From IMG/VR virus record IMGVR_UViG_3300020410_000018, positions 1-49,902 of that record: a stretch of 49,902 bases of DNA, one strand, 5' to 3'. The stretch's first letter is position 1, and the number at the start of each line of letters is the position of its first letter. A model generated the notes under the pieces. That model saw only the letters and a program-made list of their open reading frames with translations. It did not search any database and was not told the DNA's origin. The translations under genes and the position numbers were made by a program. Shown here piece after piece: positions 1-49,902 of the stretch. This DNA is from a virus.

Positions 1-24
1 AACAAAGCTACAATTAACCCCCAA

Positions 25-73
25 TCCTGAACCCTTGACCCTGAACCCTGAACCCTGAACCCTGAACCCTGAA
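25..73 (+). repeat. CCCTGAA heptanucleotide tandem array
   Basis: Five perfect CCCTGAA units (39-73) follow two degenerate units (TCCTGAA, CCCTTGA). Because the unit is 7 bases long and contains TGA, the array puts a stop codon in all three forward frames within 21 bases. It is followed by an A-rich leader and the ATG at 83. A shorter copy precedes the next gene. Function is unknown; a translational stop between genes is an inference. Confidence 0.85.
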
Positions 74-82
74 TAAAAAATA

Positions 83-238
83 ATGAAATACCGAGTTGGA
101 ATCACCATTTATAACTCCTTCGAGATCGAGGCGAACTCAGCGGAAGAAGCAGAAAACAAATTCAGAGAACTCTCTGAAAAAGAAATAGTAACGGACGCTG
201 ACGTTAATATTGAATATACCGAAGAACTTGAACCCTGA
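83..238 (+). CDS. Small early protein, 51 aa, DpnD/PcfM-like flavour
   Basis: A 51-codon frame starts with ATG behind a run of A (GAATAAAAAATA) and ends at a TGA lying inside the second CCCTGAA array. The protein is acidic, starting MKYRVGITIY and continuing with an EANSAEEAENKF stretch. That beta-strand plus A/E-rich helix pattern resembles small DpnD/PcfM-like phage proteins, but the match is weak. No catalytic motif is visible. The leader style and the shared stop/array arrangement with the next gene support it being real. Confidence 0.55.
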   Translation: MKYRVGITIYNSFEIEANSAEEAENKFRELSEKEIVTDADVNIEYTEELEP

Positions 239-246
239 ACCCTGAA
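233..246 (+). repeat. Second CCCTGAA array (two perfect units)
   Basis: Two perfect CCCTGAA units preceded by a degenerate ACTTGAA. The first unit supplies the TGA stop of the 51-aa gene, and the array is followed by an A-rich leader and the ATG at 259, the same arrangement as at 25-83. Confidence 0.7.
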
Positions 247-258
247 TAAAAAAAAATA

Positions 259-429
259 ATGATATACCTAATAATGATACTTGGTGGCTACATAAGCCTA
301 GTCGCCTTCTGTTTCTTCCTGCTCCACCATCTTAAAAAGCAAGCACGGTTGTTGCAGGTAATGGATAACCGGATTGTAGTTTACAAAAAACGACTCTCTA
401 CAATGAGGGCAAACGACCTCACAAGATGA
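259..429 (+). CDS. Small single-pass membrane protein, 56 aa
   Basis: ATG follows GAATAAAAAAAAATA, the same leader type as the preceding gene, and the TGA overlaps the next ATG (ATGA at 426). Residues 2-23 form one hydrophobic segment with a GGYISLVAFCFFLL core, followed by a basic, probably cytoplasmic tail (KKQAR...YKKR). This is a bitopic membrane peptide of unknown role. Its overlapping stop/start with a downstream gene of recognisable family is the main support. Confidence 0.6.
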   Translation: MIYLIMILGGYISLVAFCFFLLHHLKKQARLLQVMDNRIVVYKKRLSTMRANDLTR

Positions 430-668
430 ATAAAGACACAACTTACAACGGATGGAGAAACCGAACCACGTGGTTAGTAAACCTTTGGTTTGAGCCAAAC
501 GCCCATCATGACCTTGAAGCTATAAAGGAATCTCTTGAGCAAAGGGTTAATGACCTAGCGAATTCCAAAAGCATTGTGGATCAGTTCCTCGCTGACCACA
601 TCAACATAGAGAAGATTGATTGGCATGAATTAGCTGAACATCTTAACCCCTACCCTGAATATGAATAA
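426..668 (+). CDS. Conserved small phage protein, NGW-x-N-x-T-TW-x-VNLW family
   Basis: This 80-residue protein carries near its start the signature YNGWRNRTTWLVNLWFE, which I recognise from a widespread family of small phage proteins (close to DUF7249). The rest is helical and acidic, ending in a WHELAEHL segment. The family has no established biochemical role that I know of. Its ATG overlaps the preceding stop and its stop overlaps the next gene, so it belongs to a translationally coupled early operon. Confidence 0.75.
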   Translation: MNKDTTYNGWRNRTTWLVNLWFEPNAHHDLEAIKESLEQRVNDLANSKSIVDQFLADHINIEKIDWHELAEHLNPYPEYE

Positions 669-867
669 ACCAAAAACAATAGCCGACGAGTATTTCGATG
701 AACTCCTTAGAGCGACGAAGATGCGGTGGGATTTGTCCTATCTGGTAAACTCTCTACAGGACGAGCATCCTGACATCTCAGACAGTTTACAGGAGATCCT
801 AGACACACATGCAGTGAAGACTAAACGACCTGTATCTGATTCCAAGGGGATGGTGCTCTCGCTTTAG
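661..867 (+). CDS. Hypothetical early protein, 68 aa
   Basis: Starts at ATG 661, inside the end of the preceding gene, right after a CCCTGAAT sequence that is coding for that gene. The product is predicted helical (DEYFDELLRATKMRWDLSYL...). No family recognised. Position in the coupled early run supports expression. Confidence 0.55.
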   Translation: MNKPKTIADEYFDELLRATKMRWDLSYLVNSLQDEHPDISDSLQEILDTHAVKTKRPVSDSKGMVLSL

Positions 868-875
868 AATGAACT

Positions 876-1199
876 ATGCCAAGCAACCACGTCTCAAACG
901 AACCTTACCATGATTGGTTGGCTCAAAAATATAAAAACCGGAACACCGAACCAATGTTTGTAACAGGAGCACTAGTCTTAGATGGGCTGGATGAAGCCAT
1001 AGTGGGAGCTTCAGATTGTGGGAGGTTGATTTACGATTACCAGAAAATGATACAGATATTTATAGGTCACGGAATGACCCCCGAAGAAGCGGAGGAGTGG
1101 ATAAGCTTCAACGTAATGGGTGTGCAGTGCAATGGTGCTGGGTTCATAATGATGTATGACCGGAGCATGATAGATATAGAGGGGTTACCCAATGAATGA
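876..1199 (+). CDS. Hypothetical early protein, 107 aa
   Basis: Starts 8 bases after the preceding gene and ends overlapping the next start. It has a helix-rich middle (GHGMTPEEAEEWISFNVMG) and a C-terminal hydrophobic strand (GFIMMYD). The GM-TPEEA-EW-x-x-FN pattern is familiar from small phage proteins of unknown function. No motif assigns an activity. Confidence 0.6.
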   Translation: MPSNHVSNEPYHDWLAQKYKNRNTEPMFVTGALVLDGLDEAIVGASDCGRLIYDYQKMIQIFIGHGMTPEEAEEWISFNVMGVQCNGAGFIMMYDRSMIDIEGLPNE

Positions 1200-1428
1200 G
1201 GAAGACGAAGAAGAGTATGAGATCCTAGAATGCCACCGTTGTGGCGAAGAGCAGGTAGTGACTGATGACATATCCAGTTGGGCAGACGAAGGAAACCTGC
1301 ACGATGATACGGGTGCTGTGTTTTGTGACTCATGCTTTGATGATAAAGACAAGTATGGGCAACCGTATCTCACCGACCTCTCTGAAATGAGGGCAAACAT
1401 AGGTTCTTATTTGCCTTATGGGTATTGA
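1192..1428 (+). CDS. Small zinc-ribbon-like protein, 78 aa
   Basis: Two CxxC knuckles, C14-x-x-C17 and C45-x-x-C48, separated by 27 residues, make a likely four-cysteine zinc site. The N-terminus is strongly acidic (NEEDEEEYE). It overlaps the previous gene by 8 bases and is the last gene before the promoter at 1437. It could bind nucleic acid or a host protein. No specific family is recognised. Confidence 0.65.
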   Translation: MNEEDEEEYEILECHRCGEEQVVTDDISSWADEGNLHDDTGAVFCDSCFDDKDKYGQPYLTDLSEMRANIGSYLPYGY

Positions 1429-1436
1429 GAAAATAA

Positions 1437-1471
1437 TTGACAACAAAACACCGACACCTATAATGGTGTCG
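1437..1471 (+). promoter_or_regulatory. Sigma70-like promoter with dyad centred on the -10 box
   Basis: TTGACA (1437-1442), a 16-base spacer and TATAAT (1459-1464) make a consensus promoter in the 65-base gap before the gene at 1494. The -10 hexamer forms the loop of a perfect 7-bp inverted repeat, CGACACC (1452-1458) and GGTGTCG (1465-1471). There is no T-run, so a terminator is unlikely. An operator covering the -10 box is the likeliest reading. Confidence 0.8.
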
Positions 1472-1493
1472 AATTAAACCTGAATAAATAAAA

Positions 1494-1874
1494 ATGCCAA
1501 CACCGTTAAACAAACCCGTCCAACGTCTTGTGGAATTGAATGGCGAGAAGTATCTCGCATCACTTCAACCAGAGACAGAACAGCACCCCGCATCTTTTGC
1601 ACTTCGCAAGATGCGATCCAGTAAAACCCAACGCACCCCCATCGAGAGTCTTCTTACAGGAGAACTCGATACGCCAAAGGAAACACCCGTCGAAACAAAC
1701 ACACGTTCGTCGGTATCTAAATCTGACCCAGCGTATACAGTCGCTGAGATTAAATCTAAAATTGCTATCAACCCTATGGACTACAAGTTGAAGGTTGAGG
1801 TTCTCAAAGCAGTTGATGATCTGTTAGAGGTAGATGAATTACTGGCAGGTGAAACCCGAACCCTGAATCTTTAA
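1494..1874 (+). CDS. Hypothetical early protein, 126 aa
   Basis: First gene after the 1437 promoter. Its ATG sits behind CCTGAATAAATAAAA, the recurring leader. The protein is basic and Ser/Thr/Pro-rich in the middle (residues 40-80, probably disordered), with a more ordered C-terminus (MDYKLKVEVLKAVDDLLEVDELL). The last codons run through an ACCCGAACCCTGAAT stretch. No family recognised. Confidence 0.6.
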   Translation: MPTPLNKPVQRLVELNGEKYLASLQPETEQHPASFALRKMRSSKTQRTPIESLLTGELDTPKETPVETNTRSSVSKSDPAYTVAEIKSKIAINPMDYKLKVEVLKAVDDLLEVDELLAGETRTLNL

Positions 1875-1876
1875 TC

Positions 1877-2125
1877 ATGTTAGTGCGAAAGATAAGCAAA
1901 GGACTTTATGAGGTCATAGATGAGTCTATGAATAACTATCGTGTCGAGGACTCCCGAAGGGAAGGGGCGTTTGATAAACCAAACGGGACGAGTGAGACAA
2001 GGTTTCGGTGGGGTATTTGGGAGCAAGCAAATGGAGAGTGGCAACACCTAGACAGTAACCAAACCCTTGCTGATTGTTTAAAAGTTATCTCTGTCTGGAG
2101 TAACGCATCTCAACTAGGAAAATAA
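1877..2125 (+). CDS. Hypothetical early protein, 82 aa
   Basis: Starts 2 bases after the previous stop and abuts the next start. It looks like a small beta-rich domain (GLYEVIDESMNNYRV ... RWGIWEQANGEWQHL) with regularly spaced aromatics. No recognisable family or catalytic residues. Confidence 0.55.
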   Translation: MLVRKISKGLYEVIDESMNNYRVEDSRREGAFDKPNGTSETRFRWGIWEQANGEWQHLDSNQTLADCLKVISVWSNASQLGK

Positions 2126-2320
2126 ATGCCAAAAGCGACCACTAAAACAGCACGAAGTCTCTATGATCTCATTGAGGAATTCAATGAAGACCTTGCAGAG
2201 TATTTTAAAGAGGATGTCCCCCTTGAAAATTGGGAAGATGATATCTTAACGAAGGCGGAGGAACTACGCAAGGAAGCAAGCATCCTGATAGACGAAACAG
2301 ATTCTAGTTATGGCAAATAA
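2126..2320 (+). CDS. Hypothetical early protein, 64 aa
   Basis: Abuts the preceding stop and overlaps the next gene by 11 bases. Mostly helical and acidic (SLYDLIEEFNEDLAEYFKED). Function unknown. Confidence 0.5.
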   Translation: MPKATTKTARSLYDLIEEFNEDLAEYFKEDVPLENWEDDILTKAEELRKEASILIDETDSSYGK

Positions 2321-2588
2321 AAAAGCAAAAATGACGGCGGCGAAACGCATCAATAAGATTGACCACTTTCTAAATTTGATCGAGGGGATGACACATAAGT
2401 TATCCGATAAAGACACCCAGATAATTGCTGAGTTCTTAACCAAACGTGTGTCCCGAACTTGTGATAAGATCACGAAATCGTCGAGCACTAATATCTTTGA
2501 GTTCGACGTTGTTGTAGACCCTTCTAAGGGAAAGACAACTGTTTCCGAAAGACATAATAATGAAAGAACTATTCCCAAAACAATCTGA
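2310..2588 (+). CDS. Hypothetical early protein, 92 aa
   Basis: Starts within the previous gene and ends 29 bases inside the helicase gene. The N-terminus is very basic (MANKKAKMTAAKR) and precedes two predicted helices; the C-terminal half is rich in K, S and T. It may bind nucleic acid or be a helicase accessory, but this rests only on its basic start and position. Confidence 0.5.
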   Translation: MANKKAKMTAAKRINKIDHFLNLIEGMTHKLSDKDTQIIAEFLTKRVSRTCDKITKSSSTNIFEFDVVVDPSKGKTTVSERHNNERTIPKTI

Positions 2589-3924
2589 GGCTCATTCATT
2601 CTTTGTCGATAAACTTCTCGACCGTTTCAACACCCTTGACTCGTCCCAAATGGGCACTGGCAAGACTGTTGTGGGTTCGCAGGTAGCACGAACATTGATA
2701 GATAAAGGAGCGTTTAAGCATGTAGCTGTTATTTGCCCAAAGGCAGTATTCCCATCGTGGAAAGCTGAGTTAAAGGAGTGTGGTATTGATCCGTTGTTTA
2801 TTCTTAACGTCGAAAAATTAAGGCGTGGTAACACTCCTTGGGTAAAAAAGTTTGGGCGCAAGAGCTTCAGGTGGATGTTACAATCAAATACGTTGGTGCT
2901 TATTGATGAGATCCACAAATTAAAAGGACCGTGGACTCAAAATGCAAACCTCCTTATCGCTTTAGTTAAGCAAGGCTATCGGATTCATGGGATGAGTGGA
3001 ACACCGTGTGAGACTCCGATGGAAATGCGTCCTCTGGGATACATGCTTCGCCTTCATAGCAATGACCAAGCTCGCGGAGGCTTGCCCAGTTATTGGCAAT
3101 GGTTAAGGATTCTCAGGTGCAAGAAGGGTCATTGGGGTGGTTTTGAAATGACCGACCCCGTGTTCGCGTTAACCACGTTAAGGAGTCGTATGTATGGTAT
3201 CAATACTCATGGTCTGACGGTAGCTGACTTCCCCGATTCGTTTAGAGATAATCGCGTTCTGGTAGACCCAATCGAGTTCAGCAATAATGATAAGATCGTC
3301 AAAGCTTACAGTGAACTGAACATGTCGCGTTCAGATATCTCTGACTACATCGAGAAGGGAGAAACTGCTGAACACCTCATGGATGATGAGGAGTTAATAG
3401 TTGTTAAAATCTTACGTGCTAGGCAAGCTTGTGAATCATTAAAAGTTAAGGACATAGCAGATATGGCTCTGGATGCTGTTGAAGCAGGGTATAGTGTCGC
3501 TATCTTTGTTAACTTTACGGAGAGCATTAGGGCACTCACTGACATTCTCAAATGTAACTTTATAGATGGTTCTACGGCTCAAGAGGATCGGGAGAAGTAT
3601 ATAAACGCATTCCAGAACGATGAAGAACATTGCTTGATCCTGAATGCGGCGACCGGCGGAACGGGAATCTCACTACACGATGTGCGTGGAGATAGACCTA
3701 GACTATCACTCATATCACCAAGCTTTAACGCGAAGGAGTTCGCTCAAGTCATCGGTCGGATTCACCGGAACGGTGCGAAGTCGGATGCCTTGCAGAAAGT
3801 TTTGCTGTCTTACGGGTCGATTGAAGAGTATGTCATGGAAGCTATTAACCGTAAGCTTCAAAACATGAAAACTATCCACCACTCACAACCTTGTGAACTA
3901 ACTACAGCACATTATAACCAATGA
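2560..3924 (+). CDS. SNF2-type superfamily 2 DNA helicase/translocase
   Basis: A 454-residue SF2 ATPase with motifs in order: Walker A MGTGKT (31-36), motif Ia region VICPKAVFPSWK (about 57-68), Walker B box DEIH (116-119), motif III SGTP (146-149), and motif VI QVIGRIHR (396-403) in the second RecA-like lobe. The PSW-K and H-K-L-K-G-P features are typical of SNF2-like phage helicases, which remodel DNA during replication or recombination. No nuclease or zinc domain is attached, so it is a minimal two-lobe translocase. The ATG is inside the previous gene with no Shine-Dalgarno site. Confidence 0.9.
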   Translation: MKELFPKQSEAHSFFVDKLLDRFNTLDSSQMGTGKTVVGSQVARTLIDKGAFKHVAVICPKAVFPSWKAELKECGIDPLFILNVEKLRRGNTPWVKKFGRKSFRWMLQSNTLVLIDEIHKLKGPWTQNANLLIALVKQGYRIHGMSGTPCETPMEMRPLGYMLRLHSNDQARGGLPSYWQWLRILRCKKGHWGGFEMTDPVFALTTLRSRMYGINTHGLTVADFPDSFRDNRVLVDPIEFSNNDKIVKAYSELNMSRSDISDYIEKGETAEHLMDDEELIVVKILRARQACESLKVKDIADMALDAVEAGYSVAIFVNFTESIRALTDILKCNFIDGSTAQEDREKYINAFQNDEEHCLILNAATGGTGISLHDVRGDRPRLSLISPSFNAKEFAQVIGRIHRNGAKSDALQKVLLSYGSIEEYVMEAINRKLQNMKTIHHSQPCELTTAHYNQ

Positions 3925-4229
3925 GAGAACCATCGAACACAACTGCCGCCGTTATTGATGTGAATGGCGTGAAGTTAGCCTTAAAAGCTAGACCAGATAA
4001 CAGTGATATGAACCCTTCAGGGTGGAGTATCATAGCCTTCGCGCCGTCTGCCAGTATCCGGTGCATACGGGGGCATCAACCGAAGCATATGGAGTTATTC
4101 ATACGTAGTATTATGACGCTTGCAGGTGTCGCGGTTAGTTTAGATGAGTTCTGGCAACCAAGTGAGCAAGCTTCTTATGATGAAATCAAGAAGGCAGTTC
4201 ATCGAATCACTGACCACACATTTGAGTAA
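3921..4229 (+). CDS. Hypothetical protein, 102 aa
   Basis: Overlaps the helicase stop (ATGA) and abuts the next gene (TAATG). Sequence begins with a strand-rich region (AAVIDVNGVKLALKARPD) and has a conserved-looking SIRCIRGHQPKHMELF segment. No family recognised. Coupling to the helicase suggests co-expression. Confidence 0.55.
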   Translation: MREPSNTTAAVIDVNGVKLALKARPDNSDMNPSGWSIIAFAPSASIRCIRGHQPKHMELFIRSIMTLAGVAVSLDEFWQPSEQASYDEIKKAVHRITDHTFE

Positions 4230-4468
4230 TGAATATTATAAGACAAGTAGATGAGAGAGGGGCACACAGGCTCTTATTGCAGGGTCAAGTTATTGACAAC
4301 GATTACGTAGACCCAGACACGGTTCGTGTGTTTACTATTTGGTCTAATTTCTCTGGTGTTGACCAAATCGGTCCTGAACTAATGACAGACAATAATGCCG
4401 GTAAAAAGTTAGCGAACAGGATTGCTGTCCATTTGACAAAGTTGTTCAGGAAGGGATGTCATGATTGA
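4229..4468 (+). CDS. Hypothetical protein, 79 aa
   Basis: TAATG overlap with the preceding gene and an 8-base overlap with the next. Mixed alpha/beta sequence (QVDERGAHRLLLQGQVIDNDYVDPD). No motif or family recognised. Confidence 0.5.
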   Translation: MNIIRQVDERGAHRLLLQGQVIDNDYVDPDTVRVFTIWSNFSGVDQIGPELMTDNNAGKKLANRIAVHLTKLFRKGCHD

Positions 4469-4559
4469 GTTATTAGCTAATCAAGATGTGGTTGGGGTGT
4501 TATTTATGTTTATCTCTTTCTTGCTCATAGCGGTAACCACCGTGATATTTCACCTATGA
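4461..4559 (+). CDS. Tiny membrane protein, 32 aa
   Basis: A 32-codon frame whose start overlaps the upstream gene and whose TGA overlaps the next ATG (ATGA at 4556). Residues 10-31 (VVGVLFMFISFLLIAVTTVIF) form one transmembrane helix. It sits two genes upstream of the lysozyme, so a holin-like or lysis-timing role is possible, but size and position are the only evidence. Confidence 0.45.
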   Translation: MIELLANQDVVGVLFMFISFLLIAVTTVIFHL

Positions 4560-4927
4560 CTCTGCAAGAACTACTCAAACTCCATGACGAGACGCACGCC
4601 AAATGTCGTAAAGTTATGGAGATAAAAAATAACGACTACACTGGTGGCAAAGAAGCGACAGATATATTCGCTAATTTTAAGTCATCTCAGATTCTGGGAG
4701 TGCACCCTGTAACCGGTATCCTGATGCGTATTATTGACAAGTTGCAACGCATCAAGACATTCGCTAATGACGGTATGTTGTCCGTTCCAGATGAATCGGT
4801 TGAAGATGCGTGTGAGGATATTGTCAACTATGCGATCCTAGCGAAAGCGATGTTACTAGAATCGAGGGAGAGTCTTAGAAAACAAAGGATCAAGCGGGAG
4901 GTGGAGGAGATTGTTAAAAAGGGCTAA
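4556..4927 (+). CDS. DUF1599-type nucleotide-modification-associated protein, MazG-like
   Basis: This 123-residue protein shows the DUF1599 pattern: K-x-x-DY (K24-N-N-D27-Y28), a FANF turn (38-41), R58-x-x-D61-K62-x-x-R65, and a helix with E83-D84-x-x-E87-D88-x-x-N91-Y92. The family belongs to the all-alpha NTP pyrophosphatase fold. Related phage enzymes cleave nucleotides or accompany base modification. I see no hypermodification enzyme nearby, so dNTP-pool tuning is the more cautious reading. Confidence 0.7.
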   Translation: MTLQELLKLHDETHAKCRKVMEIKNNDYTGGKEATDIFANFKSSQILGVHPVTGILMRIIDKLQRIKTFANDGMLSVPDESVEDACEDIVNYAILAKAMLLESRESLRKQRIKREVEEIVKKG

Positions 4928-4944
4928 GTGTGTTAAACTCTCGT

Positions 4945-5481
4945 ATGCCCACTAAGAGTTCCAAAGAACCGGATTATTTTAAAGCTATAGCCCTTCATGA
5001 AGTTATCGGGGGCAAACCTAACCTGACTCCTTACAAAGACAGCAAAGGCATACTAACTATTGGCTACGGGCATAAGATCCTCCCGAATGAGAAGTTCACG
5101 AAGATCACGCCGAAGCAAGCGTTGGATCTCTTCTATAAGGATTTGGCACCAAAGATTGCTCACGTTAAAAAGGATCTAGGCGAGGATGTTTTTAATTCTC
5201 TAAGCAAAGAAGCGAAGGAAAACATCGTGGGTTTTGATTTTTGGGGTTACTACAGACTGTCTCCTAAAGCTATTGGTCACCTAAAAGAGAAGAAGTATTT
5301 TGCGTTCGCAAAAGAGATGAAAGACAACAAGGACTACAGGGAGTCTTTGAAAGATGGGTCAGGAATCGCGCCACGTTTCGACAAATATGTCGAACCTTTT
5401 GTGGATATGGGTAACGCTGAGTCTTTGGGAATGACCTACAACGAAGCTGTGGAAGAGAGGTTCCGGTTGTCGGGCAGTTAG
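4945..5481 (+). CDS. Endolysin, GH24 (T4-type) lysozyme
   Basis: Muramidase that cleaves peptidoglycan between MurNAc and GlcNAc. The catalytic region LHE-x10-Y-x-D-x-x-G-x-x-TIGYGH is intact: with numbering from the ATG at 4945 the glutamate is about residue 19, the aspartate 32 and the threonine 38. No signal peptide is visible, so a holin would be needed for export. A GTG five codons upstream (4930) is an alternative start; ATG 4945 leaves the complete domain. The 3' end overlaps the convergent membrane-protein gene by 4 bases. Confidence 0.88.
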   Translation: MPTKSSKEPDYFKAIALHEVIGGKPNLTPYKDSKGILTIGYGHKILPNEKFTKITPKQALDLFYKDLAPKIAHVKKDLGEDVFNSLSKEAKENIVGFDFWGYYRLSPKAIGHLKEKKYFAFAKEMKDNKDYRESLKDGSGIAPRFDKYVEPFVDMGNAESLGMTYNEAVEERFRLSGS

Positions 5482-5783
5482 TCCTGTTTAGGGGCACTTC
5501 CGTTGTGAAGCTTCTCCATTATCTTCTCAACGTCTAGTTCCAGCATGGATATCTTTAGGTTTTGCCTAACGTCATCTGGCAGACTTCCGCTTCCCCATTT
5601 GCCAGCAGGCCAATCGCGCACAAAAATTGAGTGCTTCTCCACATCCTTTGCCATCATCTGGATTTGAAAATCGTTGTGTTGAACGGAGCTTTGTAGGTTG
5701 CTTGCCCACCAAACGATGCCCCCTGCTTGCACCGCTAAACCGATAAGCAGTGAAGCTAAAAATTTTGAGTCTATGCCTTTCAT
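5478..5783 (-). CDS. Membrane-anchored coiled-coil protein, possible spanin or holin partner
   Basis: 101 residues with one N-terminal transmembrane helix (about residues 8-27, FLASLLIGLAVQAGGIVWWA) followed by a soluble helical region (QSSVQHNDFQIQMMAKDVEKH, and SMLELDVEKIMEKLH at the end). This bitopic layout fits an inner-membrane spanin or an accessory of the lysis machinery. It is convergent with the lysozyme and lies at the end of the first - strand late block. Family not recognised; the lysis role is inferred from topology and place. Confidence 0.6.
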   Translation of the reverse strand: MKGIDSKFLASLLIGLAVQAGGIVWWASNLQSSVQHNDFQIQMMAKDVEKHSIFVRDWPAGKWGSGSLPDDVRQNLKISMLELDVEKIMEKLHNGSAPKQD

Positions 5784-5784
5784 T

Positions 5785-5964
5785 TTAATAGCGTCCTCCC
5801 ATCCGCTTATTGACCGCTTCGGTAAACGACTTTCGCTTAGTGGGTTTGCTGTGTGTATATCCCTTCTCTTTCAACTCAAGGTGCTTCTTGTAACTTGTAG
5901 CCTGAACCCCTTTTCCTGTATTGGGGTTATACATCATGTGTGGTTTAAAATCTTTTTTGTTCAT
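5785..5964 (-). CDS. Conserved small phage protein, 59 aa (YNPxTGKG...H-x-L-x-x-x-GY-x-H)
   Basis: A 59-codon frame fills the gap between the giant gene and the membrane protein, with its ATG immediately next to the giant gene's stop. It contains HMMYNPNTGKGVQAT, HLELKEKGYTHSK and a basic tail. This pattern, a TGKG segment followed by H-x-L and GY-x-H, is one I recognise from short marine-phage proteins encoded near structural genes. Role unknown. Confidence 0.65.
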   Translation of the reverse strand: MNKKDFKPHMMYNPNTGKGVQATSYKKHLELKEKGYTHSKPTKRKSFTEAVNKRMGGRY

Positions 5965-8900
5965 TTAATCATCTAATGGTAAAAAGTTATTTGTGTGTCC
6001 TCGCGTCTTGTAGTGATCTTCAAGCCACTTTAATCTTATCTGTTTTCCTTTATCAAAAATAATCTTTCTGGTTGGTGTGGGAACAACCGGTCTATACATC
6101 CACCCGTTGTAGGTATACTTAACTCGGTCTTTACCAACTTTGTTAGAACTCAAAGTGTTGTTAATCTCAGCCCATGACAGACCCAGATTATTGTATCCCC
6201 GCATAACCCGTTTGAGTTCCTCGTTTAACCGCTTTCTGTGGAAGAAAACACGGTCATAAAGCTTACCAACGTCAGATTCAGTCATCTCCGACTGTTTAGT
6301 CATATCTGAAAAACCAAAACTACGGTAATCTTGAACGTGGTTCTTAAGATACCTTCTAAAGTTTTGGCCTAGATCGACAGGTTCCGATCTTACGGGTTTG
6401 AGTTCACCAAGAAGTATCTCAAATGGTGTATACCGCCCTTCAACAGTCGGATCTCCCGCCGCTTTGATGGCTTGCAATATCTTCATTGGTGTGCGTGGTC
6501 CGTATGCTGACTTTAGAATGTATCCCAGCCCTGTCGCTATGTTTTCAGCAGACCACTCATCTTCACCCACACGAATTCTATTGCCATAACCATCGTTATT
6601 GTTAATAACATCAGTAACAGCACCCACCAGTATCTGTTCACCAACATAAGGCTTAAGCATCCCTTTAAATGTTGACCCCATAGCAGAAGCTACACCCTTA
6701 CCCGAAATCAAATCGTTAATACCCAGTGCGAATGGTTCTGCGACCGTAGAATACGGGTTAAAGTATGTGAGGTTCCAACGATGGAGATCTTTGCCCTTAC
6801 CAAAATAGTAGAAAGTGTTAGTGGCTGAATACCAAGGCAACGCTTTTCTTAAACCTTCTTCCTCGTCTTCCCCAATTCCAGCCATCTTCTTTAAAAGAGC
6901 AGGAACTGTGATACTAAAGAATGGAACTGTTAGCATGAACCCTGCAAATCGCTTCCTGCCTCTGCTTGCGATGACTTTGTTTTTACTAAACGATTCCTGC
7001 CACCATAATTTTTGAGTGTTGACCACTATTCGAGGAACCTCTGCCGCGAATCGGACATAAGGTGCAATTAGCAATCCAGCTTCAGTTTGAGTAATAGCTT
7101 TAATGAATGGTAGTGCCTGACTGTATGATTGGGCAGTCATCTTTACCTTCTTTGCGGCGAGTTTCTTCATCGAAGATGAAGGTGTCCCATCTTCATTTAG
7201 CAAATGGGCGAACTCTCTTGTGCTACTTTCGCCATCCAACTCAGATTTTGCCGCACGAACTAGCGTGTCTAGTTCAAATTCATACAATCCTATCTTGTAA
7301 TAGGCATCCATAGCCGATGCTAAAGCACTTGCTTTGTTGCTTAACCGGCGGAGTAATTTCTTTGAACCCTTTACAGCTTTTAATTTATCAATTTGAGAAC
7401 TTAAATCCTTAATCTCAACCTCGATTGACAGAGGTGTCTTGTTACCCAATAGAAGATCTCTAAGAACTTCAGCATTAAGCTCATCTCCCCAGACGTTCAC
7501 ACTCCTTAATGCCGATAATTCCGCATCCATGTCTGCCCTAGACCCCCTCGCGGCTCTTACGACCATTGACTCTTCGCGCCAGTCAGCTTTTCCGAACCCT
7601 AGAGTTCCCAAAACCTCTTTACCTACTTCGGGGATACCTCCAAAATAGCCTTGAGCGGGACCAAAGAACAATGCGTTACCATACATATTCCTCTGGTAAA
7701 AGGTAGCTGACCCAAGGGTCTTCATACCCATCGCCGCCCCTGTTAGTTTTTGAAGTGCTCTAACTATTGCCAGATAAAGCTTACCGTGAATAGTCTCAGC
7801 TTCTCTGAATTGGGTGTGGAACAGGTTTCTAAGGGATTCGTGTGCATCTGGGCGAGCATATTTTCCTTTGAACGGACTCCAGTCCAACGAACTCCCATCA
7901 GATTTCATCTGCATCCATCCCTCATACTTTGGTTCGTAGTCAGGGTCTTCCCGACTTTGTTTTTCGTCCTCCAGAAATTCTTTTTTAGTAATAAGCCACG
8001 GGTTCGATCCTCGGCTTCCGTGGTCAACAATGTTATTCTGCATTTGTTGATTAGCCATTACGCTTCCCGCATGGACAATCGTAAACAAAATGTTTTCTAT
8101 CCCCGACTGGTCATCATATTCACCTAGTATTTTTCTGAGCGGGGATGGGATATTATTCTTCTCGTTATTGAATTTCTTTAGAAGATCACCCAAGCTATTA
8201 GACATACTGCCTCGATCCTTGAATACAACCCGTCTTTCCAAATCTGCTCCAGTGTATTCCTCGAATTCCTTGCGGAATGATTTGTCCTCATAAGTTTTGA
8301 GGAACTCATCGAGCATTTGGCTACCTCTAGTTTCTCTATCGGTTTCCGCGAAAGCTTCGTCTTTAGCCCTTTCCATAGCTTCAGCTTCTGTAAGTGGAAC
8401 TGCGCTTTCATTCTTAATTTGTTTAGCAGTGTATTTTAGGTGCTCATCGGCAAAAAAGTTTATCGCCTCCGTCCTTGCGGTCTTGTAAGCAGGATCTTTT
8501 CTTACTCGTTGCGCGAAATCTGAATCATCAAACATGCGGTATCTACGAACAATGTAAATACCACGCTGGTTATCAAATGTCATTGCGAACTCCTTTTTAC
8601 TAAAGGTGTCCTTAAATATCTCGTTCCCCTTTAAGGAGAGTTCATCAACGACCTTTCTAGCACTGACGATCAAAGCATGCATCTCTGGCGAGATTGCTAA
8701 AAGATCAGAGAGGGCTTTATTCCTCTCTTCTATCATAACCTGAAGGTTTGACTGTCGGATTTTATTAATGTTCTCTATCCTATTCAGTTTAGCTAAAGCC
8801 TTACCCTCATCGGTTGGGTCGTTATTTTTTTCCTTGCGGTATTCTTTCTCCACAAAATCCGCTTGCTCATCTGTTAACTGCGACCCCCTATTAGACCCAG

Positions 8901-11900
8901 ACGCTTTAGAAATAAGTGACGCAGGAATTTCAACCCCCCTATCTTGTGCCTCTTTAATAATTCTGTCGTGGTCTGCTTTGAATTTTTCAGCAATGTGTTT
9001 TGTTTCTCTTACAAACCCATCCCTGTCTGTCTTGAAGTCACGTATGTCTTTGTTACCGTATCCAAATAACAACTGCCAGAATTTGTTGAGTCTGGTGCGT
9101 GGAGCTTCCCAATCTCCTACTTGATACAGAGGGACATCAAGCATCTCCATAAACGGAGTAAAGTCTAGACTCTCTGAATCTAATTCGTTTGGTATGTAAC
9201 TGTTGGCACCATACCGTGACTGTAATCTGGAGGGTAGTTTAAAGGAACTCTTAACGCCATCACCTACTTGATCTTCACTTAAAACCTCATGCTCTAAAGA
9301 TTCGCCCTTTACAATACGAAGCTCAGGCTCTGAAGATGTTATATCACCTTGTAAGATATCCTCTTCACGGAATGCTATCTTTTGAATAACATTACTTTCA
9401 TGACCGGCATAATATTGTATAACGTAATTAGGATCATTAGATACGTGTAAACCACCCCGCAAAGCTATGTTGCCCTGTAACGGAGTATTCTGCCTACTGT
9501 CCGCACCAGATACGGCTTTACCGTCTTGGAATCTAGAGGCTCTGTAGCCTACGAGTCTTCCGTCTTCGAGGATCTCGAATCGGTGTTCAGGTAATCCGAT
9601 ATCGCTCCCCAGTAATCCTCTTCTTCGGACGTTAGCGGTGGATTCTGTAAAATCTCGTCCGTCAACCCCTCGTTCTGCTCTGAAGACCTCATTGGCGGCG
9701 GAGGCGTAGTCGGGTGCTTCATCGGTTCCTGATCCATATTCTGCGTGTAGGGCTTTTTCATAATACCAAAGGATAGCTTGCGCTTCTGCGGGAACCATGC
9801 GGACCCCTTTTATTGTTTCTAATTTAGCGATTGCGTCAGTCATTGCAAGCCTAATAAACCTGCGGTGCGCTCCGCTGGTTGGGGCTTCGACTAATTCAAA
9901 ACCGTCAATAATCTTAGATAGACCATTCGTGGCTAATCTTAATTCATTATCAAGCGGGGAAGCGGCGGACATTTCCCCGCTAAATTTCATCCACTGCTTA
10001 GTTTTAGGGTCAAAATATTTCTGCCTATTCTCGGCGGAAGTCCAATGCTTCTCTAACGCGAGAACCATATCAACACTTCTCTTACGTTTACGACCAAGAC
10101 CGGCGACCTTTAATAGCTGACCCGACTTATCGTTTTCCAAATACTTTGCAAGAGCTTTATCGAATCGGGCTTTCTTCTCAGATAATTCTTTTCTTGTGGC
10201 TTTCCGTATCTGGGCACCCGCAGTCCTGCCAAATGTCCGCATGAACCAGCGGTCCATAGTAATGGTGTCAAAATCACCATTTAGGTTGTTATAGAAAGAA
10301 CCTAACTTAGCTCCGAAGATTAAAGAGAACGGCACATTTTCGTCGATCAACTCTCCGTTTGTTAGTCTCTTAGCAGTGGCATTTTTAAACCCAAACTTGT
10401 CCTCTAATTCTTGCCTTAACTCTTTGACAGTCCCGCTCTTCGATAGAAAATCACTGACCTCTTGCCATGAGTAATCCTCAACCATCTTGTCGATCAGTCG
10501 AAGGTGGTCTTTTATCTGAGATTGCCTGTCGCCTCTTATCCAAGAAACAGGCACAACCTTTTCTTTGCCCGTCTTAGTGACCTCGATTTTTTGTCGGTCA
10601 GGGTTAAACTTTTCAGTCGGGGCGAGCTTGCCTGTCTTCTTCCAGTTTTGGTATAGTGCCCATGAATCTTCGGTCTGTTCTTTAACCTTGTTACCATTAG
10701 AAGTAACAGTCATTAATGTTTTAAGAACAAAACTATCTTCTGGATTCTTAGCGTCCTCATCAAGCTCCGCGAATATGTCCATCGCCATGTTAACACGCGA
10801 CTCATACCACGAAACAAATTCTGGATACTCATTTAATGCTCTTTCTAAAACCCCTGCCAAACGGTCACCCATCTGACTCACATCATTGAAGAAGGCTTTC
10901 TTTTTGCGAGGCTCTTTCCAATCTTTGGATAAACCTCTCCAATTTTTACTCCAATCAATTACTTCCTTATCCGACATAAGGTTGCGCATGAACTTCGCCA
11001 ACTCATGAACTTTGGAACCTTTAATTCCAGAATCCATCTCGTCCGCTCCTTTTTCTAAAGTAGCATCAACAACTGTTTGGGCAGAGTTAACATTCTCCCA
11101 AAAAACACCACCTATATCTGCACCCTGACGAGACTGGAGCCTTTTTATAGGTGTCGGTTTATCCTGTTTGTTATCTACGACTTCTCTTAGTCGTTCGTGC
11201 GTAGGCTTATCGTTTTCATTTTTAGATGGGTCTACCTTTTCATACTGGGCATTCTTAACCCAGACGGCAAAGTTTTTAAATGGGTTGGTTTCCCCCTCTT
11301 GGTGTGCCCCAAGATTAGACACCATCAGAACTTCGTCAGCTTTAGTGAATCTTTTATCCGTGTGGAAAGTAGTAACCCCATTACCATCCTCAGAAATCCT
11401 GAACATGTAGTTAGCTGTCGCCGGATTATAGGCGAGTAAGTCCCACTCTTTTGGATCCAGTGAGGCTACATCTATTTCTTCGTTGGCAGAAATAAGCGTT
11501 CCGGTTGGTCCACCTACTACAGCTTTCGCTCCTTGGGTGTAAACTGTGGTTCCTTCTTTTACCACATCTTTAAGACCTTTACCCTTCAATTCTGGGTTGG
11601 TTAGTATAAAATCAGTTAATTTAATTTCTGAATTAACACCCTTCCGATTCGCCGCAGAGTTAATCGCATTGATTAACTCACCAACAGTCATTTCTTCTTC
11701 CAGTTTAAACTTGGCGGAAGTGCCCCCAATAAAAGATTTGTATGGTCCATCAACTAAACGAACGCCGACTTCCTTAGCATCCGTGCTCATAAGACGGACA
11801 TTGAAAGCGTTGAATTTTCTAGACTTCTTTTTGCCTCCCTCGTCCATACTTATTTCGAGAGAGAACGGCATGACCCCAATAGGGTAATTCGGATCATAAA

Positions 11901-14900
11901 ATTCACCTTCTTTGTCGCGGCTGAAACGACCAAGGCTTATATTCGTATGGGATAACAACACGGGTTGACCGATAGCGTCATCCGGTAACGGGTTATACGT
12001 GCCCATTCCTGCTGTTACAACCTCACCTCTTGTTAGTCCACCAAGACCATCATGGTCTAGGGGTAGTGAACCCGCACTACCTAATCGGGATTGGAGTGTT
12101 GAAGTTAGCGGTGGTTGCGCCTCTTCTTCTTGAGTAAGCTCAGTGTCCGTCTCAGGCTCCTCGCCCTTCATTCGGACATTTTTTTGAGCTATAAGCTGTT
12201 GGACAAATTTTTCTAAAGAAGCTTCTGGGTTGTTAATGTCAAAGCGCATACCGTTTGGAGTTGCACGGTAGTCTGCTTTCATAGCTCTAATTTCCCTAGT
12301 GATCCTGTTAACAGCTATACGCATTTCAGGGGAAATTTGATCCAGCTTTTTGTGGTATGTAATTTTTTCTACAAACTTCTTTAGATAGTTAACGAAAATT
12401 TCTACGAGACTAGGATTCCTAATAAGGAAGTCAACCTGCTCATTTGTTTCAGTTCCTGTAAGAACTTTTTGTGCGTGAATCCTCAAAGACTCTTCCGCCA
12501 GAACAAATTTTTCTGTCTGCACTACATTCTCATCAGTGCTCATTAAGCGATCTCTCGCCGCTTGCCTCTCGTTCTCTGGGTAATACTGTGTGATTATCCT
12601 CTCTGTATCGGCTTCTGTAAGTGAATCCATGATAGATTGGATTTCAGCCTCCGATAAAGTGGCATACGAAGCGGCGTGGGCTATCTCTTCGTTAAGAATA
12701 GCCCCAATAATGTGCTCCCTGTTGATTTTCTTCCCGCCAGATTTAGCCACAATGTGGTTAATGTATGCGGCGGCTCTTCTACCATTAAATATAATTGATT
12801 GTGTTTCACCATCCCACTCAGCTATCACATCAGTTGTATTGTCCATCACGATGTTAATCTCTGATGGCACGAAATCCGCCGCCCAAGCGGAGTAAGTTTT
12901 AGCTTGTTGGTCTAAATTCTGGGCAACACCGGCATCTTTGCCCATCCCCATAAGTGAAGCTAACGAAGCTCTTCGGGTCTGGGAACCGTGTATGGATCTT
13001 GCAACCTGATCCCTGAATGATGCTTCAGTTTCCGGCTCTGTATTAATGCCTCTTAATGTAAGATCCAGCGAACTCTCAAGAGCTTTATTAAACTGTTGAG
13101 ATAGTTTACCTCTATTCAAGACGACTCCGATAGCATCTAGGATTCTTCGGAAAAGACTACGCTCACCAGCTTCTATACCTAAAGATTTTACGTATTCTTG
13201 GAACTTAGGAGAAGTCAGGAATACGGCAATAAACTCTTCTAAATTTTTAGTCCCATATAGAATCGAATCAGGTGCATTTTCAGACTCGGCTTTCTTCTTT
13301 ACCAAATTAAGAATAGCCTCCAACCGGCGGATAGCTTTATTCTCTGCATCTGATCTCGATTCTGGGGCGAGTCTGGTGATTCGGGTCGTAGCCGCATGCA
13401 CATATTCGTGGAGCAAAACATCAGCGATACCGCGAGGGGATGACCGACCTACATTGATTGAAACTACAGAATTCCCATTAGCGTCTATGGTAAATACTCC
13501 AGCATATTCCACACGAGTGTTTTCTATTTCAAAATTTACGGATCTTATAAAAGGCTTATTCTGTAAGAGAACCCGTGCTATTAGTGCTTGGACTTTGTTT
13601 TTACCTCTACTTATTTTTTCCAGTGCAGATATAACTGATTCTGGATCACCAGAAACTAGACCAAGCTCACTTACCTGTGCGTTATTTCGCTCCGCATTAA
13701 CATCCTGCGACCTACCGTCCATTAAGGCTCTAGCGTAGAATGTGTCCACGGCTTTCCTAACGTCTTTGAAAAAATCAACAGCTTTGGTGGTCGTGATGTC
13801 CTGATCTGAGCCAGATAGTATCTGTAACTCCTGTTTAATAAGGGCTAAGTAATCCGCATCTTTACTAGGGGACAGTTCAACGGATGGTGAAGATAACGCT
13901 AATAATCTAAATGAATTTCTAATTACTTGACCAGCTTCTCCCAGTTCTCCATTCTTTATAGCTACTTGAAAATCAACTGCTTTTTGATTAGTGACCGCAT
14001 TACCCTTCGCCATGAAGTGCATTAGAGCCTCGAATGTTTGCTCAGGCGTAAACCTAGATATGTCTTTGCCTGTGTAGTATTCGGTGGATAGTAGATCCTT
14101 TACCCTGTTAAACAATTCAGGTGACGTAGATAAAGCGGAAGCACCTCCAGCATGGATTGATGAAACATAATCAACTAACTTCCGCTGAGAGATAGGTTCT
14201 TGTGGGGAGGTTCGTGGTGGGACATACGATGAATCAGATCCGTTTTCTTCTACGTCGAACGCGGCATCGTTATGTATATCTGTGTCTGGTTCCATTATAG
14301 CAACCAAACTTCTTTTAGCTCGCTTAGACCGCTCAACTTGTTGTCGAGTGAAATAATTACTGTGCTTATTTGTTAAAGCTTTTAGATCGGCAACAGCCGT
14401 TTCTACGGATTCGTTATTGTTAATCTTATTGATGTATCTATAAGCAGAATTCTGGAGGTCAAGACTCAGTGCTACAACTGCCGACTCAATGAAATCTTTA
14501 TTTAATGTAATTTCTGGATTTGAAGCGAATACCTCTTTTAACCGTGTCAAATCTGACGACTGCTCAAGAAGGGTCGTAGCTTTGACTTTTCTTCCGGTCA
14601 GTGGACTTGTAACTTTCAAATCAGTGCCCACTTCAACCTCTTGTCTAAGTCTTGAGTTTTCTGATGCCAACTCTGAAATAGATGAGTAGTCCTCTTCCAG
14701 CACTCCAACACGGTTAAATGCTGTCTTGGCAGAAACAACCCCACCAGACTCATGAACCATGATGTCTTCCAAGACCATCTGGTCACCTTGTTCTCTGAAC
14801 CTTAAACTCGGATTAAGCTTACCGTCTGCCCGTAGCTTTTCTATCTTAGATTTAGGAACAACGACTGGTATATTACTCTCGATGAGAGTTAACATTCCTA

Positions 14901-17900
14901 CGGGATCATTATTGAATACACCCGCCCCGTTACTATCTACATACACCTTACCGGCCTTACCGTATGCTCGTGGTAAACTCGCGCCACCTTCCGGCATAGA
15001 CGTGGGAAGAGTGGGGAACCGCTTATTAGTTCTTTTCTGAGCCTCTTTACTTAGAGCACTAAGGGTAGCAGAGTCTGCATTCTCTAGAGAGATACCTAGC
15101 TTGTCTAATTGTTTTGGTCCTAAAGTGTGTGGGTATCCTGTTTCAACAATAGACTCAATGGCTTTTTCTTCTGCCTCTGTGATTCCCCTAGCTTCAGCCT
15201 CTTTTAATTTTTTAACCTCTAGATTGTGTCTAGCCTTGGCTTGCTTTACAAGCGCATCATAAGATGCTTTCTCTACTACGTCTCCTCTATCAAGGAGTGC
15301 TTCTAAATTCTTCTTTTTAACCTCTAACCCCGCATCTTTGGACAGAGGTGACTCATTAATTTCCTTAACTAGCTCTTGGTATTTTTTGTATTTGTTTTCT
15401 ATCTGTTTAAGAACCCTTTTAAGATTCTCATCAGGCTTATACTCAAGTTGTTTAGAACTATGTGTAGAAGTTACGTGATTCTTTCCTGTCTTTGTTTCTC
15501 CCTCGCTACCCTGCAAAATTGTCGAAGCGGCTTCTGACCCAGCTATAGATGGGTCTGGTGCAGGGGTCTGATTTGTATTCGTAATAACTCTATTAGCTAT
15601 TTCCGATATTGTTTTCTCTGATGCCTTGTTTAGTTCTTTTTCAATTCTGTCGGCATCTTCCTGTATGCCTTCTTCGGATTGGTCTTCGATAAATTTAAGG
15701 GCATCTTCTTCGGCATTGGGTTCGACCGTGGTCGGTTCTGCTCTCTTGTATTGTCTAACAATTCGCTCAACCTCCGCCGCCGTAGTTGGGGAACCAGATG
15801 CTCGTAGACCCTCGGTTAACTCTTCAGCAATAACGTCCTGCTCATATTGCTGGAATAAAGATTGCTCAAACCTAGCGAGTGCCGCAGTGTCGGTAAATCT
15901 GTCGGGTGCTACCCTTCTTGCAACAGAACCTATTGCAGAAGTTCCTGCGCCGATGGTGGCACCAATTTGAGCGGCATGCCATGCTTGCTGAAAACGCTCT
16001 AAAATAGGGGTGTCACGGTTGGACGCGATGTCGATAATAAAACCATTGAGGAACTCGTCAAGAGCCTCTTCAATTCCTTCGTCAAATGCGTTGCGGAGAA
16101 CTCCCTGTTTTAAAACACCGTGACGTTGCTTTTTGAGAACTGTATCTATGGACTTCTTGAGAACTTTTTGAAAGGATATATCTCCTAAGTTGCGGCCCAA
16201 AACATTTTGTCCAATTTGTTTCATCTGCCCGTATGTCATGCCTTTTAAAAGAGCATCTTCCATACCGCCACGACCAATAGACCCCATAGCAGATGTGATT
16301 ATACCTGTTATAGTCCCCGCCGACAAAGCACCACCTAGTGCGTAGTCGTGGGCATTTTCTTTAACACGTTCAGCACTCCAACCAGTTTGCCAACTTCCAT
16401 CGGCATTTTTATGTTTGGCTGTTAAATCGTCGCTTACATTTTTAAACACCGTTCCGTATGTGTTCGTTGCCGAACGGGTAGCGGCGGGGACAAACGTGGC
16501 AGTGACGATACCAATTTTACTGGCGAGTTGACTATTGTAAGCTTTGACGACTGATAAAACTCTGTCGGCAGGAACATCCCCTAGTAATTGTTTGCCTAAA
16601 ACTCGTTGGGCCGCCATCTCAAGCGTCTCACCTTTTGCGACCTTGAGCGTCCCAGCAAATGCCTGTTTGAGAACGGATTTAGCGGCTACTTGAGTCGAAG
16701 TCTTGGCTCCTAAATACCCTGCCCCTACAGCTAGTGATGCCCCCGCAGTAGGGACTGCACCTGCCGCCATGACTCCCGTCAAGGTCATGTCAACTAGCAT
16801 TGGGGCGATAGCTTCACCAACCTCAGTCCAGTAGCCCCGCTCCATACCGAATATACTCGCCAGTTCGTTGCGGTGCGCTCTTCCCTCTTGAATATCATCT
16901 AAGCCTTGTCGCGCCCAATCGCTACCAAGCATCGCGCCCACACCATAAAACAATGTTCCGAACCCTTCGGCTCCTACGCTATACAAAATTCCTTCTGTCC
17001 TTGCCCAAGCCTCGCTAAAATTTTCTTCGTCTTGCGCGAATTTTTCAATGATCTCGTGGTTCTTTAATCCTTGCTGTCTTCCATCTATAACAGCTTCATT
17101 CCATTTATCGCCATATTCCTCCTGCAAGACATCACTCTTGTTTTTGAAGGTTTCGGTCAGTTTGAATACTCTTTTTTGTTCAGCAAGTTGTTGAACTTCT
17201 GGGGATACCCCCGCTTTATCTAGAGCGTCTTTGAATTTTTCCTTTTGAGCCAATAGCGACGAATGCACAATGGGTAATTGGAAAACACCTTTGTGGACAT
17301 TCTTCGCCATGTCCTCCTCGTCCCCGTGAAAGAGGAGCATATTTTTAGCGTCAGCATTGTTGACGACAATTTGATCTATGGCATCCTGCACGACATCCAT
17401 TGAATGTCCTGTGCTTTTGTGGATCTCTAATATTAAACCCTCCCGTATTTCATCGAAGTTATCTGCGTAATACTCCTGAGCATCTTCGTAGAGTGATTCT
17501 TCGGTTATTTGACGTTGCCTCCCCTCATCGCCTATAATCCCAGCTAAACCAGAACCTAAAGGGCGAGTTAGGTTTTCCTGTAAAAAATCTGTTACGTTAT
17601 TCCATACAGTATCACCAGTATCATAGGTGGTGCGGTGAGCATATGCTTCTGAAAGACCGTCTATCTTTTCTTGGTATTCTTCAAAACTTGCCTTTGAATC
17701 AACAAAATTAGCGATGTCTGCTAAGGCATGGTATCTTTTTTTAATCGCGTGTCTCGGTAGGTTATTAGACGTAGATACTTCCGAACCCCAGTATTCCAAC
17801 TCCAAGAAATTTTTGGGTGTGACCCCATACTCAGAACCAGCTTTTAACACATCACTGGGTGACATGCCTTCAGGAATCTCTCCCCCAAGAAAAACATTAT

Positions 17901-18516
17901 CCCCTTTTTCGTCTTGATAAACAGCGGAGAACACTTCACCGCGTTTATACATCTCCTTATAAGTTGCCTCTTTCCCCCTTCTTATAGATTCCAACATATC
18001 CGGCAAATCAGGATCATCTTCCGAAATCCCTCCTGACTCAGATAGAACAGTGAACTTTTTAATGTTCTCTAAATCTTCAGACTTTACAATCTCATCGCTA
18101 CTTTGGAAATCCTCTAACGCTTGTAATGCTTTAGGTTTTTTTCTAGGGTAGTAATCTGGTGTGATGTAATCGGCCCGTTGCTTAAAGTCACCTGTATACG
18201 GGTTATAAGCCAAAACTTGTTCCGCATCCTTTAAGGGGTCAGGGGTGTAAACTTTTTCTATTTCAAGAGCTACCTCGTCTTTGTTTTCTTCAGTTAAGAA
18301 ATCAAAGTCTATAAGAGCTTGGGTGAAGTTTGTGGTAATGTCCTGCTCTACAAATTCATCATACAAACCGGCTTCCTGCCATTGGGACCGAACGTGGTCA
18401 CTGTATTTTGTGAAACTCTCGATGGAGGGGTTAGTGTAGTTACTTGTTGCCTCCCATTCAGAATATGGAGTCTCGTTCACTTTTGGAGGGGAAATATTTA
18501 AGCTTTTGTCAGACAT
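5965..18516 (-). CDS. Giant 4183-aa polyvalent/internal-virion protein
   Basis: One frame of 4183 codons, a quarter of the window, in the position of the large ejected proteins of podoviruses. Visible parts: a charged N-terminus; small-residue-rich hydrophobic stretches near residues 560-620, 725-745 and 845-865, suited to membrane insertion; a coiled coil near 1020-1075; a zinc-metallopeptidase motif HEYVH (1703-1707); a second, degenerate one EEIAH (1943-1947); a conserved module with FYNNLNG and TMDRWFMRTFGR near 2750, which I recognise from large polyvalent phage proteins; a region near 2990-3040 (YRASRFQDG, HVSNDPNYVIQYYAG) that could be ADP-ribosyltransferase-like; and a hydrophobic segment near 3865. 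LQSR-x-G motifs occur at 2141, 2460 and 3098. It is probably packaged and ejected with the genome to protect or establish it in the host (inference from family). No RNA polymerase motif was found. Confidence 0.75.
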   Translation of the reverse strand: MSDKSLNISPPKVNETPYSEWEATSNYTNPSIESFTKYSDHVRSQWQEAGLYDEFVEQDITTNFTQALIDFDFLTEENKDEVALEIEKVYTPDPLKDAEQVLAYNPYTGDFKQRADYITPDYYPRKKPKALQALEDFQSSDEIVKSEDLENIKKFTVLSESGGISEDDPDLPDMLESIRRGKEATYKEMYKRGEVFSAVYQDEKGDNVFLGGEIPEGMSPSDVLKAGSEYGVTPKNFLELEYWGSEVSTSNNLPRHAIKKRYHALADIANFVDSKASFEEYQEKIDGLSEAYAHRTTYDTGDTVWNNVTDFLQENLTRPLGSGLAGIIGDEGRQRQITEESLYEDAQEYYADNFDEIREGLILEIHKSTGHSMDVVQDAIDQIVVNNADAKNMLLFHGDEEDMAKNVHKGVFQLPIVHSSLLAQKEKFKDALDKAGVSPEVQQLAEQKRVFKLTETFKNKSDVLQEEYGDKWNEAVIDGRQQGLKNHEIIEKFAQDEENFSEAWARTEGILYSVGAEGFGTLFYGVGAMLGSDWARQGLDDIQEGRAHRNELASIFGMERGYWTEVGEAIAPMLVDMTLTGVMAAGAVPTAGASLAVGAGYLGAKTSTQVAAKSVLKQAFAGTLKVAKGETLEMAAQRVLGKQLLGDVPADRVLSVVKAYNSQLASKIGIVTATFVPAATRSATNTYGTVFKNVSDDLTAKHKNADGSWQTGWSAERVKENAHDYALGGALSAGTITGIITSAMGSIGRGGMEDALLKGMTYGQMKQIGQNVLGRNLGDISFQKVLKKSIDTVLKKQRHGVLKQGVLRNAFDEGIEEALDEFLNGFIIDIASNRDTPILERFQQAWHAAQIGATIGAGTSAIGSVARRVAPDRFTDTAALARFEQSLFQQYEQDVIAEELTEGLRASGSPTTAAEVERIVRQYKRAEPTTVEPNAEEDALKFIEDQSEEGIQEDADRIEKELNKASEKTISEIANRVITNTNQTPAPDPSIAGSEAASTILQGSEGETKTGKNHVTSTHSSKQLEYKPDENLKRVLKQIENKYKKYQELVKEINESPLSKDAGLEVKKKNLEALLDRGDVVEKASYDALVKQAKARHNLEVKKLKEAEARGITEAEEKAIESIVETGYPHTLGPKQLDKLGISLENADSATLSALSKEAQKRTNKRFPTLPTSMPEGGASLPRAYGKAGKVYVDSNGAGVFNNDPVGMLTLIESNIPVVVPKSKIEKLRADGKLNPSLRFREQGDQMVLEDIMVHESGGVVSAKTAFNRVGVLEEDYSSISELASENSRLRQEVEVGTDLKVTSPLTGRKVKATTLLEQSSDLTRLKEVFASNPEITLNKDFIESAVVALSLDLQNSAYRYINKINNNESVETAVADLKALTNKHSNYFTRQQVERSKRAKRSLVAIMEPDTDIHNDAAFDVEENGSDSSYVPPRTSPQEPISQRKLVDYVSSIHAGGASALSTSPELFNRVKDLLSTEYYTGKDISRFTPEQTFEALMHFMAKGNAVTNQKAVDFQVAIKNGELGEAGQVIRNSFRLLALSSPSVELSPSKDADYLALIKQELQILSGSDQDITTTKAVDFFKDVRKAVDTFYARALMDGRSQDVNAERNNAQVSELGLVSGDPESVISALEKISRGKNKVQALIARVLLQNKPFIRSVNFEIENTRVEYAGVFTIDANGNSVVSINVGRSSPRGIADVLLHEYVHAATTRITRLAPESRSDAENKAIRRLEAILNLVKKKAESENAPDSILYGTKNLEEFIAVFLTSPKFQEYVKSLGIEAGERSLFRRILDAIGVVLNRGKLSQQFNKALESSLDLTLRGINTEPETEASFRDQVARSIHGSQTRRASLASLMGMGKDAGVAQNLDQQAKTYSAWAADFVPSEINIVMDNTTDVIAEWDGETQSIIFNGRRAAAYINHIVAKSGGKKINREHIIGAILNEEIAHAASYATLSEAEIQSIMDSLTEADTERIITQYYPENERQAARDRLMSTDENVVQTEKFVLAEESLRIHAQKVLTGTETNEQVDFLIRNPSLVEIFVNYLKKFVEKITYHKKLDQISPEMRIAVNRITREIRAMKADYRATPNGMRFDINNPEASLEKFVQQLIAQKNVRMKGEEPETDTELTQEEEAQPPLTSTLQSRLGSAGSLPLDHDGLGGLTRGEVVTAGMGTYNPLPDDAIGQPVLLSHTNISLGRFSRDKEGEFYDPNYPIGVMPFSLEISMDEGGKKKSRKFNAFNVRLMSTDAKEVGVRLVDGPYKSFIGGTSAKFKLEEEMTVGELINAINSAANRKGVNSEIKLTDFILTNPELKGKGLKDVVKEGTTVYTQGAKAVVGGPTGTLISANEEIDVASLDPKEWDLLAYNPATANYMFRISEDGNGVTTFHTDKRFTKADEVLMVSNLGAHQEGETNPFKNFAVWVKNAQYEKVDPSKNENDKPTHERLREVVDNKQDKPTPIKRLQSRQGADIGGVFWENVNSAQTVVDATLEKGADEMDSGIKGSKVHELAKFMRNLMSDKEVIDWSKNWRGLSKDWKEPRKKKAFFNDVSQMGDRLAGVLERALNEYPEFVSWYESRVNMAMDIFAELDEDAKNPEDSFVLKTLMTVTSNGNKVKEQTEDSWALYQNWKKTGKLAPTEKFNPDRQKIEVTKTGKEKVVPVSWIRGDRQSQIKDHLRLIDKMVEDYSWQEVSDFLSKSGTVKELRQELEDKFGFKNATAKRLTNGELIDENVPFSLIFGAKLGSFYNNLNGDFDTITMDRWFMRTFGRTAGAQIRKATRKELSEKKARFDKALAKYLENDKSGQLLKVAGLGRKRKRSVDMVLALEKHWTSAENRQKYFDPKTKQWMKFSGEMSAASPLDNELRLATNGLSKIIDGFELVEAPTSGAHRRFIRLAMTDAIAKLETIKGVRMVPAEAQAILWYYEKALHAEYGSGTDEAPDYASAANEVFRAERGVDGRDFTESTANVRRRGLLGSDIGLPEHRFEILEDGRLVGYRASRFQDGKAVSGADSRQNTPLQGNIALRGGLHVSNDPNYVIQYYAGHESNVIQKIAFREEDILQGDITSSEPELRIVKGESLEHEVLSEDQVGDGVKSSFKLPSRLQSRYGANSYIPNELDSESLDFTPFMEMLDVPLYQVGDWEAPRTRLNKFWQLLFGYGNKDIRDFKTDRDGFVRETKHIAEKFKADHDRIIKEAQDRGVEIPASLISKASGSNRGSQLTDEQADFVEKEYRKEKNNDPTDEGKALAKLNRIENINKIRQSNLQVMIEERNKALSDLLAISPEMHALIVSARKVVDELSLKGNEIFKDTFSKKEFAMTFDNQRGIYIVRRYRMFDDSDFAQRVRKDPAYKTARTEAINFFADEHLKYTAKQIKNESAVPLTEAEAMERAKDEAFAETDRETRGSQMLDEFLKTYEDKSFRKEFEEYTGADLERRVVFKDRGSMSNSLGDLLKKFNNEKNNIPSPLRKILGEYDDQSGIENILFTIVHAGSVMANQQMQNNIVDHGSRGSNPWLITKKEFLEDEKQSREDPDYEPKYEGWMQMKSDGSSLDWSPFKGKYARPDAHESLRNLFHTQFREAETIHGKLYLAIVRALQKLTGAAMGMKTLGSATFYQRNMYGNALFFGPAQGYFGGIPEVGKEVLGTLGFGKADWREESMVVRAARGSRADMDAELSALRSVNVWGDELNAEVLRDLLLGNKTPLSIEVEIKDLSSQIDKLKAVKGSKKLLRRLSNKASALASAMDAYYKIGLYEFELDTLVRAAKSELDGESSTREFAHLLNEDGTPSSSMKKLAAKKVKMTAQSYSQALPFIKAITQTEAGLLIAPYVRFAAEVPRIVVNTQKLWWQESFSKNKVIASRGRKRFAGFMLTVPFFSITVPALLKKMAGIGEDEEEGLRKALPWYSATNTFYYFGKGKDLHRWNLTYFNPYSTVAEPFALGINDLISGKGVASAMGSTFKGMLKPYVGEQILVGAVTDVINNNDGYGNRIRVGEDEWSAENIATGLGYILKSAYGPRTPMKILQAIKAAGDPTVEGRYTPFEILLGELKPVRSEPVDLGQNFRRYLKNHVQDYRSFGFSDMTKQSEMTESDVGKLYDRVFFHRKRLNEELKRVMRGYNNLGLSWAEINNTLSSNKVGKDRVKYTYNGWMYRPVVPTPTRKIIFDKGKQIRLKWLEDHYKTRGHTNNFLPLDD

Positions 18517-18546
18517 AGCTGAAGCGATTTGTTGGTGTTTTAATTA

Positions 18547-19533
18547 CTATTCTTTATCTTCTTTATCGTCCTTTTCAGGGAAACCCCCACCGGCACCAGA
18601 ACCAGAACCCCCCTTTAATCTAAGAAGACTCTTACCACGCAAATCAATCATAGCCGATTGAAATTCTTTGTATGTTTTAGGTCTTACCAGTTTACGAGAG
18701 CCGTCAATGTCAACTATCCCTAAATTCAACGACTTCAACGACACATTATCAGGGTCAAATGGTTTACTTAGGTCACCTGTCTTATACGCTTCTTTGGCAT
18801 CTTCTACTGTACCCTCAACTTGTTTTCTTATCGTATCAAGATATTCGTTGTAAACTTTAAATGTGCTTAACTGTCTGCTTTTTTCCTTATCCTCGCGTGA
18901 TCGTTCTAAGCTAAGTTTATCTGCTTTTTCCTTATCCTCCCTCTTTTTCCACGAAGCTCGCGCCACTTGCAGGACAGACTTTTGCTTTTGTGTTGGGTTT
19001 TCACCATACTGTTCTGCAAGACGATCAGGGTCCAAAGTGCCATATTGAGCGGCTTGTAACTCAAATCCTGTTGATTCATCTAAAGATGCGGTCTGCTGGA
19101 GATCAGCTTTAGTAGACGCATTCGCGGCTTTTAACATGTCGTTAACCATCGAATTATTCTTTACCAAACGGGCGTTATCTAATGCGTAGAGCGATAGTAA
19201 CTTTTGCTTTTCAAAAGGAGTTGTTTCAGTATCTTCGATAATACCTGATAAGTCCTCTATCGCTTCGTCCGTCTTAAAGAGGAAGTCGGCTTCTTTTTGC
19301 GCCGAATCTTTCCGCCTCTGGAATTCTAGAGAATTCATCTCATAAGAGAGTTGGGCGTTTCTCTCACGAGAAAGATGCGACTGCATCTTCATTATCATGT
19401 CTATATGCGGAGCCATACGACTCCTGCTTATATTCATAAGGGCTTGATCCTCGTATCTGGTCAAGCCAAACCGATTACGGAGAGGAGCAACTTCAGAGTC
19501 GAAAAAATTTGAGGCAACAGGTTCTTCAGCCAT
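18547..19533 (-). CDS. Probable internal virion protein, 328 aa
   Basis: Highly charged, almost entirely helical protein with long coiled-coil stretches (for example QRRKDSAQKEADFLFKTDEA and KKREDKEKADKLSLERSRED) and a Gly/Ser-rich linker plus acidic tail at the C-terminus (GGSGSGAGGGFPEKDD). It lies directly upstream of the giant protein and 1 base downstream of the next gene, the usual order for podoviral ejection proteins. The assignment rests on position and coiled-coil character, not on a recognised domain. Confidence 0.55.
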   Translation of the reverse strand: MAEEPVASNFFDSEVAPLRNRFGLTRYEDQALMNISRSRMAPHIDMIMKMQSHLSRERNAQLSYEMNSLEFQRRKDSAQKEADFLFKTDEAIEDLSGIIEDTETTPFEKQKLLSLYALDNARLVKNNSMVNDMLKAANASTKADLQQTASLDESTGFELQAAQYGTLDPDRLAEQYGENPTQKQKSVLQVARASWKKREDKEKADKLSLERSREDKEKSRQLSTFKVYNEYLDTIRKQVEGTVEDAKEAYKTGDLSKPFDPDNVSLKSLNLGIVDIDGSRKLVRPKTYKEFQSAMIDLRGKSLLRLKGGSGSGAGGGFPEKDDKEDKE

Positions 19534-19534
19534 T

Positions 19535-20182
19535 TTATCTCATTCTAAAGATATCAGGTTTATAATCGGGGTCCGCTTCCATTCGATCAACCATCTGTCT
19601 AAGTAGTCGATCTTGCAATCTTTGCGCATCTTTTTCCTTTTGAAAGTCCAATTCCATTTGTTCGCGCATTGCAGGAGTAGCTGTGGATGGCAGACGGGCC
19701 TCACTAGAACTTGCCCAATCATATGCAACACGATTAGCCGCACTTGCAAACCCTGCCTTGCGTAGCTTCTTAGCCAATTTCAAGCCATCTCGTCTTGTAT
19801 ATACCCTTCTCCTCCTTTGAGATAAGCTTCTAGAATCTGTATTTCTGTTAAAGAAGTTGTCATAAGAACTCTGTCCACCACCTTGATTTTGTTTGTCAGA
19901 GGCGGCTTCAGCCTTGGCTCTGGCGGCAGTGCGTGAAAAAGCCTCTGGGTCAATGCCAAGATCTACGGCTCTGCTTATAAAATCTTGTTGCATACCTGCA
20001 ACAGCACCACCACCACCTATTACGTCCCCAAAGATTCCTTTTTCTTGTCTATCTTGTGCGGCATCTGCACTGAAGCTACGGGGTTTGTCTATGCCAAATT
20101 TTGACATATCTAAACCACCCCCAAAATATTGTTTCAAATCGCCATAAAGAGTTTTTCTTTTGGCTAAGTTCTCATCACTCAT
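19535..20182 (-). CDS. Probable structural/internal virion protein, 215 aa, leaderless start
   Basis: First gene of the operon that runs into the giant protein. It has a Gly-rich loop (FGDVIGGGGAVAGMQQDF), an A/K-rich helix (RTAARAKAEAASDKQNQ), a basic segment (RRRRVYTRRDGLKLAKKLRK) and a C-terminal amphipathic helix. It resembles podoviral internal core proteins in composition only. A consensus promoter ends 7 bases before the ATG, so the predicted transcript starts at or next to the start codon. Confidence 0.55.
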   Translation of the reverse strand: MSDENLAKRKTLYGDLKQYFGGGLDMSKFGIDKPRSFSADAAQDRQEKGIFGDVIGGGGAVAGMQQDFISRAVDLGIDPEAFSRTAARAKAEAASDKQNQGGGQSSYDNFFNRNTDSRSLSQRRRRVYTRRDGLKLAKKLRKAGFASAANRVAYDWASSSEARLPSTATPAMREQMELDFQKEKDAQRLQDRLLRQMVDRMEADPDYKPDIFRMR

Positions 20183-20189
20183 ACCTTAA

Positions 20190-20218
20190 ATTATAAGGTT
20201 TATAACCTTAAAAGTCAA
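20190..20218 (-). promoter_or_regulatory. Promoter of the giant-protein operon, dyads at the -10 box and spacer
   Basis: On the - strand TTGACT (20213-20218), 17 bases, then TATAAT (20190-20195), 7 bases before the ATG at 20182. Two inverted repeats overlap it: ACCTTA/TAAGGT around the -10 box and AAGGTT/AACCTT in the spacer. The -35 box overlaps the last codons of the terminase gene. Confidence 0.8.
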
Positions 20219-22002
20219 TCTACTAGGGTTGTTTCGGAATTTTGTAAGGCTCCGCCTAAAGACTTGATGGTTCTGCGTTGTTTCGGAAAGGAAGTCCCGT
20301 CACTTTCGGGTGGGTCAACAGCCACTAATCCTAGCCGTTGACGGGCGCAATCTAGTGCCAAAAATGCCGCATCTGCCAAATCAGGACTTCGACCAAAACG
20401 CGATTTAAACTCAGGCTTCGACTCTATCTTCATGCGAAGAGTAGACCCTTTTACCATATCGTAGTTCCGTGCCGTTATTTCCTGCGCTAAATCTGACTTA
20501 ACTCCAAAGACTTGACGGGTTCGCATAAGCTCTTTCCCCACAAACCACAGTTCCGAAACTCTGTTAACATATAATTCGTTGCCTATTAGCTTACTATTGG
20601 CACTTACCCGCTTGTCACTAGCTTTTCCGCCAAAAGAAATACGCATGAATTTATTCGACCACTCACCGGCTAATACGTCACAGAAAGGTGCTCCTGCTCC
20701 AGTCGCGTCAACACTAACATTTTCTGGTGCTATTTTAAGGCTCTGACATTTCTCTTTTATTTGCCGGACAATTTGATATGTCCTTGGCACGGCTTTATTT
20801 GTCGCATCATCATTAAGGTGTATAGCCTGACCAAACTCTATCACATACTGCCCCGATTGATCGTAACCACATTTGGCTGTATACATAATAGTCCTGTCCC
20901 CACCATTCGTAAAAGCGGGGTCAACGCCGCAAAGATTAACGGGTGTCGATTGCCATTGGACAGAGTTTAAGGCACCACTTGTGGTCAATTCATTTTCGGT
21001 ATATATCCCAGTGGTTTCATCACTGTCGAAAAACACGGCTCGGACCATCCGCATATACCCACGACTTTCAACACCCAAGAGGGCTTTATCCTCGTTGAGC
21101 TTTTCTTCGGTGGGCAACCACGGGTAAATTGTTTCTCCGGCTACAATGTTGGGGGAACGCTCACCATCCAACCGTAAATATTTTCCGTTCCATTTGGTTT
21201 CCCATTCATCAGCAGTGTTAGTGTCAACACTGTCCCAACCATCTTTAGGTGTAGCCCAAACCCCAAAGGCATCGAAGCGGCTGTTGGGGTTACTCATGCC
21301 TATCATTTGAAATGATGGGTTTTTGGAAAGGTTTGTAAGTCCTGCATTTAAGATAGCTTCAGAAAGTTCTGAAAGCTCGTCCCCAATCAGGATCACTCTT
21401 TTCTGTTTGATTCCAATAAATTTACCAACCGCTTCTTTGGTCTTACTCTTTTCGGCAGAAATCAGTGATAGCCCAGCACGTTCTATCAACACACCCTTTT
21501 CGTTTATGTATGCCGCATTGCCTATGGAGTCTCTTATTTTTATAGGTGCATCATCGACCACAGACAGTAAAGACATTACGCTTCCCCATATCCTTTTTCT
21601 GGCTTCTCGTAGTGTGGTTGATGTCATCAGCACTAATGTATCTTGTGGTTGGCTCAACCAATTAATAATACCCCATGCCGCCATTGTGTGAGATTTACCA
21701 GAAGATGCACTGCCCCCTACAGCTAAGTATTTATTCTCCAAGGCATTACGTATCATCAACTCTGCCCAAGGATGTTTCACCATCAGTTTCTCAGGTAGAT
21801 CCTCTCGGTTCCACAACTCATCACATAGCCTCCAAAAGTAATACTCTCTAACGACTACTGATTCATGGTTGGCGAATCCAAAAAGTAAAGCAGTCAACAA
21901 ACTAGTTGGTGGGATTTGGAAACCCCCCACGTCCATTTTTTTGGTCTTAGGGTCAATTCGCGGTTCCAGTAACTGCTTGCTCCTATCTATCTTTAAAGGC
22001 AT
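20215..22002 (-). CDS. terL: Terminase large subunit (TerL)
   Basis: ATPase-nuclease motor that packages DNA through the portal. Numbered from the ATG at 22002: Walker A GGSASSGKS with K103, Walker B VILIGDE with D208-E209, and a C-terminal RNase H-like nuclease with the CGVDPAF, VSVDATGAG and SPDLADAAFLALD segments supplying acidic metal ligands. An upstream in-frame start at 22128 would overlap the divergent gene at 22030 and adds an unfamiliar extension, so 22002 is preferred. A TAATAT hexamer sits 4 bases before this ATG. The 595-residue length is normal for a podoviral TerL. Confidence 0.9.
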   Translation of the reverse strand: MPLKIDRSKQLLEPRIDPKTKKMDVGGFQIPPTSLLTALLFGFANHESVVVREYYFWRLCDELWNREDLPEKLMVKHPWAELMIRNALENKYLAVGGSASSGKSHTMAAWGIINWLSQPQDTLVLMTSTTLREARKRIWGSVMSLLSVVDDAPIKIRDSIGNAAYINEKGVLIERAGLSLISAEKSKTKEAVGKFIGIKQKRVILIGDELSELSEAILNAGLTNLSKNPSFQMIGMSNPNSRFDAFGVWATPKDGWDSVDTNTADEWETKWNGKYLRLDGERSPNIVAGETIYPWLPTEEKLNEDKALLGVESRGYMRMVRAVFFDSDETTGIYTENELTTSGALNSVQWQSTPVNLCGVDPAFTNGGDRTIMYTAKCGYDQSGQYVIEFGQAIHLNDDATNKAVPRTYQIVRQIKEKCQSLKIAPENVSVDATGAGAPFCDVLAGEWSNKFMRISFGGKASDKRVSANSKLIGNELYVNRVSELWFVGKELMRTRQVFGVKSDLAQEITARNYDMVKGSTLRMKIESKPEFKSRFGRSPDLADAAFLALDCARQRLGLVAVDPPESDGTSFPKQRRTIKSLGGALQNSETTLVD

Positions 22003-22029
22003 ACTTATATTAACAATAAAGCTTATAAC

Positions 22030-22605
22030 ATGGGGATCAATTCTAAACACGAAATTCAGGAACGTGCCGTCGAGTTGTATTACGCCGACTGGAAAACAAC
22101 CGCTATCGCCAAAGAACTTGGAGTGCATTCGGGGACGGTTAGACGGTGGTTTAAAAAACGGGGTATCCCTGCAAGAAAAAACGGTCTAGTCGCGCCAGAA
22201 AAACCAGAAAGATCAGGGGATAAATTAGCAGATGGGTTAGAGGAAAATCTAGAGAACATGACAGATGAGGCTGTAATGAGAGCAAAACACGATGCTCGCC
22301 TAGCAGAAGACGAAGCTATGCTAGACATCGCAGAAAACCAGAGCACTCCAGCAGATAAGTATCAACACTATGTCGCCGCCGCTAGTATTAAGCTATTGAG
22401 GGACTCTATCAAAAATTTAAAGGGGCCGAAGAATGTTAGAGAACTCTCGGAACTCGATCAACTGATTAGACGTAACCTTGGGCTAAATGCCAAGACTGGT
22501 GGTGGTGGCTCTAGTCAAATGCGAATTGACATATCTATCTTAAATAACAAGAAAGCTGACAGAGGTAACGGTGCTATTATAGACGTTGAAGCTAATGATA
22601 AATAA
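22030..22605 (+). CDS. terS: Probable terminase small subunit, HTH protein
   Basis: 191 residues with an N-terminal helix-turn-helix (about 8-45: IQERAVELYYADWKTTAIAK, ELGVHSGTVRRWFKKRG) like those of terminase small subunits and Mu-type DNA-binding proteins. A helical acidic middle (KHDARLAEDEAMLDIAENQS...YVAAASIKLLRDSI) would suit ring oligomerisation. It would recognise the packaging site and recruit TerL. It is transcribed away from terL, with only 27 bases between the two ATGs. A transcriptional regulator is the alternative. Confidence 0.65.
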   Translation: MGINSKHEIQERAVELYYADWKTTAIAKELGVHSGTVRRWFKKRGIPARKNGLVAPEKPERSGDKLADGLEENLENMTDEAVMRAKHDARLAEDEAMLDIAENQSTPADKYQHYVAAASIKLLRDSIKNLKGPKNVRELSELDQLIRRNLGLNAKTGGGGSSQMRIDISILNNKKADRGNGAIIDVEANDK

Positions 22606-22939
22606 CTTTGAGAATTTTTCTTGGGATTACGACCCAACCGAAGATCCTTACGCGAAAAGATCTAAGTCTGACAACCTAATGGGTGAGGACGACGAGTGCG
22701 AAGTTCGCTACGAAGATGTTATGTTTTTTAACCAGTTAGAAGACGCACTCATGGGTGTCGTGGAACACGCTACAGGACCACCGGTAGCTTGCTACAGCAG
22801 TTCTATTTCATTATCAATACTCCAAAAGAAGCACGGACTTTCTAAGTCAGATGCTAAAATAGCCTTGTCGCATTTGATAGAGTCCGACTTAGGCCCCTCA
22901 TCTCCTTGCTTTATAGACACAAGTATAGTGGAAAAATAA
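22595..22939 (+). CDS. Hypothetical protein, 114 aa
   Basis: ATG 22595 lies within the last codons of the preceding gene; a TTG three codons earlier is possible but less likely. It is acidic at the N-terminus (DYDPTEDPYAK, MGEDDECEVRYED) with a C-terminal predicted winged or helical part (SISLSILQKKHGLSKSDAKI). No family recognised. It opens the replication block. Confidence 0.55.
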   Translation: MINNFENFSWDYDPTEDPYAKRSKSDNLMGEDDECEVRYEDVMFFNQLEDALMGVVEHATGPPVACYSSSISLSILQKKHGLSKSDAKIALSHLIESDLGPSSPCFIDTSIVEK

Positions 22940-22945
22940 TAAACT

Positions 22946-23173
22946 ATGTTTAAAGACAAGGAACTTGTGCACGATCCAAAAGTTGTAATCAGGACAGAGG
23001 GGTCACAAGAGGGTGATTTCTCCTTTGAGGTTAAACAACTAGAGGGTGCTTTCTATAGAGTTATACCGACAAACGGAGCAGAGGTGTCTTTCATAAAAAA
23101 CCTTAAAAAAAACATATTTGTATATACTCCTGCATCGGGCGATGGTCTTATCGTCACACTTAATTTATTTTGA
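22946..23173 (+). CDS. Hypothetical protein, 75 aa
   Basis: Small beta-rich protein (DFSFEVKQLEGAFYRVIPTN...KNIFVYTPASGDGLIVTLNLF). Its TGA overlaps the TTG start of the resolvase gene. Function unknown. Confidence 0.5.
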   Translation: MFKDKELVHDPKVVIRTEGSQEGDFSFEVKQLEGAFYRVIPTNGAEVSFIKNLKKNIFVYTPASGDGLIVTLNLF

Positions 23174-23667
23174 TCGTCGGTATAGACAATGGACTGGATG
23201 GAGGCTTATGCGCTATAGCTAGGTTCGACGGTAGTGTTATTGATAAAATAGCCATGCCCACAAAATGGGTGTCCAAGAAAAGAGAGGTAGACACAGTTAA
23301 GATAAAAAGCTGGCTACTGGATCTGAATACACCTTTTACATTAGCGGTCGAAGAGCCGTTGGCACACGCGAAAAGCTCCCAAGCTGTCAGATCAATGGCT
23401 CTTAGTTTCGGTAAAATTGTCGGTATGTCAGAATCTAATGGCTACGATTTGTTCAGGGTATCTGTTCACAAATGGCAGAAAGTTATGTTGGGTTTCCGCA
23501 AAAAAGGTATGACCAAACAAATAGCTTTGGCTAAGGCGGAAGACCTTGCCCCAGAAGAATGTTGGCTTAAAAATAAAAGGTGTCGCCGCCCACATGACGG
23601 TATGGTAGATGCCTTTCTAATAGCCAGATATTTGAGGGGTTTAGAAAAACTTGAAAAAAGTCATTGA
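23170..23667 (+). CDS. RuvC-like Holliday junction resolvase
   Basis: 165 residues of RNase H fold with the four acidic metal ligands of RuvC-type enzymes: D6 in IVGIDNG, E61/E62 in LAVEEP, and D143 and D147 in RPHDGMVDAFLIA. It would cleave four-way junctions before packaging or during recombination. The only start that keeps the first catalytic strand is the TTG at 23170, overlapping the previous stop (TTGA); the first ATG, at residue 29, would remove D6. A GQSK-type lysine loop is replaced by AKSSQAVRSMALSFGK. Confidence 0.85.
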   Translation: MIVGIDNGLDGGLCAIARFDGSVIDKIAMPTKWVSKKREVDTVKIKSWLLDLNTPFTLAVEEPLAHAKSSQAVRSMALSFGKIVGMSESNGYDLFRVSVHKWQKVMLGFRKKGMTKQIALAKAEDLAPEECWLKNKRCRRPHDGMVDAFLIARYLRGLEKLEKSH

Positions 23668-23699
23668 CCAATTTCTGACCATGTGGCACTGTCTGCCCC

Positions 23700-24815
23700 A
23701 TGAATATTCAGGCTCATTCTGAGAGAGGACACGCAGAGTTTTCGCCAAGCAGTTTAAAATACTGTGCCGGTTGTTCCGGTTATAAAGGTCGTGAGGGGAC
23801 AAATGCCGCCGCCGAAATGGGCACTCGTATCCACGAGGCTATTGAGATAAATGACCCGTCTAATCTGCAATCCGAAGAAGAGGTTTCTATTTTTTCTGAG
23901 ATCATCGCAGACCAGAACGAGTATTTGCAGAACTATGCGGGTAAAGAGTTAACAGAAAGTCACGCTGAGATAATTTTAGACATTGAGCTAAAGGGCACCT
24001 CTACTTACGGGACATGCGATTTTCTTAACGTGTATGAGGGGAAAACGGGGGTGTTGATTGACTATAAAACAGGTATCTCGGTCATCGACACCCCCGACAA
24101 AAACTGGCAATCCAAAGCTTATACCGTTGGTTGCTTTCAAAGGTTTCCAGATTTAGAAACTATCGACTTTGTGTTTTTCATCCCACAACGTAACGAAATA
24201 CTATCACACAGATTTAAAAGAGAAGATCTGGATCAAATGATAGACGAACTCTCGGCTGTGATTCTAGCGGCAGAACGAGTAAGACCTAAGTGGGACAAGG
24301 GGACACCTGGGTTATCTGAACTCACCCCTACTGTTAACTGTAGATTCTGTAAATTTGAAGATGTGTGCCCCGCATTGGGGGGATTAGTCGTAGATGTAGC
24401 GAAAAAAATTAACCCGCAACTACCAGACGTTGATTTAGATTCGGTCACAGATCCTTTTGTTGTTGAAGATTTATGGGCTATTGCAAAGATTGTATCTGCT
24501 TGGGCCGATAGATTCAAAAAACGTGCGGTTGAATTAGCTAAAGACGGTGTGGAATTTCCTAACTTGAGACTTAAAAGCACTGGAGGCACCAGAAAAATAA
24601 CGGATAACCAAACATTTTTAAATATAGCTTCAGAATACGGTGTCGGAACCGAAGATATTTTGGCTCAAGTTAACCTACCTCTAGCTAAAATAGCTAAAGC
24701 TGTTGGGAGTTCTGCTGACCGTGGTGAAAAACAAAAAATCGCGGATGAGTTTATAGCTCAATGCGAGACAGCAGGTATCGTAGAAAAATCACCCCCAAGA
24801 CAAAGTTTGTCGTAG
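23700..24815 (+). CDS. Cas4/RecB-like PD-(D/E)XK nuclease (DUF2800-like)
   Basis: 371 residues with the RecB/Cas4 nuclease core: H45 in GTRIHEAIE, D107 in YGTCDFL, and D121-Y-K123 in LIDYKTG. The N-terminus has C22-x-x-C25 and the C-terminal side has C214-x-x-C217-x5-C223, a layout that can hold an iron-sulfur cluster as in Cas4/AddB-type nucleases. The FSPSSLKYC start is typical of the phage DUF2800 family. It probably acts as an exonuclease in recombination, together with the following protein. Confidence 0.85.
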   Translation: MNIQAHSERGHAEFSPSSLKYCAGCSGYKGREGTNAAAEMGTRIHEAIEINDPSNLQSEEEVSIFSEIIADQNEYLQNYAGKELTESHAEIILDIELKGTSTYGTCDFLNVYEGKTGVLIDYKTGISVIDTPDKNWQSKAYTVGCFQRFPDLETIDFVFFIPQRNEILSHRFKREDLDQMIDELSAVILAAERVRPKWDKGTPGLSELTPTVNCRFCKFEDVCPALGGLVVDVAKKINPQLPDVDLDSVTDPFVVEDLWAIAKIVSAWADRFKKRAVELAKDGVEFPNLRLKSTGGTRKITDNQTFLNIASEYGVGTEDILAQVNLPLAKIAKAVGSSADRGEKQKIADEFIAQCETAGIVEKSPPRQSLS

Positions 24816-24858
24816 GGGACATTAAGAAACAAGAAACAGGAAATAATAAGTAAAAAAC

Positions 24859-25512
24859 ATGAGTGATAATACTGAGCTTACCAAAGCTCCAAATAGTAAC
24901 CTGACGACATCTGCTATTTCAGATACGTTGGACTCAAGTGACATCGACATCCCCCGTGTCAATGTCGTTCAAAAAACCAGTGATATCACTGGACCGGACG
25001 GAGAACCAGCACCTTTTGGGTCTCTGGTTCTAGATAAGCGTTATATTTTAGCGCAACCTGAAGAAGCAATCCAAGTTGTTCCGCTCATTGCACAAAAAGC
25101 ATGGCGTGAAGATGTGCCGTTTGATTCTGACGATGTGCCAAGAATCGCAAATACTGTTGAGGAAAAGAATCAACTTTCCCTCGACTCTGAATATGGGATT
25201 CTAGAGTTTGCAGAAATCACATTACTCTTTAAGGGTAGTGATGATGCAGAGACATTTCCTTTTCCTATTGGCAAAGAGAACTTTGCACTAGGTAGAATTA
25301 ATGTTGCTAAAGACGCATACAGGCAAACCTTTAAAAGATTAGCCACTTTTGCAGTGTTCAACAAAGACACACCGATTCACACAAGATTGTGGAACTTCGC
25401 AAGCACTGCGATTACTCGTGGTAAATACAGTTGGTTCGCACCTTCTCTATCTATTACTAACGAAGAGCCTTCTAAAGAAGTTAAAAAATTCGTGGAGGGG
25501 TTTGTATCGTAA
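24859..25512 (+). CDS. Probable ssDNA-binding or recombination-associated protein, 217 aa
   Basis: Follows the Cas4/RecB-like nuclease, the place where many phages encode an ssDNA-binding protein (DUF2815-type). It has a flexible Ser/Thr-rich N-terminus and a predicted beta-rich body with several aromatics (LEFAEITLLFKG, TFKRLATFAVFNKDTP, RGKYSWFAPSLSI). The usual acidic C-terminal tip of SSBs is absent. Assignment is from context and length only. The ATG follows an A-rich leader. Confidence 0.45.
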   Translation: MSDNTELTKAPNSNLTTSAISDTLDSSDIDIPRVNVVQKTSDITGPDGEPAPFGSLVLDKRYILAQPEEAIQVVPLIAQKAWREDVPFDSDDVPRIANTVEEKNQLSLDSEYGILEFAEITLLFKGSDDAETFPFPIGKENFALGRINVAKDAYRQTFKRLATFAVFNKDTPIHTRLWNFASTAITRGKYSWFAPSLSITNEEPSKEVKKFVEGFVS

Positions 25513-25709
25513 TGGCTATTGAACTTGATACTAGAACCGTATTAAAGAAAGAGGTAGAAAACCTTGGTGAGAACATTGATAAAATGCATATCGCCATTGA
25601 GAATAGTAAGCTGGATTTAGCGGCTACTAAACTCATAAGGGATAGTCTTCTTTCATATCTAGAGTCTATTCCAGAACAGCAGGAAATTTTGCTTTCTGCT
25701 AAGGAATAA
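25512..25709 (+). CDS. Hypothetical coiled-coil protein, 65 aa
   Basis: Start overlaps the previous stop (TAATG). Entirely helical with heptad-like spacing (VLKKEVENLGENIDKMHIAI...LAATKLIRDSLLSYLESI). May dimerise. No family recognised. It is the last gene before the structured leader of the polymerase. Confidence 0.55.
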   Translation: MAIELDTRTVLKKEVENLGENIDKMHIAIENSKLDLAATKLIRDSLLSYLESIPEQQEILLSAKE

Positions 25710-25720
25710 ACTCCGTAACA

Positions 25721-25796
25721 GGGGAAGGTATTGCGGCGGCTCCGTCTGATAAGCTGGTCAATTTCATCACCTTTGGGGTAACCGCATAAAAGCCCC
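25721..25796 (+). ncRNA. Candidate structured RNA leader of the DNA polymerase gene
   Basis: A 76-base part of the 140-base gap upstream of the polymerase has nested pairing: GGGG (25721-25724) with CCCC (25793-25796), TGCGG (25732-25736) with CCGCA (25782-25786), and GGT (25756-25758) with ACC (25769-25771). It is followed at once by a terminator-like hairpin. It does not fit a tRNA (no T-loop) or any riboswitch consensus I know. An attenuation leader is inferred. Confidence 0.4.
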
Positions 25797-25802
25797 AGTA
25801 TG

Positions 25803-25840
25803 CCCCGTCCTTTTGTAAAATTAAGGCGGGGTATTATTTT
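25803..25840 (+). terminator. Terminator-like hairpin before the DNA polymerase gene
   Basis: CCCCGTCCTT (25803-25812) pairs with AAGGCGGGG (25823-25831) with one bulged T, leaving a 10-base loop, followed by TATTATTTT. No promoter is obvious between it and the ATG at 25850, so polymerase transcription probably has to read through it. Confidence 0.6.
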
Positions 25841-25849
25841 ACTTACATC

Positions 25850-27628
25850 ATGGATAATTATATTTTTGCCGTAGACTTTGAGACTTACTATGACAAGGAG
25901 TGCAGTATAAGAACACTGGGCACCCTTGGCTATTTTAGCCACCCTAAGTTTGATGCTTATTTAGTGTCAGTAGTAGGAACTGATGGCACTGAATATGTTG
26001 GACACCCGAAAGACTTCGACTGGTCGTTGCTTAACGACAATATAGTCCTTTCCCACAACGCGAGCTTTGACGAGACACTTTACTTATATGGTGTCGATAA
26101 AGGGTGGTGGGGATCGTGCGAACCTAACCAATGGTATTGCACCGCAGATATGTCCGCATATTGCAAGCTCCCACGTTCACTAAAAGGTGCAACGTCAGAA
26201 GCGTTTGATTTAACTATGGATAAAACCACACGAGATAATATGTCGGGTAAAAAATGGGAGGATATGAAGGAGGACTTTAAAGAGGAGGTTATAGAATATG
26301 CTCTTAAAGATAGCTTGCTATGTCTTAGGTTGTGGGACGAATACCAATCACATTGGCCTGAATTCGAAAGAAAAATAAGCCGTATTAATAGGGACATTGT
26401 GCAAGGGGGGATACCGATAGATTGCGGTTTACTGAAGAAACAGTTAGAGACAATAAACCAAGAGCTTTTTAAAGCTGAGGAAAACATTCCTTGGTTGGGA
26501 GAAAAACCACTTTTGAGTAGGGCGGCATTCAATGACCAGTGTAGAATAGTCGGCATTGAACCTCCTGTTAGTTTGGCGGCGACAGATGAAGAAGCTAAAC
26601 AATGGGTGGATTTCCACCAAAGGGAACATAAGTGGGTTAATGCAGTTAGAGACTGGAGAAGAATAAATTCCATAAAAAAGAAATTAGAGTCTTTCGACTA
26701 CGCGACTATGCCGGATAGCCGTTACTACGGCGGGATGATGTATTTTGGAGCGCACACAGGTAGATTTAGTGGGTCTGGTGGTAACCTCAACCTACAGAAT
26801 TTGCCAAGAGAAGAAATGTTTGGGGTTAATCTTAGGAACTTGATTGCACCTAAACCAGAAAAAAGATTAGTCGTAGTCGATCTATCGCAGATCGAGGTGA
26901 GGACATTATGCTGGCTTGCAGGGGATTCTAATATGATGGACGAAATAGCTTCATCAGACGACATATACGAAGCATTTGCTATAAGATTTGGGATGTGGGA
27001 TAAAGAGTCTGGGGTGTTAAAAAACAAAGACTCCAAACTTAGACACCGTGTAAAAACTATGGTTCTAGGGTGTGGTTATGGAGCGGGTTTTAAAAGATTT
27101 GCTAGTATGGCAGGTATGTCTGAGGACGAAGCTGAGACAGCAGTTTCTCTTTACAGGAACAAAATGAAAAAAATTAAGTCTCTATGGTATTCTTACAACA
27201 ATGACCTTGAGAGTGCATACGAATCTAACACGCAGATAGATACAAACTTTAGTATAGATTTGCCAAGTGGTAGGTCGTTGGACTACGGACAACTTAAAAG
27301 GACCAACGAGGACGGTAAGAACCACTACTTAGCAGACATCCCAAGGCACGGTAAAAAGGTGCAGGTTCGTTTGTGGGGAGGATTAATAGCGGAAAACGCA
27401 TCACAGGCACTGGCGAGGGATATATTCTCGGACATGCTACTTAGGGTAAATGCTGAAGGCTATAAAATAATAATGCATGTTCACGATGAACTTGTGGTCG
27501 AAGCGGATAGTGAGGATGCCCAAGATGCACTTGATCGTATTATAGAAATAATGTCAGAACCTCCTGAATGGATAAAAGATATAGCTCTGGACGCAGAGGG
27601 GTCAATTTTAACAAGATATGAAAAATGA
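25850..27628 (+). CDS. polA: Family A DNA polymerase with 3'-5' exonuclease
   Basis: 592 residues. Proofreading domain: ExoI D9-F-E11, ExoII N70-x3-D74, ExoIII Y150-x3-D154. Polymerase domain: motif A D344-L-S-Q-I-E349, motif B R398-x3-K402-x7-Y410-G, motif C H545-D546-E547. All catalytic residues are present and there is no 5' nuclease domain, as in T7-like replicases. The residue equivalent to E. coli F762 (four after the motif B lysine) is L406. The gene follows the structured leader and its stop overlaps the primase-helicase start (ATGA). Confidence 0.95.
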   Translation: MDNYIFAVDFETYYDKECSIRTLGTLGYFSHPKFDAYLVSVVGTDGTEYVGHPKDFDWSLLNDNIVLSHNASFDETLYLYGVDKGWWGSCEPNQWYCTADMSAYCKLPRSLKGATSEAFDLTMDKTTRDNMSGKKWEDMKEDFKEEVIEYALKDSLLCLRLWDEYQSHWPEFERKISRINRDIVQGGIPIDCGLLKKQLETINQELFKAEENIPWLGEKPLLSRAAFNDQCRIVGIEPPVSLAATDEEAKQWVDFHQREHKWVNAVRDWRRINSIKKKLESFDYATMPDSRYYGGMMYFGAHTGRFSGSGGNLNLQNLPREEMFGVNLRNLIAPKPEKRLVVVDLSQIEVRTLCWLAGDSNMMDEIASSDDIYEAFAIRFGMWDKESGVLKNKDSKLRHRVKTMVLGCGYGAGFKRFASMAGMSEDEAETAVSLYRNKMKKIKSLWYSYNNDLESAYESNTQIDTNFSIDLPSGRSLDYGQLKRTNEDGKNHYLADIPRHGKKVQVRLWGGLIAENASQALARDIFSDMLLRVNAEGYKIIMHVHDELVVEADSEDAQDALDRIIEIMSEPPEWIKDIALDAEGSILTRYEK

Positions 27629-29805
27629 AATACAGATACATTAAAAACCTTAGAGATAACCGGTGTGTTCCTTGCGATGATATGTCGCAAGTCAGCGTAA
27701 ACAAAAAACCCTCCTTTAAATCTAAAGCTTTATTTAGAGAGTGGTGTGCAAAGAAAACTACAGACCACTGTTTTTACAGTTTAGCGGAGGGTAGTGTAAG
27801 TAGGGCAAGAATTGAGGGAGAGAATAAAGTAGACAAAATCCACGGTGTGGCGGCAGATTACGACTCACCTGTCGATTGGGCGAATGTAGATGACATCATT
27901 GCCGCTAAGTGTGTTAAATGCATGCCTACATGGAGGTCACGTACGAACAGTGGTTACATAAGGGTTACATTTGAATTTGAAGAGGGTATATCAATAGACC
28001 ATTCCTTATACAAACCATTTTTATCTGAGCTTAAGAAGTCTATCGGTTTCCATAAAATTTTTGCAGGTTATGACAACAAATCGGAAACACCATCTCAGTA
28101 TTTTGAGATAGGTGAAGACTGGGTTAATCTGGGTGGTAAAGTTCCAACAGAGATAGTCCAGACAGCTTTATTTAAAGCGGCGAAACAAAACCCACCTCAG
28201 TCAAAAGATACTTCTATCCCTATCGAGAAAATTGCAGAAGAGGTAGAAAAAAGATTCCCCAACAGATGGGTGGGAGAGTTTGAAGTAGGTTCTAGAGGAC
28301 CGTTGTTTTGGCTGGATGACGGTATTGATAGGGAGGGTTGCCAAGTTTTTGAAGATGGCATGATTGTATATTCCGACAGGGATAATGGTTGGAAAACATG
28401 GAGAGATATATTCGGCCCAGAGTTTGTTAAGGATTATGAACAGCAAAAAATGGGTGACTTGCTGGACGAATACTGGTTTAACGGGAAACAATTCTATAAA
28501 TTGCTACACGAGGCGGCGCAACCAATACCCAGAGATCAACTTATACTGGAACTTAGGCAACGGGGTTTTAGGGTGAGTGTTAAGAAAGGGGAGACGTTAT
28601 CTGAAGTCGAGAATGCTATCTTAGTGATTAGTAATCAGAATAGAATAAATGAAATAGCTCCAGTCGTATTTAGGAGAGATGAGAGGGTTGTTGAGTTTAA
28701 CGGATCTAGAATTCTCAATAGCTCCAATATAAAACCTATTGAACCACTTGGGGAAGGTGACCCAAAAAATTGGCCTTTTCTACATAGCTTCTTTGACCAG
28801 TTTTTTGAAGATTCTACACCCATCAGATCTAAGTATTATTTTTTCGCATGGTTCCAAAGATTTTACCTCGCAGTTCTCAATAACCAAGAAGATCAAGGGC
28901 AAGCATGTATTTTAGTTGGACCCGCAAAAAGAGGTAAAACACTCCTGTCTAATAAGATTATATCGGCGGCTGTTGGAGGTTACGCAGACGCTAGTGATTA
29001 CCTGTCAGGAGGGTCTAAGTTTAACAAAGAGCTAGGAAGAGCGGCGGCATGGGTTATTGACGACACAGTTAGTGCGGCATCTTTCCAAGACCAAAGAAAG
29101 GCAACTGAACTTATTAAGAGGGGTGTAGCCAACCCAAGAATATCCTTTATGGCAAAGCATGTGGATGCGATCACCATACCGTGGTCAGGCCGGATAATTG
29201 TTAGTCTCAACGACGATGCTAATAGCATGAGTGTTATACCCACAATGGACTCAAGTAACAGGGATAAACTAATGGCTTTTAAGGTGTGTAAAAAATACTT
29301 TCAATTCCCTGTTAAAAAGGTATTGGAAAAAACAATAGAAGAGGAGATGCCTCATTTCCTTAAATGGTTGTCGGAATGGAAACCTCCGGCAGAAGTGTTA
29401 GACGACGACAGATTTGGAGTTAAGAGCTTTATAGATACGAGTATCGCTTATGCGGCATATGACAATTCAAGCCGGTCGCAAGTGGCTGAACTTGTAGACT
29501 TCTTTGCTAAAGCTTGCCGTGAACAAAACGATAAGATCGACGAATGGAGAGGGACGGTTACGCAATTCCAAGTAGCTATTCACACATATAACAACGGAAG
29601 ATCCCTTGGGGCATCTAACAGATTAGACTTCGTAAGAAACGGTTTGTCACACTTAGAGGATGCTGGGAAAGCGAACAAAGATATTAGACCTATAAAATCA
29701 ATAGGTAAAGGGAGTGGTAAGGTGTGGATTATAGACGTTACATCTCCTTACGACATTGATGATGGGACATCTAAAGAGAATGAGCGGGACGTAGTTCCGA
29801 TATAG
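27625..29805 (+). CDS. Primase-helicase fusion (AEP-like primase plus SF3-like helicase)
   Basis: 726 residues. The N-terminal half has a D78-Y-D80 acidic pair and a SGYIRVTFEFEEG strand consistent with an archaeo-eukaryotic-type primase. The C-terminal half is an SF3/D5-like ATPase with Walker A G432-P-A-K-R-G-K-T439 and Walker B WVIDD (D479-D480). It would prime and unwind DNA for the polymerase, to which it is translationally coupled. The catalytic primase histidine was not identified with certainty. The 3' end overlaps the convergent nuclease gene by 35 bases. Confidence 0.8.
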   Translation: MKYRYIKNLRDNRCVPCDDMSQVSVNKKPSFKSKALFREWCAKKTTDHCFYSLAEGSVSRARIEGENKVDKIHGVAADYDSPVDWANVDDIIAAKCVKCMPTWRSRTNSGYIRVTFEFEEGISIDHSLYKPFLSELKKSIGFHKIFAGYDNKSETPSQYFEIGEDWVNLGGKVPTEIVQTALFKAAKQNPPQSKDTSIPIEKIAEEVEKRFPNRWVGEFEVGSRGPLFWLDDGIDREGCQVFEDGMIVYSDRDNGWKTWRDIFGPEFVKDYEQQKMGDLLDEYWFNGKQFYKLLHEAAQPIPRDQLILELRQRGFRVSVKKGETLSEVENAILVISNQNRINEIAPVVFRRDERVVEFNGSRILNSSNIKPIEPLGEGDPKNWPFLHSFFDQFFEDSTPIRSKYYFFAWFQRFYLAVLNNQEDQGQACILVGPAKRGKTLLSNKIISAAVGGYADASDYLSGGSKFNKELGRAAAWVIDDTVSAASFQDQRKATELIKRGVANPRISFMAKHVDAITIPWSGRIIVSLNDDANSMSVIPTMDSSNRDKLMAFKVCKKYFQFPVKKVLEKTIEEEMPHFLKWLSEWKPPAEVLDDDRFGVKSFIDTSIAYAAYDNSSRSQVAELVDFFAKACREQNDKIDEWRGTVTQFQVAIHTYNNGRSLGASNRLDFVRNGLSHLEDAGKANKDIRPIKSIGKGSGKVWIIDVTSPYDIDDGTSKENERDVVPI

Positions 29806-30304
29806 GTATATGGAAACCATCTACCTTATATGTAAACCCATAGTCATCTGGGTCACCCCTCTTTTTATACTCTCCGTTTTTCTGGATCTTGTACGCGGTA
29901 GCCCAACCCAGCATCCATGCTCTCGTAAAATCTTTCCTAACACGCACAAAAAAATATGCGTTAGCGGCTAGTTTTTTACCTTCGGCACAATTAACGGAGG
30001 CAGTGTAGTGGGGCTGTGGCTTGCCAGAACAGTTCTTCGACTTAATGTCTATATTGCGTTTTCCAATAACGTAATCATGTGTAAACACTTTATCACCCAC
30101 ATAATTAGCTTCGGGGTAAAGTGTCTCGAATGCGACTTCGCCAAGAAACCCTGTCATTCTTCCCGCACCACGGGTAAAGGAATTGGGGAGCACACCTAAT
30201 TTTTCGCTACGTTCGAACGCTTCTTTTATGTTGTCGCTGTTAGGCGTAAATAAGAGCATTCCCTTAGTTCTAGTGAACTGAGGTGGTAGCTTTTTAAGTC
30301 TCAT
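29771..30304 (-). CDS. PD-(D/E)XK-type nuclease, 177 aa
   Basis: From the ATG at 30304 (overlapping the upstream TGA as ATGA) the protein shows a restriction-endonuclease-like core: GFLGEVAFE with a helix glutamate, then HDYVIG with the first aspartate, then NIDIKSK supplying D-x-K. The C-terminal half holds YFFVRVRKDF and a WATAYKI strand typical of the fold. It may degrade host DNA or resolve replication intermediates; substrate cannot be read. A longer start at 30364 lies within the neighbouring gene and is unlikely. Confidence 0.65.
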   Translation of the reverse strand: MRLKKLPPQFTRTKGMLLFTPNSDNIKEAFERSEKLGVLPNSFTRGAGRMTGFLGEVAFETLYPEANYVGDKVFTHDYVIGKRNIDIKSKNCSGKPQPHYTASVNCAEGKKLAANAYFFVRVRKDFTRAWMLGWATAYKIQKNGEYKKRGDPDDYGFTYKVDGFHIPISELRPAHSL

Positions 30305-30600
30305 CCGGTTCGTATGCGTTTGAATAACCTTTCGTAAGCAGGGAAGAATACTTCGTCCATACACCGGACTACGGCTTCCTGCTCAAAGGTTTCACAGAAA
30401 CCAACACCAGATATGCACAAGGATGCCTCCATCAACTCGTGCCTTAGTGTGGCAAGTGTCTGCTTGTCTTTTAAATCCTTAGCTAAAATTATTACTTTCC
30501 TGTCATGGCTGTAGTATCCGAATAAGCCGTCATCACTCAAGTCCTCCTGAAGTATCCTGACAACCTGACCAGCTACACGTACTGACTTCGGTAGTTTCAT
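30301..30600 (-). CDS. Small zincin-like protein with HExxE motif, 99 aa
   Basis: A compact metallopeptidase-like fold with strands VRVAGQVVRIL and KVIILAKDL followed by the helix TLATLRHELMEASLCISG, giving H54-E55-x-x-E58 where a classical zincin has HExxH. A further helix (FEQEAVVRCMDEVFFPAYERLF) follows. Either E58 replaces the second histidine as metal ligand or the protein is inactive. It overlaps its neighbours on both sides, after the amidase. Confidence 0.55.
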   Translation of the reverse strand: MKLPKSVRVAGQVVRILQEDLSDDGLFGYYSHDRKVIILAKDLKDKQTLATLRHELMEASLCISGVGFCETFEQEAVVRCMDEVFFPAYERLFKRIRTG

Positions 30601-31145
30601 CCGGCATAAAAGTTGTTTATACCATCTGCATAAACCTTGGCTAGTCTCCCAATATCAGACCGTATCAAAGATACATCTGACACATTCGACCCGAAAAAAG
30701 GCTCCGCGATGCAAGCGTAACACGGTGTCTTTCTAAGAAACAAAGCACCCCGTTGTCCTTTGCCCCTCGGTTTAACGCCGCGAGACCGTAATTCAGGATA
30801 CTCTGCGTCCATCGCTTCTTTGAGTTTTGAAGCTAGACGTTTGCCACCACGACTGGTTTCCCAATGAAGCCATTCATGACCTGTGGCAGAAGGACTAGCC
30901 GCATTGAAGTGGAACTCTATACAGGCATCGACGTTGTCTTCCTTTAGCTTCCTAGAGATAAAGTTCATCGCACCCACATAACTGGACGCTTTGTAATCAT
31001 CGTAAACCTTAAAGGGGACTCGTAGGTGCGGGGTGATTAAAGGTATAAGCTCAGAATTAAATGTGTGCTCACTAACGCTATCCGGCCCGACAGTATAAGC
31101 ACCACTGTCTCCCTTTCGAGAATGCCCTATAGCTAAACCAATCAT
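30597..31145 (-). CDS. Endolysin, N-acetylmuramoyl-L-alanine amidase (Amidase_3)
   Basis: 182-residue zinc amidase that cuts the amide between MurNAc and L-Ala. Zinc ligands H8 (IGHSRKGDSGA), E26 (SEHTFN) and H79 (EFHFNAA) and catalytic E148 (IAEPFFGSN) are in the expected order and spacing. No signal peptide or cell-wall-binding domain, as expected for a Gram-negative phage endolysin released by a holin. Its ATG overlaps the stop of the holin gene. Confidence 0.9.
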   Translation of the reverse strand: MIGLAIGHSRKGDSGAYTVGPDSVSEHTFNSELIPLITPHLRVPFKVYDDYKASSYVGAMNFISRKLKEDNVDACIEFHFNAASPSATGHEWLHWETSRGGKRLASKLKEAMDAEYPELRSRGVKPRGKGQRGALFLRKTPCYACIAEPFFGSNVSDVSLIRSDIGRLAKVYADGINNFYAG

Positions 31146-31315
31146 TTCTTATGCTTGAAGAGTAAGCGGTATAAAGACACTGCCGCCACAGCGATTCCTA
31201 AAACTAGCGAGGTTACCCTTAACCAATACTCCAACTGCTCTTGCAACGAAGCGGCTACAGCTATCGTGGGGGTTATAGTCCCTAAAAGACCGTCGATAAG
31301 TTTGGAAGAATTCAT
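31142..31315 (-). CDS. Holin candidate, 57 aa
   Basis: A 57-codon frame between the lipoprotein and the amidase with ATGA overlaps at both ends. Residues 9-24 (GLLGTITPTIAVAASL) and 32-52 (LRVTSLVLGIAVAAVSLYRLL) are two hydrophobic segments around a QEQLEYW turn, and the C-terminus is basic (FKHKK). Two membrane helices, a short charged tail and a place directly before the amidase are the standard holin features. Confidence 0.75.
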   Translation of the reverse strand: MNSSKLIDGLLGTITPTIAVAASLQEQLEYWLRVTSLVLGIAVAAVSLYRLLFKHKK

Positions 31316-31554
31316 TTACCACCTATTGTTATCGCCCTTAAATATGAGTAATGGCTATGTAGCTTGTGATCCTTCCGCCCAACCATCTTTCCTTCAACGA
31401 ACTGGTATTCACGCCCCTCAATCAGAGTCAATGTCGGAGGATCGTATAACGCGCTTTCGTTCACGTTCGAGTCGTTTGTCCAATCGTTCGATGCGCAACT
31501 TTGCAGAAGGAGTAGCGGCGCGAGCAAGCTGGTCAATTTCATCCTCAATCTCAT
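31312..31554 (-). CDS. Lipobox protein, candidate outer-membrane spanin
   Basis: From ATG 31554 the protein starts with a basic n-region (MRLRMK), a hydrophobic core (LTSLLAPLLLLQ) and a lipobox ending LLQSC, so it should be a lipoprotein of about 60 residues after cleavage. Its gene overlaps the 85-aa coiled-coil gene in a different frame, the arrangement of nested Rz/Rz1 pairs. The mature part is not proline-rich. Start codons at 31593 and 31542 are alternatives. Confidence 0.55.
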   Translation of the reverse strand: MRLRMKLTSLLAPLLLLQSCASNDWTNDSNVNESALYDPPTLTLIEGREYQFVEGKMVGRKDHKLHSHYSYLRAITIGGK

Positions 31555-31675
31555 ATAAGTAACGTGTCTTCTTAAAGTCCATGTACGCCACAAAAGCCTC
31601 TAATGCGGCAGTTAGTAAACGCAAAAAGCGCACGGTTACTTTTGTTTCGCCTTGCCTATGTTCAACGCCAACCAT
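31418..31675 (-). CDS. Coiled-coil protein, candidate inner-membrane spanin
   Basis: 85 residues: a moderately hydrophobic segment (VRFLRLLTAALEAFVAYMDF) followed by a long charged helix (YEIEDEIDQLARAATPSAKL, RIERLDKRLERERKRVI). Its start overlaps the upstream membrane-protein gene and its second half overlaps the lipoprotein gene in another frame. The layout matches an Rz-like spanin, although the membrane helix is weaker than usual. Confidence 0.5.
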   Translation of the reverse strand: MVGVEHRQGETKVTVRFLRLLTAALEAFVAYMDFKKTRYLYEIEDEIDQLARAATPSAKLRIERLDKRLERERKRVIRSSDIDSD

Positions 31676-31824
31676 TCAACGATGACATACGCCTTGCGGA
31701 CAATGCCATCATCTTTGGGTGTCGGTGTTAATGCGCAGATGGCGGAAGCCGCCGCCACAACAGCGGTAAGAACTCCTATGATCCCATCTTTGTTTTCACT
31801 AAAGTATGTTAAAATATCACTCAT
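31636..31824 (-). CDS. Small membrane protein, holin-like, 62 aa
   Basis: Single strong transmembrane helix (residues 14-33, GIIGVLTAVVAAASAICALT), then TPTPKDDGIVRKAYVIVEWL and a basic end. The ALTPTPKDD segment after the helix is typical of a common family of small phage membrane proteins sitting in lysis cassettes. It could be a holin or antiholin partner of the 57-aa protein. Confidence 0.6.
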   Translation of the reverse strand: MSDILTYFSENKDGIIGVLTAVVAAASAICALTPTPKDDGIVRKAYVIVEWLALNIGKAKQK

Positions 31825-31835
31825 GGTTTTTAGGG

Positions 31836-32795
31836 TTATAAAATGTTAGGTACGCGAGACCCTGATCCAGTAGGATCAAAGCGGAGTGCAGGTTTAGCCG
31901 CTCCTCTATAAGCGTCCAGTTCTTCTTCTAAAAGTTGTTTGCAGATAGCCCAATGATATGACGCTCTTTCTACGTCTGCGTTGTCTTCTGCCACACTGCC
32001 CAACAGCGCATGTTTGATAGCGTTTAAATTGCTGGGGTATACGGGGTCACTGTCGTTAATTAAATTCTTAAACTTCCTCTTAACGAGGATTCGCATAGTT
32101 TTCTTCGTGCCACTGGTGTCGTTACCTACCCTGTATCTTCTATAAGAGTTCACCCTGTTGGCTTCCTGAACATGCCCTAGAATAAGAGTATCCGTAGCAT
32201 CTGCTATGTTCTCGGCAGATACTTCGACAGGTGCCGCTAGAGTAGAATCACCATTTCTTATTTCAGTTACAGATGTAAAGAACACGGAAGAAGATACATG
32301 CACAGATACCGTATCTAGATCAGGTGCGTATACTTTAGTAACGGGGGTGCTACTGTTATCAAGACCCGTTACAGTAATGAAATTTGAATCGGAGCGGGGT
32401 AAATTTATTTCTGGGGCTATGGGCTTTATAAAAATTCGATAAGCCTTTGCTGAGTCTAACTCGTTAATAATCGGGACAAACCCGTCATCAACAATACCGT
32501 AAGAACCTATGGTTGTGCCGTCAGAATTACGCCCAGTTATCCTGTAATCGTGGAATTGTGCCCTAGCTTTTGCAGGATCGTTGTCAACTAAAGCGGATAC
32601 AATCGACTCCGCATCATCGGGAAGCGTGAAATTTAAATCTGTCGTGGAAATGGTAGTCTCATAAACTAGATCCCTCCACATCCCCATAGCATACAAACGG
32701 GGCAAAACTAGATTGAGTTGCTGTAAAAAGTTACCTCCTACAGTTTTATAGCTTGATAGGGCATCTTCAACACCCGCTACGGTTAGAGTAGCCAT
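31836..32795 (-). CDS. Tail-type structural protein, 319 aa, leaderless start
   Basis: Begins MATLTVAGVEDALSSYKTVGGNFLQQLNLVLPRLYAMGMWRD, a pattern common in podoviral tail-tube-like or head-closure proteins of marine phages. The C-terminal part has HWAICKQLLEEELDAYRGAA, another recurring element of that family. The middle is beta-rich. It is the first gene downstream of a strong promoter whose -10 box ends 5 bases before the ATG. Confidence 0.55.
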   Translation of the reverse strand: MATLTVAGVEDALSSYKTVGGNFLQQLNLVLPRLYAMGMWRDLVYETTISTTDLNFTLPDDAESIVSALVDNDPAKARAQFHDYRITGRNSDGTTIGSYGIVDDGFVPIINELDSAKAYRIFIKPIAPEINLPRSDSNFITVTGLDNSSTPVTKVYAPDLDTVSVHVSSSVFFTSVTEIRNGDSTLAAPVEVSAENIADATDTLILGHVQEANRVNSYRRYRVGNDTSGTKKTMRILVKRKFKNLINDSDPVYPSNLNAIKHALLGSVAEDNADVERASYHWAICKQLLEEELDAYRGAAKPALRFDPTGSGSRVPNIL

Positions 32796-32800
32796 AGCTA

Positions 32801-32829
32801 ATATTAATAGCTAAAGGGCTTCAGGTCAA
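32801..32829 (-). promoter_or_regulatory. Promoter of the 319-aa tail gene and lysis cassette
   Basis: On the - strand TTGACC (32824-32829), 17 bases, TAATAT (32801-32806), then 5 bases to the ATG. TAGCTA repeats at 32795-32800 and 32808-32813 flank the -10 hexamer symmetrically. The predicted start site falls at or next to the start codon. Confidence 0.75.
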
Positions 32830-32848
32830 GATATCAACAGTCTGCACG

Positions 32849-34834
32849 CTATGCCTCCTCTTCCTTGGGGCATAGGTCTTTCTCTGGGCACTTAACAACC
32901 TTTACCTTGTCATTCTCGGAAGTACTGTCTGTCGCCTCCGTCAAGAATTTAGGGACTGGAGACGCGGCTTGGTAAACATTAACACTGGTCTCCGTAGTAA
33001 CAGCATTGACACAATCAAGATCTTTAATCACGGTGCATGTCTCCGCATCCTTATAAACCGATACTGTCGTAATTTCTGACCCAGTGATACCAGTAGTCAA
33101 ATTTGCTCCCACTACCCCCTGAACAACTGACGCACCAGTTACACCAGTATCTGAAGACTGGTTTATTAAACCCTGAACTTTAGTAGCATCAACTACACCA
33201 GTGGTTATACCAGCACCCACTATCCCACTTACGGTAGAACAATCAGTCACGCCGCTGACTACAGATGCCCCTTGAATAATAGAAAGATCAGAAGGGCCAC
33301 TGGTTTCATAGGAACCACTAGCCGCTACACCCAATGCCCACACTTCTCCCGTGCCATCGGCACCCTCTACTTTATGGTAGGTAAGAGATTGCAACCCACC
33401 TCCCTGATACATATTAGACGTTGGGGTTCCGGTTATCATGCTAGTATTCGAACTCCCCCCAGACCAAACATTTCCCGTGTCCCCAGATATCATGTTACTA
33501 TCCTGCGATCCACCAATCCATATTGTACCCGTAGCCCCAGTTATCATGTTAGGGTTTGCACTTCCACCATACCAAATTTGATTGCTAGTAGTTCCCGCTG
33601 ACCACACACCCACTTCCGATCCTGACCCTTGGCGCAATACATCGGTATACTTATTATCGGAATCGGGGCACTCAGCTACGGATTTATATGAAGTATATAC
33701 TGTAGCTACTGAAGGGGTCGTGGTCGCAAGATCTAAACAATCAAGATCACCGAAGCAACTGACTAAACCGTCCTCTATCTTGCCTACCTTTTTGCCGCCA
33801 ACTTTAAACCACTTGTCATACTCATTTCCCCAAATATGTATCTCGTTAGCATCTATCTGAGCGGCTAGCTTCTGGGCATCATTGTCGTCTTTATTTAAAC
33901 CTTCATACTCAACTTGTATCTGGTGCTTGCCTGTAAACCCATCGTCGGCACCCCCAGCAACAACAGGGTTGCCTTGGTCGTCAGACCCTCCCGATTCTTT
34001 TAGCCTGTCCTTGGAATTTAAAGTGCGTAATCGGTGTTGGTCTAAGCCTATATTATACTCTTTATATATGTTTTTGCTTTTACGATCCTCGTGACCAGTT
34101 TCAGGATCTACCCCTTGTTTATAACTACTCTTATTTTTAAATACATTATAACCCCTTATCCACCAAAAAGGTCCGCGATGACCGTAAAGCCCACCCCATA
34201 ATTGCACTTGTCGTGCGTCTTCCTCTTCATCATTCCAAAAATTCCTCTCCAATTTTCCCTCTTTAACCCAAAATAGAGGAATATGATACTCACCGTCGAT
34301 GCCACCCCCTAATTCCCCCGGTGGTTTAAAATATGTAGATGCGGGGACTTCAGCACCAAACTGATCCCCTTCTTCCACATGTAGTGTGTATTTGGTATTA
34401 ATTTGACCATGCTCGTCAGTTCCAAATTTAGAATATACTACACAGTCGTCAGTTACCTTTATAATATTCTTGTCTAGTTCGTGAAGTGTGACCTCCTTGC
34501 CATCACCCTTTGGGTGTATCTCGTATATGTATGCTGTTGTAACACACACGTTCATATCACTGTCAGGCTCAAACCTATAAGGTTCATGCTCTTGGCGATA
34601 ACGAACATCTAAGTGTTGGACTTCTCTTCCCTCGTCATCACTAAAGGCTCTAGCCGCATAATACTCTGCGTCACCCATCGCATCTGGTAACGCAGTAAAT
34701 AGAGGAACATCCCTTAACTCAGACGGGGATACACTTGAATCCGCTGGTTCTAAAAACTCATCTAAAGATTCTTCTACCGACTCTTCGACAGAACGAGAAA
34801 AGAAATTCTTAAAGCTTTTAAACAAACTCGACAT
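32849..34834 (-). CDS. Large tail protein with 18-residue repeats, probable receptor-interaction region
   Basis: 661 residues. The N-terminal 400 residues are mixed beta structure with several WGG motifs (QLWGGLYGHRGPFWWIRGYN). Residues about 415-480 contain three tandem 18-residue units of the form (I/V)W-x-GGS-x5-MI(T/S)G, and about 505-600 contain shorter G-x-x-TG/VQG units, suggesting a beta-solenoid or fibrous shaft. The C-terminus is cysteine-rich and acidic (CPEKDLCPKEEEA). It abuts the next tail gene, so it is likely a virion spike or fibre component. Confidence 0.55.
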   Translation of the reverse strand: MSSLFKSFKNFFSRSVEESVEESLDEFLEPADSSVSPSELRDVPLFTALPDAMGDAEYYAARAFSDDEGREVQHLDVRYRQEHEPYRFEPDSDMNVCVTTAYIYEIHPKGDGKEVTLHELDKNIIKVTDDCVVYSKFGTDEHGQINTKYTLHVEEGDQFGAEVPASTYFKPPGELGGGIDGEYHIPLFWVKEGKLERNFWNDEEEDARQVQLWGGLYGHRGPFWWIRGYNVFKNKSSYKQGVDPETGHEDRKSKNIYKEYNIGLDQHRLRTLNSKDRLKESGGSDDQGNPVVAGGADDGFTGKHQIQVEYEGLNKDDNDAQKLAAQIDANEIHIWGNEYDKWFKVGGKKVGKIEDGLVSCFGDLDCLDLATTTPSVATVYTSYKSVAECPDSDNKYTDVLRQGSGSEVGVWSAGTTSNQIWYGGSANPNMITGATGTIWIGGSQDSNMISGDTGNVWSGGSSNTSMITGTPTSNMYQGGGLQSLTYHKVEGADGTGEVWALGVAASGSYETSGPSDLSIIQGASVVSGVTDCSTVSGIVGAGITTGVVDATKVQGLINQSSDTGVTGASVVQGVVGANLTTGITGSEITTVSVYKDAETCTVIKDLDCVNAVTTETSVNVYQAASPVPKFLTEATDSTSENDKVKVVKCPEKDLCPKEEEA

Positions 34835-36181
34835 TTACTCAGAATAAGTTGGTTTATGCACCGTCCAAGTCGTCCTTATATAACCTCCCCTAGCCACTTC
34901 TTGCTTATCTCTAGCCACATGTGTATCAGGCCAAGTCGTTGGAATGGTCGCACGTATCTTTTTTGTATATACCGTATACTTATACACGGGATCTACAGTG
35001 CCTGATGTGCATTGTATTTCACGCCCTTTTGTCAGACATGGTGGAACTGATATCCGCACATAGGGAGTTCCAAATGTAAAGGATTGGGGTTGCATGGCGA
35101 AGGACTCTACTTTACCGCCATTATTCTGTGTAAATGGGTCTGGCGACCACTTGACTACTACGGTTGTTTTGCAAGGCCCTCGATATGCTTCTGGGTTCAT
35201 GTGGTACTCAGGGAAAGAAAGCATCTGCCCATCATGCCTTTCCCACGAAATCACTTTTATTGACTGCAATACAGGAGGGAACGTATGCTCAGTTACTGTA
35301 TCGTATTCGTCTAATTTAATATTCTTTGTATCTATAGGTTCCCCAGCAATTACGTCTTTTGTTATCACCTCATACCAATCTGAAGATACCTGCCTACCCT
35401 CACGATAAAACCCAACCCTTAGGCCATCACCCACATCACGCACTTGGGTTTTCCAATAGTCAGACTCTTCTTCTGCAAATAAAGTCTGTACGGTACCACT
35501 AGCACTTTCACCCTCATTATTTGTATAAGCCACACTTTGACCGTGGTAAAGGTAATCCACAGCTTGCATTAAAGTATTGTGCGAAAGGTCGTCGTAGTTA
35601 TGAGTTGTTATGGTGGTAGGTATAAAATACACCCTTTGCTCTACAACAAATATCCCATCTAATTCTTTATCGCCTATCCTCTTCTGTTCACGACCCATTA
35701 AGATATAACCCTTATTATAAAAGGTGTCCGTAGTGTCATCCTCCCAACCATCACCCCCATCCGACTTTTGTTTTAAAGGCATCGCTGATCCAGCGGATAA
35801 TGCGGCGACACCCTCTTCAAAAGAAGACCTCAAATAAACATACGTCCTTACAACGGTATCAAACTTTGTTTGACCCAAGTTTGCTTGGGAGTGCTCAAAA
35901 TTGTAATTGTCCTGTGTCTCCCTTTCGTTGACATAAAAATACTGGTAGAACTGACCATTTGGATCAGCTTGCCGTATATAAGCCAAAACATGATTAGGAA
36001 AATTAGTAGTATCTGGATGTTTAGTCCCGTACTTAGGTAGCGAATTTTTTAGCTGTTCAGGGGTCATACCAACCCTCTGAGCGTCTACGGTCTCATAGAA
36101 CAAAATATCCTGCACATTCGGAGATACGAATGACAGAACGTGTTGTCTTTGTGGACTGGGTTGATTTCGTTGAACAGGCAT
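34835..36181 (-). CDS. Probable tail protein, 448 aa
   Basis: Beta-rich protein with many aromatic strands (QYFYVNERETQDNYNF, TYVYLRSSFEEG, RVYFIPTTITTH) placed between two tail genes; its stop abuts the next gene. No family recognised. Composition and neighbours suggest a baseplate or stem part. Its ATG overlaps the stop of the small upstream gene (TAATG). Confidence 0.5.
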   Translation of the reverse strand: MPVQRNQPSPQRQHVLSFVSPNVQDILFYETVDAQRVGMTPEQLKNSLPKYGTKHPDTTNFPNHVLAYIRQADPNGQFYQYFYVNERETQDNYNFEHSQANLGQTKFDTVVRTYVYLRSSFEEGVAALSAGSAMPLKQKSDGGDGWEDDTTDTFYNKGYILMGREQKRIGDKELDGIFVVEQRVYFIPTTITTHNYDDLSHNTLMQAVDYLYHGQSVAYTNNEGESASGTVQTLFAEEESDYWKTQVRDVGDGLRVGFYREGRQVSSDWYEVITKDVIAGEPIDTKNIKLDEYDTVTEHTFPPVLQSIKVISWERHDGQMLSFPEYHMNPEAYRGPCKTTVVVKWSPDPFTQNNGGKVESFAMQPQSFTFGTPYVRISVPPCLTKGREIQCTSGTVDPVYKYTVYTKKIRATIPTTWPDTHVARDKQEVARGGYIRTTWTVHKPTYSE

Positions 36182-36360
36182 TAATCAGGTTGTGGTAATT
36201 CTTGAGGCTCTTCAGAGGTATCAGGCTCAGGGTCGTCTGCAAATTTTCTAGCCAGCATTGTTGCGGGGGCAGATACACTTAATCCGCGCTCCATAACGGC
36301 GATATTAAACAACTGAATAGCCATTCTGCGTTCTTCATCAGTGAACTCAATTCGTTTCAT
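36181..36360 (-). CDS. Hypothetical small protein, 59 aa
   Basis: A 59-codon frame in the gap between tail genes. It has a helical N-terminus (RIEFTDEERRMAIQLFNIAV) and an acidic Pro/Glu-rich tail (DDPEPDTSEEPQELPQPD). The stop overlaps the next ATG and a promoter-like sequence lies just upstream. Role unknown. Confidence 0.55.
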   Translation of the reverse strand: MKRIEFTDEERRMAIQLFNIAVMERGLSVSAPATMLARKFADDPEPDTSEEPQELPQPD

Positions 36361-36368
36361 AGGCTTAA

Positions 36369-36397
36369 AAAATAAGTCGTGGAGGATTCGTTTTCAA
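36369..36397 (-). promoter_or_regulatory. Promoter before the 59-aa and 448-aa genes
   Basis: On the - strand TTGAAA (36392-36397), 17 bases, TATTTT (36369-36374), then 8 bases to the ATG at 36360. It fills the only gap in this part of the tail operon. Confidence 0.5.
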
Positions 36398-36410
36398 GAT
36401 TTTTATGGCG

Positions 36411-36758
36411 TTATTCTTGATCCTCTAGCGAATCCGCTGGGTCATTGGGGTCAGTTGGAAACCACCCACCTTGCCAAACCTCGGATATGGTGAGCTTTGC
36501 TCTAGCATCCAGCCTAGATTGTATGTCTTCAGGAATATCAACAATGTCTAGGCACTTCACATCAATCGGGACAATATACTCATCTTTGTCTGGGTGCTTT
36601 CTAGGATCTGCCCACTTTTCAGCGGAATAGTTCTCAATGCCCCCTTCTGAGGCAGGGCGGCTCGCTAACTGGTGGCATAGGTCACACGCGGCTTGGGCTT
36701 CAGCCAAAGCATTATCCCCCGTGTAGTGCAGGTAATAGTTCTCCGTTTCTTCACTCAT
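36411..36758 (-). CDS. Hypothetical tail-region protein, 115 aa
   Basis: Acidic, partly helical protein (YYLHYTGDNALAEAQAACDL, DIPEDIQSRLDARAKLTISEVW) ending in a DPNDPADSLED tail. It is downstream of the fibre genes, where small fibre-assembly proteins are common, but no family was recognised. ATG 36758 is used because it overlaps the upstream stop; ATG 36761 is equally possible. Confidence 0.5.
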   Translation of the reverse strand: MSEETENYYLHYTGDNALAEAQAACDLCHQLASRPASEGGIENYSAEKWADPRKHPDKDEYIVPIDVKCLDIVDIPEDIQSRLDARAKLTISEVWQGGWFPTDPNDPADSLEDQE

Positions 36759-37633
36759 CAATAACCAAGTCCTGAAGCGTTGTTGGTTGAATCTACGTTA
36801 TGTCTTTTCGCCATCTGCAAACTCAAAGCAGAGACTTGCGTGTTAGAGAACTCTGCTTCTGTTGCATCAAACATAATAACTTCAGCTATATAACCTCTGA
36901 ACGGGCGGTGTTCAGCATAATTAGCCCCCAGTCTTAGTGGACCAAATACGTCTGAGTCCATAGCGTACGCGTTTGAATTCTTTTTAACCAAATCCTTCAT
37001 AAACAAAGAAGGTTTATTTGTATCGCTCGGTATTCTACCGCAACCTATATGGTCGTAATATACTCCGGGGTTATCATTCCCGTCATACGTTCCCGGCGAC
37101 CAGTTCGTCATATATTTAAATGTGGTAGAGGAAGTGTATGCCCAAATTATCCTGTTTTCTTTGGGGGAAGCATCGTTGATGTTTGCATACCACCAAGCTT
37201 TATCGTCATCCCAATCATCACTACTGCCTTCTTGGGCAAGTAATATGTTTGTTACACTATACCCCGGCTGATATTGAGCTATTAAAAATAATACTGAATC
37301 AATATGTCGGTCAGTGTCGTTCCCCCCTACTAAAAAAGTCGTTGTTGACCCTTCATAAAATTTAATAGTTCCAGAAGAAAGGCAATCACCTCCAGCGCGA
37401 TTGGTTAAAGCTGATGAATAGATTATTGGTTGTTTGCTGGCTGTGCCTTGGGTAAGCGTCCAATCCTCGGTTGGCACTTTGCCCGTCCATCTTGACCTCC
37501 AAGCTGAAACCTTGTCACTCCCATCTGCATCATAGGAATCAGCCAAACTGACATCATACCACGCGAGTGGTTGATTCCCGTAGAACTCATACCCATATGG
37601 GGTGCTAGAACTGGCGGCTACTCCTGCAAACAT
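36758..37633 (-). CDS. LamG/lectin-like tail protein, 291 aa
   Basis: From ATG 37633 (TAATG overlap with the fibre gene) the sequence reads like phage concanavalin/LamG-type modules: PLAWYDVSLADSYDADGSDK, then VSAWRSRWTG early and RGYIAEVIMFDATEAEFSNT with QVSALSLQMAKRHNV at the end. Such domains bind glycans and cap tail fibres. Likely the adhesive partner of the upstream fibre. The longer start at 37693 lies inside the fibre gene and is unlikely. Confidence 0.65.
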   Translation of the reverse strand: MFAGVAASSSTPYGYEFYGNQPLAWYDVSLADSYDADGSDKVSAWRSRWTGKVPTEDWTLTQGTASKQPIIYSSALTNRAGGDCLSSGTIKFYEGSTTTFLVGGNDTDRHIDSVLFLIAQYQPGYSVTNILLAQEGSSDDWDDDKAWWYANINDASPKENRIIWAYTSSTTFKYMTNWSPGTYDGNDNPGVYYDHIGCGRIPSDTNKPSLFMKDLVKKNSNAYAMDSDVFGPLRLGANYAEHRPFRGYIAEVIMFDATEAEFSNTQVSALSLQMAKRHNVDSTNNASGLGY

Positions 37634-39441
37634 TATGTGGTCAAGTCTCCGATTAGATCGAACTCGGATGCACCACTGCCCTTTGTTATACATATCAGGG
37701 TGGCGGCTGAGTATTGGTAGGCTAACTTCTTTTTGTCACCAACAGAATTAATAGTAACTCCAGAGGCTTCGTCGATTGTAACCCCGCCAGCACCTTTGCG
37801 GAAAAGCGTGACCACATCTCCCGGTTCAAATGTATTATCGGGAACAGTTACCGTGACGGTTGATGCGTTGTTAAGTCGAACCGTTTTGGTCGCGTCTCCA
37901 ACAACCAAGGTATAGGTCGTATTAGTTTGATCGTTCTTGATCGTCCGGAGTTGCTCCCACCTTAGCGAATCACCGTTAGCGGTTCCTGCCGCCATTCCTG
38001 TTATTTTATAGCCTCCTCCTTGAAGGTTGCCCCCTAACGCTCCCCCTGACCATATCCCGTTAGACATTGCCTCACTGCCGAAATCTAGGGTTCCCGACAT
38101 CGAGCCACCGGACTTCATCAAAGCACCAGCCGCTGAGACGTTAGTAGCGTCCGTTACGTCTGCACTTGCTTCAATCGCGTCCAACTTTGTCTTGTCCCCA
38201 TCCGCAAACGCGCCTTCAGATGGTTTGACTTGCAGAGTTGAAATGGTTACCCCCTTCACACCTGCCAAATCGGTTAGCTCACTATCCATTAGTGCACCAG
38301 CGGCAGTAACATTAGTTGCATCGGTTACGTCTGCACCAGATTCGATTGCGTCCAACTTTGTCTTATCTCCGTTTGCAAAAGCTCCTTCAGACGGTTGAGC
38401 TTGCTTGGCATCTAGTTGTGTCTGGATTGCCGAAGTAACGCCATCCAAGTAACCAAGTTCCGTCGAAGTAACAGCCGAAACCTCGATTTTTCCAGACCCA
38501 TTTGATGCGAGTGCCCTAGAAGCCGTTAAATCTTCAGTATCTATAGTGGTAGCGGCTCCAGTAATTGTAGCTTGCTTGGCATCTAATTGGGTTTGTATAG
38601 CTGAACTTACTCCATCTAAGTATCCAAGCTCCGTTGATGTGACATCGCTCACAGCAATTTTGCCGGAAGAATTTGAAACAACCGCACGAGATGCAGTGAG
38701 ATCTTCGGTATCTATAGTGGTAGCGGCTCCAGTAATTGTAGCTTGCTTCGTATCCAGTTGAGAAACATTGACTGCATCACCACTAGCAGAACCGTTTGCA
38801 AGATTTGTTACCTTATTAGAGTTAGCGTCTATATTTACGCTGTTAAGTTTTAGAGCCTTACTAAATACTAGATTGGTGTCCCCTCCATCAACACGAAAGT
38901 ATTCAGCTACCCCGCCAGAACCATTATCAGATTGGAAAATTATATCACCGTCGTCTGTGTTGTTCCCGATATACAAATTACCTGTCGTGGCTTCGACGTA
39001 ACTATGGGAAGCATTGTGGTAAAGTTGAAGGTCGTCCCCAGTTCCTATCTTTAACTTTACGTTATCGGTTAACTCAAGTGAGTCGTCACTCGCATCCCAA
39101 CGGGCACTACGAGAATCTGTAGCACCATATAACAACACATCACTTCCTGCGGCATTAGCTCCGACAGTAAGACCCCCTTTTGCTACAGTGTCACCCGCCT
39201 TATCAACAGCGAACTTAGACACACCACCAATCTGCATATCAAGTAACTCACTGGTTGAGGAACTTGAGGTGTCAGTAACATTAACCAACAAAGAGGTAAA
39301 CTCAGTGCCTGATTCATTCCAAATAGGCGTAATCGACAAATTGCCGTCTATATCACCTCCGGCATTTAACCCAGTAGCACCAGATGTAACTACGTGTACA
39401 TTATTAACAGACTGGGTTACAGTTACAGTTTCGTTCGCCAT
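37633..39441 (-). CDS. Tail fibre, 602 aa, with 57-residue repeats
   Basis: Collagen-free, Thr/Ala/Asp-rich fibre of the marine-phage type. The N-terminus (MANETVTVTQSVNNVHVVTS) precedes a GDIDGNLSITP strand region. Two 57-residue repeats contain TGAATTIDTEDLTASRA and STELGYLDGV-x-SAIQTQLDAK. Further on, two units of SEGAFA(N/D)GDKTKLDAIE-x-x-ADVTDATNV occur. These repeats are common trimeric-fibre building blocks. The C-terminus is a compact beta domain. Confidence 0.75.
   Translation of the reverse strand: MANETVTVTQSVNNVHVVTSGATGLNAGGDIDGNLSITPIWNESGTEFTSLLVNVTDTSSSSTSELLDMQIGGVSKFAVDKAGDTVAKGGLTVGANAAGSDVLLYGATDSRSARWDASDDSLELTDNVKLKIGTGDDLQLYHNASHSYVEATTGNLYIGNNTDDGDIIFQSDNGSGGVAEYFRVDGGDTNLVFSKALKLNSVNIDANSNKVTNLANGSASGDAVNVSQLDTKQATITGAATTIDTEDLTASRAVVSNSSGKIAVSDVTSTELGYLDGVSSAIQTQLDAKQATITGAATTIDTEDLTASRALASNGSGKIEVSAVTSTELGYLDGVTSAIQTQLDAKQAQPSEGAFANGDKTKLDAIESGADVTDATNVTAAGALMDSELTDLAGVKGVTISTLQVKPSEGAFADGDKTKLDAIEASADVTDATNVSAAGALMKSGGSMSGTLDFGSEAMSNGIWSGGALGGNLQGGGYKITGMAAGTANGDSLRWEQLRTIKNDQTNTTYTLVVGDATKTVRLNNASTVTVTVPDNTFEPGDVVTLFRKGAGGVTIDEASGVTINSVGDKKKLAYQYSAATLICITKGSGASEFDLIGDLTT
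38407..38748 (-). repeat. Two tandem 171-bp repeats inside the tail fibre gene
   Basis: The two 57-codon units share a 41-base identical block (38537-38577 and 38708-38748) exactly 171 bases apart. Near-identity in DNA suggests recent duplication or ongoing recombination within the fibre shaft. Confidence 0.75.
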
Positions 39442-39839
39442 TATGCTGTGATTTCTGGTAAGATGTCAAAAGCTAGTCGTATGTGGTGTACAGTCTCCCC
39501 AGTTGAATTCTGTATAATTTTCAAATCGCCAAATACGGTTACTGACTCGTTAGGTAATAGAGAAGCTTGTGCGGTACTCCATTTAAGCTGGACGTTCGGT
39601 CCCGCAGAAGCGTAGTTCAAAGTTATCCTACTATCCGCTTCAGGGACTGCGGTTCCTGATGTCGCTCCAAACCGTAAGGTGTCAATAACCTTACCTTGGA
39701 AACTGTCACCTCGCTTACGGCGGATTACTAGTTCTGCATCAAAACCAGAACTTAGGTCTACGGCATCCGTAGCCCCAGCAAGTTTATATGTTATATCAAC
39801 TTGTTGTTTTAGTCCCCGCTGTAATTGTATATTTGCCAT
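39441..39839 (-). CDS. Structural protein, tail-associated, 132 aa
   Basis: Beta-rich domain (MANIQLQRGLKQQVDITYKL, AELVIRRKRGDSFQGK, SVTVFGDLKIIQN). Such single beta-sandwich proteins upstream of fibre genes often serve as adaptor or baseplate pieces. Ends overlapping the fibre start. No family named with confidence. Confidence 0.5.
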   Translation of the reverse strand: MANIQLQRGLKQQVDITYKLAGATDAVDLSSGFDAELVIRRKRGDSFQGKVIDTLRFGATSGTAVPEADSRITLNYASAGPNVQLKWSTAQASLLPNESVTVFGDLKIIQNSTGETVHHIRLAFDILPEITA

Positions 39840-39840
39840 T

Positions 39841-40488
39841 TTAGGCTTCAGTTAAAGTAAATCGGTAATCACAGATGTAGTCTAATGTTACACGAGTGTC
39901 AGTTGTGAATAACGGGCCAGTAGCCAAGTCTTTAGTTGTTTCCCCATCTAATTCATAGACAGTGCCGCTAGTCGTAGCATCACTGGTAGTCTTCATTATA
40001 AATAGTGGTCCCGCTGAAGAATAGCTCGGATCGGCGGTTGCTGTCATCAGGTATGTACCTGCTGTGGCAATCGCAGAACCAAAAGTAATCACCCCAGCCG
40101 AAGTTACGGAAGCGACTGCCTGAGTCGTTAGTGGCGCAACGTCCGTTTTTATGTTTACCACATGGTCGGGGCCTACTGAAATAAGATTCGCTTCACCCGC
40201 CCGAAGTTTTACATCAAAGCTAGTACCCGCATCCATACTAACATTTAGATGCCCTGCTGTGTTTATATTTTTAATTAATAGTAAACCTTCATGCCCACCA
40301 TCTAGCTCATCTGCGATATCATATAGCGCCACCCCAGTGCTAGCATGGTATACGGCGCGACCCTCCCCCGCAGAATAGCCGTGACTTTGGTTGGTGAATG
40401 ATAGGGCTGTAGTCGTGCCGCTAAAAGTTTCGTTATGTGTGTGGTTGCCGTAAGTTAAACGGATAGAACCAGAAATTGATGTAGACAT
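39841..40488 (-). CDS. Structural protein, 215 aa, leaderless start
   Basis: All-beta protein rich in Thr, Ser and Gly (SGSIRLTYGNHTHNETFSGT, LLLIKNINTAGHLNVSMDAG, TGTSFDV-like strands) with a C-terminal strand FTLTEA, resembling phage decoration or fibre-adaptor proteins. It starts the tail operon: TATAAT ends 5 bases before the ATG. No exact family recognised. Confidence 0.5.
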   Translation of the reverse strand: MSTSISGSIRLTYGNHTHNETFSGTTTALSFTNQSHGYSAGEGRAVYHASTGVALYDIADELDGGHEGLLLIKNINTAGHLNVSMDAGTSFDVKLRAGEANLISVGPDHVVNIKTDVAPLTTQAVASVTSAGVITFGSAIATAGTYLMTATADPSYSSAGPLFIMKTTSDATTSGTVYELDGETTKDLATGPLFTTDTRVTLDYICDYRFTLTEA

Positions 40489-40493
40489 GACTA

Positions 40494-40522
40494 ATTATAC
40501 TGTGAAGTCAATCAAATTACAA
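40494..40522 (-). promoter_or_regulatory. Promoter of the tail-fibre operon
   Basis: On the - strand TTGTAA (40517-40522), 17 bases, TATAAT (40494-40499), 5 bases to the ATG at 40488. A TGACT/AGTCA inverted repeat (40488-40492 and 40506-40510) flanks the -10 box. Confidence 0.65.
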
Positions 40523-40548
40523 GCTCGCGTAATATTACTGCTTAAAGG

Positions 40549-40577
40549 TTGACTTGAAGAAAATGCTGGCGGAAAAT
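40549..40577 (+). promoter_or_regulatory. Promoter of the glycosyltransferase gene
   Basis: TTGACT (40549-40554), 17 bases, GAAAAT (40572-40577), 5 bases to the ATG at 40583. The -10 box is poor, but the -35 box, spacing and distance to the ATG match the other leaderless promoters of this window. Confidence 0.5.
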
Positions 40578-40582
40578 TCAAA

Positions 40583-41296
40583 ATGCTTCCTGACAAAGAA
40601 CACAGGCTTTTTATAGCGACACCAGCATTTGGATTCCAAACATACGTTAACTACGTCAACAGTGTCGTCTCGTTCATCGCCGCATCGAGACCCAAAGACT
40701 TAAAGTATAGCACTTCGTTTCACCTCCACTCAGGGGGAGCACTAATCAGTCACGCTAGAAATGACATCGTCGATAAGTTTCTTAAAACAGATTGCACTAA
40801 AATATTATTCATAGATGCCGATATAGGTTTTGAGCCAGAAGATATATGGAGGCTACTACGGAAAGACGTTGATTTAGCTCTAGCACCCTACCTCACGAAA
40901 AATTTAACCAACCCAAACGAGTCTAAATTCATTCTTAAATTTAAAGACAAGACCCCAGACGAGGACGGTTTTGTTAAAATAACACGCGGTCCGGCAGGTT
41001 TTATGATGGTAGACCGTAACGTGTTTACAAAGATGGCAAAAGCATACCCCGAAAAGATTACGTATTCGACTCAGATACAGGACGGGAAGTTAGTGGAAAC
41101 TAAAAACTTCCCCGCTTTCTTCGACTGCATTACCTGTGAAGAAGAGGGTGCACTAGGGGAGGACATATCCTTCTGTAAAAGATGGACAGACATAGGCGGC
41201 GAAATATACTGCGATACAATCGCGGCACTTTCGCACCTCGGCACATTCAGGTTCAGGGGACAACTTGGTAAGTCCCTAGAAGCTGGAGTCGTATAA
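40583..41296 (+). CDS. GT-A-type glycosyltransferase, 237 aa
   Basis: Alpha/beta protein with a GT-A metal-binding DxD motif, LFIDAD (D78-A-D80), preceded by SHARNDIVDKFL and followed by APYLTKN and a GPAGFMMVDRNVF segment typical of phage family 2-like glycosyltransferases. It would transfer a sugar from a nucleotide sugar; the acceptor (virion protein, DNA or host surface glycan) is not readable. It is the only + strand gene inside the structural block, has its own promoter, and is convergent with the 188-aa gene 4 bases away. Confidence 0.75.
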   Translation: MLPDKEHRLFIATPAFGFQTYVNYVNSVVSFIAASRPKDLKYSTSFHLHSGGALISHARNDIVDKFLKTDCTKILFIDADIGFEPEDIWRLLRKDVDLALAPYLTKNLTNPNESKFILKFKDKTPDEDGFVKITRGPAGFMMVDRNVFTKMAKAYPEKITYSTQIQDGKLVETKNFPAFFDCITCEEEGALGEDISFCKRWTDIGGEIYCDTIAALSHLGTFRFRGQLGKSLEAGVV

Positions 41297-41300
41297 ACTT

Positions 41301-41867
41301 CTACAAGACGGACTTACGCCCATACATATAAAGCGCAAATCTTTCTGGGTCGGTAGCGGCTAACTCAGCAACACGAGGGTCACCTTCTATAGCATTCCGC
41401 ATGGTATCCATTTTCTGCTGATCCGTCTTTGAATTCACATCGAACGAACCACCGTCAGTGTAAACTGTTTCAAACAAAGCTATGTAATCTAACTCTGGCT
41501 CGGAGGGTTGTTTCTCAGGATCTGCTGACTCACCACTTTCTAACTTTTCTTGGTCGAAAAATTCGAGGAGATGCTTATTGTCTTTCTTACCATCAGAATA
41601 CGTAGGTTCAGGTTTCTCCATAGCGGCTACCACAACTGCTGTCTCAGGAGCAGTCTCTTGTAGACTTTTTTCTACCGCTTCGGAAAATGTCTGTTCCCCT
41701 GCATCTTCTGCTGGAGCTTCATCTTGTCCATCTGCATCTGCTGGCGCATCTGCGACAGGAGTTTCGCCCCTACCTTGCTTCTCAGCCATTTCAAGTTGGG
41801 CTTGAAGTCCCTGAAGCTTAATCTTAGCCTCTTCGATTTTTGCCTTAAGTTCACTTAAATCTGCCAT
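41301..41867 (-). CDS. Head-associated protein, 188 aa
   Basis: Lies right after the capsid gene. It has an N-terminal coiled coil (ELKAKIEEAKIKLQGLQAQL), an Ala/Asp/Glu/Pro-rich disordered linker (residues 38-65) and an ordered C-terminus (IEGDPRVAELAATDPERFAL, YMYGRKSVL). Possibly a capsid decoration or head-completion protein; the role is inferred from position. A strong hairpin separates it from the capsid gene, and TATATA lies 4 bases before the ATG. Confidence 0.5.
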   Translation of the reverse strand: MADLSELKAKIEEAKIKLQGLQAQLEMAEKQGRGETPVADAPADADGQDEAPAEDAGEQTFSEAVEKSLQETAPETAVVVAAMEKPEPTYSDGKKDNKHLLEFFDQEKLESGESADPEKQPSEPELDYIALFETVYTDGGSFDVNSKTDQQKMDTMRNAIEGDPRVAELAATDPERFALYMYGRKSVL

Positions 41868-41883
41868 TTTCTATATAAGTTAT

Positions 41884-41919
41884 GCGGGGGTAGAAGATCC
41901 TAAGACCCGCTACCCCCGC
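41884..41919 (-). terminator. Strong hairpin between capsid and 188-aa genes
   Basis: GCGGGGGTAG (41884-41893) and CTACCCCCGC (41910-41919) form a perfect 10-bp GC-rich stem with a 16-base loop just after the capsid stop. The following sequence on the - strand is A/T-rich but lacks a long U-run, so it may be a partial terminator, a processing site or an mRNA 3' stabiliser. Confidence 0.6.
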
Positions 41920-41941
41920 TGTGATAACTAGTATCTAATGA

Positions 41942-43261
41942 TTAAACAATGGAAGCGGCTTCGTTTCTCTTGAAAACGATGGCGTAACCAAACTCTGTTT
42001 TAATCGGCTTAGATGCGGACCCTAGAATTCCACGGAAGAAACCAATAGTCCCGTCAGGGTTGGTTGCTTCACTGAGGATGTTAGTCCATTTGAACTCACC
42101 CTTGTAGTCAACGGGGTTGAATGTAACTCCGTTAGAACCACCAAATGGTGCTGGGATCTGAGATTCAAACACATCTGGGTGGATAACGTAAGCTACCTCA
42201 TACTCCGCAGTGTCATAAGCAGAATCAACAGTGGTAAGACCATTAGTGACTTTGTATGGCTCAACACGAGTAATAGCTCCAGCATCACCGTCAGTGTAAC
42301 GTGGTGCAAGGTCATCAATCAAGTGGTAGAAACCACGGAAAGACTTCTCAACACCAAGTGGAGCTATGAGGTCACCAACGCGAGCGTTGTTGTAACGCTG
42401 GTCATCTTTGATAGAATCACTCTCGGTTGTCAGGAAGTTTGAAGCTTCCGAAGAACAAACAAGACCAAACACTGGACGACCATTCTCACGACCGTAGGCA
42501 CCTTGTGTAGCACCCTTACGGATCATCTGGAAATAGATCTTATCCATAACTGCGTTGGAAATATTGTCCTTAACTTTAGTGGCACCACCACCATCAAGGT
42601 CTCCGTCTGCCGCACCCAATGCGTCAGTAGTCTGACCCTCGTTAGCAGTGAGGAATTCAGATGCTTGATCTTGACGGCAGATAACAGTGTTGTCAGCAAG
42701 CTTGTCGAACTCGTCGCGGTAACGCTCTTCCCATGTGTGCCGTGTGGCATCTGAAAGGGCATCAATCACAGCACGAAGCTGATCTTGGCGATGGGCGGCA
42801 TAACGCAAGTCATCAACATTGATACGAGGAGATTCGATAATCGAACGCTCGATGCTGTATTTCTTGAGTTGCTTACCAAAGTTGATGTAGTTGCGCTGTT
42901 CGCTCCCAAGACCATTTGGCCCTTGGACATCGTTCGCGGCATCATCAAGAGGTTGGTCGAGAACGGAAGTCCCGAATACATTACCACCACTGTCAGTAGT
43001 TCCTACTGAGTGCCAGTTTGCCCCCACTGCGTTGCCTGTGACATCATTAGTCGGAAGCGCACGGTCGTAAACAAGCGTGGTTAGTTGATAGCCCATCCCA
43101 TCGGGGAAAGCTGTTTTTTTAATGAGGTCAATCCAAGGTGAAGTGTGTGTAACGCGCCTGTGGACATCAGCCCCAATGCGGTTAGCCTCTTCAGCGAGGA
43201 TCGTGTTAATTGCGGCAGTGCTCCCCTGAAGGAAGTCGCCAGAAGCTGGATTTCTAGCCAT
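41942..43261 (-). CDS. Major capsid protein, 439 aa
   Basis: Sits between the scaffold and head genes and has the size and composition of a podoviral HK97-fold capsid protein: N-terminal arm (MARNPASGDFLQGSTAAINT), a helical segment (YAAHRQDQLRAVIDALSDAT, RHTWEERYRDEFDKLADNTV), and a C-terminal strand-rich region (YEVAYVIHPDVFESQI, FKWTNILSE, FGYAIVFKRNEAA). Assignment is from context and pattern. A long structured leader precedes it and a TATAAT hexamer ends 3 bases before the ATG. Confidence 0.85.
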   Translation of the reverse strand: MARNPASGDFLQGSTAAINTILAEEANRIGADVHRRVTHTSPWIDLIKKTAFPDGMGYQLTTLVYDRALPTNDVTGNAVGANWHSVGTTDSGGNVFGTSVLDQPLDDAANDVQGPNGLGSEQRNYINFGKQLKKYSIERSIIESPRINVDDLRYAAHRQDQLRAVIDALSDATRHTWEERYRDEFDKLADNTVICRQDQASEFLTANEGQTTDALGAADGDLDGGGATKVKDNISNAVMDKIYFQMIRKGATQGAYGRENGRPVFGLVCSSEASNFLTTESDSIKDDQRYNNARVGDLIAPLGVEKSFRGFYHLIDDLAPRYTDGDAGAITRVEPYKVTNGLTTVDSAYDTAEYEVAYVIHPDVFESQIPAPFGGSNGVTFNPVDYKGEFKWTNILSEATNPDGTIGFFRGILGSASKPIKTEFGYAIVFKRNEAASIV

Positions 43262-43264
43262 GAT

Positions 43265-43270
43265 ATTATA
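43265..43270 (-). promoter_or_regulatory. -10-like TATAAT next to the capsid ATG
   Basis: TATAAT on the - strand, 3 bases before the capsid start codon, with no recognisable -35 box at 16-18 bases (CACATA at 17). It may allow a leaderless capsid mRNA in addition to a long-leader transcript carrying the structured elements. Confidence 0.4.
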
Positions 43271-43331
43271 AGTGTGTTAAATGAATATATGTGTCGCCCT
43301 TTAACATAGGGGACACGTCTAAGTTTTAGTA

Positions 43332-43391
43332 GATCCGCTCCTAGAACTATTTAAAGGCTAGAGCAACCGAACGGCTCAAATGCGGCGGATC
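43332..43391 (-). ncRNA. Structured element B of the capsid leader
   Basis: A 60-base unit on the - strand closed by the perfect 7-bp stem GATCCGC/GCGGATC (43385-43391 with 43332-43338). Its loop holds the second copy of a 27-base conserved sequence (43342-43368) beginning GGTTGCTCTAGCC and ending AAATAGTTCTA. Same conserved loop, different stem sequence from element A. Confidence 0.55.
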
Positions 43392-43404
43392 ACAGTCCAC
43401 TCAG

Positions 43405-43453
43405 ATCAGCTACGAAATAGAACTATTTAAAGGCTAGAGCAACCTAAGCTGAT
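43405..43453 (-). ncRNA. Structured element A of the capsid leader
   Basis: A 49-base unit on the - strand closed by the perfect 7-bp stem ATCAGCT/AGCTGAT (43447-43453 with 43405-43411). Its loop contains the first copy of the identical 27-base sequence (43418-43444). The AAATA/TATTT pair at its 3' part can form a small inner hairpin in this copy only. Confidence 0.55.
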
Positions 43454-43479
43454 GTTATATAATCAGACTAAGTTAAATA

Positions 43480-43498
43480 TTGGCATTGTCAATACCAA
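43480..43498 (-). repeat. 9-bp inverted repeat after the scaffold stop
   Basis: TTGGCATTG and CAATACCAA around a single T, with one G-T mismatch, 2 bases from the scaffold stop codon. It could be an operator or a weak 3' hairpin of the scaffold mRNA. TTGACA lies inside it on the - strand, but no -10 box follows at 16-18 bases. Confidence 0.5.
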
Positions 43499-43500
43499 GT

Positions 43501-44712
43501 TTATGCATTAGCGAAGGCGGACTCTACCCGCTCTTCAAACGTCATATCATCACTTACACTACCAGAAGATGGGGCAGAACCTGACATTGTTGGCTCTGCG
43601 CCTTCATACTCAGCTAATCTGTCCGTCAATACTTCGTTTTCTTTGCGCATGCTCATATACTCCCTAATAACGGAGGGCAATATCTGGGCACTGACAGAAT
43701 TATATGTGTAGTCCACAGGATGAATCACAGAAGGATCTACTTCAGCCGCTTTCTCTTGGATAGCCTTCATGTCCAAACCGTCAATGGAACTCAGGAAGGG
43801 TAGCTTCTTTTGAACCCTAGACACCACGTTTTTAGCGGCAAGCTTGCGGTCATTCAGCTTTTCAGCCGCCGCTAATTCAATTTTACGCTCCTCTGCCAAC
43901 TTTGCCTCATTTAAAGCTTCCGAAGCATTATTAAACATATCTTCCCTACGTTTCAAAATAGGGTCTATATCTTCTAAAATCCGGTAAACTCTAGCTCTAT
44001 CTCGATCAGTAGCTTCTGACAGAATTTCTGAAATCAACTCGTCCTGCCTCTGTTGATCTTTTTCAGCTAAGGCATCTACTAAATCATCTGCGGAGACTTG
44101 ATACTTATCAGCTATCTCTTTAGTTTCATCTATTAGTTTGTCGAGCGGATCAGTGACCGCATCTTTATAAGCCTGTGTTGACTCCAGATCCGTCATCATC
44201 TTTTGACTCTCAAAATCAGCTAACTTCTCCTGAAGGGCTTCTATACTCTCATTGGAAGTATCCCCAGAAAATTCTTTTAACTTACTATCCGCTTCAGCAA
44301 CTTGTTGCCGCAAAGCTTCTAGTTCGTCATTACTAGACTTGAGTTCTTCCTTTAACTGTTTGAATCGAGAAGCGGCTTTCGGAGTCCAGTCATCTCCGAT
44401 TTCTTCGTCCAAAGCATCCGTTGGGTCAAAGGACTCCAAGTCCTCTTTAGACTCTGGTTCTTCTCCAGCATCATCCTCAGTTTTTTCCTCGGTGACCTTT
44501 TCATTTTTTTCTTTAGGCTCCTCTTGTGGTTCCTCTTGTGGTTCCTCTTGTGGTTCCTCTTGTGGTTCTGGATCTTGTGGTGCTTCCAGTTTTGAAAATG
44601 CCGCATCTAGTGCGGAACTAAAATCCATCTGCTCTTCAGGCAAACTTTCAATAGCGTTATCACTTTCGACTACTTCTACTTCGGGTTCTGCGGCGGCGGT
44701 TTCTTCACTCAT
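43501..44712 (-). CDS. Scaffold protein, 403 aa
   Basis: Very acidic, helical protein located between the portal region and the capsid gene, the classical scaffold position. The N-terminus is Glu/Pro-rich with a four-residue repeat PQEE encoded by a 12-base repeat at about 44519-44570. The middle has long coiled coils (RFKQLKEELKSSNDELEALR, QQVAEADSKLKEF), and the C-terminus (SDDMTFEERVESAFANA) is a short helix of the kind that contacts the capsid protein. No protease motif seen. Confidence 0.75.
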   Translation of the reverse strand: MSEETAAAEPEVEVVESDNAIESLPEEQMDFSSALDAAFSKLEAPQDPEPQEEPQEEPQEEPQEEPKEKNEKVTEEKTEDDAGEEPESKEDLESFDPTDALDEEIGDDWTPKAASRFKQLKEELKSSNDELEALRQQVAEADSKLKEFSGDTSNESIEALQEKLADFESQKMMTDLESTQAYKDAVTDPLDKLIDETKEIADKYQVSADDLVDALAEKDQQRQDELISEILSEATDRDRARVYRILEDIDPILKRREDMFNNASEALNEAKLAEERKIELAAAEKLNDRKLAAKNVVSRVQKKLPFLSSIDGLDMKAIQEKAAEVDPSVIHPVDYTYNSVSAQILPSVIREYMSMRKENEVLTDRLAEYEGAEPTMSGSAPSSGSVSDDMTFEERVESAFANA

Positions 44713-44713
44713 T

Positions 44714-45010
44714 TTAATCTATATGTGTCCACTCGGTAAGAGTTGTTGTATTACTTCTTGTATCTTCAGGCAATTTTGTCAACTTTTCAAGATCATTAAA
44801 AGCATCTCGGTAACCTGCATACCACGCTAACCTCCTACTGTCAGCTTCAGAATTCTGCAAAGACGAAAATGTAGGCCCCGCTATTTCCTTTAAAATAGCA
44901 ACAGCTTGTTGGAAACTAGGGTTTTTGAGTATGGCGCGAAGTTCTTCTATGGATTTTATATCCTTGAACCATCGCGCCACCGGCAAGGGTGGAGTCGGAT
45001 GTTTTGGCAT
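44714..45010 (-). CDS. Hypothetical head-region protein, 98 aa
   Basis: Small helical protein between portal and scaffold (PLPVARWFKDIKSIEELRAI, NPSFQQAVAILKEIAGPTF, DSRRLAWYAGYRDAFNDLEK). The A-x-x-AG-YR-x-AFNDLE pattern resembles small proteins found at this position in other podoviral head operons. Role unknown. Confidence 0.55.
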   Translation of the reverse strand: MPKHPTPPLPVARWFKDIKSIEELRAILKNPSFQQAVAILKEIAGPTFSSLQNSEADSRRLAWYAGYRDAFNDLEKLTKLPEDTRSNTTTLTEWTHID

Positions 45011-45013
45011 TAT

Positions 45014-47275
45014 TTAAGAGTTCTCACGGAACTCTAGCGCGGCTTTCGCGTCTCGTATAGCCATTTCTTGTTCATGTTTTTTCTGCTTAATAGCCATGTC
45101 CAATTCGGCTTTCTCCTGCGCAATCTGCATCTTTACCTGATGTTCTTGCATCTTCGCACCTTGTTGATCCACTGATTGCTGTTCTTGCGCCATCATTTGC
45201 TCCTCCGCCTGTGCCGCCATTTCACCCTCCTGTTGTTGCGCTTTAGCCTGATCCCTTTGTATTTTTTGTATGGCTTTCAGGGTGTTGTTTATAGCTTCTT
45301 CGGCATACTGGAGAACCTGTCTGGTCTGCCCAACCAACCCTTCAAGGGCAGGATCTCCAGCGGCAAATTGAGCCGTCTCACTTATGTGCTGATACATAGC
45401 CTGAAGCATAGGTAATACCTGCTGGGGGTCTGCCTCCCCAGTGTTTAAAGCTTCAATCAACTGATTCAACAATGGGACGTGCACTTCTAAGTGTGTCCCA
45501 TGTAACTCGTTAGCAATAACAGGAACTGCCTGACCCGCTTGCAACTGTTGGTTCTCGAAGAACGCAATCTTAACATCCACAGATGGACGCTTCTCCACAT
45601 CAGCAGGAACATAACGATCAGCTAAGTCATGACCAACACGAGTAGATACAATGTCCCTAGTCAAGTTGCGGCGACCCACATCGTCAAACTGACCACTGAT
45701 TCCCTGTAGCTCTTTAAGAGCCATCATCCGGTTCGCGTAGGAACCATTGCCTATCGAACGAACTGCCTTTGTCCTGTTAACATCAAGCGTGTTAATGAAG
45801 TTAGCAGGGACTCCACGCTTCGCGCACCTATCATAAAAGTCTTTTACGGCGGCATCTTGCTTTTTGGTAGTAACTACCCGACGAACCACCTCGCGTAACA
45901 ATCTAGTCCATGAAGCGTAGAAAAGGTTAAGGGATGCACCAGACAATCTGGTCGTGACATCCATGTCAGAAGCAACCTGCATCTGATTCCGGTAAGGTGA
46001 ACCCTGAGTAGGTCCGTATGTGCTTACTGTATCAGTGTTCAACTGAAGTTGCTGTGTCAAATCTTGTAGGGCAGGTTGAACGGCAGTGCCCAGATTAGGA
46101 ATAGCTTTTTCCACAATCTTCACATTCGGACTCATAACTGCGTATGCTCCGTAATATGTAAACTGTAACTCATCCAAAGACCGTTGGTTCTCCGGCTGGA
46201 TCATCACAGCAGAAGCAAGCATAGCCCCGTCAATCTGCTGACAGCGTAGCCTGTTACTCGTCTGTATGTGCGAAAAGATCCGCTGACCTAATCCACGGAC
46301 AGAATGATACGTCCCATTAGATCCAACGCCATAAGTGAACATCACATAAGCCTGTTCTGCGTTTTGATACCTAGAAAGTTTCTTGTATAAGAAATCTTTC
46401 GGGTTATTCTCAGCCGCCATGTAATGGCTAACAGATCCGTCCATCTCCTTGACCCAAAAATGAAGAACAGAAACCGTGGGGTTCTGGATACCTGTGTAGA
46501 TATCGTTGTTCTTCATCTCCTGCTGAAGAACTTCATAGTTGTCGAATGACGAAGAGGTTCCCCTGCCTTTAGTGCTCGCGTTCTTAGCAATGACCCGCTT
46601 CACTTCCTCTACGTCCCATCCCACTTTTTTAGCGGCATCTTCGTTCTTGATGAACCCATATAGCTCATGCAACAAGTACTCCCGTCTACCAACAGCGATG
46701 TCGATACAGGATTCAGATGCAGGGGTCTGGCGGGGGATCAGTATATCGGTGAAACCACCAACTCTAAATTTCCAATCGTCGGGGGTGTCGAAGTAAGCAA
46801 TGGAAACACCATGCTTAATGAAGGTCGTGCAGAGTCTCAAGTAGGCACTATGAAATTCAGGCCAACTTCGGATCAAATGAGTTAATTCATCTGCTACGAT
46901 TTCTTCTTGTGGGGCTATCTCGCTTTTTTCTCCAGCCGTGCCTTTTACTTCTACAAGACACTCTAAGCTAGAGTAAAGATCAACGTATGCGGAAAGAGCG
47001 ATGTCCAACAACCGTTGGGCTTCTCCGAAATTAAGGTTTGTTTTTAGGGGTTGCCCACTGGTTGCCAAGCTTCCCTGATTATACGGGGCGGAGCCGTCAA
47101 ACATCGCATCCACTCGCGCTCGGTTAACTGACGACTTCTCATCGGCTTTAGACAAAGTCTGAAAAATAGATATAGCACTTTTAACATTCTTTAAGCGAGT
47201 ATCTACGGGTTTCCCCTTCTCGTTCAGAGAGTCTAATTCTAAACCGTCTATTTCTAAAGGGTGGTCGGCATCCAT
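45014..47275 (-). CDS. Portal protein (head-tail connector), 753 aa
   Basis: Large podovirus-type portal: first of the head genes, followed by scaffold and capsid. The body has portal-like segments (GSNGTYHSVRGLGQRIFSHI, YFDTPDDWKFRVGGF, DPQQVLPMLQAMYQ). The C-terminal 120 residues form a Gln-rich coiled coil (QRDQAKAQQQEGEMAAQAEE and onward), fitting a portal barrel that extends into the head. It forms the dodecameric DNA channel. Promoter-like boxes lie upstream. Confidence 0.85.
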   Translation of the reverse strand: MDADHPLEIDGLELDSLNEKGKPVDTRLKNVKSAISIFQTLSKADEKSSVNRARVDAMFDGSAPYNQGSLATSGQPLKTNLNFGEAQRLLDIALSAYVDLYSSLECLVEVKGTAGEKSEIAPQEEIVADELTHLIRSWPEFHSAYLRLCTTFIKHGVSIAYFDTPDDWKFRVGGFTDILIPRQTPASESCIDIAVGRREYLLHELYGFIKNEDAAKKVGWDVEEVKRVIAKNASTKGRGTSSSFDNYEVLQQEMKNNDIYTGIQNPTVSVLHFWVKEMDGSVSHYMAAENNPKDFLYKKLSRYQNAEQAYVMFTYGVGSNGTYHSVRGLGQRIFSHIQTSNRLRCQQIDGAMLASAVMIQPENQRSLDELQFTYYGAYAVMSPNVKIVEKAIPNLGTAVQPALQDLTQQLQLNTDTVSTYGPTQGSPYRNQMQVASDMDVTTRLSGASLNLFYASWTRLLREVVRRVVTTKKQDAAVKDFYDRCAKRGVPANFINTLDVNRTKAVRSIGNGSYANRMMALKELQGISGQFDDVGRRNLTRDIVSTRVGHDLADRYVPADVEKRPSVDVKIAFFENQQLQAGQAVPVIANELHGTHLEVHVPLLNQLIEALNTGEADPQQVLPMLQAMYQHISETAQFAAGDPALEGLVGQTRQVLQYAEEAINNTLKAIQKIQRDQAKAQQQEGEMAAQAEEQMMAQEQQSVDQQGAKMQEHQVKMQIAQEKAELDMAIKQKKHEQEMAIRDAKAALEFRENS

Positions 47276-47284
47276 TATCGAATA

Positions 47285-47352
47285 ACTCTACTTTGTTAAT
47301 CAAGCATAGTCAATGGTTTAGAAGTTGACATGAAGGTCGGACTCTGTACGCT
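47285..47352. promoter_or_regulatory. Divergent promoters for portal and lipoprotein genes
   Basis: - strand: TTGACT (47308-47313), 17 bases, TAGAGT (47285-47290), 9 bases to the portal ATG. + strand: TTGACA (47325-47330), 16 bases, TACGCT (47347-47352), 8 bases to the lipoprotein ATG. The -35 boxes are good and the -10 boxes weak. Confidence 0.5.
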
Positions 47353-47360
47353 TGTGGATT

Positions 47361-47564
47361 ATGAAACGTAGCGTTGTAATGCTGGTAGCGGCATCCTGTA
47401 TCGTGTTTGGTGTATCATGTAGCTCGACCGACTTGTCGGGTAGCTTGCCCATACCGTTCACGAACCCAGCATCAAATATTAAAGCCAACGTAGAAGTTAG
47501 GCCGATGCCACCAAAGGTCTGTATTGGACTGGATGTAATTCCACGCCCAGAACCAAACAAATAG
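47361..47564 (+). CDS. Small lipoprotein, 67 aa, Pro-rich mature part
   Basis: Signal peptide MKRSVVMLVAASCIVFGVSC with a lipobox cysteine at residue 20, then SSTDLSGSLPIPFTNPASN and a proline-containing C-terminus (VRPMPPKVCIGLDVIPRPEP). Short proline-rich lipoproteins in phages are usually outer-membrane spanins or exclusion proteins. It stands alone on the + strand between portal and the NUMOD4-like gene. An upstream start at 47352 would prefix three residues. Confidence 0.6.
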   Translation: MKRSVVMLVAASCIVFGVSCSSTDLSGSLPIPFTNPASNIKANVEVRPMPPKVCIGLDVIPRPEPNK

Positions 47565-47566
47565 AC

Positions 47567-48055
47567 TTAGCACTCGTAAGTGCTTTCATCACCCCAGAGT
47601 TGTTCGGTTAGCTTGTCTACTCGAACTTCTCTGGGCTTCCCCCCTTTGGGCGAATTCAGTTTAACATAGGTTCGCCCCTGCTTCCCATACTCACTGAGCA
47701 TAAAAACCTCACCGGCACGGGGACCGGTCTTTCGCGGGACTATCCTATATACTGCACCATAATGTGACACGGCATAATCTGGATATTCAGGACACACCCG
47801 CGCACCGTCTTGCTCCAACACCCACTTCTTTGTAAGCGGCTTGTAGAGATGCTTATCCATATGGGCGTGACAGAACCGGAACTGGTTTCCGTCTTGGTCA
47901 TAAATAATCGTGTATGTGCTATACCCGTTCCACTGCTGTTTGAGTAGGCGACCGGTTTTTAGATTAAACACAAAACCGTTCTTAGACATAACGTAGTGGT
48001 CTGCCGCACGAGGTATAGGGCGGAAACCTTTGGGAATTGGAATATGTTCAGACAT
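47567..48055 (-). CDS. NUMOD4-like DNA-binding protein without HNH domain, 162 aa
   Basis: Two successive NUMOD4-like units: ADHYVMSKNGFVFNLKTGRL with LKQQWNGYSTYTIIYDQDGN, and YPDYAVSHYGAVYRIVPRKT with GRTYVKLNSPKGGKPREVRV. These motifs are found in phage homing endonucleases that target DNA. The HNH catalytic residues are missing, though FCHAHMDKHLY between the units has histidines. It could be a degenerate homing enzyme or a repurposed regulator. A 21-bp dyad overlaps its promoter. Confidence 0.6.
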   Translation of the reverse strand: MSEHIPIPKGFRPIPRAADHYVMSKNGFVFNLKTGRLLKQQWNGYSTYTIIYDQDGNQFRFCHAHMDKHLYKPLTKKWVLEQDGARVCPEYPDYAVSHYGAVYRIVPRKTGPRAGEVFMLSEYGKQGRTYVKLNSPKGGKPREVRVDKLTEQLWGDESTYEC

Positions 48056-48067
48056 AAAGTTTACCAG

Positions 48068-48100
48068 ATATTAGCATAGCTAATTGTAAGTTACAACTAG
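48068..48100 (-). promoter_or_regulatory. Promoter with 21-bp dyad, upstream of the NUMOD4-like gene
   Basis: On the - strand TTGTAA (48091-48096), 17 bases, TAATAT (48068-48073), 12 bases to the ATG. The -35 box lies inside the dyad CTAATTGTAA-G-TTACAACTAG (48080-48100), whose twin is at 49204-49224. Confidence 0.6.
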
Positions 48101-48237
48101 CTATTTGAATATTGATTAGATAAATTTATGGAATTCCGCAAAACAAGCAACAATGCGGCTAATATGTATAACCAGAAAATGCTGACAACCATGCTCGTTA
48201 TAAGCATCGCTTCAACCCATACAGGTCGGGGGTTCAT
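48097..48237 (-). CDS. Small membrane protein, 46 aa
   Basis: From ATG 48237 (overlapping the upstream stop as ATGA): a short N-terminus (MNPRPVWVEAML), a transmembrane helix (ITSMVVSIFWLYILAALLLV) and a polar tail (LRNSINLSNQYSNS). Function unknown. Its last codons overlap the 48080-48100 dyad. Confidence 0.5.
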   Translation of the reverse strand: MNPRPVWVEAMLITSMVVSIFWLYILAALLLVLRNSINLSNQYSNS

Positions 48238-48323
48238 CTTAGAATGCCTATCAAAATCAAAATAATTAAGATAATGACCATTACCCAAAAAGGTGGGTTG
48301 TCGTCTTGAGGTAACTTAAACAC
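48234..48323 (-). CDS. Tiny membrane peptide, 29 aa
   Basis: Starts at GTG 48323: KLPQDDNPPFWV followed by the hydrophobic helix MVIILIILILIGIL, stop overlapping the next ATG. A 15-codon version could start at the internal ATG. The charged PQDDNPPFW ahead of a membrane helix looks like a real peptide, but the start is uncertain. Confidence 0.4.
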   Translation of the reverse strand: MFKLPQDDNPPFWVMVIILIILILIGILR

Positions 48324-48364
48324 CCCACCGATCCGCTTTAATACCCAATAACCACTTATAAGTG

Positions 48365-48655
48365 TTAAGTCGCTTTAAGGAAAGCGGCTCTTTCAGCTTT
48401 AGTGTAGGAAGCACGTTGCTTACCTTTAGTAGTCGCATCTCTTTTCTTTTTGTTACCTGCCGCCTTTTGAGCAGATGTTAAAGACTCACGAGCGGCTTTT
48501 GGTAGATAACGCTCCCCTGTCTCTGAAGACTTTTTACCAGAAGAGGTTCCCCAGTCTTCCTTCGTCCACTTATCAAGGGACTTCTGTGAAGCTTTTTTGC
48601 GCTCCCTCTTCTGTTTAACTTTACGGAGGAGTCTTTCTGTCAAAGTCCTAGCCAT
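48365..48655 (-). CDS. Small basic protein, DUF5872-like, 96 aa
   Basis: Very Lys/Arg-rich. The segment DKWTKEDWGTSSGKKS followed by ETGERYLPKAARESLTSAQK is the hallmark of a family (DUF5872-like) in aquatic phages and some large viruses. High positive charge suggests nucleic acid binding. Last gene of a three-gene basic cassette with overlapping ends. Confidence 0.7.
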   Translation of the reverse strand: MARTLTERLLRKVKQKRERKKASQKSLDKWTKEDWGTSSGKKSSETGERYLPKAARESLTSAQKAAGNKKKRDATTKGKQRASYTKAERAAFLKAT

Positions 48656-48837
48656 TACTTATAACCTCCTCCAGCTTTCTTATACTCACGAGCTAACAAC
48701 TGGGCTTTGCGAGCGGACCATTGCCCAGCCTTACCACCTTTAGTCCCCGCCAGTATTCGCTCAAACAAACGCTTACGCATCGACGGTTGTGTGTAGTTAC
48801 CGGCTTCGTTGACTCTAGATTTTTTCTTCATTACCAT
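48655..48837 (-). CDS. Small basic phage protein, 60 aa
   Basis: Contains KKKSRVNEAGNYTQPSMRKR, RLFERILAGTKGGKAGQWSA and RKAQLLAREYKKAGGGYK, a sequence type I recognise as widespread among marine phages, always short and strongly basic. Probably nucleic-acid-binding. ATG 48837 or 48831; it overlaps both neighbours. Confidence 0.7.
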   Translation of the reverse strand: MVMKKKSRVNEAGNYTQPSMRKRLFERILAGTKGGKAGQWSARKAQLLAREYKKAGGGYK

Positions 48838-49127
48838 TTAACCTTATCAGCCCAATAAGCGGCGGACATCTTACCTTTGGCGATGTTCTTTCTATGCCGC
48901 GCTTTAAAAGACTTACGTTTGTTGCGCATACGCTCGGACTCGCCCTTCTTTGGTTTACCCGCAGTTTTTGCACCCTGTTCCCCGAAGCGTATGGTTTTCA
49001 CCTTGTTACCCTCTTTAGCGACAACTATATGGCTTTTGGTCGGGTGGTTCGGTGTCCGTTTAGGTTTGTTGAAACCGGACACACCGGCTCGGAGCAAACG
49101 GTTACGTAGAGCCTTGGTTGAGGACAT
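48831..49127 (-). CDS. Basic conserved phage protein, 98 aa, leaderless start
   Basis: Shows RNRLLRAGVSGFNKPKRTPN, HPTKSHIVVAKEGNKVKTIR, FGEQGAKTAGKPKKGE and KARHRKNIAKGKMSAAYWAD, a highly conserved pattern in marine phages. A structured small basic protein, likely binding DNA or RNA, function unproven. First of the basic cassette and preceded by a strong promoter 5 bases from the ATG. Confidence 0.75.
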   Translation of the reverse strand: MSSTKALRNRLLRAGVSGFNKPKRTPNHPTKSHIVVAKEGNKVKTIRFGEQGAKTAGKPKKGESERMRNKRKSFKARHRKNIAKGKMSAAYWADKVKW

Positions 49128-49132
49128 ATTGT

Positions 49133-49160
49133 ATTATACGCCCAACAAAGGAGTAGTCAA
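49133..49160 (-). promoter_or_regulatory. Promoter of the basic-protein cassette
   Basis: On the - strand TTGACT (49155-49160), 16 bases, TATAAT (49133-49138), 5 bases to the ATG at 49127. No Shine-Dalgarno site fits, so the mRNA should be leaderless. Confidence 0.8.
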
Positions 49161-49203
49161 TCTAGCGGGGATGAGGCAAAAAGTTTATCCAGATCATATA
49201 TAA

Positions 49204-49224
49204 CTAGTTGTAACTTACAACTAG
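49204..49224. promoter_or_regulatory. 21-bp perfect dyad (twin of 48080-48100)
   Basis: Arms CTAGTTGTAA and TTACAACTAG around a single C, perfect over 10 bp each. The 48080-48100 site differs at one arm base and the centre, and both are followed by CTATT on the + strand. On the - strand it also contains TTGTAA 16 bases from TATGAT. Candidate operator for a dimeric phage regulator. Confidence 0.65.
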
Positions 49225-49253
49225 CTATTGTCTATATCAGAGAACTTTTTAAC

Positions 49254-49499
49254 TCAACTGACGGGTTTTGACTCCGCCTTCCGTTTATCGTAGTGCTCTT
49301 TCCTACGCTTCAGAATCTTCTCTTTGTTCCTTTGGTAGTATTCACTATTGTAATTTTTACGTTCGGTAAACTTACTTGGGTTCTCTAATTCCTCCAGCTT
49401 CCGCTTTCTGCGGATACGTTCTTTGTTTTTCTTGTAGTATTCTCGCTGGTATTCTTTGCGAGCTTCTTTGTTTCTGGTGTAGTAATCTTGTGTTTCCAT
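49254..49499 (-). CDS. Repetitive YY-x-x-NKE protein, 81 aa
   Basis: From ATG 49499: three units with the core YY-x-RN-KE(A/K/R)(R/I), for example YYTRNKEARKEYQREYY, KKNKERIRRKRK and YYQRNKEKILKRRKEHYDKR. Such short aromatic-basic repeat proteins occur in phages and algal viruses, often near HNH genes, and probably bind DNA. A TTG start at 49553 is possible but adds an unrelated extension. Confidence 0.6.
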   Translation of the reverse strand: METQDYYTRNKEARKEYQREYYKKNKERIRRKRKLEELENPSKFTERKNYNSEYYQRNKEKILKRRKEHYDKRKAESKPVS

Positions 49500-49635
49500 T
49501 GAGTTAATAAAGGTAGTATTCAATATATTTTCGTGCAACTGCAATTTAGTCAAGTTTTTTCCTGTGCATACACATCTCTACATGGGAACGCCACAAAAAA
49601 CAGCAACACCCCCCGTGGCGTGTCGTAAAAAAGTG

Positions 49636-49727
49636 CGTCCTTCGGACGGGGGTTGTTCGGTTGCTCCGCACCACCAATCCAGCGACCTGCGGTCGTCATG
49701 GTTCATGAATCATGCAACCTGCGGTTG
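49636..49727. repeat. Mini-hairpin array with compensatory arms
   Basis: CGTCC-TTC-GGACG (49636-49648), CGACC-TGC-GGTCG (49683-49695) and CAACC-TGC-GGTTG (49715-49727). The last two share loop and length but differ in arms while keeping pairing. The near-palindrome CATGGTTCATGAATCATG lies exactly between them. Confidence 0.7.
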
Positions 49728-49788
49728 AATAAAGGAATCGGGAATTGTTAACAATAGTTAAATATAAATGCTTCCTGAATTCTGAATC

Positions 49789-49902
49789 ATGTTTCATTTT
49801 GCACGATGCCGGTATCATTTTTCCGGTGGTCGGTCTGGCGTTGGCACTGACTACCACCCTGCACCTTGTGCCCTGTATCCTGTAGAATTAATCAAGGTCA
49901 TG
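49789..49902 (+). CDS. Open frame running off the right end (partial)
   Basis: ATG 49789 is preceded by CCTGAATTCTGAATC, like the CCTGAAT leaders of early genes, and stays open for 38 codons to the last base. If the window closes on itself the frame continues in register through 9 codons to the TGA at 28-30, inside the first CCCTGAA-type unit, giving 47 residues. The sequence (MFHFARCRYHFSGGRSGVGT...) is not recognised. Confidence 0.3.
   Translation, partial: MFHFARCRYHFSGGRSGVGTDYHPAPCALYPVELIKVM

Follow-up and report, generated by a model that had tools for sequence, protein, structure and literature searches.

In the leader of the gene 32 mRNA of phages T4 and T2, an H-type pseudoknot lies well upstream of the start codon (67 nt in T4) and is followed by an unstructured A+U-rich stretch (PMC3014915), and autoregulation of gene 32 has been demonstrated. 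The element described here resembles that leader in being an H-type pseudoknot in a phage mRNA leader, placed well upstream of the AUG with an A+U-rich stretch after it. However, gene 32 encodes a single-stranded DNA-binding protein, and its leader carries one copy without an enclosing variable stem, whereas the gene concerned here encodes a capsid protein for which binding and repression are only hypothesized. The put RNA of phage HK022 is likewise a phage RNA that acts in cis, folding immediately downstream of a sigma-70 promoter, a position that is only predicted for our element; putL is located downstream of PL and its 5' end is base-paired (PMC9378689). In contrast to the present element, which forms a pseudoknot per copy before a capsid gene that is often followed by a terminator, put consists of two stem-loops in ~70 nt and belongs to early operons, and no pseudoknot is mentioned in that paper. 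Stabilization of bacterial mRNA against RNase J1 by 5' roadblocks is established (PMC3997798). Stem-loops of the ompA type are a further precedent for stabilization of an mRNA at its 5' end. These 5'-terminal stabilizers share with our element a structure at or near the 5' end (predicted in our case) of a highly expressed gene, but they are simple stems or protein roadblocks and not a duplicated, sequence-conserved pseudoknot. Finally, the flavivirus-type xrRNAs are compact pseudoknots that sometimes occur in tandem, as ours do; they act in the 3' UTRs of eukaryotic RNA viruses, and the element has no sequence or family match to them.

The window, meaning the whole stretch of 49,902 nt of viral DNA that was analyzed, encodes the capsid protein and its neighbors on the minus strand, so the mRNA corresponds to the minus strand and the repeat copy at 43418-43444 comes first. 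An intergenic gap of 239 nt (43262-43500) separates the 439-aa capsid ORF from a 403-aa ORF, both on the minus strand, and holds two identical 27-mers at 43342-43368 and 43418-43444 with a start-to-start spacing of 76 nt. The full RNA-sense repeat is GGUUGCUCUAGCCUUUAAAUAGUUCUA, which can be divided as GGUUGCUCUAGCC-UUUAAA-UAGUUCUA and is present twice before the capsid gene. No third copy was found in the window with up to three mismatches allowed, and the dinucleotide-shuffle expectation for such a repeat is 0.00. A first-pass annotation, made from the sequence alone, had claimed two identical 27-base repeats 76 bases apart in a 240-base gap. The repeats held exactly, with their positions confirmed and no other occurrence in the window, and the gap measured 239 nt. 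Comparison with related viruses, presented below, shows that the repeats very likely represent a cis-acting RNA element present twice in the capsid mRNA leader, each copy being an H-type pseudoknot (helices S1 and S2, loops L1 and L3) closed by a stem, P1. The features of the leader and its flanking genes are as follows.

43501-44712, minus strand: 403-aa upstream gene, taken as the equivalent of N4 gp57 by position and length (inferred from gene order).
43487-43492, minus strand: -35 hexamer TTGACA of the predicted promoter, read from the sequence.
43465-43470, minus strand: -10 candidate TAGTCT with a spacer of 16; prediction only, a poor match.
43462-43467, minus strand: weaker alternative -10 TCTGAT with a spacer of 19; prediction only.
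43447-43453, minus strand: copy 1 P1 5' strand AUCAGCU, forming 7 bp with 43405-43411.
43418-43444, minus strand: copy 1 pseudoknot core, 48.4 bits with the covariance model.
Copy 1, minus strand: S1a GGU at 43444-43442, L1 U at 43441, S2a GCUCUA at 43440-43435 and S1b GCC at 43434-43432.
Copy 1, minus strand: L3 UUUAAA at 43431-43426, S2b UAGUUC at 43425-43420 and UA at 43419-43418.
43405-43411, minus strand: copy 1 P1 3' strand AGCUGAU.
43385-43391, minus strand: GAUCCGC, an alternative copy 2 5' strand in a competing fold with 43332-43338, unsupported by relatives.
43369-43377, minus strand: copy 2 P1 5' strand GAGCCGUUC, reassigned from the stem of the first-pass annotation and placed as in relatives.
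43342-43368, minus strand: copy 2 pseudoknot core, 47.3 bits with the covariance model.
Copy 2, minus strand: S1a GGU at 43368-43366, S2a GCUCUA at 43364-43359 and S1b GCC at 43358-43356.
Copy 2, minus strand: L3 at 43355-43350, S2b UAGUUC at 43349-43344 and UA at 43343-43342.
43332-43340, minus strand: copy 2 P1 3' strand GAGCGGAUC.
43262-43331, minus strand: 3' part of the leader, with one hairpin (GUGUCCCC...GGGCGACAC) and then an A/U-rich stretch to the capsid AUG; it has no Shine-Dalgarno sequence and differs among relatives.
41942-43261, minus strand: major capsid protein gene, 439 aa, identified by predicted fold and with 65 viral homologues.

Energy-based folding of the single copies gave results no better than those for shuffled sequences (z = -0.24 and +0.32), and minimum free energy programs are unable to show a pseudoknot. 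Because single-copy folding is uninformative, the case for a structured RNA depends on relatives. Searching viral contigs with the capsid protein yielded 65 homologous loci, and in many of these the core likewise appears twice upstream of the capsid gene; a loose pattern scan together with a second scan resulted in 111 distinct capsid leaders from uncultured phages, 99 of which contain the core. Among tandem pairs that fit the family, all those with the gene on the same fragment are in the sense orientation upstream of the capsid gene. The covariance model matches both window copies at E ~1e-9 as well as leaders elsewhere, and it matches 43 of 50 whole virus records, each exactly twice and with no further sites; the seven unmatched records have more divergent leaders. 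Since some of the 50 records had been used to train the model, the informative parts of this result are the exact count of two and the lack of further sites. In some viruses, extra DNA lies between the gp57-equivalent gene and the leader, and the elements stay with the capsid gene (in L106, the gp57-equivalent match ends at 4819 and the first copy is at 8019). Matches on viral contigs without a capsid gene (L073, L077, L124 and others) were discounted as chance matches in coding sequence; the 248-kb contig L124 contains at 1368-2980 four near-identical ATGAGCAATACATATTATGGTTGTTCTAACC... repeats that appear to be tiny coding repeats and match the pattern by chance. The loose pattern scan of genome contigs, which was not exhaustive, returned only chance matches (actinobacterial coding repeats and singletons), so absence from cellular genomes is unproven.

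The core follows the order S1a (GGY), L1 (usually U), S2a (GCU-NNN), S1b (RCC), L3, S2b (N'N'N'-UUC) and UA. L3 is A-rich and 5-9 nt long, with AA before its final base in most copies, and the inner positions of S2 are conserved C·U and U·U mismatches, the former exchanged to U·C on both sides in L008 and its relatives. All three variable S2 pairs are formed in 158 of 166 elements, as counted in a scan that did not demand S2 pairing, and the variants include CUA/UAG, CUG/CAG, CCG/CGG, CCA/UGG, UCG/CGA, UUG/CAA, UUA/UGA, CUC/GAG and CUU/AAG, among others. In a 45-row alignment, 98.7% of cells are paired, covariation is 0.222 versus 0.106 when shuffled, double-changed cells number 18 versus 3.8 in shuffles (0/500), and slid structures fail. 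Four rows with a long L1 are misaligned by one column in this alignment, an error that biases against the structure and not for it. Exchanges are seen in S2 at column pair 24-37 (AU/GC/CG/UA) and in S1 at pairs 16-27 (GC/AU) and 17-26 (UG/UA/CG/GC). Shuffles disregard kinship, and for this reason S2 changes were also counted on the capsid tree, where the S2a triplet changed at least 13 times in copy 1 and at least nine times in copy 2, giving at least 22 changes in total. Moreover, S2 differs between the two copies of the same genome in seven viruses and is compensated in six of them (L008, L069, L087, L178, L327 and L375, the exception being L146), and in copy 2 of L003 the S1 pairing GGU/GCC is replaced by GAG/CUC. 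By comparison, then, the element meets the criterion for an H-type pseudoknot, namely interleaved helices that both show compensatory change. The near-invariant core letters GCU, UUC and UA exceed what pairing needs. As a separate observation, the leader of L061, whose capsid protein is 47% identical, contains GCU-CU-GCUCUG-GU-AGC-UAAC-CAGUUC-UA, which fits the same fold with S1 as GCU/AGC.

In relatives, the sequence of the closing stem P1 is not conserved, and its median length is seven pairs. Pairing of the flanks within a virus is 15.1 compared with 8.5 (sd 3.2) for flanks swapped between viruses (p ~6e-40, uncorrected for kinship). The first-pass annotation had enclosed each repeat in a 7-bp stem, and the letters of both are present: GATCCGC at 43332-43338 with GCGGATC at 43385-43391, and ATCAGCT at 43405-43411 with AGCTGAT at 43447-43453. 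The second of these held as the 7-bp P1 of copy 1. The first, proposed for copy 2, was set aside as probably not native, since relatives pair the sequence adjoining the core; it leaves a 16-nt overhang and competes with the P1 of copy 2 suggested by relatives, which is GAGCCGTTC/GAGCGGATC (sense), pairing 43369-43377 with 43332-43340 directly next to the core through eight pairs and one mismatch. The two stems are also not the whole structure, and the pairing of the core itself as a pseudoknot had been missed. The broader inference of a functional structured RNA is supported by the 99 of 111 leaders, the variation of P1 and the covariation of the core, and the check that had been suggested, a search for relatives before other capsid genes whose stems vary, gave a positive result.

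One alternative is that the repeats do not act as RNA and instead represent a duplicated DNA site for regulator binding or recombination, or simply a recent duplication. The identity of the two copies in the window speaks for this reading. However, only five leaders have identical cores in both copies, and the compensatory changes in S2, S1 and P1 across ~60 viruses make sense only for single-stranded RNA, which leaves almost no room for a DNA site. A search of Rfam 15 (4227 models) gave no match at the gathering cut-off for the window or ten related loci, permissive Rfam searches of two leaders returned unrelated weak matches only, and no similar motif was found in the open-licence literature searched. 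The earlier statement that the motif matches no known RNA class therefore held as far as Rfam is concerned. Given the leader pseudoknot of T4 gene 32, the element is new as an RNA family but known as a kind.

Divergent leaders show how far the arrangement can vary. In a long-loop group (L020, L021, L034 and others), the element is present once, with a hairpin in L3, and another interleaved helix pair that varies in step, GAAGC..UGUCGC..GCUUC..GCGACA, takes the place of the second copy; helix 2 of this replacement covaries as GUCGC/GCGAC, AUCGC/GCGAU, GUUGC/GCAAC and GUCGUU/AACGAC. The replacement pair was seen at L021:2700-3000 and also in the long-loop leaders L022, L031, L034, L038 and L382. 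On the capsid tree, short versus long loop is a single change. As one lineage has swapped the second copy for another pseudoknot, two copies of the exact fold are not strictly required. In several long-loop leaders, sequence immediately 3' of the first pseudoknot is able to pair with sequence just before the AUG (10 bp each in L021 and L038). A third leader type (L036, L046, L049 and L055) has a GUCC/GGGAC or GACC/GGGUC hairpin whose CAGU/CAAU loop is complementary to an ACUG/AUUG located downstream and itself followed by CGCUA; as read by eye, this may be another pseudoknot, ending in GCGCUA.

Of 50 short-loop leaders, 43 have a site resembling TTGACA-N16-18-TATAAT ahead of copy 1, and sites resembling TTGACA-N15-19-TATAAT with at least 10 of 12 matches are present in 38% of leaders versus 2.4% of shuffles. 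The median spacing between the -10 and P1 is 11 nt, placing P1 at ~+4 if the start is ~7 nt downstream (a predicted and unmapped start), and the transcript should therefore begin at P1 or within a few nt of it. The prediction is thus of a sigma-70-type promoter with a start ~0-10 nt from the P1 of copy 1 and a capsid mRNA 5' end in copy 1; the -10 of the window itself is weak. Of 60 leaders, 16 have a strong intrinsic terminator immediately upstream, and in 25 of 58 relatives a strong terminator occurs within 350 nt after the capsid gene. In L110, L121, L151 and L327, the -35 TTGACA is inside the loop of a terminator hairpin (e.g., AGGGGG-TTGACACCAA-CCCCCTTTTTT), so that terminator and promoter are fused in a compact unit. 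This context bears on a put-like hypothesis, in which host RNA polymerase, bound at the capsid promoter by the nascent RNA, would become resistant to pausing or termination. For this hypothesis, the elements begin directly after the predicted promoter and a long late gene block lies downstream. Against it stand the structural differences from put described above and the terminators after the capsid gene, which fit an isolated unit better than a read-through operon; antitermination is inferred only, and we consider it unlikely.

Between copy 2 and the AUG lie 46-131 nt that are G-poor and variable, often with one hairpin and with no Shine-Dalgarno sequence. No clear Shine-Dalgarno sequence was found in the 26 window genes examined, suggesting a host with Shine-Dalgarno-independent initiation. 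Consistent pairing of the leader with the start region was not found in the short-loop group, and pairing between leader and start codon was rejected for that group and is suggestive in the long-loop group only. One rival hypothesis that remains possible is a tandem translational operator, in which a phage protein (the capsid protein, the gp57 equivalent or another), perhaps as a dimer, would bind both pseudoknots and repress or license capsid translation, by analogy with T4 gp32 and the pseudoknot in its own leader. The exactly two near-identical sites, the near-invariant core letters and the G-poor unstructured stretch from the element to the AUG favor this hypothesis. On the other hand, binding data and a known partner protein are lacking, copy 2 lies at widely varying distances from the AUG, and the intervening stretch has neither conserved sequence nor conserved pairing in the short-loop group. 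Conservation and duplication of the core speak for a tandem ligand-sensing aptamer, or riboswitch. Aptamers can take the form of small pseudoknots with a conserved core, and tandem arrangements are known. However, there is no conserved expression platform, with neither a terminator/antiterminator choice nor sequestration of the start site, and the element occurs with one viral gene only and never with metabolic genes, all of which makes a riboswitch very improbable.

The capsid protein has no Pfam, PHROG, PDB-sequence or isolate-phage match, and the gene call of the first-pass annotation held by predicted fold. A 12-sequence AlphaFold prediction was of low quality (pLDDT 47), and a model from 80 relatives (pLDDT 78, pTM 0.79) was used instead. 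Its best structural match in the PDB is the phage N4 capsid (9e99, E 1.7e-12), and the top matches are capsids of Escherichia phage N4 and other Schitoviridae. Gene order and lengths also match N4 (window/N4, in aa: portal 753/763, then 98/115, 403/405, capsid 439/401 and 188/208), with a giant last gene of 4183 aa in the window versus 3500 aa in N4. The genome (window 5965-48055) thus looks like that of a remote N4-like (Schitoviridae-like) lineage, as judged by capsid fold and gene order. Capsid and portal show no similarity to those of N4 by sequence or profile comparison, and neither has detectable sequence similarity to isolates. In N4, the gap before the capsid gene is 11 nt and there is no leader, in contrast to the window lineage, so the leader is a feature of the latter. 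The giant 4183-aa ORF (5965-18516, minus strand) sits where N4 encodes its virion RNA polymerase; no solved structure, RNA polymerases included, matches the protein in sequence, and it has no confident PHROG match. A host search with the capsid profile gave no match in 289 genomes of the phylum Verrucomicrobiota, 289 of an alphaproteobacterial class and 369 of a gammaproteobacterial class. A distant capsid relative of 535 aa was seen at L389:8820-10427, on a 41.7-kb contig of a Bacteroidota-phylum assembly with similar gene order, and the element was not found in its 180-nt capsid leader.

What, then, does the element do? Sequence alone does not decide among the functions listed in the first-pass annotation (tandem protein-binding site, antitermination element, mRNA stabilizer or ligand sensor). 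Many mutations in the knot have been compensated so that it stays intact, from which we infer an important role in shell production, probably in preservation or control of the message. The reading we favor, while granting that it may well prove wrong, is that the pair forms a 5'-terminal guard that would preserve the capsid mRNA. The P1 of copy 1 would bury the 5' end of the mRNA, and the two compact pseudoknots, one after the other and possibly with a host or phage protein bound to them, would block 5'-end-dependent mRNA decay and keep the unstructured stretch, which lacks a Shine-Dalgarno sequence, accessible to ribosomes. The most abundant virion protein would then be made from an mRNA that is long-lived and translated at a high rate. 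In support of the guard are a family that is capsid-only and sense-only, two copies in all 43 of 43 scoring records, compensated pairing in S1, S2 and P1, a predicted promoter immediately upstream, a capsid cassette that is often bounded by terminators, and the absence of conserved pairing with the start region in the short-loop group. The guard remains an inference without RNA, decay or protein-binding data, and it is weakened because the start is only predicted, the -10 of the window is weak, and the host and its RNases are unknown. The near-invariant letters beyond pairing also count against it, as they suggest specific recognition over a passive block, and so does the lineage with a different pseudoknot in place of copy 2; under whichever function, the near-invariant unpaired letters make a specific partner likely. 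A bolder hypothesis, which we regard as unlikely, is that the element is a phage counterpart of viral nuclease-resistant RNAs, with tandem pseudoknots that would mechanically stop 5'-to-3' decay or 5'-end-dependent cleavage. On this equally unlikely view, a capsid-mRNA element would have evolved independently of those in eukaryotic viruses and been held at exactly two copies.

Whichever reading proves correct, the comparison yields a well-supported RNA family that is absent from Rfam and tied to the major capsid gene of an uncultured phage lineage, one that resembles N4 by fold and gene order only. Because the pair rules are precise, the function of the element is testable. The element points to a post-transcriptional layer in the supply of capsid protein in DNA phages.
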